This document shows positions 1 to 41,046 of a stretch of DNA of 41,046 bases, in pieces (position 1 is the stretch's first letter; each line of letters starts with the position of its first letter). Origin of the DNA: Lysobacterales bacterium (GTDB taxonomy: Bacteria; Pseudomonadota; Gammaproteobacteria; Xanthomonadales; S139-57); the NCBI GenBank assembly GCA_015485125.1, contig WFUE01000062.1, forward strand, positions 1 to 41,046. The letters are read 5' to 3'. Below the pieces are notes generated by a model. That model saw only the letters and a list, made by a program, of their open reading frames with translations, had not been told where the DNA came from and did not search any database. The position numbers and the translations under genes were made by a program.

Positions 1-300
1 ATCCTGGTTGGCGCCAGCCTGTACAGCGCTGGTACCGGCTATCTGGATGATACCGCCAACGATGCCCTCATCACTCTGCCCGCAGCCACGCGAGATACAC
101 GCAGCCGCAGTTTCGACCCCGGCAACGCCTCGGTACCGGCTGGCCAATACGATGTGCTGGTAGCCCTCTGGCTGGATGTGGATGAAGACGGCCAGATCAC
201 CTCGGTTGACGAACCCATGCAGACCTATCGACTGAATCAGGCCGTGCAAGTCAGCGACAACAGCGACCGGTTATTCGCAGACAGCTTTGAAGACTTTTGA
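1..300 (+). CDS. C-terminal end of an exported protein with FADSFEDF tail (partial)
   Basis: The reading frame is open from the first base and stops with TGA at 298-300, so the last 99 residues are visible and the N-terminus lies outside the window. The fragment looks like an extracellular beta-rich domain. It contains an acidic loop (LDVDEDGQITSVDE) that fits the spacing of an EF-hand or dockerin-type calcium loop (DxDxDGxIxxxDE). It ends in LFADSFEDF. A similar tail (VFTDGYEN) closes the subtilase at 21350-22789, and tails of the form IF.DGFE are common on exported proteins of Wenzhouxiangella and Xanthomonadales, so this is probably a secreted or surface protein. Enzyme class and full length cannot be judged. 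The fadI-fadJ-DUF885 genes converge on it, with 56 bp between stop codons and no obvious terminator hairpin. Confidence 0.75.
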   Translation: MLVGASLYSAGTGYLDDTANDALITLPAATRDTRSRSFDPGNASVPAGQYDVLVALWLDVDEDGQITSVDEPMQTYRLNQAVQVSDNSDRLFADSFEDF

Positions 301-356
301 GACAGGATTTAACAAGTCACTCGCAACCTGGCGCCGAGAAGGATAAGACCACCTGT

Positions 357-2189
357 TCATACCGTGTTTGCCTTCACTGCCTGACTGGCAATCCACCGGT
401 CTACCACCTTTTCGAGAATATCCAGCGGCATGGCACCATTTTTCAGCAGCACATCGTGGAAGGCGCGAATGTCGAAGGCGTCGCCCAGGGCTTCCCTGGC
501 ACGCTTACGTAATTCGAGAATCTTGAGCATGCCGATCTTGTAGGCGCAGGCCTGGCCCGGCATGACGATGTAGCGTTCCACCTCGGCAATGACATCCGAT
601 TCGGCCATGCCGGTATGCGCCAGCATGTAGTCTATGGCCTGCTCCCGGCTCCAGCGCTTGGCATGGATGCCGGTATCCACCACCAACCGAACCGCGCGGA
701 ACAGTTCAGCCTGCAGGCGGCCCAGGTTATCGTAGGGATCTTCAAGAAAACCAGCCTCCCAGGCCACCCGTTCCGCATACAGGGCCCAACCCTCGGCAAA
801 GGCCGGCATGGGCAGCATGCGGCGGAAGAACGGCAGGTCTTTCTGTTCCTGGGCGATGGCAATCTGGAAATGATGGCCGGGCACCGCCTCGTGATAGGCC
901 AGCGTGCGCATGCTGTATTTGGGCGTGGCCTTGATGTCGTAGAGGTTGGCGTAGAAGATGCCGGGGCGCGATCCATCCATGGCCGGCGCGTTGTAATAGG
1001 CGCCCGGTGCGGTTTTTTCCTTGAAGGCCGGCACTCGCTCCACTTTCACCCCGGCCTTGGGCATGACTGCGAACATGGGTGACAATCCGGCGCTGATTTC
1101 ATCGATGATGGCCTGATAGTCTTCCAGAATCTGCTGGCGACCTTCATCACTGTCGCTGTAGAGAAAACGGGATTCCTGGCCCAGCTGCTGCATGATCTGG
1201 CCGATGGGCTGCGTGGTGTCATAGCCCTCCTGTTGCAGAATGGCGCGCATTTCGCCTTCGATACGCGCCACTTCGTTCAGGCCAATCTGGTGAATTTCGT
1301 CCGGGTCCAGATCGGTGGTGGTCATCATTTTCAGGCTGAAGCGGTAGAAGGCATCCCCGTCCGGCAGTTTCCACACGCCGGCATCGGTGGTGGTTTTTGG
1401 CCGGACTGCCTTGAAATAGGCAATCAGCTTGCCATAGGCCGGATACACGCTGTCGTGAATTTGCCGCGCGGTCTCCGCTTTCAGGCTTTCCGCCTGCTTT
1501 CCTTCGATGCCGGCCTTGTCCAGCTTTTCGGCCATGGAACGGTAGAGGATATTTTCTTCCACGGGCTGGGCGACGAATTTCTCCATTTCCTCCAGCACCT
1601 TGTCCACCACGAAGGTGGGCGGAAGAATGCCCTTCTCCTCGCGGATTTTCAGGCCCTGGAGTACACCGTCGAATTTCCAGCCCACCTTGGACAGGCGGGT
1701 GTTGTAGTCTTCGGCATCGCCCACGGTTTCAATGGCGTGGGCGGATTCCATGAAGCTGGGAAAGTTGTTCTGCACGCCAAAAAGCTGGTTGACCGGATAG
1801 TTGTGCCAGCGCCAGCGGGTGCTGCCTTCTTCCATGGCGTCCATCATCCAGTTGGCGATATCGTAGGAAAGTTTCTCCTGTTCGGAGAGCTGATCGCGGT
1901 CGTAATCACGCAGATCGGCCATGATGGCCCGCATTTGCTTCAGGGAACGGTCACCGGCTGCCGGTGAGGCATCATCCAGATCATCCTGATGAAACTTGAT
2001 GCCGAACTGCTCCAGCATGTGAATCTGGGTCAGCATCTCCGGGCTTTGCAAAGCCAGTTTGAGAAAGGCACGATTGAGCGCCAGATTGTAGGATGGCAGA
2101 TGGACGTTCCAGAACCAGATACCCGCCCCGCCCAGCAAGACCAGCAGTACAACCCGCGCAAGCGCCAGACGCTTGAACCATTTCTTCAT
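357..2189 (-). CDS. Membrane-anchored DUF885 family protein (putative zinc metallopeptidase)
   Basis: A 610-residue protein with a single N-terminal hydrophobic segment (about residues 8-28) after a KKWFKR positive stretch, so the body probably sits in the periplasm anchored to the inner membrane, or is secreted. The family signature HEAVPGHH (residues 433-440) and the downstream AEGWALYAE (from about 465) match the HExxPGHH plus Glu arrangement of DUF885, a family related to M32/M3-like metallopeptidases; the substrate is unknown. The start ATG at 2187-2189 has AGAGGG seven bases upstream. It lies 100 bp downstream of fadJ on the same strand, after a strong hairpin at 2267-2282, so it may be read through from fadI-fadJ or have its own promoter. 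Length is normal for the family and no key residue appears to be missing. Confidence 0.85.
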   Translation of the reverse strand: MKKWFKRLALARVVLLVLLGGAGIWFWNVHLPSYNLALNRAFLKLALQSPEMLTQIHMLEQFGIKFHQDDLDDASPAAGDRSLKQMRAIMADLRDYDRDQLSEQEKLSYDIANWMMDAMEEGSTRWRWHNYPVNQLFGVQNNFPSFMESAHAIETVGDAEDYNTRLSKVGWKFDGVLQGLKIREEKGILPPTFVVDKVLEEMEKFVAQPVEENILYRSMAEKLDKAGIEGKQAESLKAETARQIHDSVYPAYGKLIAYFKAVRPKTTTDAGVWKLPDGDAFYRFSLKMMTTTDLDPDEIHQIGLNEVARIEGEMRAILQQEGYDTTQPIGQIMQQLGQESRFLYSDSDEGRQQILEDYQAIIDEISAGLSPMFAVMPKAGVKVERVPAFKEKTAPGAYYNAPAMDGSRPGIFYANLYDIKATPKYSMRTLAYHEAVPGHHFQIAIAQEQKDLPFFRRMLPMPAFAEGWALYAERVAWEAGFLEDPYDNLGRLQAELFRAVRLVVDTGIHAKRWSREQAIDYMLAHTGMAESDVIAEVERYIVMPGQACAYKIGMLKILELRKRAREALGDAFDIRAFHDVLLKNGAMPLDILEKVVDRWIASQAVKANTV

Positions 2190-2266
2190 CTCATGCCCTC
2201 TTCCGGAATCCAGCCTGGATCATGGCAGCTTTGCCCGAAGAGGACATGAGCAGAAAGTCATGGACA

Positions 2267-2282
2267 CGGCCCGAACGGGCCG
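2267..2282 (-). other. GC-rich hairpin with GAAC loop after fadJ
   Basis: On the minus strand a self-complementary CGGCCCGTTCGGGCCG follows the fadJ stop codon by about 8 bases; flanking CAC/GTG could extend the stem with a two-base bulge. No U-tract follows, so it is not a standard intrinsic terminator. It may stabilise the fadJ mRNA 3' end or act with Rho. A near-identical element follows fliC at 8885-8900. Confidence 0.5.
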
Positions 2283-2289
2283 CGTGGGC

Positions 2290-4395
2290 TTATTGCGGGT
2301 GAAAGCGCTGCTGCTTTTCCGCCATCTCTACCAGCAGGTCAGCCGGACGGAAACGGGCGCCGAAGCGCTGTTCAAAGCCCTGGATGCGTTGCAGCAGCAT
2401 GGCGGCACCTATGTGATCCACCCAGGCAAAGGGTCCGCCGCGAAATGGTGGAAAACCCAGACCCAGAATGGCGGCCACATCACCGTCTTCCGCTGATTGC
2501 AAAATACCTTCCTGCAAGCAGTAGATGGCCTCGTTTACCATGACCGCCGCCAGCCGCCATTGCCAGTCGCTCTGGTCGGGGTTGCTGTTGGCTTCCGGAA
2601 AAAAGCGCTGGAGCGCCGGGTTGGGGCGCTTGCGTCCACGCTTGGGATAGAGGTAGAACCCCTTGCCATTCTTGCGGCCCAAAAGCCCCTGGGCTTCCAT
2701 TTTTTGCAGGGTATCCCGCCCTTCGATGCCGCGCGCGGCGAACAGTTCGGTGAGTTTGCCCCGGCCGATATGGGCACCCACATCGATGCCCACTTCGTCC
2801 ATCAGGGCCACCGGCCCCACCGGAAAACCCCAGGCTTTCATCGCCCGGTCCAGCGCGTCCACCGGCACGCCTTCGGCCAGCAATTCCAGTGCTTCATTCA
2901 TGTAGGCGGCCAGTATGCGCGTGGTGTAGAAGCCGGGGCCGTCCCGCACCACTACCGGTGTCTTGCCCTGGCGAATACCCACATCAATGGCCGCGGCCTG
3001 TACTTCCGGGGCCGTCTGCTCGGTGATGATGATCTCCAGCAGGGGCATTTTGGGTACCGGCGAGAAATAGTGCATGCCGATGATCTGCTCGGGCCGCCGG
3101 CTGGCGGCGGCAATGTCGGCAATGGGCAGGGAGGAAGTATTGCTGGCGATCCAGGCTTTCTCCGGCAGGGCTGCTTCCAGTTCCGCCACCACCTTGCGCT
3201 TGATGTCCAGATCTTCGAACACGGCTTCAATCACCATATCGCAATGGCGCAGGTCCTGAACCTCCACCGTGGGGTGGACGCGAGACAGCAATTCATCACG
3301 GCGAAAATCACTGATGATGCGGCGCTTGACCTTGCGGCCCAGATCCTGCCACAGGCGTTTCAGCCCCGCAGCCAGTCGCGCATGGTCCAGATCCCGCAGC
3401 ACCACTTGCATGCCCTTTTCGATGGAAACCTCGGCAATGCCGGTGCCCATGAAGCCCGCACCCAGCATGCCCAGTTTCTCCACCGGCTGAAAAGAGACTT
3501 TCAGCGGATTGTGCTTGCGTGCCTGCATGGCCAGAAACAGCCGCACCAGATAGCGGTGGGCATCGCTGGCGTGCAGCTCGGCAAAGGCGCGACCTTCTGC
3601 CTTAAGGCCGGCTTCCAGCCCTTCGTCCAGCCCGGTTTGCAGCACTTCGAGAATTTTCAACGGTGCCGGGTAGTGGCCGCCGGTTTTCTTCAACACGGTC
3701 TTGCGGGCCTGCGCCAGCAGCAGGTGCCGGCCCGCGGGTGTGGCCGTCAGTACCCGTTGCCACAAAGGCAGGCGTGCGGGCTTGCTGCGCCGCCCTTCCC
3801 TCGCTGCGGCGACAGCTGCCTGCAACAGGCCCGGCGGATGGATCAATTCATCCACCAACCCGGCCCGACGAGCGGGCCGCGGATAGATGTTCTTGCCGGT
3901 CAACAGCAAATCCAGCGCCTTCACCAGGCCGATCTGCCGCGGCAGGCGGGTGGTGCCGCCACCACCGGGCAGCAGGCCCAGCTTGATTTCCGGCAGACCC
4001 AGCACGGTCTTGTCTCCAGTACTGGCGATGCGGTAGTGACAGGCCAGCGCCACTTCCAACCCGCCCCCCAGGGCGGCACCGTGGATGGCGGCCACCACCG
4101 GCTTGTTCAACCGTTGCAGCCGCAACAACAGGGCATTGCCCTGCTCGCTCAAGGCCCGGGCTTCTTCCGAACTTTTCATGCGGGTAAATGCTTCGATATC
4201 CGCGCCGGCGATAAAGGTATCGGCCTTGCGAGAGATCAAAACCGCCCCATGGATGCTGTCGTCCTGCTCCAGCTTGTCCAGCAGCGACTCGAACTCGCCC
4301 AGCATGCGGGCGGAAAGGGTATTGACCTTGCTGTCGGGCTGATCCAGCCAGATGACGGCAATCTCATCCTGCTGTTCGATTTCAAAATATGCCAT
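2290..4395 (-). CDS. fadJ: Multifunctional fatty-acid oxidation protein FadJ (enoyl-CoA hydratase / 3-hydroxyacyl-CoA dehydrogenase)
   Basis: A 701-residue cytosolic alpha subunit of the beta-oxidation complex, close to the 714 residues of E. coli FadJ. The N-terminal crotonase domain (about 1-190) carries the oxyanion-hole segment IHGAALGGGLEVALA and the catalytic-Glu segment LPEIKLGLLPGGGG. The dehydrogenase Rossmann fold starts at about residue 306 with LGAGFMGTGIA, followed by the C-terminal domains with DGPGFYTTRI and WGFPVGPVALMDEVG. It hydrates trans-2-enoyl-CoA and oxidises L-3-hydroxyacyl-CoA with NAD. Its ATG is 14 bases after the fadI stop codon, so the two are almost certainly cotranscribed and form the trifunctional hetero-oligomer. 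The fadI-fadJ order and the thiolase type favour FadJ over FadB. Confidence 0.93.
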   Translation of the reverse strand: MAYFEIEQQDEIAVIWLDQPDSKVNTLSARMLGEFESLLDKLEQDDSIHGAVLISRKADTFIAGADIEAFTRMKSSEEARALSEQGNALLLRLQRLNKPVVAAIHGAALGGGLEVALACHYRIASTGDKTVLGLPEIKLGLLPGGGGTTRLPRQIGLVKALDLLLTGKNIYPRPARRAGLVDELIHPPGLLQAAVAAAREGRRSKPARLPLWQRVLTATPAGRHLLLAQARKTVLKKTGGHYPAPLKILEVLQTGLDEGLEAGLKAEGRAFAELHASDAHRYLVRLFLAMQARKHNPLKVSFQPVEKLGMLGAGFMGTGIAEVSIEKGMQVVLRDLDHARLAAGLKRLWQDLGRKVKRRIISDFRRDELLSRVHPTVEVQDLRHCDMVIEAVFEDLDIKRKVVAELEAALPEKAWIASNTSSLPIADIAAASRRPEQIIGMHYFSPVPKMPLLEIIITEQTAPEVQAAAIDVGIRQGKTPVVVRDGPGFYTTRILAAYMNEALELLAEGVPVDALDRAMKAWGFPVGPVALMDEVGIDVGAHIGRGKLTELFAARGIEGRDTLQKMEAQGLLGRKNGKGFYLYPKRGRKRPNPALQRFFPEANSNPDQSDWQWRLAAVMVNEAIYCLQEGILQSAEDGDVAAILGLGFPPFRGGPFAWVDHIGAAMLLQRIQGFEQRFGARFRPADLLVEMAEKQQRFHPQ

Positions 4396-4409
4396 GCCGC
4401 TTCTCCCGC

Positions 4410-5693
4410 TCAGATTCGTTCAATCAGGATGGCGCTACCCAGGCCACCGGCGGCACAGGCGGCCACCAGTGCAAACTGGCCATCTTCCTGATGCAGGCGA
4501 TGGGCCGCAGTCGTCACCAGACGCGCGCCGGTGGCACCAAAGGGATGACCCAGAGAAAGGGAGCCACCGCCGGTGTTGAGCTTTTCCAAGGGAATCTCAC
4601 CCACGGGCTGATCCAGACCCAGCCGCTCCTGGGCAAACTTTCGTGATTGCAAGGCGGCCAGGTTGGCCAGCACTTGCCCGGCGAAGGCTTCGTGCAGCTC
4701 GAAGACATCGATATCGCTCAGCGTCAGCTTCTGCCGGGCCAGCAGCCTGGGGATGGCATAGGCCGGACCCAGCAGCAGCTCTCCACGGGGATTCTGACCG
4801 GTATAGACATAATCCACGATTCTTGCCAATGGCCGATAGCCCTTGCGCTGGGCCTGGCCGGCAGACATCAGCGCCACGGCGGAAGCGCCGTCGGTCAATG
4901 GCGAGGCATTGCCCGCCGTCACCGTGCCGTGGGGCTTGACGAATACCGGCTTGAGGCCCGCCAGCTTTTCCATGCTGGTATCGGCGCGAAAGGTATTATC
5001 CTCCGCCAGCACGCGGAAGTGCGGCGGCGGACTGATGGTGAGTACTTGTTCGGCCAGCCGGCCCTCGGCCCAGGCCTGTGCGGCCAGTTGGTGGGAACGC
5101 ATGGCGTAGGCGTCCTGTTCTTCCCGGCTGATGCCAAATTCCGCAGCCAGCTGATCGGCATCCTCGCCCATGGTCAGGCCGGTGGAAAACTCCGCTACCG
5201 CCGGCTGTTGCGGTTTGAGTTCGGACAGACGAAAACCCTTGAAGATCTTCAACAAATCCGCCGGGCCTTTCGCCTTGGGCAAGGCCATGAGACGCTTGCG
5301 GAAAGCCTTGCTGAAACCAATAGGCGTGTCACTCATGACTTCCACGCCGCCGGCCACCACGGTTTCGGCATGACCGGTCATGATCTGGTCACAGGCGTTG
5401 GTGATGGCACGGTTGGAGGAAATACAGGCCTGGGTCACGGTGTAGGCTGGAGTGCTGACGGCAAAACCGGCACCCAGCATGGCATCGCGTGCCACATTGC
5501 TGGTGGCCACATTGCTGATGACGGTGCCCATGATGACTTGATCTGGCGGGTTCTCATCCAGCGCCAGCTTTTCCTTCAGACCCTTGAGCGCCAGACGGGC
5601 CAGATCATAGGAACGCAAATCCGCATATTCGCTGGATATGCGACAAAAAGGGGTTCTGACCCCGTCCACCAGCACCACCTTGCGGTTACTCAT
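4410..5693 (-). CDS. fadI: 3-ketoacyl-CoA thiolase FadI (acetyl-CoA C-acyltransferase)
   Basis: A 427-residue thiolase (E. coli FadI is 436) that cleaves 3-ketoacyl-CoA to acetyl-CoA and a shortened acyl-CoA. The nucleophilic cysteine is in TQACISSNRA (about residue 90). The second half carries the HEAFAGQ motif, GHPFGATGARL and the C-terminal CAAGGLGSA with the second catalytic cysteine. The sequence follows FadI rather than FadA across VRTPF, STGLTMGEDADQLA and LLGPA. The start at 5693 has GAGGTGAGG just upstream. It is the first gene of the fadI-fadJ unit. A -10 candidate and an adjoining inverted repeat lie immediately upstream (5710-5733), suggesting repressor control. Confidence 0.93.
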   Translation of the reverse strand: MSNRKVVLVDGVRTPFCRISSEYADLRSYDLARLALKGLKEKLALDENPPDQVIMGTVISNVATSNVARDAMLGAGFAVSTPAYTVTQACISSNRAITNACDQIMTGHAETVVAGGVEVMSDTPIGFSKAFRKRLMALPKAKGPADLLKIFKGFRLSELKPQQPAVAEFSTGLTMGEDADQLAAEFGISREEQDAYAMRSHQLAAQAWAEGRLAEQVLTISPPPHFRVLAEDNTFRADTSMEKLAGLKPVFVKPHGTVTAGNASPLTDGASAVALMSAGQAQRKGYRPLARIVDYVYTGQNPRGELLLGPAYAIPRLLARQKLTLSDIDVFELHEAFAGQVLANLAALQSRKFAQERLGLDQPVGEIPLEKLNTGGGSLSLGHPFGATGARLVTTAAHRLHQEDGQFALVAACAAGGLGSAILIERI

Positions 5694-5709
5694 GCCTCAC
5701 CTCGGTTGA

Positions 5710-5733
5710 CCATACGCTTGAGTATGGATTATG
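5710..5733 (-). promoter_or_regulatory. Candidate fadI promoter -10 with adjoining palindromic operator
   Basis: Read on the minus strand, CATAAT (5728-5733) resembles a -10 box. It is followed directly by CCATAC-TCAAGC-GTATGG (5710-5727), a perfect 6-bp inverted repeat with a 6-base spacer ending 17 bases before the fadI start. A palindrome at the transcription start is where a TetR- or GntR-type repressor would act, and fatty-acid oxidation genes are commonly controlled by FadR/PsrA-type repressors. It matches neither the E. coli FadR consensus nor the PsrA GAAAC/GTTTC half-sites closely, so the regulator is unassigned. The -35 region is weak. Confidence 0.4.
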
Positions 5734-5763
5734 CACAAAAAAACGCCACTGTGCCAGCCATCA

Positions 5764-5982
5764 TCAGTAATGGGGCGGGATTTCATCCTCCGGGCTGCCC
5801 TGTACAGCAGCCGGTGCCTGTTCCTTCATCGCCTTGAGCCAATCCAGCATCTGTTGCTGGGCCTGGCGCAGTGCATCCAGCTCCTGCCCCTGGCGATACA
5901 GGGCAAGATTGAGGCTTTGCATTTCGTCATCCATCTGTGCCAGTCGGGTTTCCAACCGTTCCAGTCTTTCTTCGGCTTGCAT
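5764..5982 (-). CDS. slyX: SlyX family protein
   Basis: A 72-residue, strongly coiled-coil acidic protein (leucine heptads through about residues 4-50) ending in the family's hallmark tail EDEIPPHY. SlyX is a small cytosolic protein of unknown molecular function, widespread in gammaproteobacteria; the length is typical. The ATG at 5980-5982 has AGGAG nine bases upstream. It is transcribed divergently from efpL across 62 bp and lies upstream of fadI on the same strand, separated by 70 bp that contain the fadI promoter candidate. Confidence 0.9.
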   Translation of the reverse strand: MQAEERLERLETRLAQMDDEMQSLNLALYRQGQELDALRQAQQQMLDWLKAMKEQAPAAVQGSPEDEIPPHY

Positions 5983-6044
5983 GGGGGAGTGCTCCTGTTG
6001 AATGCGGTTCTATATACTATGCGTTTTTTTCATGGAGTAGCGAC

Positions 6045-6611
6045 ATGCCCAAGGCATCCGATCTGAAACGCAATCAGGTGGTGGAAGTGGATGGTCAGCC
6101 CATGATGGTACTGCAGGTGGAAACCCAGAGCCCTTCCGCACGCGGTGCCACCACCCTGTACAAGACCACACTGCGCAATGTGACTACCGGCCAGCGCACG
6201 CAGAAGAACTTCAAGGGCGATGATTTTCTGCCGGATGTGGACGCGGTGCGCAAGGATTTGCAGTTCAGCTATCGCGATGGTAATGACTGCGTATTCATGG
6301 CGCTGGATGATTACGCCCAGTACCCGTTGTCGGAAGAGGCGCTGGGCGACGATGCCGCCTGGCTGAGCGAAGGCATGGAAGGGTTGACGGGGATGTTGAT
6401 CGACGACCAGCTGGTGGCCGTGGAGCTGCCGCAGCATGTGGAAGCGGAAGTGGTGGAAACCCAGCCCAGCATGAAAGGTGCCACCGCCACCAAAAGTTAC
6501 AAGCCGGCAAAGCTGGACAATGGTATCGAAGTAGGTGTTCCCGATTACATCGAAAGCGGGGAGCGGATTCGGGTCAACACCCAGACGCGTAAGTTCGCCT
6601 CGCGGGCCTGA
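6045..6611 (+). CDS. efpL: Elongation factor P-like protein EfpL (YeiP)
   Basis: A 188-residue three-domain EF-P paralogue (KOW-like domain I, two OB folds) that enters the ribosome to relieve stalling on proline-rich and some other difficult sequences. The tip of domain I reads SPSARGATTLYK (residues 29-40), with arginine at position 33 as in E. coli YeiP/EfpL. Canonical EF-P carries a modified lysine in a shorter loop, so this is EfpL and no modification enzyme is implied. Later landmarks are FKGDDFLPDVD, VELPQHVEAEVVETQPSMKGATA and the C-terminal ESGERIRVNTQTRKF. I chose the start at 6045 because GGAG lies seven bases upstream and the N-terminus aligns with E. coli YeiP; earlier in-frame codons would add non-homologous residues. 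A TATACT at 6013-6018 may be its -10 box. Confidence 0.95.
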   Translation: MPKASDLKRNQVVEVDGQPMMVLQVETQSPSARGATTLYKTTLRNVTTGQRTQKNFKGDDFLPDVDAVRKDLQFSYRDGNDCVFMALDDYAQYPLSEEALGDDAAWLSEGMEGLTGMLIDDQLVAVELPQHVEAEVVETQPSMKGATATKSYKPAKLDNGIEVGVPDYIESGERIRVNTQTRKFASRA

Positions 6612-6626
6612 AGCCGGCTTTTTGTA

Positions 6627-6968
6627 CTAGCGATTCTGCTGAGCTGCTTCGGTGTTTTCCAGATAGGCCTTTGCTGCCTGCAGGTTGCGCTGCAGATCAC
6701 GCGCCGACTGGCGCATATCTGTCAGCGCATCCTGAACCTGATGTACGGCTTGTTGATTCAGTTGCTGCACTTCTTCTGCCAGCACGCGGGCCTGCGCCTG
6801 TTCATCGGTTGAAAACCCGGATTCGAAGGCCTGCTTCAGCGCATCCATTCGTTCCTGATCCAGTTGCTGCATGCCAGCCCAGTCTTTCAGCCGAGCCCGT
6901 TCCAACAGTTTGTGCGATAACAATACGGCCTGTTGCAGGCTTTCCAGTGCCGAAGTGTCGCCCTTCAC
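6627..6968 (-). CDS. fliT: Probable flagellar export chaperone FliT
   Basis: A 113-residue, all-helical, glutamine- and alanine-rich protein with no membrane segment. Its sequence is weakly conserved, as FliT proteins usually are, so the call rests mainly on position: its ATG overlaps the fliS stop codon (ATGA, 6965-6968), giving the usual fliD-fliS-fliT order. FliT binds the cap protein FliD before export and in enterics also binds FlhDC. In this organism only the FliD chaperone role can be inferred. efpL converges on it, with 15 bp between the stop codons. Confidence 0.7.
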   Translation of the reverse strand: MKGDTSALESLQQAVLLSHKLLERARLKDWAGMQQLDQERMDALKQAFESGFSTDEQAQARVLAEEVQQLNQQAVHQVQDALTDMRQSARDLQRNLQAAKAYLENTEAAQQNR

Positions 6969-7369
6969 GCGCCCTCCGCTGCTTCCTGTTTCAGTTTATC
7001 CGGCACCTGATCCCAAGCGGTCTTGATTTCCACCATCAGGTCGCGCACCTCATCCAGCATGGCAGGATCATTATGCAGATTGGCCTCGGTCAGGCGGATC
7101 TTGAAGTAGTTGTAGAGCCCATCCAGCTGCTGGGCAATTTCACCGCCCTGCTCGAAATCCAGACTCTCCTGCAAGCCGGCAGCAATCATGATGGCCTTCT
7201 TGATATGTTCGTTCTTTTGCTCGATTTCCTTGTGCTCCATGGCGCCACGGGCATGAGCCACATGTTCGAGAAAACGCTGCATCAGTAGCTGAACAATGCG
7301 GTGCGGATTGGCGAAATCCACTTCACCGGTATTGACCTGGCGATATTGGTGAATGGCAGAGTTCATCAT
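6965..7369 (-). CDS. fliS: Flagellar export chaperone FliS
   Basis: A 134-residue four-helix-bundle protein; FliS binds the C-terminal disordered region of flagellin in the cytosol and stops it polymerising before export. The N-terminus (MMNSAIHQYRQVNTGEVDFANPH) and the following VQLLMQRFLEHVAHARGAM segment are diagnostic, with the conserved tyrosine near residue 10 and an L-Y-NYFKIRL segment around residues 94-101. It lies 9 bp after the fliD stop codon and overlaps fliT by four bases, so translation is probably coupled along fliD-fliS-fliT. Confidence 0.92.
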   Translation of the reverse strand: MMNSAIHQYRQVNTGEVDFANPHRIVQLLMQRFLEHVAHARGAMEHKEIEQKNEHIKKAIMIAAGLQESLDFEQGGEIAQQLDGLYNYFKIRLTEANLHNDPAMLDEVRDLMVEIKTAWDQVPDKLKQEAAEGA

Positions 7370-7378
7370 TCAGGCTCC

Positions 7379-8740
7379 TCAACTGGTACCCAGGGTGCTG
7401 AGCTGCTGGGTCAGGAAATTACTGGTGCCCTGCATGCTGGCCAGCAGGGAATCCAGGGCTGCAAACTGGGCACGGTAGTTGGCTTCGATCACGGTCAGTC
7501 GATATTCCATGCGTTCCTGCGATCGGGCCAGGCTGTCCTTGCGGCTGTTCAGCCCCTCCGTTCGCTGATCCAGCAAGCCATTGGACTGCACCATGGTTTC
7601 CAGCGTGCTGTCCATGCGTACAGCAAAACCCTCGGTGGCATCGGAGAACAAGCTGGTCACATAGGACGGATCTTCATTCATCACCTCGGTCAGTCGGCTG
7701 CTGTCCAGGCTCATGTCCCCATAGCGGTCCACGGATACACCGATCATGTTCAGATGGGTGTACGGGTTGCCGGAAATATTCGCACCGGTGTTGAGCACAC
7801 CGCGAATTTGCCGTTCGATACCGCGCAGCGTGGAATCACTGGCCAGCGCGCCGGCTTTCAGGCTGTCCATCAGGTCAAAGAGATTGTTGTAGGCATCCAC
7901 AAAGGATTGCACCTGGTCGATAGTGCCCTGCTGATCCGGCTGGATATCCAGTGTGGCGCTGCCCGTGCCCGCCAGATTGAGTGTGACATCAGAAATCACG
8001 CCGGTAACCGTATTGCTGGCGCTGGTGACGGCAAAACCATCCACGGTCAGGGAGGCATCCTGTGCGGTGGACAGGTTGCGGGCGTACTGATCATTACCAG
8101 TACCTACATAGAACAGCTGGGAAAGCCCGCTGCTGTCGCTGTTATTGCCATCGTCGTCGGTCACCGATACGGAGAAGCCATTGGCCGCACCCGTTTCCTT
8201 GCTGGTGAGAATCAGGCGGCTGCCACCGGATTCGTTGATGATGGTGGCGGTGACCCCCGGATTGTCGGCAGCACTATTGATGGCATCGGCCAAACCCGTC
8301 AGGGTGTTGTTGCTGGCATCCACGGTCAAATTCATGCTGTTGCCGCCGACGGTGATGGTCAGCGTGCCTGTGCCGCCAATGCTGGTACTGGCATCGGCAT
8401 ACTGACTGCTGGCATCCTTTTGTGCCGTGGCCAGATTGTTGACCACGATATTGTAGCTGCCCTGGGTGGCGCTGCTGCCCGCGCTCGCGGTGAACACGGC
8501 GCTATCCGAACTGGATGTGCTGAAGGCCTGGATCTGTTGCGGGTCGGCCAGTGCCTTGGCCGCATCCTGAAAACTGGAAAGGGCGGACTTGAGCTGGCCG
8601 ATGGCGCTGATCTGGCTGTCGATGGTGTTCTGCTTTTCGATCAAGGCATCCAGCGGTCGTCGCTCCAGCGCCATCAACTGACTGATAATGCCGTTGATAT
8701 CCAACCCGGAACCGATTCCAGCCGCACTCAATGTACCCAT
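7379..8740 (-). CDS. fliD: Flagellar filament capping protein FliD
   Basis: A 453-residue cap protein (hook-associated protein 2) that sits at the tip of the growing filament and assists flagellin insertion. The N-terminus GTLSAAGIGSGLDINGIISQLM is the FliD_N signature. The middle region is rich in Ser/Thr/Gly/Asp, as expected for the exposed domains, and the C-terminus has the coiled-coil segment QERMEYRLTVIEANYRAQFAALD (FliD_C). I chose the ATG at 8740 because AGGAGG lies seven bases upstream and the following residues match the family; a 20-residue extension upstream is unsupported. A flaG gene, often found between fliC and fliD, is absent here. The gene may be read through from fliC or have an unrecognised promoter in the 170-bp gap. 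Confidence 0.93.
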   Translation of the reverse strand: MGTLSAAGIGSGLDINGIISQLMALERRPLDALIEKQNTIDSQISAIGQLKSALSSFQDAAKALADPQQIQAFSTSSSDSAVFTASAGSSATQGSYNIVVNNLATAQKDASSQYADASTSIGGTGTLTITVGGNSMNLTVDASNNTLTGLADAINSAADNPGVTATIINESGGSRLILTSKETGAANGFSVSVTDDDGNNSDSSGLSQLFYVGTGNDQYARNLSTAQDASLTVDGFAVTSASNTVTGVISDVTLNLAGTGSATLDIQPDQQGTIDQVQSFVDAYNNLFDLMDSLKAGALASDSTLRGIERQIRGVLNTGANISGNPYTHLNMIGVSVDRYGDMSLDSSRLTEVMNEDPSYVTSLFSDATEGFAVRMDSTLETMVQSNGLLDQRTEGLNSRKDSLARSQERMEYRLTVIEANYRAQFAALDSLLASMQGTSNFLTQQLSTLGTS

Positions 8741-8910
8741 GACCTGCCTCCTGTCTTGTTCAGACGTTTTACATACTAGCCCGTTTTCTACAACGGGCAA
8801 AACCGCAGGGGTCGTTCACCCTTGCGGTTCGCTCGAATCCCCTGGCCAGTCCCAACGCCCTCCTGGCATTGGCAGGGGCTTCATCGGCCTGTTCAGGCCG
8901 TCATGCCTCG
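8741..8910. other. fliC-fliD intergenic region with inverted repeats
   Basis: These 170 bases separate fliC (upstream on the minus strand) from fliD and hold no ORF. Besides the post-fliC hairpin (8885-8900), a perfect 7-bp inverted repeat with a 6-base loop lies at 8779-8798 (GCCCGTT..AACGGGC on the minus strand), about 40 bases upstream of fliD. It could be an operator or a leader hairpin. I found no sigma-28 or sigma-54 promoter match here. An AGGAGG Shine-Dalgarno sequence for fliD closes the region. Confidence 0.5.
8885..8900 (-). other. GC-rich hairpin with GAAC loop after fliC
   Basis: On the minus strand CGGCCTGAACAGGCCG, a perfect 7-bp stem (or 6 bp with a GAAC tetraloop), follows the fliC stop codon by 10 bases. 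There is no U-tract downstream, so it is more likely an mRNA 3' stabiliser or processing barrier than an intrinsic terminator. It closely resembles the hairpin after fadJ (2267-2282). Confidence 0.5.
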
Positions 8911-9732
8911 CTACTGCAGCAGGTTCAAGGCCAATTGTGGCTGAGTATTGGCCTGTGCCAGGGTGGAAACCCCGGCCTGCTGCAGAATTTGCGCCCGTGT
9001 CATACGGGCTGATTCCGCCGCAAAATCGGCATCCATAATGCGGCTGAACGCTGCGGCCTGTGCCTCCTGCATGGCACGCAGATTGGAAATGACATTGCTC
9101 AGACGGCTCTCGCCGGCGCCAATACCTGCCAGTTCGGTATTGATGGAATCCAGCGCGGTATCCAGCGCGGCCAGTTCGGTATTGGCCGCCGCGATCGTAT
9201 TGATATTGCCCAGTGCGGTACCGGTACCGGAACGGTCTGTCAGCGTCACGGAAACGGTATCACCCACATTGGCCCCGACCTGGTAGACGAATGTGCCCGC
9301 ATCCGCGCCCACGATATTCAGGCCATTGAAGGTGGCCTGGGCGGCGATACGATCCAGTTCGTTTTTCAGCTGCTGGTATTCGGTATCCATCAGCCCGCGG
9401 TCTCCACCCGGGCCATCGGAGTAGGTGCCGTTGGCCGATTGCACCGCCAGCTCACGCATGCGCTGCATGACCTGGTTCATGGAGCTGAGGGCATTGTCGG
9501 CGACCTGCAACAGGGAAATCCCGTCGTTGGCATTGCGCTCGGCCACGGTCAGGCCGCGTTCCTGTGCCTGCATCCGCGTAGCCACGGCCAGACCTGCGGC
9601 ATCATCCTTGGCCATGTTGATGCGCAGGCCGGATGACAGGCGTTGCATAGCCCGGGTCAAGTCGCCCTGGGTACGCGAAAGATTTTTCTGCGCGTTGATG
9701 GAAAACAGGTTGGTATTGACAGTAACTGGCAT
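8911..9732 (-). CDS. fliC: Flagellin
   Basis: A 273-residue flagellin, the filament subunit, exported by the flagellar type III system. The conserved N-terminal D0/D1 helices (VNTNLFSINAQKNLSRT, LSSGLRINMAKDDAAGLA, ANDGISLLQVADNALSSM) and C-terminal helices (SRIMDADFAAESARMTRAQIL, LAQANTQPQLALNLLQ) are all present. The central hypervariable part is only about 80 residues, so the surface D2/D3 domains are nearly absent and the filament should be thin and smooth. The ATG at 9732 has GGAGG eight bases upstream; a TTG five codons earlier overlaps that Shine-Dalgarno sequence and is rejected. A near-consensus sigma-28 promoter lies upstream at 9793-9819, as expected for a late flagellar gene. Confidence 0.96.
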   Translation of the reverse strand: MPVTVNTNLFSINAQKNLSRTQGDLTRAMQRLSSGLRINMAKDDAAGLAVATRMQAQERGLTVAERNANDGISLLQVADNALSSMNQVMQRMRELAVQSANGTYSDGPGGDRGLMDTEYQQLKNELDRIAAQATFNGLNIVGADAGTFVYQVGANVGDTVSVTLTDRSGTGTALGNINTIAAANTELAALDTALDSINTELAGIGAGESRLSNVISNLRAMQEAQAAAFSRIMDADFAAESARMTRAQILQQAGVSTLAQANTQPQLALNLLQ

Positions 9733-9792
9733 GAGCTTGGCCTCCAAGTGAGCACTTTATCTTCGAAAGTCATTTCGCTTTCGTTGCCCCCT

Positions 9793-9819
9793 GTATCGGC
9801 CATTGCCACCTTTTCTTTA
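9793..9819 (-). promoter_or_regulatory. Sigma-28 (FliA) promoter of fliC
   Basis: Read on the minus strand: TAAAGAAA, an 11-base spacer, then GCCGATAC. This matches the sigma-28 consensus TAAAGTTT-N11-GCCGATAA at 13 of 16 positions, with exact spacing, and lies about 60 bases upstream of the flagellin start codon. It implies that fliA is encoded elsewhere in the genome. Confidence 0.88.
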
Positions 9820-9833
9820 GCGTTTTTTTCGCT

Positions 9834-11216
9834 TCAGAACTGTATCCTCCCACCAATGGTATACACCGTCTCGCTGACCCGTTCATAGCCCAGTAGATGG
9901 GACAGACGCAGAAACACCTGCTTGTCTCCGGCCAAGACCCAGTTGGCACCGGCCTGGATGGTGGCGTAGTTTCTGTCAGGGGCCTCCGTGACCACCTGAT
10001 GATCCAAACCCAGTGGATCCACCACAAAACTCATGCGCACATGCTCGGCATCAAGGGCAAATTCGTGGTAGAGATTGACTTGCGCGAAGGGCACCAGCAC
10101 ACCACGGGACAGGCTGAAGGCACGATCCACGCCCATCTGCCATTGCAGTACATTGGATTCGATACTGCGATTTTCCACCCGCACCAGATAGGGAATGGGG
10201 CGATTGCTACTGGCCGGGCGTTCACTGTAGCCATCAATGCGGGTTACGCTGTATTCCCATTGCAGGCTGGTGTTCAGCCGCCACGCACCCAATTGCCAGT
10301 CTCGGACCAGCCCCAGGTGAATCAGCTCACTGCGCCCATCCGGGCTGGCTTGCGCCCGGTCATCGAAATCCGCAAAGCTGCCATCCGCACGCAAGACATG
10401 AAATTCAATCAGCCGAGACTGGAAATAACGATCCAGAGCTGCGGATATCAGTGCATCCAGCCTCCAGTTGCCTCCCAGTTGCCAACTGCCATACAGGCTC
10501 ATGCCGGACTGGGTCAAATCCAGAGCGCCGGCTGCCCGCCCAAAGGTATCCTGATCTATATCACTGATCATGGCTCCCCGTTCATCTCGATAGGTCAGCG
10601 CCATGCCCAACAACAGGTTGTCGCTGATCTGCTGGTCCACACCCAGAATGAAAGCCAGCCGGTCATAGGTAAAACCGGTTTCCAGCGCCGTGCTGTCCCT
10701 GCGGGTATCCGCATAACTCACCGTCATGAACAATCCCTTGTTATTGCTGAAAGCATTTACCCCTTCTTCCAGCCCGGCCCATCGGTTGTAGCGCATGGCC
10801 AGGGAGCCTTCACCGGGTTGGTAGGCCAGCCCACCGGATGCGCGTTGCGCCATGCGCGCAAAAAGCGGCATGGACAAGGCGCGGATACCGTAATTGAGAT
10901 CACGGCCAACGGCCGTGGTTTCTTCCGCCATCATGCCGCGTACCAAATGGCGAATGGCATCATCGTTGTTGCCGGAAAACAGTGCTTCACGAAGAATACG
11001 GCACCCCAGCCCCATCTCCGTCTGGTCGATGCCGCTGTTGGTGCAAATGCGGGCCAGTTGTGCGGCCGCACGGACCAGCAGACGGTCACCTGTGCGCTCT
11101 GCCAGCGCGTTTAGAGCCTGCTGAACCGAGTTGAAATCAGAAGGATTTTCCTGGGCACGAACCTGGTACGCATGCAAGCTCGTGATCAACAGGACGACTC
11201 CAATCAAATGACGCAT
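9834..11216 (-). CDS. Outer-membrane beta-barrel protein, autotransporter-domain-like
   Basis: A 460-residue exported protein. The N-terminus MRHLIGVVLLITSLHAYQVRAQE is a signal peptide with probable cleavage after VRA. Residues about 25-150 form a small, partly helical periplasmic or surface region with two cysteines. From about residue 165 to the end, alternating amphipathic strands (for example LFMTVSYADTRRD, NLLLGMALTYRDERG, GMSLYGSWQLG) continue to a terminal phenylalanine (GGRIQF), typical of BAM-inserted barrels and the autotransporter beta-domain. The very short N-terminal part makes it a minimal autotransporter or a plain OMP; function is unknown. I chose ATG 11216 (AAGGGGG just upstream, proper signal peptide) over an upstream in-frame extension of 83 residues lacking signal features. 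It is divergent from the receiver-like gene. Confidence 0.8.
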   Translation of the reverse strand: MRHLIGVVLLITSLHAYQVRAQENPSDFNSVQQALNALAERTGDRLLVRAAAQLARICTNSGIDQTEMGLGCRILREALFSGNNDDAIRHLVRGMMAEETTAVGRDLNYGIRALSMPLFARMAQRASGGLAYQPGEGSLAMRYNRWAGLEEGVNAFSNNKGLFMTVSYADTRRDSTALETGFTYDRLAFILGVDQQISDNLLLGMALTYRDERGAMISDIDQDTFGRAAGALDLTQSGMSLYGSWQLGGNWRLDALISAALDRYFQSRLIEFHVLRADGSFADFDDRAQASPDGRSELIHLGLVRDWQLGAWRLNTSLQWEYSVTRIDGYSERPASSNRPIPYLVRVENRSIESNVLQWQMGVDRAFSLSRGVLVPFAQVNLYHEFALDAEHVRMSFVVDPLGLDHQVVTEAPDRNYATIQAGANWVLAGDKQVFLRLSHLLGYERVSETVYTIGGRIQF

Positions 11217-11270
11217 ACTGCCCCCTTGTGCAATATCAATGTAGTGATTGACCCTGTTAGAATAGCGCAA

Positions 11271-11675
11271 ATGAAAAATCAAGACCTTTGTGTGTTGCAA
11301 ATCGCCGAAATGGGCGGTGACGCACAGATTGCGCTCACCCTGAAGCAGAGCACACACAGTTGGCATACCTGCAACCGCATGCGAGAAGCATTGAAGATGC
11401 TGCGCAGGCATAAGCCGCGCATCGTGATTGCCGATTATCACTACCAACGTAACTTCTCGATGCAACGCAGCAATCTGGATGCGTTGTTTTCAACCATCGC
11501 TCAGTTGCCAGACAAGCCCATCCTGATCCTGCTCAGTCTTGCTGAAGACCGGCCTCATCTGGAACAGGCCTGTGCCGGTCCGCTGGGTCAGTTGCAACCG
11601 GATATCGTGGAAGTTCCCCTGTCGCCGGAAGGCCTGCGCAGAGTGAAAAAGAGGTTGCAGACATGCAGACACTGA
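11271..11675 (+). CDS. Small degenerate receiver-like protein of unknown function
   Basis: A 134-residue soluble protein. Alternating hydrophobic strands and helices resemble a CheY-like receiver fold: VLQIAEMGG (beta1), KPRIVIADYHY (beta3, with an aspartate at residue 55 where the phospho-acceptor would be), KPILILLS (beta4) and DIVEVPLSPEGLRRVKKRL (beta5 and last helix). The acidic pair after beta1 and the lysine before the beta5 proline (here VPL) are missing, so normal phosphorylation is unlikely. No output domain is attached. The start at 11271 follows a weak ribosome site; an upstream in-frame start at 11172 would run through the divergent promoter region. The end overlaps the ClC gene by 13 bases, suggesting coupled expression. 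The receiver assignment is inference from pattern only. Confidence 0.6.
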   Translation: MKNQDLCVLQIAEMGGDAQIALTLKQSTHSWHTCNRMREALKMLRRHKPRIVIADYHYQRNFSMQRSNLDALFSTIAQLPDKPILILLSLAEDRPHLEQACAGPLGQLQPDIVEVPLSPEGLRRVKKRLQTCRH

Positions 11676-12943
11676 TTCACTGGATTCGCGACTGGCGGGG
11701 ACATCTTGTTTTCTGGACTGGCGCCATTCTGGTCGGATTGTTGTCGGTACTATTTGCCGTCAGCGCCAGCAAGGCGGAACACTGGCACGCACGCTTTCTG
11801 CAGGAACATGGCCCGCTGGCCATGCTGATCACCCCTGTGGGGCTGATGTTGATCGCCTTTCTGACCCGTCATTTCTTTCCTGGCGCGCAGGGTAGCGGTA
11901 TTCCGCAAACCATTGCTGCCTTGAATGTGCAAGAGAACCGCCTGCGTCGCGGGCTGCTGTCCTTTCGCATCGCCTTTGGCAAAATCTCGCTGACCCTGCT
12001 GGGTTTCCTCTCCGGCGCATCTATTGGCCGCGAGGGGCCTACGGTGCATGTAGGTGCTTCTGTGCTGTTTGCCATTGGTGATCGTGTCCGCTTCCCGCAC
12101 CATTACCTCGACCATGCTCTGATACTGGCGGGCGGCGCGGCGGGTATTTCCGCTGCTTTCAACACCCCAGTTGCCGGGGTTTTGTTTGCCATCGAGGAAA
12201 TGGCACGCAGTTTCAATGAACGCACCAGCGGCACCATTCTTGTAGCTGTAATCATCTCCGGCGTAGTGGCCATGTCTCTACTCGGTAATTACACCTATTT
12301 TGGCCAGACATCCGCGCACCTGCCGCCCGGCTGGGGCTGGTTGATCGTTCCCTTGCTGGGCATGTTGGGCGGTGTGGCAGGTGGGCTTTTCAGCCGTTTG
12401 CTGGTGGCCGGCAGCCGCTGGCTGGCCCCCTTTGCCCAGCGCCATCCCATCCTGCTGGCCGGGGGGTGTGGCTTGGGCGTTGTGCTCGTGGCCTGGTTGT
12501 CAGGCAGCTTTGTGTTTGGCGCCGGTTATGAACAGGCCCACGCCATTGTCCAGGAAGGCACCAACCCGGGCTGGACCTACCCTGTTGCCAAATGGCTGGC
12601 TACCCTGTTCAGCTATTTGAGCGGCATACCGGGCGGCATCTTCGCTCCTTCCCTGTCTACCGGTGCCGGACTGGGGGCGGCCATGGCGCCCTGGTTCCCT
12701 TCCGTGGATGCTTCCGCCATTGTCGTGTTAGCCATGACGGCCTATTTCACCGGTGTGGTGAAGACTCCCATCACGGCTGCCGTCATCATCATGGAAATGG
12801 TCAACGACCACGCCATGATGCTGCCGATCATGGCCACAGCCATCATCGCATTTGGTTTCTCGTCCCTGGTTTTCAACGATGCCATCTATCAGGTACTGGC
12901 CAAAAACTTTTTGCCCACAGAAGCCGGCAAGCCGTCATCCTGA
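11663..12943 (+). CDS. clcA: ClC family chloride channel or H+/Cl- exchanger
   Basis: A 426-residue inner-membrane protein of about 18 helices, with no cytosolic CBS domains. All ClC signature loops are present: GSGIPQ (residues 77-82, with the selectivity serine), GREGP (122-126, gating glutamate E124) and GIFAP (325-329). The inner 'proton glutamate' region reads IEEM (177-180) as in E. coli ClcA, which points to a 2Cl-/1H+ antiporter rather than a passive channel. A tyrosine in NDAIYQVLA near the C-terminus may be the chloride-coordinating tyrosine. In E. coli ClcA supports extreme acid resistance. The ATG at 11663 lies inside the end of the preceding receiver-like gene, so the two are probably translationally coupled. 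dnaQ converges on it with about 20 bp between. Confidence 0.9.
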   Translation: MQTLIHWIRDWRGHLVFWTGAILVGLLSVLFAVSASKAEHWHARFLQEHGPLAMLITPVGLMLIAFLTRHFFPGAQGSGIPQTIAALNVQENRLRRGLLSFRIAFGKISLTLLGFLSGASIGREGPTVHVGASVLFAIGDRVRFPHHYLDHALILAGGAAGISAAFNTPVAGVLFAIEEMARSFNERTSGTILVAVIISGVVAMSLLGNYTYFGQTSAHLPPGWGWLIVPLLGMLGGVAGGLFSRLLVAGSRWLAPFAQRHPILLAGGCGLGVVLVAWLSGSFVFGAGYEQAHAIVQEGTNPGWTYPVAKWLATLFSYLSGIPGGIFAPSLSTGAGLGAAMAPWFPSVDASAIVVLAMTAYFTGVVKTPITAAVIIMEMVNDHAMMLPIMATAIIAFGFSSLVFNDAIYQVLAKNFLPTEAGKPSS

Positions 12944-12963
12944 AAAGCCTCGGGGCGGGTGGC

Positions 12964-13638
12964 TCAACTCTCGCCGCGCAAGGCTTCCATGCGACGCTTG
13001 TGAGCTTCCCGTTCTTCCACACTGGGATGAATAATCCGTACTGCAGGCAAGGGCTGGTCTGCAAAGGGCATGGGCCAATTCTGCTCTTCCGCTTGCGTTT
13101 GCAGACCCAAATCTATCTGGCCGCCGGTCATGGCCAGGTAGACATCCCCCAACAGTTCCGAATCCAGCAAGGCCCCGTGCAGTTCACGTCCCGAGTTGTC
13201 CACGCCGTAGCGCTTGCACAGGGCATCCAGCGAATTACGCGCCCCCGGATGCAGTTTGCGCGCCATTTCCAGGGTATCGGTCACGGTACAGAAATCACTG
13301 ATTTGGCCAGGACATGGATCCAGCATCGCCAATTCATGATCCAGAAAGCCTACATCGAAAGGTGCGTTGTGGATCAACAGTTCCGCACCGCGTATGTATT
13401 CCAGAAAATCCTGTGCAATCTCCGCAAAACGAGGTTGCTCCAGCAGCATGTTGGCATCGATGCCGTGCACTGCCAATGCCCCTGCATCGATTTCCCGTTC
13501 CGGGTTGATGTATTGATGGTAGTTGTTGCCCGTGTATTGCCGCTCGATCAGTTCCACGCAACCGATTTCGATGATGCGATGCCCTTCCGTATGCGGGAAA
13601 CCTGTCGTCTCCGTATCCAGTACGATCTGTCTGCTCAT
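12964..13638 (-). CDS. dnaQ: DNA polymerase III epsilon subunit (proofreading exonuclease)
   Basis: A 224-residue 3'-5' exonuclease of the DEDDh type. Motif I is VLDTETTGF (D8, E10), followed by [11 protein letters not shown]. Motif II contains [11 protein letters not shown] and motif [18 protein letters not shown], with the catalytic histidine and aspartate. After the exonuclease core, GLQTQ may be part of the clamp-binding motif, and the helical tail [15 protein letters not shown] should bind the polymerase alpha subunit. The ATG at 13638 overlaps the rnhA stop (ATGA) and the following residues match the family; the 66-residue upstream extension is only rnhA sequence in another frame. This rnhA-dnaQ coupling on the same strand differs from E. 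coli, where the two genes are divergent. Confidence 0.95.
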
Positions 13639-14072
13639 TGTTCCACCCGTTCGATGGCTGCTCGCGCCAGCGCGTCGGCACGCTCGTTGTCCGCATGGCC
13701 CTGGTGACCGCGTACCCATTCCCATTCCAGCTGATGACCGTGGGCGGCATCCACCAGCGCCTGCCACAAGTCCTGATTCTTGACCGGCTTGCGATCCGCC
13801 GTTTTCCAATGATTGGCCTGCCAACGCGGCAGCCACTGGTTCCAGCCATCCAGCGCGTATTTCGAATCGGTCACAATATGCACCTGGCAGGGCTGTTTCA
13901 GCTGCTTGAGCCCTTCGATGATGGCCTGTAGCTCCATGCGGTTGTTGGTGGTTTCCGGTTCGCCCCCAGACAGCTCCCGTTCATGGGACCCATAGCGCAG
14001 AATGGCGCCCCAGCCACCCGGGCCGGGGTTTCCCGAACAGGCACCATCGGTGATGAGGGTTACTTTTTTCAA
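13635..14072 (-). CDS. rnhA: Ribonuclease HI
   Basis: A 145-residue enzyme that cuts the RNA strand of RNA-DNA hybrids in the cytosol. The four metal-binding carboxylates are visible: D9 (in [15 protein letters not shown]), E47 (NNRMELQA), D69 (VTDSKYAL) and D133 (NERADALA), together with H123 in WVRGHQGH. Length matches the E. coli enzyme (155). It overlaps dnaQ by four bases and lies 24 bp after the methyltransferase gene on the same strand, so the three are likely an operon. Confidence 0.96.
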
Positions 14073-14096
14073 GTTTTCGGCTCCCTGTATTCTGGT

Positions 14097-14756
14097 TCAG
14101 GTCAATGGCACGGCAGTACCGGCGGGCTCGGCAACCGGGTTGATGATCCCTTGCCGGCGCGTTTTGCGCAAATGCACCACAACGACGGGCGCATGGAATG
14201 CGGCCAGTTTCCGCCCCAGAGCAGAACAGTCCGCATCCGGCAACAGCCAGTGTCGGGCCAGCAGCTCAAAACCCAACATGCGCAAATGTCTTTCCGTCAG
14301 CCATGGCCAGTACCCTCGCGGCGTCACCGCTCCTCGACGCGGGAATACCGGGCCTATCAGGACACGATTCATCAGTAACAACAGATGCCCACCCGGCTTC
14401 AGCATCCGGTTCCATTCCAACAGCAGGGGGTGAATCCGCCCCTGCCATTCCAGTACATGGCCCAGCACCGCCATATCGAACAACTCGCTGCAAAACGGCA
14501 GGCAATCCACCCAGGCCTGTACATCTCCGTGTACCTTTTCGGGCTCCACCATCTCCAGGCGAACCAGATAGGTGAATCGGTCCGCCTCTACCGCATGGAC
14601 GAATCGGGATGAAACCCCCGCCAGCACGCCCTGAAAGCCATGGATGTCAGCGATCAGACGGCTGACCAGACGTGCTTCCGCCTCGGCCAAAGCCATGCCG
14701 GCTTCCGATGACTGCCACCGCTTGTAGGTTGCCCATTGTGAATTCAAGGGTTTCAA
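14097..14756 (-). CDS. yafS: SAM-dependent methyltransferase, YafS-like
   Basis: A 219-residue class I methyltransferase-like protein. The N-terminal glycine-rich SAM loop is weak; the clearest landmarks are FDMAVLGHVLEW (motif II to III region), RMLKPGGHLLLLMN (the post-IV 'LKPGG' strand) and RGYWPWLTERHLRMLGFEL. The methyl acceptor is unknown. The neighbourhood supports the assignment: in E. coli yafS lies between gloB and rnhA, and here it lies divergent from gloB and just upstream of rnhA. The 72-bp divergent gap contains TACACT (14794-14799), a plausible -10 box for gloB. Confidence 0.8.
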   Translation of the reverse strand: MKPLNSQWATYKRWQSSEAGMALAEAEARLVSRLIADIHGFQGVLAGVSSRFVHAVEADRFTYLVRLEMVEPEKVHGDVQAWVDCLPFCSELFDMAVLGHVLEWQGRIHPLLLEWNRMLKPGGHLLLLMNRVLIGPVFPRRGAVTPRGYWPWLTERHLRMLGFELLARHWLLPDADCSALGRKLAAFHAPVVVVHLRKTRRQGIINPVAEPAGTAVPLT

Positions 14757-14828
14757 GGCCTGTGCTGCAGATGAAAGATCGTGCGTGCTCGATTACACTA
14801 TCAGGCCTTTCGGCACACATGTATGCCC

Positions 14829-15599
14829 ATGGATATTACTCCAATCCCGGCCTTTGACGACAATTATATCTGGCTGCTGCAAACGGCGGGCATCACCCTG
14901 GTGATTGATCCGGGCGATGCACAACCGGTGCTGGCTCATCTCCAGACGAAAGGACTTGCACTGGATCATATCCTGCTGACGCACTTTCACTACGACCATG
15001 TCGATGGCGTGCAAGCCCTGACCGAATCCACTGGTGCCACAACCATCGGCCCGGCTGATCCACGTCTGCGCGTGCCCTGTGAAGAAATCCAGGCCAACAC
15101 GGAACAATGGCAAACATTCGGCCTGGGCAACCTTGAAGTGAATGTGTTGTCGGTTCCTGGCCATACCGTGCCTCATCTGGCCTGGTATCTCAATGGCCAC
15201 CTGTTTTGTGGTGACACGCTGTTTTCCCTCGGTTGTGGCCGCTTGTTCGACGGTACGGCCACGCAACTGCATCACAGCCTGCAACAGCTCTGCCGCCTTC
15301 CGGATGACACGCTTGTCTATCCAGCCCATGAATACACGCTGGCCAATTTACGTTTTGCCCTGCATATCCTGCCGGATGACGCCGCGCTCCAGGCCTATGG
15401 TGAAAAACTGCAACAAAGACGACAACGAGGCCCTACCCTGCCTGTCCTGCTGGGTGAGGAGAAACGCTGCAACCCCTTTCTGCGCTGTGATGAACCTATG
15501 GTACAGCAGGCGGTTGCGTTGCGCAGTGGCCAGGCCGTGCACAATGCGCTGGAATGCTTTACCCTGTTGCGTCAATTGAAAGACCGGTTTCGTGGATGA
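14829..15599 (+). CDS. gloB: Hydroxyacylglutathione hydrolase (glyoxalase II)
   Basis: A 256-residue metallo-beta-lactamase-fold hydrolase that splits S-lactoylglutathione to glutathione and D-lactate, the second step of methylglyoxal detoxification in the cytosol. The opening PIPAFDDNYIWLL and the metal motif LTHFHYDHVDG (THxHxDH) are diagnostic, followed by VPGHTVPHLAWYL, FCGDTLFSLGCGRLFDG and HEYTLANLRFAL, and the C-terminal KRCNPFLR glutathione-binding region. I chose ATG 14829 because it aligns the N-terminus with E. coli GloB; ATG 14823, two codons earlier, is possible and neither has a clear Shine-Dalgarno sequence. Its stop overlaps the mltD start (ATGA), so mltD is translationally coupled. 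Confidence 0.94.
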   Translation: MDITPIPAFDDNYIWLLQTAGITLVIDPGDAQPVLAHLQTKGLALDHILLTHFHYDHVDGVQALTESTGATTIGPADPRLRVPCEEIQANTEQWQTFGLGNLEVNVLSVPGHTVPHLAWYLNGHLFCGDTLFSLGCGRLFDGTATQLHHSLQQLCRLPDDTLVYPAHEYTLANLRFALHILPDDAALQAYGEKLQQRRQRGPTLPVLLGEEKRCNPFLRCDEPMVQQAVALRSGQAVHNALECFTLLRQLKDRFRG

Positions 15600-17215
15600 A
15601 TAGCAAGTTTTTTCTGCCGCTACTGTCCTGCCTGTTGCTGAGCGCCTGCCAGTCTCTGCCGGAAAGGCCGGCAAACACGCCAGCCATGGTGGAACGACAA
15701 CCCCGTCATGCGCCCTCTCCCATGCTTGCGCAAACACCCCGACAACAAAGGGACAGTTTTGAAAGCCCGGACGATACCCGCAAGGACGCTATTCCTACGG
15801 CACCCTCTGCACCGGCCGATTTCTGGGCCCAATGGCGACGGGAAACCGCCCTGCCCGATTGTGACGCGGTGCCCGGGGCTGAACGCTGGGCACGCTGGTA
15901 TGCCGCCAAACAAAAGTACATGGAACGGGTACAGCAACGCGCCCAACCGCTTTTGTGGACGATTCACCAGCAAGTAAGGGCGCGGGGCCTGCCATCAGAA
16001 TTCACCCTCTTGCCGGTAGTGGAATCCGCCTACAATCCCTGGGCCTATTCCCATGGCCGTGCCGCAGGCTTGTGGCAGTTCATCCCGGCACTGGCACGCG
16101 AATATGACCTGAAGATGAACTGGTGGTATGACGGCCGCCGGGACATTCTCGCCGCCACTGAAGCGGCCACCCGGCATCTGCAATCCCTCGGCAAGCAATT
16201 TGATGGAGACTGGTTGCTGGCGCTGGCAGCCTACAACAGCGGTCACAACCGGATAGCGCGCCAGGTAAAAAAATTGAAACAACAAGGCAAACCGGTGGAT
16301 TTTCGACATCTGAAGCTGCCACGGGAAACCCGGGGCTACATTCCCAAGATGGTCGGTCTGGCCTGTTTGTACAAGCATCCGCAACGCTACGGCTTTCAGC
16401 CTGTGGAAGTACCCCTGGAACCCCTGGTGGAAACCGTGGATACGGGCGGGCAAATGGACCTGGCGCTGGCGGCGGAACTGGCGGGCATGAATATGGATGA
16501 GCTGTATCACTACAACCCGGCCTGGAACCAGTGGGCCACCGATCCGGATGGTCCCTATCAATTGTTACTGCCGAGGAAGGCCGCCGAACAGTTTCGGGAG
16601 AAACTGGCCCAACTGCCAGCAGATCAGCGCGTGACCTGGAAACGCATACGTATCCAACCGGGTGACAGCCTGATTCGTCTGGCCAGGCGCCATCATGTAA
16701 CCCCGCAATTGCTCAAGGAAGTCAACCACCTCAAGGGTCACTTGATCCGCGCCGGTGATCATCTCATGGTGCCGCAATCCCACCACGCCCTCAGTCAATA
16801 CAATCAGACCCAGGCACAACGGCTGGCCCGGCTGCAACAGAAGGCGGTGACTCCGCAAAGCCTGTATCACAAGGTGGCCGCGGGCGAATCCTTCTGGAGC
16901 ATTTCCAGACACTATGGCGTCAGTGTGCGCGCACTGGCCCGCTGGAATGGCATGGCACCTGGCGATGTGTTACGCGTCGGGCAGAAACTGGTAATCCGCC
17001 AGCCCAAAAAGGGCTTTTCCACCGCACGCACCAGCCGTTCCCGCCAACAACAGATCGTCTACACCGTGCGCCGGGGTGAATCGCTGTGGAGCATCAGCCG
17101 CAAGTTTGCCGTGGATGTAGCCGCCATCCGCAAATGGAATGGACTGAAACGCGATCTGCTCAAGCCCGGTCAGAAACTGCGCCTGCAAGTGGATGTGACC
17201 CGCCAGGCCGGCTGA
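15596..17215 (+). CDS. mltD: Membrane-bound lytic murein transglycosylase D (lipoprotein, three LysM domains)
   Basis: A 539-residue lipoprotein that cleaves peptidoglycan glycan strands to 1,6-anhydro ends. The signal sequence ends in the lipobox LLSAC with lipidated Cys18; the residues after it (QS) do not suggest inner-membrane retention, so outer-membrane attachment is likely. The SLT domain spans about residues 115-260, with catalytic E143 in LPVVESAYNPWAYSHGRAAGLWQF and the AAYNSGHNRI motif. Three LysM repeats follow at about 348-394, 423-468 and 487-532, each with G-(D/E)-S and a closing V-G-Q-K-L or equivalent. E. coli MltD usually has two, so one extra repeat strengthens glycan binding. 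ATG 15596 overlaps the gloB stop codon. Confidence 0.95.
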   Translation: MNSKFFLPLLSCLLLSACQSLPERPANTPAMVERQPRHAPSPMLAQTPRQQRDSFESPDDTRKDAIPTAPSAPADFWAQWRRETALPDCDAVPGAERWARWYAAKQKYMERVQQRAQPLLWTIHQQVRARGLPSEFTLLPVVESAYNPWAYSHGRAAGLWQFIPALAREYDLKMNWWYDGRRDILAATEAATRHLQSLGKQFDGDWLLALAAYNSGHNRIARQVKKLKQQGKPVDFRHLKLPRETRGYIPKMVGLACLYKHPQRYGFQPVEVPLEPLVETVDTGGQMDLALAAELAGMNMDELYHYNPAWNQWATDPDGPYQLLLPRKAAEQFREKLAQLPADQRVTWKRIRIQPGDSLIRLARRHHVTPQLLKEVNHLKGHLIRAGDHLMVPQSHHALSQYNQTQAQRLARLQQKAVTPQSLYHKVAAGESFWSISRHYGVSVRALARWNGMAPGDVLRVGQKLVIRQPKKGFSTARTSRSRQQQIVYTVRRGESLWSISRKFAVDVAAIRKWNGLKRDLLKPGQKLRLQVDVTRQAG

Positions 17216-17217
17216 CC

Positions 17218-18132
17218 ATGAACACCCGTGTCCATATGGATCTGGCGGCGGTGGTGGTCTGCAACCAGCACAACCAGCCGCACATCCTGCTGGACAATCG
17301 CGCCCACCATCCGGCACTACCCACGGGCCCGTTGGACCCGGAGGCACACAAGACTCTGGAACGTGCCATCCGCGAACATGTGTTTCTCGAGCACGGCCTG
17401 GAACTGGGCTATGTGGAACAGTTATACACCTTTGCCGACCATGGCCGCGTGCTGAACTGCCCCCGGCACAGTCGCTGCGTCAGCACTGCCTATCTGGCAT
17501 TGACCCGCATGCGTCAAAGTACTCCCAAGGGTGCGGAATGGTTGCCCTGGTATCAATTTCTACCCTGGGAGGACTGGCGCCATGGTCGCCCGGCCATCCT
17601 CAGCGAGCAGCTACAACCCGCACTGGAAGCCTGGGCGGAAACAGAAAAACCCGACCCGGCCCTGCAACAGCGCCTGCAACTGGCCTTTACCGCCGAGGAC
17701 AGCCAATGGGATCCGGAACGGGTGCTCGAACGATATGAACTGCTCTACCAGGCACGCCTGATTCCGGAATACTATCTCGACCACCGTAAGCCTGTGCCCG
17801 CCCTGCCCGCCAGCGGCCGTGCCCTGGCCCATGATCACCGACGCATGCTGGCCACCGCGCTGGGCCGCCTGCGTGGCAAATTGAAATACCGACCGGTCGT
17901 CTTTGAATTGCTGGAAGAAACCTTCACCCTGCTGCAACTGCAACAACTGGTCGAATCCCTGGCCGGGCATCCGCTGCACAAGCAGAATTTTCGTCGCCTG
18001 GTGGAACAGACCCAACTGGTGGAAGGCACGGGCCGTTTCCGCTCCACCGGCCGTGGCCGCCCCGCCGAACTGTTCCGTTTTCGCTCGGCCGTGCTACTGG
18101 AGCGGCCCGCACCGGGGCTGCGCATTCGCTGA
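17218..18132 (+). CDS. NrtR-like regulator: degenerate NUDIX domain plus C-terminal winged helix
   Basis: A 304-residue soluble protein. The N-terminal half (about 1-140) has a NUDIX fold with a degenerate box around REHVFLEHGLELGYVEQLYTF (52-72), lacking the full REUXEEXGU glutamates. The C-terminal KYRPVVFELLEETFTLLQLQQLVE...HKQNFRRLVEQTQLVE...GRPAELFRF (about 220-295) is the winged-helix domain typical of NrtR. NrtR proteins repress NAD-salvage or sugar genes and sense ADP-ribose or related nucleotides in the catalytically dead NUDIX pocket. The ATG is 3 bp after the mltD stop codon, so it is probably cotranscribed with gloB-mltD. No NAD-salvage gene is adjacent; the NAD kinase at 22842 is on the other strand 5 kb away. 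The target is unknown. Confidence 0.78.
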   Translation: MNTRVHMDLAAVVVCNQHNQPHILLDNRAHHPALPTGPLDPEAHKTLERAIREHVFLEHGLELGYVEQLYTFADHGRVLNCPRHSRCVSTAYLALTRMRQSTPKGAEWLPWYQFLPWEDWRHGRPAILSEQLQPALEAWAETEKPDPALQQRLQLAFTAEDSQWDPERVLERYELLYQARLIPEYYLDHRKPVPALPASGRALAHDHRRMLATALGRLRGKLKYRPVVFELLEETFTLLQLQQLVESLAGHPLHKQNFRRLVEQTQLVEGTGRFRSTGRGRPAELFRFRSAVLLERPAPGLRIR

Positions 18133-18227
18133 ACCCAGGCCCGCATAAGAGAAAATGGGTTGATTTTGCCACCATTTACTGCGAATCTTGCCTTTAATGA
18201 TCATGACACACGGATGAGGGAGGAACC

Positions 18228-20462
18228 GTGCCTGCCCACACATCCAGCCACCCACGCGATTTTTGGGCTATCGCGCTGCTGCTTGCCCTGCCACTGATTA
18301 TTCTGGGTACGACCAACCTGCCCTTTCAGGCAAGGCAAGCGCATGGGTATGTAGGCATCGGCTTCCAGGAGGTGCCCGACCAATCAGGGCTGATCATCGA
18401 CTATATAGCACCAGGTGGGCCGGCAGATCGTGCAGGCCTGTCAACCGGCATGCGTCTACTGGCTTACGAAGGGCAACCGGTCGCCAGCCAGAAGGCACTG
18501 GATCAACTCTGGTTCAAATCGCCACCACAACAACTGAATCTTACCCTGCAGGATACCGGGGGCCGTCAGCGAGTCTATGCCATCGCACCAGGCCGCAATC
18601 TGGACTTGAGCCAGCTGGTCGTCAACACCCTGGGGGCTTTCTATTTTTTCGGCATGATGGTGGTACTGTTCCAACAACGGCAAAAAACCGAGGCCCGGCT
18701 GCTTATCCTGCTGCTGCTGATTCTGAGCATGGATTTTCTCCTGCCCTTTTCGCAAGTACCCAGCCAAACCGTCAACGCCTGGCTGTGGCGCATCAATCTG
18801 TGGAACCTTTCGGCGGTCATGGTGCTCAAGTTGCACTTTGTATTGATCTTTCCCGGCCCGGTACGCTTCTATCAGCAACATCGGCGACTGGCCCTGGCCT
18901 TGCTCTATGGCGGCATGCTCCCTGGCCTGCTTTTTCTGACCACACTGGTGGAAGACACACTGGACCCCCAATCCACCCGTTTCTTCTTTACCCTGCAGGT
19001 TGTAGTCATGGTATCCATCTGGGCGTTGCTGGGCTGGCGCTACTTCAGAACACTCAACCCGGAATGGAAAAAGCAACTGGGCATTGTCTGGGCCTTTGAC
19101 ACCCCGTTCGCCTTTACCCAGCTGCTCTGGCATATCCACGTCTACTACTGGTTCATGGATTGGCTGGAATGGCTGGACTGGACGGAACAGCTGGTACTGG
19201 CGCTCTGGCCCACGGGCATCTTCATCGCCATCGTCCGTCACAATTTTTTGCAGATTCGCCACAATCTGCGCCCCGAGCCGGTACGAATCTTTATTCAGTT
19301 CGCGCTGTTACTGGTGTTATTGCTGGTGGCGCAGGAAGGCTATCACCAGTTTGCCCGCTTCATGCCCGGCAATTTGGCCATGCTGGCCATTTCCATTCCC
19401 GCACTGAGCTTTTCCACCCAGATTGTCCCGGCCAGCCGCCGGCTGCATGGCTGGCTGGAACACGGCCTGTTGCAGGCCCATATTCCCCTGCACCACGCAT
19501 TCCGTGAGCATCTGGCGAAGAAGGAAAGGTTCGGAGACGACCTGCAACAAGACCTGCGCGATGCCTTGCAATACCTGAGACAAGTCTTGCATCTGCCCTG
19601 GGCAGGCATCTATTGCCCCGCCACGGAAGAAAACCCGGCTTTTCAGGTACAGGCCGGTCTATTGCCGGTGGAAACCGCCAGTGATCTGCCAGCACTATGG
19701 CAACAAACCGAGGTGTTGATGAGCAGACATGCAGATCATCTACAGGAAATTTTTCCACTCCAGTGCAGTCCCGACAATAATCAGGGCATTCTCATGCTGG
19801 GCAACAGCCCAGCACACGCGCGTCAACTGACCGAAGAAGACCACCACGACCTTACCTTGATTGCTCAGGATCTGGCCAGCAACATCGAACGAGCCCGGCT
19901 CAGCCAACTGGCTTCCACCGATGTGCTGACCGGCAGCCTGCGAAGGGAAGCCGCGCTGGATGCACTGCGCGTACTGATCGGACAAAGCCGCAGGCACCAG
20001 ACGCCAATGAGCGTCTGCATGGTGGATCTGGACCATTTCAAGCAGGTCAATGACCAGTGGGGCCACCCCGCTGGCGACCGGGTCTTGCAGAACACCGCCA
20101 GTACTCTGCGGCAGGCTGTACGACAATCCGATGTCATCGGTCGCTATGGTGGGGAAGAGTTTATGCTGATTCTGCCGGAATGTGACGAAAAAGGGCTGCA
20201 ACAACTGATGGACAAGATTTTCAGCCAGGTTCGTCAGCGGCATACCCACGACAGCCGCCAGGCACCGGAAGTCGCTCTGCTCAGCGCCGGTTGCCTGGTA
20301 CTGCATCCAGCCATGCTGGTAGGCGATACAGAAGTACTGGTTGAACGCATGCTGCAAGAGGCCGACCAGTTGCTGTACCAGGCCAAGGCGCAGGGTCGCA
20401 ATCGTTATCTCATGGGCTCGCTGAGCCACGACCCTTCCAATGAGGCTTCTCCCACCGGATAG
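18228..20462 (+). CDS. Membrane diguanylate cyclase with PDZ, multi-TM, GAF-like and GGEEF domains (copy 1)
   Basis: A 744-residue protein that should make c-di-GMP. In order: a TM helix (about 11-30); a PDZ-like domain (about 38-118) with the APGGPADRAGL turn; six or seven further TM helices between about 130 and 400; a linker; a GAF-like domain (about 435-555); and a GGDEF domain (about 565-730). The active site is GGEEF (641-645), and the product-inhibition I-site RQSD (632-635) stands five residues before it, so catalysis and feedback are both expected. The GTG start at 18228 has AGGGAGGAA just upstream. The architecture is repeated by the gene at 26552-28792 (746 residues), an obvious paralogue. 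The PDZ between TM1 and TM2 should face the periplasm and could bind an exported peptide or C-terminus (inference). Confidence 0.9.
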   Translation: MPAHTSSHPRDFWAIALLLALPLIILGTTNLPFQARQAHGYVGIGFQEVPDQSGLIIDYIAPGGPADRAGLSTGMRLLAYEGQPVASQKALDQLWFKSPPQQLNLTLQDTGGRQRVYAIAPGRNLDLSQLVVNTLGAFYFFGMMVVLFQQRQKTEARLLILLLLILSMDFLLPFSQVPSQTVNAWLWRINLWNLSAVMVLKLHFVLIFPGPVRFYQQHRRLALALLYGGMLPGLLFLTTLVEDTLDPQSTRFFFTLQVVVMVSIWALLGWRYFRTLNPEWKKQLGIVWAFDTPFAFTQLLWHIHVYYWFMDWLEWLDWTEQLVLALWPTGIFIAIVRHNFLQIRHNLRPEPVRIFIQFALLLVLLLVAQEGYHQFARFMPGNLAMLAISIPALSFSTQIVPASRRLHGWLEHGLLQAHIPLHHAFREHLAKKERFGDDLQQDLRDALQYLRQVLHLPWAGIYCPATEENPAFQVQAGLLPVETASDLPALWQQTEVLMSRHADHLQEIFPLQCSPDNNQGILMLGNSPAHARQLTEEDHHDLTLIAQDLASNIERARLSQLASTDVLTGSLRREAALDALRVLIGQSRRHQTPMSVCMVDLDHFKQVNDQWGHPAGDRVLQNTASTLRQAVRQSDVIGRYGGEEFMLILPECDEKGLQQLMDKIFSQVRQRHTHDSRQAPEVALLSAGCLVLHPAMLVGDTEVLVERMLQEADQLLYQAKAQGRNRYLMGSLSHDPSNEASPTG

Positions 20463-20469
20463 TGCCGGT

Positions 20470-21360
20470 TCACGGGTTGGCCACCCCATGGGGGACATGC
20501 CCGGTGGGCACATGGCTGCTGGCGCTCTCGCAGTGGATTTTCTGATCGTCAAAAAAAATGTCGGCACCAAAGGCAGCCAAGACGGGCCCCTTTTCGCGCC
20601 CGCCGAGGAACAGGGATTCATCGATGCGCACGCCCCACTCCCGCAAGGTGAGAATGACCCGCTTGTGCGCCGGCGCCGAGCGGGCGGTTACCAATGCCGT
20701 GCGAATGGGGTTGTTGTCGGCGGGATAGGCCTGCTGAATGGCATGCAATGCCTGTAAAACCCGAAAAAACGGCCCCGGCTGCATGGGAGATTCCGCATCC
20801 TGGGCTTCATGGTCGAGAAAGGCCTCCAGCCCCTGTTCCTTGTAGATGCGTTCCGAGGCATCGGAAAACAGCACGGCATCGCCATCGAAGGCAATGCGCA
20901 CCTGGCCATCAGCTTCCCGGTCCATTCGCCCCGGCAGAATGGTGGCCGCCGCATAGCCGGCTTCAAGCACATGGCGCACATCCTCGGCATGGGCGCTGAG
21001 AAAGAGATCCACCCCAAAGGCGGGGATGTAGCGCTCCGGGCTTTCGCCATTGGTAAAGGCCGCCCGGCAGATGGGCAGTTGCATCCGCTCGATGGTATTG
21101 AAAATCCGCAGGCCGGTATCAGCGGAATTACGCGAGACCAGAATCACCTCTACCCGCTGGTGCTCGCCATCGTTCAATGCCAGCAACTTCTTGACCAGCG
21201 GATAGGCCATGCCGGGTTGCAAGGGTTCGTTCTCGTGGGCAATCTGCCATTGCTGGTAAGCCTCAATGCCCTGGGTCTCGAACACCCGATGACTCTCGTC
21301 CAGGTCAAACAGGGCGCGAGAGGAAATGGCAATGGTCAGCGGCAGGACTTCAGTTTTCAT
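20470..21360 (-). CDS. 5'-nucleotidase (cytosolic NT5C1-like family)
   Basis: A 296-residue HAD-related 5'-nucleotidase that hydrolyses nucleoside monophosphates, matching the bacterial family related to vertebrate cytosolic 5'-nucleotidase I. It has SSRALFDLDESHRVFE near the N-terminus (D19, D21) and the diagnostic RIAFDGDAVLFSDASERIYKEQG in the middle. No signal peptide is present, so it is cytosolic. I chose ATG 21360 by the family N-terminus (MKTEVLPLTIAISSRALF); an ATG two codons earlier (21366) is possible. The start overlaps the end of the subtilase gene by 11 bases, so it relies on translational coupling. GGDEF copy 1 converges with it, 7 bp between stop codons. The substrate (AMP, IMP or another) cannot be told. 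Confidence 0.85.
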   Translation of the reverse strand: MKTEVLPLTIAISSRALFDLDESHRVFETQGIEAYQQWQIAHENEPLQPGMAYPLVKKLLALNDGEHQRVEVILVSRNSADTGLRIFNTIERMQLPICRAAFTNGESPERYIPAFGVDLFLSAHAEDVRHVLEAGYAAATILPGRMDREADGQVRIAFDGDAVLFSDASERIYKEQGLEAFLDHEAQDAESPMQPGPFFRVLQALHAIQQAYPADNNPIRTALVTARSAPAHKRVILTLREWGVRIDESLFLGGREKGPVLAAFGADIFFDDQKIHCESASSHVPTGHVPHGVANP

Positions 21361-22789
21361 AACCATCCGTGAACACGGGTTCCAGTACATGCTGATAGGC
21401 ATTCCAGCTGTCGATGATACCCCATCCATAGACAGCATTGGGTCGCTGGCTACCGGCCACACCGCCACAATTCTGGCTGGAAAAGGCCGGAGTGGCATAG
21501 TATCGAATCACTCGCCGCAGTGCCGCCGGCTGGCCCAAAAGGGCCGGGTTGGCCTGCAACAGCAGGGCTGCCAGCCCGGCCACATGTGGCGTGGCCATGC
21601 TGGTGCCACTGGAAAGGCCGGTATTGCCGTTGAGCAGGGACGAACGCACATTCACCCCCGGCGCGGCCACATTGGGTTTCAGGCGGTTGGAACCGTCCAC
21701 GGTCACCACCCCCCGGCTGCTGAAACCGGCCACCTGATTGCTGCCGTCCACTGCCGCCACGGTAAAGCTGCTGTCGTAAATGGCCGGCGGATGACTGATG
21801 GTATTGCAGGTACTGCCGGAATTACCGGCGGCGGATACCACCAGTATGCCCGCCGACTGGACACTGTCCACCGTGGCCTGCAGGGCATTCCAGGCACAGC
21901 CCTCGCTGGGTGGGCAAGCCCAGGAATTGCTGATGATGGCCGGCGCCAGATCCGGGCGCGGGTCCGTGCCATCAATACGGGTGGGGGCCAGAAACCACTG
22001 GAAGCATTCGATATAACTGCTGGCCGTGCCAGCCCCCTGATTCATATTGCGACAACCGATCCATTTTGCGTCAGGAGCCACGCCGGTGCGGGTACCGCTG
22101 AGCGGATCATCTCCGGCCACGGTACCCGTTACATGGGTACCATGACCATGGTCATCGCAAGGCGCTGGTGAATCCGCACTGCAACTGCCATTGGCGACAT
22201 GGATGGCATCGTGCCAGGCGTGATCGTGGCTCACCGTACCCGACGTGCTGTCCCAGCCCCGGTACTGGTTTTTCAGCAAATCATGGTCCCATTGCATGCC
22301 AGTGTCCTGAATGCCCACGGTTACACCACTGCCGGTAATGCCCGCCAGCCAGAGCTTATCGGCGCCGATCTGGCTGAGATTGGCTTGCACTGTACCCTTG
22401 GGCAGCACCCGCCGGTCATCCCGTGGTTTCGCCCAGCGCATGGCATGGGGGCGATCCCGCTCCACGGCAGCCACCTGAGGCATTTGCCGCAGACGATGGG
22501 CCTGGTGGGCGGTGAGTGTCGCCTGTATGACCGGTGCCAGCCAGAAACTGCGATAGCGCACGCCCCATTGCTGCAACTGTTCTTCCACCGGGGCTTGCAA
22601 CCGGGCCACCTGCCGCTGGTGATAGCGCAAGTCACCCTGGCTTTTCATCGGCCGATTCGGCCAGTAGCCATGCAGGCTGATCAGCCAGTTTTCCGTAACA
22701 TAAGGCTGGTAGGCCACGGCTTGCTTGCTCGCTTGGACTGGTGTGCACACACCCAGCAACAGGCCAAGCACAAAGGCAACCGCCCGCAT
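21350..22789 (-). CDS. Secreted subtilisin-like serine protease (S8) with C-terminal FTDGYEN tail
   Basis: A 479-residue exported protease. A signal peptide (about 1-20, cleavage after VQA) is followed by a propeptide-like region (about 25-115) and the catalytic domain. The catalytic triad is D162 (QDTGMQWDH), H216 (HGHGTHVTGT) and S397 (SGTSMATPHVAG), with the oxyanion asparagine N323 (AAGNSG). Cysteines at about 203, 211, 246, 262, 292, 298, 328 and 441 suggest disulphides and extracellular action. There is no autotransporter barrel. The protein ends in VFTDGYEN, like the tail of the protein at 1-300. It lies between the NAD kinase and 5'-nucleotidase genes on the same strand, an odd place for a secreted protease. 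Confidence 0.92.
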   Translation of the reverse strand: MRAVAFVLGLLLGVCTPVQASKQAVAYQPYVTENWLISLHGYWPNRPMKSQGDLRYHQRQVARLQAPVEEQLQQWGVRYRSFWLAPVIQATLTAHQAHRLRQMPQVAAVERDRPHAMRWAKPRDDRRVLPKGTVQANLSQIGADKLWLAGITGSGVTVGIQDTGMQWDHDLLKNQYRGWDSTSGTVSHDHAWHDAIHVANGSCSADSPAPCDDHGHGTHVTGTVAGDDPLSGTRTGVAPDAKWIGCRNMNQGAGTASSYIECFQWFLAPTRIDGTDPRPDLAPAIISNSWACPPSEGCAWNALQATVDSVQSAGILVVSAAGNSGSTCNTISHPPAIYDSSFTVAAVDGSNQVAGFSSRGVVTVDGSNRLKPNVAAPGVNVRSSLLNGNTGLSSGTSMATPHVAGLAALLLQANPALLGQPAALRRVIRYYATPAFSSQNCGGVAGSQRPNAVYGWGIIDSWNAYQHVLEPVFTDGYEN

Positions 22790-22841
22790 AAATCAGACGT
22801 GCGTTCCGGCTTCCTGCCTGGCTTGAGGGCTGCCTTTCTCC

Positions 22842-23603
22842 TCAGTCGAAAACAAACTGTTCATTGAGTATGCGCTCTTCCAGATTGTGTTCCGGATCGA
22901 ACAGCACCGTCGGCTGGTGTTCGCGATCCTCTTCCACATGCACATGGCGTACATTGCGGATTTCAGTAGCGTCCGCCGTGGCCGATACCGGGCGTTTTTC
23001 CGGGTCCAGCACCTCGAAATGGATGCGTGCCTGCCCGGGCAGTATCGCGCCACGCCAGCGGCGCGGGCGGAAGGGGCTGATGGGCGTCAGTGCCAGCACA
23101 TCACTGCCTAACGGCAGAATGGGGCCATGCGCCGAATAGTTGTAGGCGGTACTTCCCGCGGATGTAGCCACCAGCACGCCGTCACAGATCAGCTCTTCCA
23201 CCTTCACCGTATCATTGATGGAGATACGAATGTGTGCGGCCTGCCCCGTTTCCCGTAACAAGGAAACTTCGTTGAAGGCCTGGGCGCTAGCCTGATCGCC
23301 CTCCACGGTTTCCACCCGCATACGCAGCATGCTCAGCGGCGTGGCTTCGGCCGCGTGGATTCGTTCCGGCAGACCGCCTTCATGATAGCGGTTGAGCAGA
23401 AAGCCCAGACTGCCCCGCTTCATGCCGTAGAAGGGCTTGTCCAGGTGCATCCATTGATGCAGCATTTCCAGCATCCAGCCATCTCCACCCAGTGGCACCA
23501 GCACATCGGCAGCAGCAGGCTTGTGCTGCCCGTAGCGTTCAGCCAGTGCCCGCAGGGATGCCTGTGCCTTGGGGGCGTCGGATGCAAGAAATGCCAGTTT
23601 CAT
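22842..23603 (-). CDS. nadK: NAD kinase, short type
   Basis: A 253-residue ATP-NAD kinase that makes NADP in the cytosol. The GGDG motif is at residues 39-42 (PLGGDGWMLEMLH), followed by KRGSLGFLLN, FNEVSLLRE and the NAD-binding DGVLVATSAGSTAYNYSAHGPILPLGS. The C-terminal LFDPEHNLEERILNEQF is also typical. E. coli NadK is about 290 residues; this shorter type with 'FLASDA' at the start is usual in alphaproteobacteria and is also found in Xanthomonadales, so it could be lineage-typical or a second copy. It sits 12 bp after nfuA on the same strand and 52 bp before the subtilase gene. Confidence 0.93.
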   Translation of the reverse strand: MKLAFLASDAPKAQASLRALAERYGQHKPAAADVLVPLGGDGWMLEMLHQWMHLDKPFYGMKRGSLGFLLNRYHEGGLPERIHAAEATPLSMLRMRVETVEGDQASAQAFNEVSLLRETGQAAHIRISINDTVKVEELICDGVLVATSAGSTAYNYSAHGPILPLGSDVLALTPISPFRPRRWRGAILPGQARIHFEVLDPEKRPVSATADATEIRNVRHVHVEEDREHQPTVLFDPEHNLEERILNEQFVFD

Positions 23604-23615
23604 CTCAGGTTCGCA

Positions 23616-24194
23616 TCAGGCATAGGGGTTGGTGCCCTGTGCGTGATCGGTGACATCTTCCACCGCCTTGATCTCGGGAAAACGCTCCAGCAGGGTCTTC
23701 TCCACGCCGTTTTTCAAGGTCATGCTGGACATGCCACAGCCCTGACAACCACCCCCAAAGCGGACCTTGACCGTACCATCGTCAGTGATGCTATCCAGGC
23801 TGATAAAGCCACCATGGGCGGCGACCATGGGGGTGATTTCACTGTCGATCACATATTGCACCCGCTCCTTGAGCGGTGCGTCCTCGGCCGGTTTCTTGCC
23901 GCGGATATTGGGGGCCTTGATGACCAGCTGGCCACCCGTGGGCTTTTCCTCGTAGTCGAACGAGGCTTCTTCCAGAAAGGGCGCGCTGTTGCGATCGATA
24001 TAGAGAGTGAAGGCACCGCAATCCTGAGCCAGATCGGTGGCGCTGTTCTCGCCGGGTTCGCAGAAGGAAAGCTGGCAGTCCGCGGAAGGTGTGCCCGCCT
24101 GCTTGACTTCCAGCCGCAGGCCCATGCCCTCCACGCCCTGCTGCTGGATCAATTTCTGAAAATAGTCTTTGGCACTGTCGCTGATTGCAATCAT
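23616..24194 (-). CDS. nfuA: Fe-S biogenesis protein NfuA
   Basis: A 192-residue carrier that holds a [4Fe-4S] cluster and passes it to apoproteins, especially under oxidative or iron stress. The N-terminal part (about 1-95) is a degenerate A-type (IscA/HesB-like) domain whose cluster cysteines are not in the A-type arrangement. The C-terminal Nfu domain (about 105-185) carries the cluster motif GGGCQGCGMSSMTLKNGVE with C150 and C153. Both halves match E. coli NfuA (191 residues), including the terminal NPYA. It lies 19 bp after the esterase gene and 12 bp before nadK. Confidence 0.95.
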   Translation of the reverse strand: MIAISDSAKDYFQKLIQQQGVEGMGLRLEVKQAGTPSADCQLSFCEPGENSATDLAQDCGAFTLYIDRNSAPFLEEASFDYEEKPTGGQLVIKAPNIRGKKPAEDAPLKERVQYVIDSEITPMVAAHGGFISLDSITDDGTVKVRFGGGCQGCGMSSMTLKNGVEKTLLERFPEIKAVEDVTDHAQGTNPYA

Positions 24195-24213
24195 GGTTCT
24201 CTCTTGTCTGTGC

Positions 24214-25239
24214 TTATGTATTCAATGCATGGACCAAGTATGGCAAGGAATGGTCCAGCCTGTAATCAATCCCGGAATGGGTACCATCAAACTCTTCGTA
24301 GATATGCGCGATTCCCATGGTTTCCAGTTTCCGGTGCAGTTTTCGCGAGCCATACTGGATATTGTACTGGTCATGACGACCCACATCGATCCACAGCCCC
24401 TTGAGTTGGGACAGGTTCTGCCCGTAACGGTTCAGCAATTCCAGCGGGTCGTGGGCCAGCCAGGCCTGCCAGCGTTCGGGAATCAGCTCCAGCGTATGCA
24501 GGTCGAAAGGCAGGCGCAGATTATCCAGCCGGGCCCCGTCCGGGTCATAGCTGGCGGCCAGGCACAATACCATGAGCGTGTGGATGTCCGAACCCGAAGG
24601 CTGTGAACGGCTCCAGAAATCCTCGAGAAAGGCCCGCCAATCCCCATTGTAGCGTTCCAGTGTCTGGGCCACCTTGGGAAAATCCGGCCGGTAGACCAGT
24701 TCAAAATCACAGTCACCGGCATGCACGGCGGCCGCGCCCCAGTATTCCGGCGACAGCATGGCCAGCCGCAAGGCACCATAACCACCGGAAGACTTGCCAA
24801 AGACAGCCCGGTTTTCCCGGCTGCCACCGATGGGCAGGCGAGATTCCACAAAGGGGATCAACTCCTGCTGCAGGTAATCGGCCCAGCTGCCCAGTGCCGG
24901 GCTGTTGACATACTGGTTGCCACCCAGGCGGGTGAAACAATCCGGCATCACCACTGCCGCTGGCGGCAGGCTGCCCTGAGCAAACAGGCGATCCAGGCGA
25001 TCCGGCAGATTTTCGCCAAAATTCTTCCAGCCTACATGAGCGGCACCACTGCTGGTATAGGCGGCCAGATCCCACAGCGCCGGCAAGGGTGGTTTCTGCT
25101 GCTCCCATCCGGGTGGCAGCCAGACCCAGACAGCCCGCTCCACAGGATCGTTCCACGGGTTGCCTCGCAGACATTCGGATTGATGCAAGAACATCTGCAG
25201 ACGGTTTTCAACAAGGTAGCGTTTCATTCCGGGGTTCAT
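24214..25239 (-). CDS. Putative alpha/beta-hydrolase esterase (esterase-D-like)
   Basis: A 341-residue serine hydrolase without signal peptide or membrane segment. The nucleophile elbow is GKSSGG (S150), the acid is probably the aspartate in DVGRHDQYN and the histidine is in DGTHSGIDYR, a complete triad in the order and spacing of the 'putative esterase' family. DLAAYTSSG near residue 60 may form the oxyanion side. It is longer than E. coli FghA (about 280), so S-formylglutathione hydrolysis is not assured; the substrate is unknown. I kept the first ATG (25239); ATG 25227 (MKRYLVEN), four codons later, is an alternative. It is the first gene of the run to the 5'-nucleotidase and diverges from phhA across 31 bp. 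Confidence 0.82.
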   Translation of the reverse strand: MNPGMKRYLVENRLQMFLHQSECLRGNPWNDPVERAVWVWLPPGWEQQKPPLPALWDLAAYTSSGAAHVGWKNFGENLPDRLDRLFAQGSLPPAAVVMPDCFTRLGGNQYVNSPALGSWADYLQQELIPFVESRLPIGGSRENRAVFGKSSGGYGALRLAMLSPEYWGAAAVHAGDCDFELVYRPDFPKVAQTLERYNGDWRAFLEDFWSRSQPSGSDIHTLMVLCLAASYDPDGARLDNLRLPFDLHTLELIPERWQAWLAHDPLELLNRYGQNLSQLKGLWIDVGRHDQYNIQYGSRKLHRKLETMGIAHIYEEFDGTHSGIDYRLDHSLPYLVHALNT

Positions 25240-25270
25240 ACGGTCTAGAATATCCTTTTTGGGAGGGTGA

Positions 25271-26062
25271 ATGATGAAACAGACGCGCTATCAGGCCAAG
25301 ACGCCCGACAAGAACGGCATCATTCCCTACACGGACGAGGAGAATGAAACCTGGAGCATACTCTACCATCGCCAGAGAAAGCTGTTGCCGGGCCGCGCCT
25401 GCGAAGACTATATCGCGGGGCTGGACCGGTTGGAGCTGAGCACCGACCGCATCCCGCAGCCGGGTGAAGTCTCCGAGCGGTTGCTGGATTTTACCGGCTG
25501 GCAGGTAGAGCCGGTACCCGCGCTGATCAATTTCACCGATTTCTTCCAGCTGCTGTCGGAAAAGAAATTTCCCGCCGCCTCCTTCATTCGCCGGCGGGAA
25601 GATCTAGACTACCTGCAGGAACCGGATATCTTCCACGAAATATTCGGCCACTGTCCGCTGCTGACCTACCCGGGTTTTGCCGACTTTACCCAAAACTACG
25701 GCAAGTACGGGCTGGCCGCCAGCAAGAAAGACCGCCCCATGCTGGCCCGTCTCTACTGGTTTACCGTGGAATTCGGCCTGCTGTGGGAAAACGGGCAACT
25801 GCGCAGCTATGGTGCCGGCATCAACTCCTCACCGGGCGAGCTGCAATACGCACTGGACAGCGATGTACCGGAAAGACTGCCGTTTGACCCGCTGGACGCC
25901 CTGCGCACCCCCTACCGCATCGACATCTACCAACCGGTCTATTTCGTGCTGGATCACCCGAAGGATCTCTACCGGTTGGCCGAAGTCAACCTGCAGGAAC
26001 TGATCGACCAAGCCCGCAAGCTGGGCGAATTCCCACCCAAATTCGACAAAGAGGCCAGTTGA
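25271..26062 (+). CDS. phhA: Phenylalanine 4-monooxygenase
   Basis: A 263-residue cytosolic non-haem iron enzyme that turns phenylalanine into tyrosine with O2 and tetrahydropterin. The iron ligands are H122 and H127 in DIFHEIFGHCP and E167 in FTVEFGLLWE. The pterin and substrate region includes PVPALINFTDFFQLL and SYGAGINSSPGELQYAL. Length is right for the bacterial single-domain form, with no regulatory ACT domain. GGGAGG lies just upstream; ATG 25271 and 25274 are adjacent and equivalent. Its stop overlaps the phhB start (TGATG), so the pair is coupled. The divergent esterase gene begins 31 bp upstream. Confidence 0.95.
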   Translation: MMKQTRYQAKTPDKNGIIPYTDEENETWSILYHRQRKLLPGRACEDYIAGLDRLELSTDRIPQPGEVSERLLDFTGWQVEPVPALINFTDFFQLLSEKKFPAASFIRRREDLDYLQEPDIFHEIFGHCPLLTYPGFADFTQNYGKYGLAASKKDRPMLARLYWFTVEFGLLWENGQLRSYGAGINSSPGELQYALDSDVPERLPFDPLDALRTPYRIDIYQPVYFVLDHPKDLYRLAEVNLQELIDQARKLGEFPPKFDKEAS

Positions 26063-26394
26063 TGAGCGAACTCAAAGAAAAGAAGTGCCAGGTCTGCGAA
26101 GGCGGTACCCCCGCATTGAGCACACAGGAAGCCCAAAAGCTGTTGGAACAGGTCCCTGGCTGGCACATTCGTGAAGATGGCAAGGCGCTGCTGCGGGAAT
26201 TTCAGTTCAAGGGTTTCTATCGCACCATGGCCTTCGTCAACGCACTGGCGTGGATCGCCAATCAGGAAAACCATCACCCCGACTTTTCCGTAGGCTACAA
26301 CTACTGCCATGTACTGTTCACCACCCATGCCGCCGACGGCCTGACCGAAAATGATTTCATCTGCGCGGCCAAGGTCAATGCACTCCTGGAGTAG
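26062..26394 (+). CDS. phhB: Pterin-4a-carbinolamine dehydratase
   Basis: A 110-residue enzyme that dehydrates the 4a-hydroxytetrahydropterin made by PhhA, allowing cofactor recycling. The catalytic histidines are in NQENHHPDFSVGYNYCHVLF, and the opening PGWHIREDGKALLREFQFKGFYRTMAFVN is typical. The N-terminus is about 15 residues longer than the core and carries CQVCEGG, a CxxC pair seen in other bacterial members. The ATG at 26062 shares its first base with the phhA stop codon. Confidence 0.94.
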   Translation: MSELKEKKCQVCEGGTPALSTQEAQKLLEQVPGWHIREDGKALLREFQFKGFYRTMAFVNALAWIANQENHHPDFSVGYNYCHVLFTTHAADGLTENDFICAAKVNALLE

Positions 26395-26453
26395 CCGAAG
26401 CCAAAGACCCAGATACGACATGGATTGCTCGTTCATTGCCGAATACCATGCCA

Positions 26454-26483
26454 TTGCATGACGGCCTGCACTCCTGCTATTGT
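26454..26483 (+). promoter_or_regulatory. Candidate extended -10 promoter of GGDEF copy 2
   Basis: In the 157-bp gap after phhB, TGC-TATTGT (26475-26483) fits an extended -10 box, with a weak -35 TTGCAT (26454-26459) 18 bases before the hexamer. I see no sigma-28 match here. This suggests that the second GGDEF gene has its own promoter separate from phhA-phhB. Confidence 0.33.
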
Positions 26484-26551
26484 GGGTCCAATCGTAGTCG
26501 TGAACTCCTGTCTGGCTCAAGGTGGTTCATGACGCAGGAATCCTTCAGAAC

Positions 26552-28792
26552 ATGCATTGGCCCACCTCTCTGAAATCACCGGTATTTTTTCTGTTGTTGC
26601 TGGCCCTGCTTCCAGCGAGCATAGTGCTGCCGGGCCTGCTGAATGAGGCCGACAATTCCATTGGCATCACCATCCGTCAGGAAAATCCGGAAGACCCGGT
26701 AGAGATCATCCGGGTCTTTCAAAACACCCCTGCCGAAAATGCCGGCTTGCGCAAGGGCATGAAGCTCCTGAGTGCACTGGGTCAGCCCATTCATACGCTG
26801 GATGATGTAGGTCGCATCTGGGAGCAACGAAAAAAGGGCCAATTACTGTCGGTGGAAGTGCAAATGGAGGATGAACCACCGATTCAACTGCACATCAAGC
26901 CTGGCATCACCCCGGATTTCACACCGCTGTTGCTGAATGTACTCGGCGGTTTTTTCTTTCTGGGGCTAATACACCTGCTGTTTCCACAGCGCAAGGAACC
27001 CCAGGCACGCGTACTGCTGCTTATGCTGGTGCTGCTGTCCACCGACTTCATGCTGCCCTACGGCTATGCAGGCCAAATAGAGTCCTGGCTGTGGCGCTTC
27101 AACCTGTTCAATCTGATTGCCGTCAATCTGCTGGCCCTGCATTTTTTCATGCTGTTCCCGCAACCCATGCCCATAGTTCGCCAACATGAAAAAAGCATAC
27201 TCCTGACGCTCTACGGGCTGCTATTGCCGCTGGGCTTTACCATGGCGGCACAGGTTGAAGATCCAACCCGGAACGCTTCCAGTTTCCCCGTATATACCCT
27301 TGATACGATACTGGCATTGTGTAGCTGGTTGTTACTGGGTTACAGAACCCTGCAACAACAGCAGGATCCTGAGCGCACCCTGACCCGCTGGGTCTGGTTC
27401 TCCTTTACCCCTTTCGCCTTGTCCAAGGCCATCTGGTATCTACAGACCTACAGCGGCATGAACCTGGGCCTGCCCGTCGACCGTCTTGTGCAAACTGCCA
27501 CCATAATTGCACCCACCGGTTTTTATCTCGCCACATTGCGACTGGATTATCTTCAGGCCGGCAAGCAGGTACGCGGACGGGATTTGACCACCTACCTGCA
27601 GCTCATTCTGCTGATGTTGACCCTGCTGTTGGCACAACAAGTACACGGGTGGATACTGGCCCATGAGCGCGCTCTGGCAACACTGTCCGCCGTAATCACG
27701 GCCCTGCTGGGTGGCGCGCTATCCACACCGTTGAGCGAGCGATTGTCCAACTGGGTCATGCGCGGCATGTTTACGCGTTCCGGCCACATGCTTCAGGCCA
27801 TCGACCATTTCTTCCGGCAACAACAGGAAACCCGTGATGAAAGCCAGCTGATGGCGGATGTAGCGCAATTCATCCATCAAAAAATGCACATACCCTGGGT
27901 GGCTATACAGTTCTGTGCCGGACTGAAGGAAGAAGACGAACTGATCGCCCTGTCTCAGCCCGAACCTTTTGGCACCAGGGACTTTCCCCGTTTCTTGCAA
28001 GGCATGGACCGCTTTCTCAGCCAACAGGGTGAAAGCGCACAAATGGGCAAGCAACGTGACGAATGGATGAAAGAATTTGGCGTTGTCCACATCTTTCCCT
28101 TTTGCTCGGCCACCCATGCACGCGGGCACCTGGTCATCGGCCAGTGCACGGACCAAAGACGTACCCTGAGCGCACATGAACTCAAGGATCTGCAGGATAT
28201 CTGCCAGCGGCTGGCCCTCGTTCTGGAGCGGATTCAACTGGAAAAGACCGCCCAGGTGGATGAACTTACCGGCGCCTTGCGCCGTGAAGCCGGCATGATA
28301 CAGCTGCAACTGGTGCTGGAAGCCAGCATGCAAAAACAACAGCCGATGACCGTGGCCCTGCTGGATCTGGATCATTTCAAGGCGGTCAATGACCAGCACG
28401 GACATCCTGTCGGAGACCAGGTGCTGCGCGAAACCGCCAAATTGATTCGCAAGCAGCTACGCAGCAGCGATCTGCTTTGTCGTTATGGAGGCGAAGAATT
28501 TCTGGTAATTCTTCCAGCAACGGGAGAAAAAGGTGCGGCATTTGCGCTGGAAAAACTACTGGACAAGATTCGTCAGCACTATATCCGTTTCGGCAAGGGA
28601 GAAAAAACACTCAATATCACGCTCAGTGCCGGTTGTGCGGTATTTCAGCCAGACCTTTGGAAACCCGAAGAGATCCAAAACCTGGCTTCACGACTGATCC
28701 AGGCTGCTGACCAACGTCTGTACGAGGCCAAGCACAAGGGCCGAGACCGTTGTTTTTGCCAGGTGCTGCACCCGCGCCCGGTTGATCAGTAG
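26552..28792 (+). CDS. Membrane diguanylate cyclase with PDZ, multi-TM, GAF-like and GGEEF domains (copy 2)
   Basis: A 746-residue paralogue of the protein at 18228-20462, similar along its whole length. Parts: TM1 (about 9-29), PDZ-like domain (about 36-116, [15 protein letters not shown]), a block of TM helices (about 123-390), a GAF-like domain (about 430-555) and GGDEF (about 568-735). The active site is GGEEF (646-650) with an intact I-site RSSD (637-640). Both copies share the TM-block motif W-x-W-R-(I/F)-N-L. I chose ATG 26552 because the resulting length and N-terminus match copy 1; an in-frame GTG ten codons earlier is possible. Its end overlaps the end of the chemoreceptor gene by 7 bases, tail to tail. 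The signal bound by PDZ or GAF is unknown. Confidence 0.88.
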
Positions 28793-30384
28793 CGAAAACG
28801 CCCCAAATCCTTTTCCAGAATCTGATAGAGTTTCAGTAACTGTTCACTCAGTTTTGAGGAGGATTCAGCATCCTGGTGGACCACATCCATCAGCTGTTCC
28901 AGTTCAGACAACTGCTCACGAGCCTGTTCCGTTACTCTCTTTTGCCTTTCACTGACGTCAAGGACGGTCTGGTTGCTGCTGTTGAGTAGCTGCACACGCT
29001 GACTGATATCCTTGAGTGCATCAATGGCCTCCTGCGTACGCCTGACACCCTCACCTGCCTGATGACTGGCATTTTCCATGCCTGTGACAGCCCTGTCAGT
29101 CTCGGCCACCAAAGCCGCAATCATCGACTCAATCTCCCCGGCCGATTCCTGGGTGCGCTTTGCCAATGCACGCACTTCATCCGCCACTACCGCAAAACCA
29201 CGACCGGCCTCACCGGCCCGGGCCGCCTCGATGGCCGCATTCAGTGCCAGCAAGTTGGTCTGCTCGGCGATACCCTTGATGACATTCAAAACCTGACTGA
29301 CGTTCTTGCTGTGTTCATCCAGTGACTGAATGACAGTGGCAGCATCATTGATTTGTGCATGCATGCTGCGAATACCGTCAATCGTACTCTCAGCCATGCC
29401 TTGAGCGTGGCCGGCCTTTTCATTGGCTACATTGGACGCCTCGGCAGCCTCGGCAGCCTGTTGCTCCACTTGTCTGGCCAGTTGGGCCACCTGGGTCACT
29501 TCTTCCACCAGCTGCTGCAGTGACTGCCCTTCTTCATCCACGGCCTGGCCGGTATCAGCCGCCAGCTTCTCCAGCCTGGAAGCGGCTTCACCCAACTGGC
29601 CATTGCTATGACTGACTTTGAGCATGGTGTGCTGAAACTGCTGCATCATGTGATTGAAATGCCGTGCCAGCGTGTCGATCTCGGAGTGACCGTCCACAGG
29701 TATCTGTGCGGCCAGATCGGCGTCCTCGCGAATACGCTCGAAGGCCTCTCCCAGCGTCTTGAGCCGTTCGAACAACCACTTGCGCATGAGATAACCCACC
29801 AGTAGCAAGCCCGTCACGGCAATGGCCGTATTGATCATGGCCGCCGAAAAGAGATTGGAGTTGACCTGTTTGTCCAGCGGACCAAGGGTGTAACTGACTC
29901 GCACCGCACCCAGCACCGTGCCCTCTTCGACGGGATGGCATGCCAGGCAATTCACTCCGCGCACATCCTTGCCGGCCCGCATGGGCTCAACCAGTGTGAG
30001 CCGGCGTTCACCTTCCACTTCCTCGATGCTCAACTGTTGCTGGCCAGCCAGTGCCTTATGATCAAGCATATCCACCGGTTTTTGATAAGGCTCCCCCTCG
30101 CCAAAAGTCTGAACCACGGCTGGCGCCCGAATGATGCGCGCGTCGAGAATGTTGGGTTGCAACAGCACTTTCTTGCGTATCAGGTTGCGCTGTTGCATGG
30201 TGCCAGTCAGCATCATGGTATTGACGCTATCGAAGTAGAAATCGGCGGTATCCCTGGCGCGTGCCTCCATCAGGGACTCCACCAGCGAGCGCTCGGCCCT
30301 GCCTGAAAAATGTATGCTGAAAGCCAGAACCAGTACAAAGACCAGTGACAACAGTGCAAAAACGCGCAATTGAATGGAGTGCAT
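28786..30384 (-). CDS. Methyl-accepting chemotaxis protein with periplasmic CxxCH haem-binding motif
   Basis: A 532-residue chemoreceptor. TM1 is at about 7-24, the periplasmic sensor at about 25-178 and TM2 at about 180-199. A HAMP domain (about 200-260) and a long coiled-coil signalling domain follow, whose tip reads [35 protein letters not shown]. The sensor carries CLACH (C146, C149, H150), a c-type haem attachment motif, within a PAS-like fold ending in GAVRVSY. Geobacter chemoreceptors GSU0582 and GSU0935 have haem-c PAS sensors of this kind, so redox, oxygen or NO sensing is plausible (inference). No C-terminal CheR-tethering pentapeptide is seen. A strong sigma-28 promoter stands upstream, tying it to the flagellar regulon. 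Confidence 0.92.
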
Positions 30385-30417
30385 GAAAGACTTTCCCGAA
30401 TCCAGAATTCCTACAAG

Positions 30418-30444
30418 CTATCGTACAAAACACCGCAAACTTTA
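30418..30444 (-). promoter_or_regulatory. Sigma-28 (FliA) promoter of the chemoreceptor gene
   Basis: Read on the minus strand: TAAAGTTT (30437-30444, perfect consensus -35), exactly 11 bases, then TACGATAG (30418-30425), which matches GCCGATAA at five of eight positions including the CGATA core. It lies about 34 bases upstream of the start codon and predicts coexpression with flagellin. Confidence 0.8.
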
Positions 30445-30516
30445 GTGCAAAACACATATTGGCAGCATTTCTTCAACTTCTGGAGTGAACCGCCATTGGT
30501 AGCCAATGAAGCCCTT

Positions 30517-31239
30517 TCAGGCACCACCCCCACCCTGATTGACCCAGCGACGAAAACCGCGCACGGCATCATGTGGCCCGATAACCACCAGCACATCGCC
30601 GGCATCCAGATGATGATCACGATACTTGCCACGAAAATGGAAGGTCTGATCCATTTCGTAGTCAGTCATGCCGAGAATGATCACATCATCCTCCACAGCA
30701 TGCACCACATCGCTGAGTTGCCGGCCAATGAAGCGTGAAGGCTCGGTCAGCACCACTTCCGTCACCGAAAAGTCATCATGCGAAAACAGCAAGGCATCAC
30801 TCAATTCGGCCAGCAGGGGGCGGGTGATCTGGCTATGGATCTTGTGGGCCGTGGTTTCATACGGGTCGATCACCTTGTCGGCCCCGGCGGCCTTGAGCTT
30901 GTCCACGCCGCCCAGGGAATCGGCCACGGCTATGATTTGCAACCGCCCCTCAGCGGCCAGATCACGCGCTGAAAGCACCAGAAAGACATTATCGGCATCA
31001 TCCTGAAAAAAACAGAAAATCTGCCGTACGCGGCGACCCAGCCCCAGCTCCCGCAATACCCGGTCATCCAGCGCATCCTCCCGTCTTGCCGGCAGCCCCA
31101 GCTGTTGCAATTGCTCGACGGCTTCGGCATCGGCATCCACCAGCTGTACATCCACACCGTTGCTGATCAAGGCTTCCGCCACTTCCCGGCCCAGTGCGTT
31201 GCAGCCGAAAATCAGTGTCTGGCTATCTTTTTGATTCAT
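30517..31239 (-). CDS. Stand-alone RCK (TrkA-N/TrkA-C) subunit of a K+ channel
   Basis: A 240-residue soluble protein with an N-terminal Rossmann-like RCK fold (about 7-125; the glycine loop is the relaxed IFGCNALGREV) and a TrkA-C-like half (about 145-230, GRQLSDVV...DVIILG...GDVLVVIGP). Aspartates around LVDADAEAV could bind the ribose of a nucleotide. It has no membrane segment. The ATG overlaps the stop codon of the channel gene (ATGA, 31236-31239), so both are made together and probably meet in one gating ring. Upstream in-frame sequence is channel sequence in another frame and is excluded. It ends in a flexible NQGGGGA tail. Confidence 0.85.
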   Translation of the reverse strand: MNQKDSQTLIFGCNALGREVAEALISNGVDVQLVDADAEAVEQLQQLGLPARREDALDDRVLRELGLGRRVRQIFCFFQDDADNVFLVLSARDLAAEGRLQIIAVADSLGGVDKLKAAGADKVIDPYETTAHKIHSQITRPLLAELSDALLFSHDDFSVTEVVLTEPSRFIGRQLSDVVHAVEDDVIILGMTDYEMDQTFHFRGKYRDHHLDAGDVLVVIGPHDAVRGFRRWVNQGGGGA

Positions 31240-32819
31240 TGTTCTTCCACCCACTCGCGGAAATGCTGCAAGCTGAATAAATGCCCAACCAGTACCAGAC
31301 CCTCTCCTGCCACGGGCTTGTAGTTGTGGTCGGGATTGAAATGAAAATACCGCTTGCCCACCCGGTAGGATGATTTCTCTTCCCGAGCCGGACGATCCGT
31401 GAGCACCCCAAGCAAAATCAGCCGGTTTTCCTGCACAGGCAGCTGCCCGACCATCCATGAGCCGGGCCATGACTGTGGCAACAGCACAATATCCACCTGC
31501 ACCAGATCGGACCCACTCAACATGCGGTTGACCGCATCAAAGGCCACCGGCTTGCCAGCAAATTCCGCGGCCATGCGTGCCACCAACTGGTAGGGCATCA
31601 CCGTGAAATCGGCACCCGCACGGCGAAATTTGTTCTGATTTCTGTGGTGCTTCACCCGCGAGATGATCTGGATTTCTGAACAGAGCTGTCTGGCCGACAA
31701 AGTGATGTACAAATTGCTGACATCGTCCTCCGTCAGGCAGAGGATGCGCGCTGCGTTGCGCCCTACGCCCAGATGCTTGAGCAACGTGTCGGAGGTCGCA
31801 TCGCCCTGTACCACCGGGTAACCCAGCGCATGGGCCTGCTGAAAGGCCTGCTCATCCGGCTCCACCACGACAAAAGCCTCGCCCTCCCGGGACAGGTTCT
31901 CGCAGACCACTTGCCCCACGCGACCAAATCCACAGATGATGCTGTGCCCTTCCATACGGCTGGCTTCGGCAAAAACCCGGTTTTGCCGCACTTCCTGCAC
32001 ACGTTCACTCAGCGAAGACACCACCAGGGAAGTAAAAAAGGAAATGGTGCCGATACCGGCGAGTATCAGCAGGATACTGATGACCCGCCCTTCCGTGGTC
32101 ACCGGCGTGATATCTCCATAGCCAACCGTGGAGATGGTGATGATGGCCCAGTAAAAGCTGTCGAAAAACGTCTTGATCTGGCTGTGCGGCACATTGACTT
32201 CAAAATAATAGATGCCGGAACCGGCAGCGAAAATCACAAAGGCGAGGAAAACTCCCAGTGTGTAGAACTCGATGCGTTTTTCCACGAACACCCGGGCAAA
32301 CTGGTTGATGCTTCGGGCATAGCGAAACAGCTTGAACACTCGCAACAGAAGGAAAATACGCAGAAAGCGCAAGGGACGCCAGGCCGGCACAATGGCCAGC
32401 AAATCGATGATGGCCAGCGGGCTGGTGACATAACGCCACTTGGCGCGCAGAATCTTGCGAAAACTGCGCGATGGCTTCCAGGGCTGGCCAATATCCTCGG
32501 CCTGCTCATAATCCCGGATCAGGGTTTCGTGAATACTGCCCGCCAGCCAGAAACGCCCCAGATATTCGAGTATGAATACGCCAATGGTGAAATCCTCGAA
32601 CAATCGGCCCCAATAGCCCAGCTCGACCTTTTCATGGCTGTCATAGACCAGTAGCCCCACACTGCTGATGACCAGCCCCATCATGAACAGGTCAAAGCCC
32701 TGGCGCAGGGTGGAATCCGGGTTTTCCAGCAGATCGTAGAGCAGCCGCCTTGCCCGCTGGTAGGTATGATTGGAGTCCAGGGCGTAGGCCAGGCGAATGA
32801 GCAGATGTTGTGTGGCCAC
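31236..32819 (-). CDS. Voltage-sensor-like K+ channel with cytosolic RCK domain
   Basis: A 527-residue inner-membrane channel. S1 (about 41-60) and S2 (about 72-93) lead to S3 (about 131-146) and an S4 with repeated basic residues (RPLRFLRIFLLLRVFKLFRYAR, 148-169). S5 is at about 184-205, followed by the pore helix, the selectivity filter TVGYGD (231-236) and S6 (about 246-268). The RCK domain starts at about 292 (IICGFGRVGQVV, a proper GxGxxG loop) and continues through TrkA-C to the end. The plan recalls Kch and the alpha subunit of BK channels. The start is GTG at 32819; the Shine-Dalgarno sequence GGGAG is 13 bases away, so initiation may be weak. The stand-alone RCK gene overlaps its end by four bases. 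Confidence 0.92.
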   Translation of the reverse strand: MATQHLLIRLAYALDSNHTYQRARRLLYDLLENPDSTLRQGFDLFMMGLVISSVGLLVYDSHEKVELGYWGRLFEDFTIGVFILEYLGRFWLAGSIHETLIRDYEQAEDIGQPWKPSRSFRKILRAKWRYVTSPLAIIDLLAIVPAWRPLRFLRIFLLLRVFKLFRYARSINQFARVFVEKRIEFYTLGVFLAFVIFAAGSGIYYFEVNVPHSQIKTFFDSFYWAIITISTVGYGDITPVTTEGRVISILLILAGIGTISFFTSLVVSSLSERVQEVRQNRVFAEASRMEGHSIICGFGRVGQVVCENLSREGEAFVVVEPDEQAFQQAHALGYPVVQGDATSDTLLKHLGVGRNAARILCLTEDDVSNLYITLSARQLCSEIQIISRVKHHRNQNKFRRAGADFTVMPYQLVARMAAEFAGKPVAFDAVNRMLSGSDLVQVDIVLLPQSWPGSWMVGQLPVQENRLILLGVLTDRPAREEKSSYRVGKRYFHFNPDHNYKPVAGEGLVLVGHLFSLQHFREWVEEQ

Positions 32820-32896
32820 CGTCGCGGTATCACTCCCAACCCTTGAAACAGTGCAAGCCTACCGGAATCAGCGCAAAAGCGAAACGAAGCCGTGCT

Positions 32897-33814
32897 TCAG
32901 AGAAAAATCTCCGCCACCATGCAACGGACACTGCCACCCGCTTTTTCGATTTCATCCGCAGGCAGCGGGTGCAAGCTGAAACCATATTCACTGAATTGGC
33001 GCCGCTGCCCCTCATCCAGACTGTCATAACCGCTCCGGGAAATCAGCACATCGGATTCCGTCACCGCAATGCAATTGCCGGCGAAGGCATTTTTCTGCGC
33101 CGCGGAGATCCAGATCACCCGCTGCTCATAGAATTCGGCGATGGCCTCGGCGGCCTGCGCGGGGATCAGCGCGTCCTTTTGCAATACCACGGCGCGGGAA
33201 GCCAGTATGCTCATGACCACATTGGTATGATATTCACCACGGGCCAGTTCAAACTGAAAGGCCAGCTCAAGGCCAAAAGCCTCGACCATGGCCTGCAAGC
33301 CGGCCGCATTGACCCGTTCGGTCATGCCGCAAAAACCCAGTTTCCGGGCCCGGTCGATGATCATCACGCCGGTCAGCTCCGCCACCCGCCCTTCTCCGCC
33401 GATGGTGTGCACTTCCATGCCCATGCCCTGCTCGAACCAGTAGCGAATGTCCTGCCGTTGCGTTTCCTTTTGCCGGGCGGGGTGTTTCATCGCGCCCAGA
33501 ATCAGCCGCCCCGGCGCGGTGGCAAAGGCATTGTTGGGAAAGATGCCATCCGGGCAATCCGGATCACCGGGAAATGTCACCACCGGCACACCCAGGGCAT
33601 ACAATTTCTGCGCCAGCGCGTGGTGCTGCTCCAGCGCACGCTGCTGGCTGAAGGTGGCTTCATCTCGCATGTAAACGTTGTCCTGCGCCGAATCGGCGCA
33701 GAAACGGAACTGTTCCGGCGCCACCAGAAACACGCCATCACAGGCCGGCTTGCCCACATAGGGGAGTGTACGGGCACGCTGCAAGAAAAACTGTGGATCA
33801 CGCGTGATGGACAT
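32897..33814 (-). CDS. Amidinotransferase-fold hydrolase (arginine-deiminase-related)
   Basis: A 305-residue soluble enzyme of the guanidino-group-modifying superfamily (arginine deiminase, DDAH, CtlX). Landmarks are NVYMRDEATFS, DGIFPNNAFAT (substrate acidic residue and Asn-Asn), HTIGGEGRVAELTG, ARGEYHTNVVMSIL (catalytic histidine) and the C-terminal GGSVRCMVAEIFL with the nucleophilic cysteine. It should attack a guanidino or ureido compound such as arginine, methylarginine or citrulline; which one is open. The ATG at 33814 has GGAGGAGGG eight bases upstream and lies within the last codons of dusA, giving a 17-base overlap. A longer in-frame reading into dusA is a shadow. Confidence 0.85.
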   Translation of the reverse strand: MSITRDPQFFLQRARTLPYVGKPACDGVFLVAPEQFRFCADSAQDNVYMRDEATFSQQRALEQHHALAQKLYALGVPVVTFPGDPDCPDGIFPNNAFATAPGRLILGAMKHPARQKETQRQDIRYWFEQGMGMEVHTIGGEGRVAELTGVMIIDRARKLGFCGMTERVNAAGLQAMVEAFGLELAFQFELARGEYHTNVVMSILASRAVVLQKDALIPAQAAEAIAEFYEQRVIWISAAQKNAFAGNCIAVTESDVLISRSGYDSLDEGQRRQFSEYGFSLHPLPADEIEKAGGSVRCMVAEIFL

Positions 33815-34805
33815 GACAAGCACCCTCCTCCGTTTCATCAACCTGCTGCATGGCCTGCAACAGCAATTCCGGACCCGCACCGGTTGCGCGAGCCTGTTCG
33901 GTAAGCATTCTACGCCACTGGCGCGCACCCGGCAGGCCCTGGAACAGGCCCAGCATATGGCGGGTGATATGCTGCAAGCCGGCACCGGCGGCACAGTGTG
34001 CTTCCACATAGGGCAGAAACTGTTCCACCGCCTGCTTCCGGCTGGCGGGCAAAGGGATTGCTGGCCAGAGATCCGCGTGCAGTTGCCGCAACAGCCAGGG
34101 ATTGTGGTAGGCCGCGCGCCCCAGCATGATACCGGGAAAACGCCCCAGCCAGGCGTTCGCCTGCGCCCGGTTGTCGATCCCGCCATTGAGAACGAAATGC
34201 AGGTCGGGAAAGTGCTGTTGCAAGCGTTCCACCCGTTCATATTCCAGGGGTGGCACTTCCCGGTTCTCCTTGGGGGACAGGCCCTTGAGCCAGGCCTTGC
34301 GTGCATGCACGATGACCGTTCGCACACCGGATTCCGCCAGCAGGGCGACAAAATCCTCCAGCCAGGCCTCCGAATCCAGCTCATCCACCCCGATGCGGAT
34401 CTTGGCGGTGACCGGCACCGGAGAAACCGCCTGCATGGCTTTCAGGCAGCCAGCCACACGCTGCGGCATTTTCATCAACACCGCGCCGAACAAACCGGAT
34501 TGCACCCGATCCGACGGACAGCCCAGATTCAGGTTGTATTCGTCATATTGCCAGGCACTGGCCGCTTCACAGGCCGCGGCCAGCACGGCGGGATCACTAC
34601 CGCCGAACTGCAGGGCCAGCGGATGCTCCGAAGGGTGATAATCCAGCAACCGCTTGCGATCGCCATGCAGGATGGCCTGAGCGACCACCATCTCTGTATA
34701 CAGACGCGCGCGTGGTGCCAGCACACGCAGAAAGGCACGGCAATGCCGGTCGGTCCAGTCCAGCATGGGTGCGACACACAGGCGATGACTGAAATCGGCG
34801 TTCAT
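33798..34805 (-). CDS. dusA: tRNA-dihydrouridine(20/20a) synthase DusA
   Basis: A 335-residue FMN enzyme that reduces uridine 20/20a in the tRNA D-loop with NADPH. The TIM-barrel landmarks are CVAPMLDWTDRHCR, YTEMVVAQAILHGDR, LQFGGSDP, NLNLGCPSDRVQSGLFGAVLM with catalytic C96, AKIRIGVD, VHARKAWLKGLSPKENREVPPL and NGGI. LGRAAYHNPWLL is a DusA hallmark that separates it from DusB and DusC. It lies 12 bp after the deaD-like gene and overlaps the amidinotransferase gene, so the three probably form one transcript of RNA-related genes plus a hitchhiker. Confidence 0.95.
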   Translation of the reverse strand: MNADFSHRLCVAPMLDWTDRHCRAFLRVLAPRARLYTEMVVAQAILHGDRKRLLDYHPSEHPLALQFGGSDPAVLAAACEAASAWQYDEYNLNLGCPSDRVQSGLFGAVLMKMPQRVAGCLKAMQAVSPVPVTAKIRIGVDELDSEAWLEDFVALLAESGVRTVIVHARKAWLKGLSPKENREVPPLEYERVERLQQHFPDLHFVLNGGIDNRAQANAWLGRFPGIMLGRAAYHNPWLLRQLHADLWPAIPLPASRKQAVEQFLPYVEAHCAAGAGLQHITRHMLGLFQGLPGARQWRRMLTEQARATGAGPELLLQAMQQVDETEEGACHVHHA

Positions 34806-34817
34806 GCGAAATGCTTG

Positions 34818-36602
34818 TCAGCGATGGCTACCTGGCTTGCCCTTGCCGCCCTTGCGACTGAGCGTACCCTTGGGGCCTGGCTTGGCCCGACCTGCCGGTT
34901 TCTTGCGATCGGCCGACTCCAGCAATGACAGTTTCATCGGTCGGCCCGCTACCCGGGCTTTCTGCAGAATACGCTGCACTTCCTTCGGCATGCCCTCGGG
35001 CAAGTCTACCGTGCTGTACGCGTCATGGATGCGAATGGCACCGATGTACTGGCTGTCCAGATCCGCTTCATTGGCAATGGCGCCGACGATGTTGCCGGGT
35101 TTGACCCCATGATCATGGCCCACTTCCACCCGGTAACGCTCCATCCCGCTTTCCGGCGGTTTATGCTCTCTGCGCGCGGATGGGCCGGCCCTGCGCTCTC
35201 GCTGCGCGTATTCTCCCTTGCGCGGGGGACGGCCTTCCTTTTTCGGCTGGTGCCGAGGCAGATCCTTCAGCAACAGCGGCGTACTACCCTGTACCATTTT
35301 CGCCAGTACCGCGGCGATTTCCGCCGCCGGCACATCCTGCTCCATGCGGATCTGTTCGATGATCTGCCGGTACAGGTCCAGTTCATCCTCCTGCTGCAAG
35401 GCATCGACGATTTTCTGCCGGAAACGAGCCACACGCTGGTCGTTGATTTCATCCACGGCAGGCATCTGCATGGGCTCGATCTTCTGCCGGGTGGCCTTTT
35501 CAATCAGTCGCAACATGCGTTTTTCCCGTGGGGAGACAAACAGGATGGCCTCGCCCTTGCGGCCCGCGCGCCCCGTTCGGCCAATGCGATGCACATAAGC
35601 CTCGGTATCGGTGGGAATATCGTAGTTGATCACATGGGAGATACGCTCCACGTCCAGCCCGCGCGCCGCCACATCGGTAGCCACCAGAATATCCAGTTGC
35701 CCCGCCTTCAGACGCTTGATGGTGCGTTCGCGATCCTTCTGGGCAATATCACCATTCAGTGCCGTGGCCTGAAATCCCCGGGCCTGCAGGCGCTCGGCCA
35801 GCTCCAGCGTTTCCAGCTTGGTGCGGACGAAAACCACCATGGCGTCAAAGGGTTCTACTTCCAGCAGACGGGTCAGCGCGTCCAGCTTGTGCAAGCCGGA
35901 AACCATCCAGTAACGCTGACGAATGGTATCCGCCGTTGTGGTGGTGGATTGGATCTTCACCATCACCGGCTGGTTCAAATGTTGTTCCGCGATGCGCTTG
36001 ACTTCCCGTGGCATGGTGGCGGAAAACAGGGCAATCCGGCGTTTTTCCGGCAACTGTTCCAGCACCCATTCCACATCCTCGATAAAGCCCATGCGCAGCA
36101 TTTCATCCGCTTCGTCCAGCACCAGCGTCTTGATGTGGTCCAGCTTCAACGTCCCCCGGCGGATATGATCCATCACCCGGCCCGGTGTACCGACCACCAC
36201 ATGCACGCCCCGTTCCAGCGGACGGGTTTGCAGGCGGTAATCCTGGCCACCATAGATGGGCAGCACATGAAAGCCCTTGAGATCGGCCGCATACCGCTGA
36301 AAGGCCTCGGCCACCTGGATGGCCAGTTCTCGCGTGGGCGTCAACACCAGAACCTGCGGTTTTTTTTGCTGAAGATCGAGATCGGCCAGCACCGGCAGGG
36401 CAAACGCCGCGGTCTTGCCGGTACCGGTCTGTGCCTGGCCGAGAATATCCTGCCCTTCCAGCATGGCGGGAATGGCCTGGGCCTGAATCGGGCTGGGGTT
36501 TTCATAACCCAGCTTGCGCAGGGCGGACAACAGAAAATCAGGCAAATGAAGATCGTCGAAACGGATGGACTCCGCTTCACGGGAAGGGCTAGAATGGGTC
36601 AT
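34818..36602 (-). CDS. deaD: DEAD-box RNA helicase, DeaD/CsdA-like with DbpA-type RNA-binding domain
   Basis: A 594-residue ATP-dependent RNA helicase (E. coli DeaD is 629) acting in ribosome assembly and mRNA turnover, often at low temperature. Motifs in order: F-DL Q-motif region with GYENPSPIQAQAIP (32-45), Walker A AQTGTGKT (57-64), PTRELAIQ, GTPGRVMDH, DEAD in VLDEADEML, SAT, and HRIGRTGRAGR. After the helicase core comes a charged linker (KKEGRPPRKGEYAQRERR) and a DbpA-like RNA-binding domain (VEVGHDHGVKPGNIVGAIAN...IRIHDAYSTVDLP), then a basic GRAKPGPKG tail. I chose ATG 36602; an in-frame start 15 codons upstream is weaker. It diverges from the Mpo1-like gene across 82 bp. Confidence 0.93.
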   Translation of the reverse strand: MTHSSPSREAESIRFDDLHLPDFLLSALRKLGYENPSPIQAQAIPAMLEGQDILGQAQTGTGKTAAFALPVLADLDLQQKKPQVLVLTPTRELAIQVAEAFQRYAADLKGFHVLPIYGGQDYRLQTRPLERGVHVVVGTPGRVMDHIRRGTLKLDHIKTLVLDEADEMLRMGFIEDVEWVLEQLPEKRRIALFSATMPREVKRIAEQHLNQPVMVKIQSTTTTADTIRQRYWMVSGLHKLDALTRLLEVEPFDAMVVFVRTKLETLELAERLQARGFQATALNGDIAQKDRERTIKRLKAGQLDILVATDVAARGLDVERISHVINYDIPTDTEAYVHRIGRTGRAGRKGEAILFVSPREKRMLRLIEKATRQKIEPMQMPAVDEINDQRVARFRQKIVDALQQEDELDLYRQIIEQIRMEQDVPAAEIAAVLAKMVQGSTPLLLKDLPRHQPKKEGRPPRKGEYAQRERRAGPSARREHKPPESGMERYRVEVGHDHGVKPGNIVGAIANEADLDSQYIGAIRIHDAYSTVDLPEGMPKEVQRILQKARVAGRPMKLSLLESADRKKPAGRAKPGPKGTLSRKGGKGKPGSHR

Positions 36603-36684
36603 GCAGGGGGGGTACTCCGAAAGAAACAACCGCGGATGCGGTTTCAAACAAAAGGCACAAGAGCGCCAACACGGCCATCATACC

Positions 36685-36996
36685 ATGAGCTTGCCCGAAC
36701 AACCATTACAATCCTTTGCCGAATTCTGGCCCTACTATCTGGCCGAACATCAACATCCCGTCAATCGCTGGCTGCATTTTGCCGGCACCGCCTTGCTGTT
36801 TCCCTTCCTTGTGCTGGGCCTGTTCCATACGTACTGGTGGTGGCTTGTACTGCCATTGATCGGCTATGGCTTTGCCTGGACGGGACATTTTTTCGTGGAA
36901 CACAATCGTCCCGCCACTTTTCGCTATCCGTTCTGGTCGCTGCTGGCGGATTTTCGCATGTTTTTCCTGATGCTCGCCGGCAAGCTGCAAACTTGA
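36685..36996 (+). CDS. Mpo1-like / DUF962 small membrane protein
   Basis: A 103-residue inner-membrane protein of the DUF962 (YGL010w/Mpo1) family. The family opening FAEFWPYYLAEHQHPVNRWLHFAGT holds the conserved histidines, followed by two or three hydrophobic helices (LLFPFLVLGLF, WWWLVLPLIGYGFAW) and HFFVEHNRPATF, a second histidine motif. Yeast Mpo1 is an Fe(II) dioxygenase of 2-hydroxy fatty acid alpha-oxidation; whether bacterial members share this is not known. The ATG at 36685 has no strong Shine-Dalgarno sequence. The stop codon lies in the left arm of a perfect 8-bp inverted repeat (36993-37021). Confidence 0.85.
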   Translation: MSLPEQPLQSFAEFWPYYLAEHQHPVNRWLHFAGTALLFPFLVLGLFHTYWWWLVLPLIGYGFAWTGHFFVEHNRPATFRYPFWSLLADFRMFFLMLAGKLQT

Positions 36997-37021
36997 GACC
37001 TGCTTCAGCACATGGTCTCAA
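36993..37021 (+). other. Inverted repeat after the Mpo1-like gene
   Basis: TTGAGACC and GGTCTCAA form a perfect 8-bp stem around a 13-base loop, overlapping the stop codon. No T-run follows, so it is a weak terminator at best; it could protect the 3' end or bind a protein upstream of the icd promoter. Confidence 0.45.
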
Positions 37022-37061
37022 CACCCCAAGCGGTGACCCGGGTTCCACTCCAAACGAGATA

Positions 37062-37093
37062 CCCTTTATGGAGTATTCATAAGGGGATATAAT
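37062..37093 (+). promoter_or_regulatory. Isocitrate dehydrogenase promoter with overlapping dyad
   Basis: A perfect -10 TATAAT lies at 37088-37093, with a poor -35 (TTTATG, 37065-37070) 17 bases before it. An imperfect inverted repeat, CCCTTTATG (37062-37070) and CATAAGGGG (37078-37086), fills the -35 and spacer. A regulator bound there would control promoter access; a weak -35 is typical of activator-dependent or repressed promoters. Confidence 0.55.
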
Positions 37094-37119
37094 CCGCGCT
37101 TTCGTTGACGGAGTCCCCC

Positions 37120-38124
37120 ATGAGTAAACAAATCTGCCTCATCGAAGGCGATGGTATCGGCCCGGAAATCACCCAGGCCACGCAAATGGTGTTACAGCGA
37201 CTGGCGCCTGATCTGGATATTGTCCGCGCCGAGGCCGGGCTGGCTGCGCTGGAGAAACACGGTGAACTGCTGCCGGCCGAAACCCTGGAAAAGATTGCCG
37301 ACGCCGAAGCCGTGCTCAAGGGCCCGCTGACCACGCCGGTGGGCAAGGGGTTCAGTTCCATCAATGTGGCCCTGCGCCGTCATTTCGATCTCTATGCCAA
37401 CATCCGCCCGGTGGAAAGCGTGCCCGGTACCCGCGCCCGCTACGAAAACCTGAACATCATCACCGTGCGCGAGAACACCGAAGGGGCCTATCTGGCCGAC
37501 GGGCAGAGCCTGTCCGATGACGGCGAGCTGGCCGAAAGCCGCATTGTCATCACCCGCAAGGGCTCGGAACGGGTCATCCGCCATGCTTTCGAACTGGCGC
37601 AAAACCTGGGCCGCAAGAAAGTCACGCTGGTGCACAAGGCCAATATTCTCAAGACCACCTCCGGGCTGTTTCTGCACACCGGCCGCAAGGTGGCGGAAGA
37701 CTACCCAAGCATCGAGTTTGAAGAAATGATCGTGGACAACACCTGCATGCAGCTGGTGATGAACCCGGAACGCTTCGATGTGATCGTCACCACCAACCTC
37801 TTTGGCGACATCCTCTCCGATCTCTGTGCCGGGCTGGTGGGCGGGCTGGGCATGGCCCCAGGTGCCAATATTGGCGAAAAGGCGGCCATTTTCGAGGCCG
37901 TGCACGGTTCCGCACCGGATATCGCCGGCCAGGGCATCGCCAATCCGACCGCGCTGATGCTGGCGGCCGCCATGATGCTGGATTACCTGCAGATCGACCG
38001 GGCCGGTGACCAACTGAGGCAGGCCATCCGCCAGACCATCGAGGCCGGCGATTGCACCACCGCCGACCTGGGCGGGCAAGGCAACACCCTGGAATTCACC
38101 CAGGCCGTGCTCAGCCGTCTGTAA
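37120..38124 (+). CDS. NAD-dependent isocitrate dehydrogenase (isocitrate/isopropylmalate dehydrogenase family)
   Basis: A 334-residue beta-decarboxylating dehydrogenase. The opening [47 protein letters not shown] (substrate loop with serine and asparagine as in isocitrate enzymes), [18 protein letters not shown] and [29 protein letters not shown] are all present. The short length and the [12 protein letters not shown] nucleotide segment fit the NAD-type IDH of many gammaproteobacteria rather than the 416-residue NADP enzyme, and no leu genes are near. It would make 2-oxoglutarate in the TCA cycle. Homoisocitrate or isopropylmalate activity cannot be wholly excluded. GGAG lies six bases before the ATG, and the promoter is at 37065-37093. 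Confidence 0.85.
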
Positions 38125-38144
38125 GCGGCCGTTTCCACTACACA

Positions 38145-38164
38145 ACCGGCCAGGGAGGGCCGGT
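38145..38164 (+). other. GC hairpin after isocitrate dehydrogenase gene
   Basis: ACCGGCC and GGCCGGT form a perfect 7-bp stem with loop AGGGAG, 20 bases after the stop codon. There is no T-tract. It is another 3' hairpin of the type seen after fadJ and fliC. Confidence 0.45.
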
Positions 38165-38227
38165 GAACCCGCGCTGCAAACCTCCCGGCTGTGCTACAGT
38201 ATTCGCAAGTGATTGCCGAGTGCTTGC

Positions 38228-39706
38228 ATGCCTTCCATCATCGTCATCCGCGGGCAACAACCGGGGCGCATCCTGCCCCTGCGGGAAGACGCCGTTCTGG
38301 GCCGTGGCTCCAGGGCGGATCTGCAACTACCCGACCCCTCTCTTTCCCGCCAGCATTGCCACATTTTTTACCGGCAGAACCACTGGCAGTGTGAAGATCT
38401 GAACAGCACCAACGGTGTCTATGTCAACGGCCAGCATGTACAGGAAGCACAACCGCTGAAAAGTGGCGACCTGCTGACCCTGGGCCACGTACAGCTGCTG
38501 TTCAGCGACGCACCCTGCCAGCCGGAACCGGTGGAACCTGCCGAAAAGCTCCACCCACCGGCAGCAACGCCACAGCACACAACGGTGCTGGCGGAAATCG
38601 CCACCCTGCTGGATGGCCTCCCGCAGACCCCGCAACCACAACCCGCCAACTTTCAACTGCTGATCCCCTTGCTGGCCAGTCTGGCACAACCACTGCAGCG
38701 ACTGGTACTGATCGGGCACAACCCCCAGGGCCAGCGTCTGCATGTACTGGCGCAAGGCGGTGAATCCCCCCTGCAGGCAAAACTCGACACAGCCCTGTTG
38801 CAATTTGCCCTCAAGCATCCGAACAGTCTCATCAGCCTGGCGGCCAGCAGCGACCCGCGCCTGCCGGTGCGCAATGCGGCGGAAAAACTGGGGCTGCACA
38901 GCCTGATCTGCGTGCCCGTTCAACAGGGAGAAATGCTGCTGGGCCTGTTGATGGCTGACAGTACCGAAGCAGTCCCGGCCAATGAAGCCGAACACTGCCA
39001 TGACGCCCTGCAATTGCTGGCCCGTCTCCTGGCCCCGAAGTTGACACCAGCCGCTTCCCTGGAACCGCAGGAAGCCCCCGACAGTGGCCTGAAGGCCTGG
39101 CAGAAACAATTGCTGGCCAGCCAGCCCCCCTTTCTGCCCGGCCTGCAATGGCTGCAAAGCCACCAGCATGAAGCGCTGCTGTCCACTGCCCTGCACTACA
39201 CCAGCCCGACGCCCCATGAACACTACCTGCTGGCCATGGATGCCCAGGGCCAGCACCATCTGCGCCTGCGCAATCTGCTGCTGGATGAACTTTGCATCTG
39301 GCTGGGTGCCACCCTGGCCCAGCCAGCAAACTTCAACAGCGTGGCCGAAGCCCTCACCCACCGCTGCCTCGGCCTGCCCGCCAACATCCGCTGGTGCCTG
39401 CTGCAAGTCAACCGTCAACAGCGAAGCCTGCGCTGGCACAACCACCAGCTCCATTGCCTGCGACTGGAAAACCAGCGTATCCATCCCCTGCCTGATCAGG
39501 GGCAACAATCACTGGATGCCGGCGGGCCCTCCTTCATACTGGGCAACCAGGCCATGCTGGAAAACCTGCCCTGGCAACAATGGCCCGATCTGGCCCCCGC
39601 CCTGCTCAGCCGCGCCGATGCCGCGCTGGAAGAAGCCAGGAACAAGGAATCCCCCGCCGAACGCTTTGTAGTCATCATTCAGGCAAACTCCACCTTCCAG
39701 GAATAG
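38228..39706 (+). CDS. FHA-domain protein with GAF-like and degenerate PP2C/SpoIIE-like domains
   Basis: A 492-residue soluble protein. Residues about 3-95 are an FHA domain that should bind phosphothreonine: LGRGSRADLQLPD, SLSRQHCHI and DLNSTNGVYVNG hold the key Gly-Arg, Ser-Arg-x-His and Asn. A GAF-like domain follows (about 125-275, with LHSLICVPVQQGEMLLGLLMAD). The C-terminal third (about 310-480) resembles a SpoIIE/PP2C phosphatase in its late strands (RWCLLQVNRQQRSLRWHNHQLHCLRLE, PSFILGNQAMLENLP), but the metal-binding aspartates are not visible, so it is probably a pseudophosphatase. The last third is a guess from pattern. The ATG at 38228 is chosen over an in-frame TTG five codons earlier. 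An extended -10 TGCTACAGT (38192-38200) may drive it. No partner kinase is in the window. Confidence 0.7.
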   Translation: MPSIIVIRGQQPGRILPLREDAVLGRGSRADLQLPDPSLSRQHCHIFYRQNHWQCEDLNSTNGVYVNGQHVQEAQPLKSGDLLTLGHVQLLFSDAPCQPEPVEPAEKLHPPAATPQHTTVLAEIATLLDGLPQTPQPQPANFQLLIPLLASLAQPLQRLVLIGHNPQGQRLHVLAQGGESPLQAKLDTALLQFALKHPNSLISLAASSDPRLPVRNAAEKLGLHSLICVPVQQGEMLLGLLMADSTEAVPANEAEHCHDALQLLARLLAPKLTPAASLEPQEAPDSGLKAWQKQLLASQPPFLPGLQWLQSHQHEALLSTALHYTSPTPHEHYLLAMDAQGQHHLRLRNLLLDELCIWLGATLAQPANFNSVAEALTHRCLGLPANIRWCLLQVNRQQRSLRWHNHQLHCLRLENQRIHPLPDQGQQSLDAGGPSFILGNQAMLENLPWQQWPDLAPALLSRADAALEEARNKESPAERFVVIIQANSTFQE

Positions 39707-39737
39707 AACTGGCTATCCCAAAGGATATACTTTCTGC

Positions 39738-39787
39738 TAGAATGCGCGGTTTCCCGTGGCGACCATCCGGCATTACAGCCGGTCGCC
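39738..39787 (+). promoter_or_regulatory. Aminotransferase promoter and leader hairpin
   Basis: An extended -10 TGC-TAGAAT ends at 39743 (hexamer 39738-39743). It is followed in the leader by a hairpin at 39758-39787: a roughly 10-bp stem (GGCGAC plus CCGGC pairing with GCCGGTCGCC, with a bulge) and loop ATTACA, 27 bases before the start codon. The hairpin could influence translation or premature termination. No known riboswitch pattern is recognised. Confidence 0.5.
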
Positions 39788-39814
39788 ATTCGCTCAGCAA
39801 ACTGGGGGCACAAC

Positions 39815-41046
39815 ATGATCGAAACTCTGAACCGCATTCGCCAGACCGGCGGCCAACGACTGACCCATGGCCTTTCCGATGCCATCATCAGCCGCTTCAT
39901 CGACCACGACCGGAACCTGCAACAGGCCATTACCCTGGCAGGAGAGGCTTTCGAGACACTGCAAAGACAGTACCCGGAGTTGCTGGATCTGGACGAGGCC
40001 GAACAAATCCAGCGCATCCAGCACGGCTTTGTCAACTTCTATGCCGAAGACGCCGTCAATCCCTATGTCTCCCTGGCCGCCAAGGGCCCGTGGCTGATCA
40101 CCAGCAAGGGCGCGGTGCTGCATGATTCCGGCGGCTACGGCATGCTGGGCTTCGGCCATGCGCCCGACACGGTGCTGGAAGCCATGAACCGCCCGCATGT
40201 CATGGCCAATGTGATGACCCCCAATTTCTCCCAGCTGGCGCTGACCGAAGCACTGGATCGCGAGCTGGGCCACAGCCGGGCCGACGGCAACCCCTACAGC
40301 CGCTATCTGTGCATGAACTCCGGCTCCGAGGCCGTCTCTGTGGCCGCGCGCATTGCCGACATCCACAGCAAGATGATGACCGACCCCGGTGGCCGGCACG
40401 AGGGCAAGCCCATCCGCATTCTGGCCGTGGCCGGCGGTTTCCATGGCCGTACCGACCGCCCGGCGCGCTTCTCCGATTCCACCCGCCCCGTGTATCAAAA
40501 ATATCTGGCCAGCTTCCGTGATTTCGACCAGCTGCTCACCGTGCCACCCAACGACATCCAGGCACTGGAGCAGGTTTATCAACAGGCGGAGGCACAGGGC
40601 TGGTTCATCGAAGCCTTCTTCATGGAACCGGTCATGGGCGAAGGGGACCCCGGCATGGCGGCCACCCCCGCCTTCTACCAGCGGGCACGGGAACTGACCC
40701 GCACACACGGCAGCCTGTTTCTGGTGGATTCCATCCAGGCCGGCCTGCGTACCCAGGGCACCCTGTCCATCGTGGACTACCCCGGCTTCGAAAAGCTGGA
40801 CGCCCCCGACATGGAAACCTATTCCAAGGCGCTGAACGCCGGCCAGTACCCGCTCTCCGTGCTGGCCGTGCAAAGCTGGGTGGCCGAACTCTACCGCAAG
40901 GGTGTCTACGGCAACACCATGACCACCAACCCGCGCGCCCTGGATGTAGCCTGCGCCGTGCTGGAACAGGTGACCCCGGCCCTGCGGCAGAACATCCGCG
41001 AGCGCGGGCAGGAATTTCTCGACAAGTTCAACGCGCTCAAGGACGA
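39815..41046 (+). CDS. Class III PLP-dependent aminotransferase (partial, cut by window end)
   Basis: The first 410 codons of a fold-type I, class III aminotransferase (acetylornithine/ornithine/lysine-6-transaminase group). Landmarks are HDSGGYGMLGFGH (the usual 'D.GGG...GH' start), NSGSEAVSVAARIA (phosphate cup), GGFHGRT, EPVMGEGD, LFLVDSIQAGLRTQG (PLP aspartate and glutamine) and YSKALNAGQYPLSVL, whose lysine should form the Schiff base. The aspartate motif reads DSIQAG instead of the usual DE.QTG, and the N-terminal 90 residues before the fold are unusually long, so this is a divergent subfamily and the substrate is not assigned. ATG 39815 has GGGGG upstream. The reading frame is open to base 41046 and the C-terminus is missing. 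Confidence 0.85.
   Translation, partial: MIETLNRIRQTGGQRLTHGLSDAIISRFIDHDRNLQQAITLAGEAFETLQRQYPELLDLDEAEQIQRIQHGFVNFYAEDAVNPYVSLAAKGPWLITSKGAVLHDSGGYGMLGFGHAPDTVLEAMNRPHVMANVMTPNFSQLALTEALDRELGHSRADGNPYSRYLCMNSGSEAVSVAARIADIHSKMMTDPGGRHEGKPIRILAVAGGFHGRTDRPARFSDSTRPVYQKYLASFRDFDQLLTVPPNDIQALEQVYQQAEAQGWFIEAFFMEPVMGEGDPGMAATPAFYQRARELTRTHGSLFLVDSIQAGLRTQGTLSIVDYPGFEKLDAPDMETYSKALNAGQYPLSVLAVQSWVAELYRKGVYGNTMTTNPRALDVACAVLEQVTPALRQNIRERGQEFLDKFNALKD

Follow-up and report, generated by a model that had tools for sequence, protein, structure and literature searches.

Two paralogous diguanylate cyclases with a predicted ComP-like PDZ-transmembrane input module in a genome of the Lysobacterales

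ComP-like kinases share a characteristic front end, in which a single transmembrane (TM) helix is followed by a PDZ domain and nine further TM helices (PMC3353171, PMC9620489), and binding of ComX by the PDZ domain of ComP has been proposed (PMC9620489). A census of PDZ proteins from microbes assigns the combination of PDZ, HisKA_3 and HATPase_c to ComP and contains no cyclase (PMC6411480). Another census, devoted to sensory inputs of c-di-GMP signalling, is likewise without PDZ in its main text, and the string 'pDZ' found in a paper on Azospirillum turned out to be the name of a plasmid. The preliminary description of the DNA studied here had stated that no family of PDZ-containing cyclases is well described. 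This holds for the literature that was searched, although the front end itself is already known from ComP-like kinases, and it is its joining to a cyclase for which no description was found, a result that is provisional with supplementary tables, subscription journals and architecture databases lying outside the reach of the search.

Domain organization of cyclases A and B

The window, by which we refer to the entire analysed stretch of 41,046 nucleotides, encodes two full-length paralogues, termed A and B (34% identity), whose features are compiled in Table 1. Both contain TM1, a PDZ domain and nine further TM helices, as had been proposed in outline from the sequence, and thus match the layout of the ComP-like module. 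The putative ribosome binding site ahead of the GTG start codon of A is a good one; in case of B, a longer frame starts with a GTG at position 26522.

Table 1. Features of the two cyclases and related proteins of Acidobacteriota
Feature	Position	Strand	Description and basis
Shine-Dalgarno-like GAGGGAGGA	18216..18224	+	Ahead of GTG start of cyclase A at 18228; sequence
Cyclase A	18228..20462	+	744 aa, PDZ-10TM-GAF-like-GGEEF
A: TM1	18258..18317	+	Residues 11-30; hydropathy, AF2
A: periplasmic PDZ (predicted)	18336..18587	+	Residues 37-120, carboxylate-loop-like YVGI; Pfam PF00595, DegP PDZ profile match, AF2
A: nine further TM helices	18612..19418	+	Residues 129-397; hydropathy, AF2, homology to g9 cyclases and kinases
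A: degenerate GAF-like domain and signalling helix	19542..19883	+	Residues 439-552; AF2 secondary structure, relatives above GAF cut-off, no Pfam match
A: GGDEF domain	19911..20405	+	Residues 562-726; PF00990, 131 bits
A: RxxD inhibitory site	20121..20132	+	RQSD; sequence
A: GGEEF signature	20148..20162	+	Sequence
Cyclase B	26552..28792	+	746 aa, ATG start at 26552, paralogue of A
B: TM1	26579..26641	+	Residues 10-30; hydropathy, AF2
B: periplasmic PDZ (predicted)	26657..26896	+	Residues 36-115, loop SIGI; PDZ_2 25.7 bits (just below cut-off), AF2, g9 PDZ profile
B: nine further TM helices	26924..27730	+	Residues 125-393; hydropathy, AF2
B: GAF-like domain and signalling helix	27839..28222	+	Residues 430-557; AF2
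B: GGDEF domain	28250..28750	+	Residues 567-733; PF00990, 129.8 bits
B: RxxD inhibitory site	28460..28471	+	RSSD; sequence
B: GGEEF signature	28487..28501	+	Sequence
PDZ-TM-GAF-PAS-HisKA kinase			Acidobacteriota, L189
PDZ-TM-SpoIIE phosphatases			Acidobacteriota, L282-L284
PDZ-TM-GAF-GGDEF cyclases			Acidobacteriota, L278, L280, L281; PDZ, GAF and GGDEF above Pfam cut-offs

The presence of a PDZ domain between TM1 and TM2, as originally suggested, was borne out by Pfam in case of A and by profiles in case of both proteins. The domain of A scores above the PF00595 cut-off (23.4 compared to 23.2, residues 37-106), and the one of B, taken alone, lies just under the cut-off of PDZ_2 (25.7 compared to 27). 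In searches of PDB sequences, the PDZ domain of DegP was matched by a profile of five N-terminal regions at E = 4e-9 and the strongest matches of the PDZ profile are the PDZ domains of HtrA/DegP. Profiles derived from the PDZ domains of a second genus from another family (g9, see below) score A and B at 36-48 bits (45.5 for B), compared to at most 7.2 for shuffled sequences, and the domains of those relatives that were tested reach 30-46 bits, which is above the Pfam cut-off. A carboxylate-binding loop with the pattern x-hydrophobic-G-hydrophobic, assigned by analogy, is found as YVGI, SIGI or RIGV in the family alignment, and the PDZ fold together with this loop is retained across all 16 aligned sequences. 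The domain resides in an outer loop of 94-98 residues located directly between TM1 and the nine further helices. Since the frequency of lysine and arginine per residue amounts to 0.18-0.19 in the predicted inner and to 0.05-0.06 in the predicted outer loops of both proteins, in accordance with the positive-inside rule, the PDZ domain is predicted to face the periplasm, as had been presumed before.

At the opposite end of the proteins, the GGDEF domains of A and B score at 131 and 130 bits and retain GGEEF, RxxD and DxLTG concomitant with residues for metal and substrate binding. With the RxxD motif located five residues ahead of GGEEF, the proposed assignment of both proteins as active cyclases with an inhibitory site is thus supported at the level of motifs. 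GGDEF is also the sole output domain, as neither HisKA_3 nor HATPase_c nor a trypsin-like domain of HtrA/DegS proteases was found in A or B by Pfam, and input domains of the MASE or 7TMR-DISM type showed no Pfam match at E<=1. The same applies to GAF, for which no match was obtained in either protein at E<=1, and the respective regions taken alone showed no significant homology. However, AF2 models the cytoplasmic part preceding the GGDEF domain as four strands, paired on either side of two helices, with a further helix in front and a long helix at the end, and the equivalent regions of relatives score above the GAF cut-off. The earlier label 'GAF-like' appears a fair one despite the absent Pfam match. 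The AF2 models are thin, being based on five sequences, with overall pLDDT values of 63 for B and 58 for A and a poorly defined TM block, although the PDZ domain of B displays the strand and helix order of this fold at a pLDDT of about 80. Foldseek with the model of B returned exclusively GGDEF structures among the matches listed.

Distribution and homology of the input module

In a profile search of the order covering 399 genomes, each scored on few candidates, full-length relatives were confined to the window genus and to eleven genomes of g9. The resulting 16 sequences (five of the window genus and 11 of g9) score at 488-814 bits, compared to 49 bits for the next best match, which covers the PDZ domain only. 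As judged from sequence, the recurrence of the same domain order in these proteins is more than chance, and the architecture is found beyond the window genus. Each g9 genome contains one cyclase copy in this search, with GGEEF in 11 of 11 genomes (L224-L234), and in L220 (PDZ_2 43.9, GAF 47.3, GGDEF 135) and L222 all three domains exceed the Pfam cut-offs. These proteins thus resemble A and B in domain order and GGDEF output, but are only about 25% identical and, unlike A and B, carry a GAF domain that is recognized by Pfam. The class was sampled with 203 and the phylum with 200 genomes, few candidates being scored in each, and here a full-length relative was found in the window genome only, and the N-terminal profile A1 yielded matches restricted to the PDZ domain outside the window genome among those listed. 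Searches of plasmids provided nothing useful.

The same front end is found on other outputs. In Acidobacteriota, 78 of 99 genomes contain matches to the N-terminal part of a kinase with the order PDZ-TM-GAF-PAS-HisKA, and in the proteins studied at full length this front end is joined to HisKA kinases, SpoIIE-type PP2C phosphatases and GGDEF domains. A first search of Bacillota contained no full-length kinase among the matches listed, but a broader profile identified L287 in a genome of the Bacilli (the class of a Paenibacillus locus), a protein with the organization PDZ-TM-GAF-HisKA_3-HATPase_c and thus the domain set of ComP. Although its PDZ domain remains under the Pfam cut-off, the family profile A5 aligns with L287 from PDZ through GAF with a probability of 98.7, compared to a weak alignment (probability 31) with a profile from the window-genus rows alone.

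The homology of the membrane-inserted parts was evaluated against shuffled sequences and ORFs from the loci compared. The TM block of A and B alone does not score better with the first kinase profile (14.2 bits) than shuffles (13.6 bits), and their relationship to the kinases thus rests on g9 as a bridge or on the comparison of profiles. It was this TM-only test that exposed the bridging g9 cyclases. A g9 profile of the TM and GAF regions detects A at 39.6 and B at 30.3 bits (range 26-40, 1000 local shuffles at most 16.0) and its TM-only equivalent at 36 and 14 bits (shuffles at most 10). The kinase profile in turn detects the TM and GAF regions of g9 at 62-80 bits (shuffles at most 17). In hhalign, the TM block of the acidobacterial kinases matches the one of A and B with a probability of 96.5 (E 8e-10) and the one of g9 with 98.5 (E 4e-15), with E-values being lenient in such one-to-one comparisons. 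Since kinases, phosphatases and a kinase with the ComP domain set carry the same front end, A and B can be described as a ComP-like receptor module placed on a cyclase.

In a tree of input modules, A and B are sisters, the window genus forms one group (100/100) and most cyclase inputs cluster separately from those of the kinases and phosphatases at moderate support (83/76). In the GGDEF tree, cyclases of g9 and Acidobacteriota group together (89), and the window genus is located elsewhere with weak support. One fusion event common to the cyclases of g9 and Acidobacteriota is thus likely, and the window genus may reflect a separate one.

Genomic context and a probable allele replacement

Located between A and B are genes of a 5'-nucleotidase, an S8 subtilase, an NAD kinase, NfuA, an esterase, a phenylalanine hydroxylase and a pterin dehydratase, as assigned by Pfam. 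In light of this list, the 6-kb 'metabolic block' flanked by the cyclases in the preliminary description is real as an arrangement but mixed in its contents, and the flanking is without visible functional meaning. A link of the cyclases to motility genes, suggested at the same time, is not supported, as it comes down to the proximity of a flagellin gene (8911-9747, 8-9 kb upstream of A) and of an MCP gene adjoining B. A gene coding for an MltD-like lytic transglycosylase is located two genes upstream of A. No gene of a ligand is visible near A or B, and Pfam families related to comX, comQ or comA were not encountered among the scanned genes of the window, where a short comX-like ORF could escape detection. 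The C-terminal tag DGYEN of the subtilase, considered as a common PDZ ligand, was dropped, as it is confined to that gene among the loci compared. In two g9 loci, the neighbour of the cyclase is a propeller-Y_Y_Y-GGDEF gene and the context thus differs from the window.

A second genome of the window genus (the sister genome, a Lysobacterales MAG) contains counterparts of A (82%) and B (81%) and a second type, A2 (54%). On two of its contigs, the gene upstream of the cyclase shares 95.5% and the downstream gene 94% of its DNA sequence, whereas the cyclases in between are only 53% identical as proteins, with the identity falling sharply at the stop codon of the upstream gene and recovering at the end of the 5'-nucleotidase. 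Flanks of about 95% identity surrounding a divergent cyclase at one site point to a gene replacement. The simplest reading invokes two co-binned strains with different cyclase alleles, and a duplication as source of the two contigs is possible.

Proposed mechanism and relation to known systems

We consider it probable that A and B are one-component TM receptors, in which a ComP-like input controls the output of an active, product-inhibited diguanylate cyclase and a periplasmic ligand sets the level of c-di-GMP. The input would comprise the TM helix, the periplasmic PDZ domain, the nine TM helices and the cytoplasmic GAF-like domain. PDZ domains characteristically bind the C-termini of peptides, and the ligand would most likely be of this kind, either a peptide or the C-terminus of a protein. 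Its interaction with the PDZ/TM module would change the packing of helices, and this change would reach the GGEEF dimer by way of the GAF-like domain and then the long signalling helix, thereby setting c-di-GMP synthesis. Catalytic activity, dimeric mechanism, the nature of the ligand and the direction of the response are features that we infer. A lack of catalysis in A and B, or a role of both as receptors of c-di-GMP, appears very improbable, given the intact signature motifs in both proteins, of which the main ones are also present in relatives.

A lesser but real possibility is that the TM block itself acts as sensor of a lipid, a hydrophobic signal or the state of the membrane, with the PDZ domain merely dimerizing or anchoring a partner protein. 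Between A and A2, conservation is highest in the TM block (66% compared to 47% for the PDZ domain), and many invariant residues of the input are located there, but the conservation of the PDZ fold and loop throughout the alignment and the fact that the domain accompanies the module across three output types both argue against this reading. If the PDZ domain does bind the ligand, this could be a neighbouring envelope protein, such as the lytic transglycosylase upstream of A, the subtilase between A and B or the C-terminus of an outer membrane protein, whose binding would report the state of the envelope as in DegS. Recognition of C-termini conforms to PDZ chemistry, and the strongest PDB matches are HtrA/DegP domains, yet the different context in the two g9 loci and the absence of a protease domain from A and B render this reading unlikely. 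We are still more doubtful that A and B are quorum-sensing cyclases responding to a secreted peptide, of the own or another species, as ComX does for ComP. The apparent gene replacement at the locus of A, between conserved flanks, is reminiscent of diversifying pheromone receptors. The homology to ComP-like kinases and the proposed binding of ComX by a PDZ domain (PMC9620489) favour such a signal, but the latter is a proposal even for ComP, and no comX- or comQ-like partner was recognized among the examined genes of the window.

Returning to A and B as putative ligand-controlled cyclases, the pairing of both parts suggests a direct route from a peptide-like signal on the outside to c-di-GMP. 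For many membrane inputs of diguanylate cyclases we know of no ligand, and the homology of the input to kinases with a proposed peptide ligand turns the ligand class of A and B into a guess that can be tested. A single receptor module that feeds phosphorelay, PP2C and c-di-GMP outputs also offers, in its natural swap between kinase and cyclase, a means of studying its signalling. Tentatively, and with the odds against it, one could extend this to a ComP-like PDZ-10TM module of the quorum-sensing type that serves as a general plug-in across phyla and would here translate an extracellular peptide signal directly into c-di-GMP. An exchange of receptor alleles at one fixed locus would, in this picture, alter the specificity.

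The relation of A and B to described proteins differs with the part considered. They share the periplasmic PDZ domain with DegS/HtrA and other PDZ proteases, which contain the closest PDZ sequences in the PDB, but are multi-TM cyclases without protease domain. With membrane cyclases of the MASE or 7TMR-DISM type they have a multi-TM input and a GGDEF domain in common, and differ by their PDZ domain. The kinases and phosphatases of Acidobacteriota carry a homologous input module on another output, with a GAF domain that is in most cases fuller than in A and B. The likeness to Bacillus ComP is based on its published layout and on L287, and in place of its kinase output A and B carry GGEEF domains in a Gram-negative host without recognized comQXA-like neighbours.

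The cyclase A locus in the sister genome

The region of cyclase A has two counterparts in the other Lysobacterales genome of the same genus, whose flanks around the cyclase share 94–95% DNA identity, while the enclosed cyclases are just 53% identical at the protein level, which apparently reflects either a single locus with whole-gene replacement or two co-binned strains. The gene of an NrtR-like winged-helix regulator immediately 5' of cyclase A is also found in this genome.

Locations of the described features
Feature	Location
NrtR-like regulator	window 17221-18132
Cyclase A region	window 17424-20729
Sister-genome counterparts	L111:116-3463; L023:3-3331
S8 subtilase	window 21350-22789
Flagellin	window 8911-9747
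Autotransporter beta-domain protein	window 9834-11465
Propeller-Y_Y_Y-GGDEF, second genus	L220:16-2649; L221:59-2482

Neighbouring genes

The subtilase encoded between cyclases A and B ends in EPVFTDGYEN, a tail absent from other genes of the loci compared. Elsewhere in the window, the gene of a protein with an autotransporter beta-domain adjoins the flagellin gene.

Related architectures

Two second-genus genomes, from another family of the order, carry a Reg_prop propeller-Y_Y_Y-GGDEF gene that immediately precedes the PDZ cyclase, placing two cyclase genes side by side. In three Acidobacteriota loci (L282, L283, L284), the same PDZ-multiTM input is fused to SpoIIE-type PP2C phosphatases.
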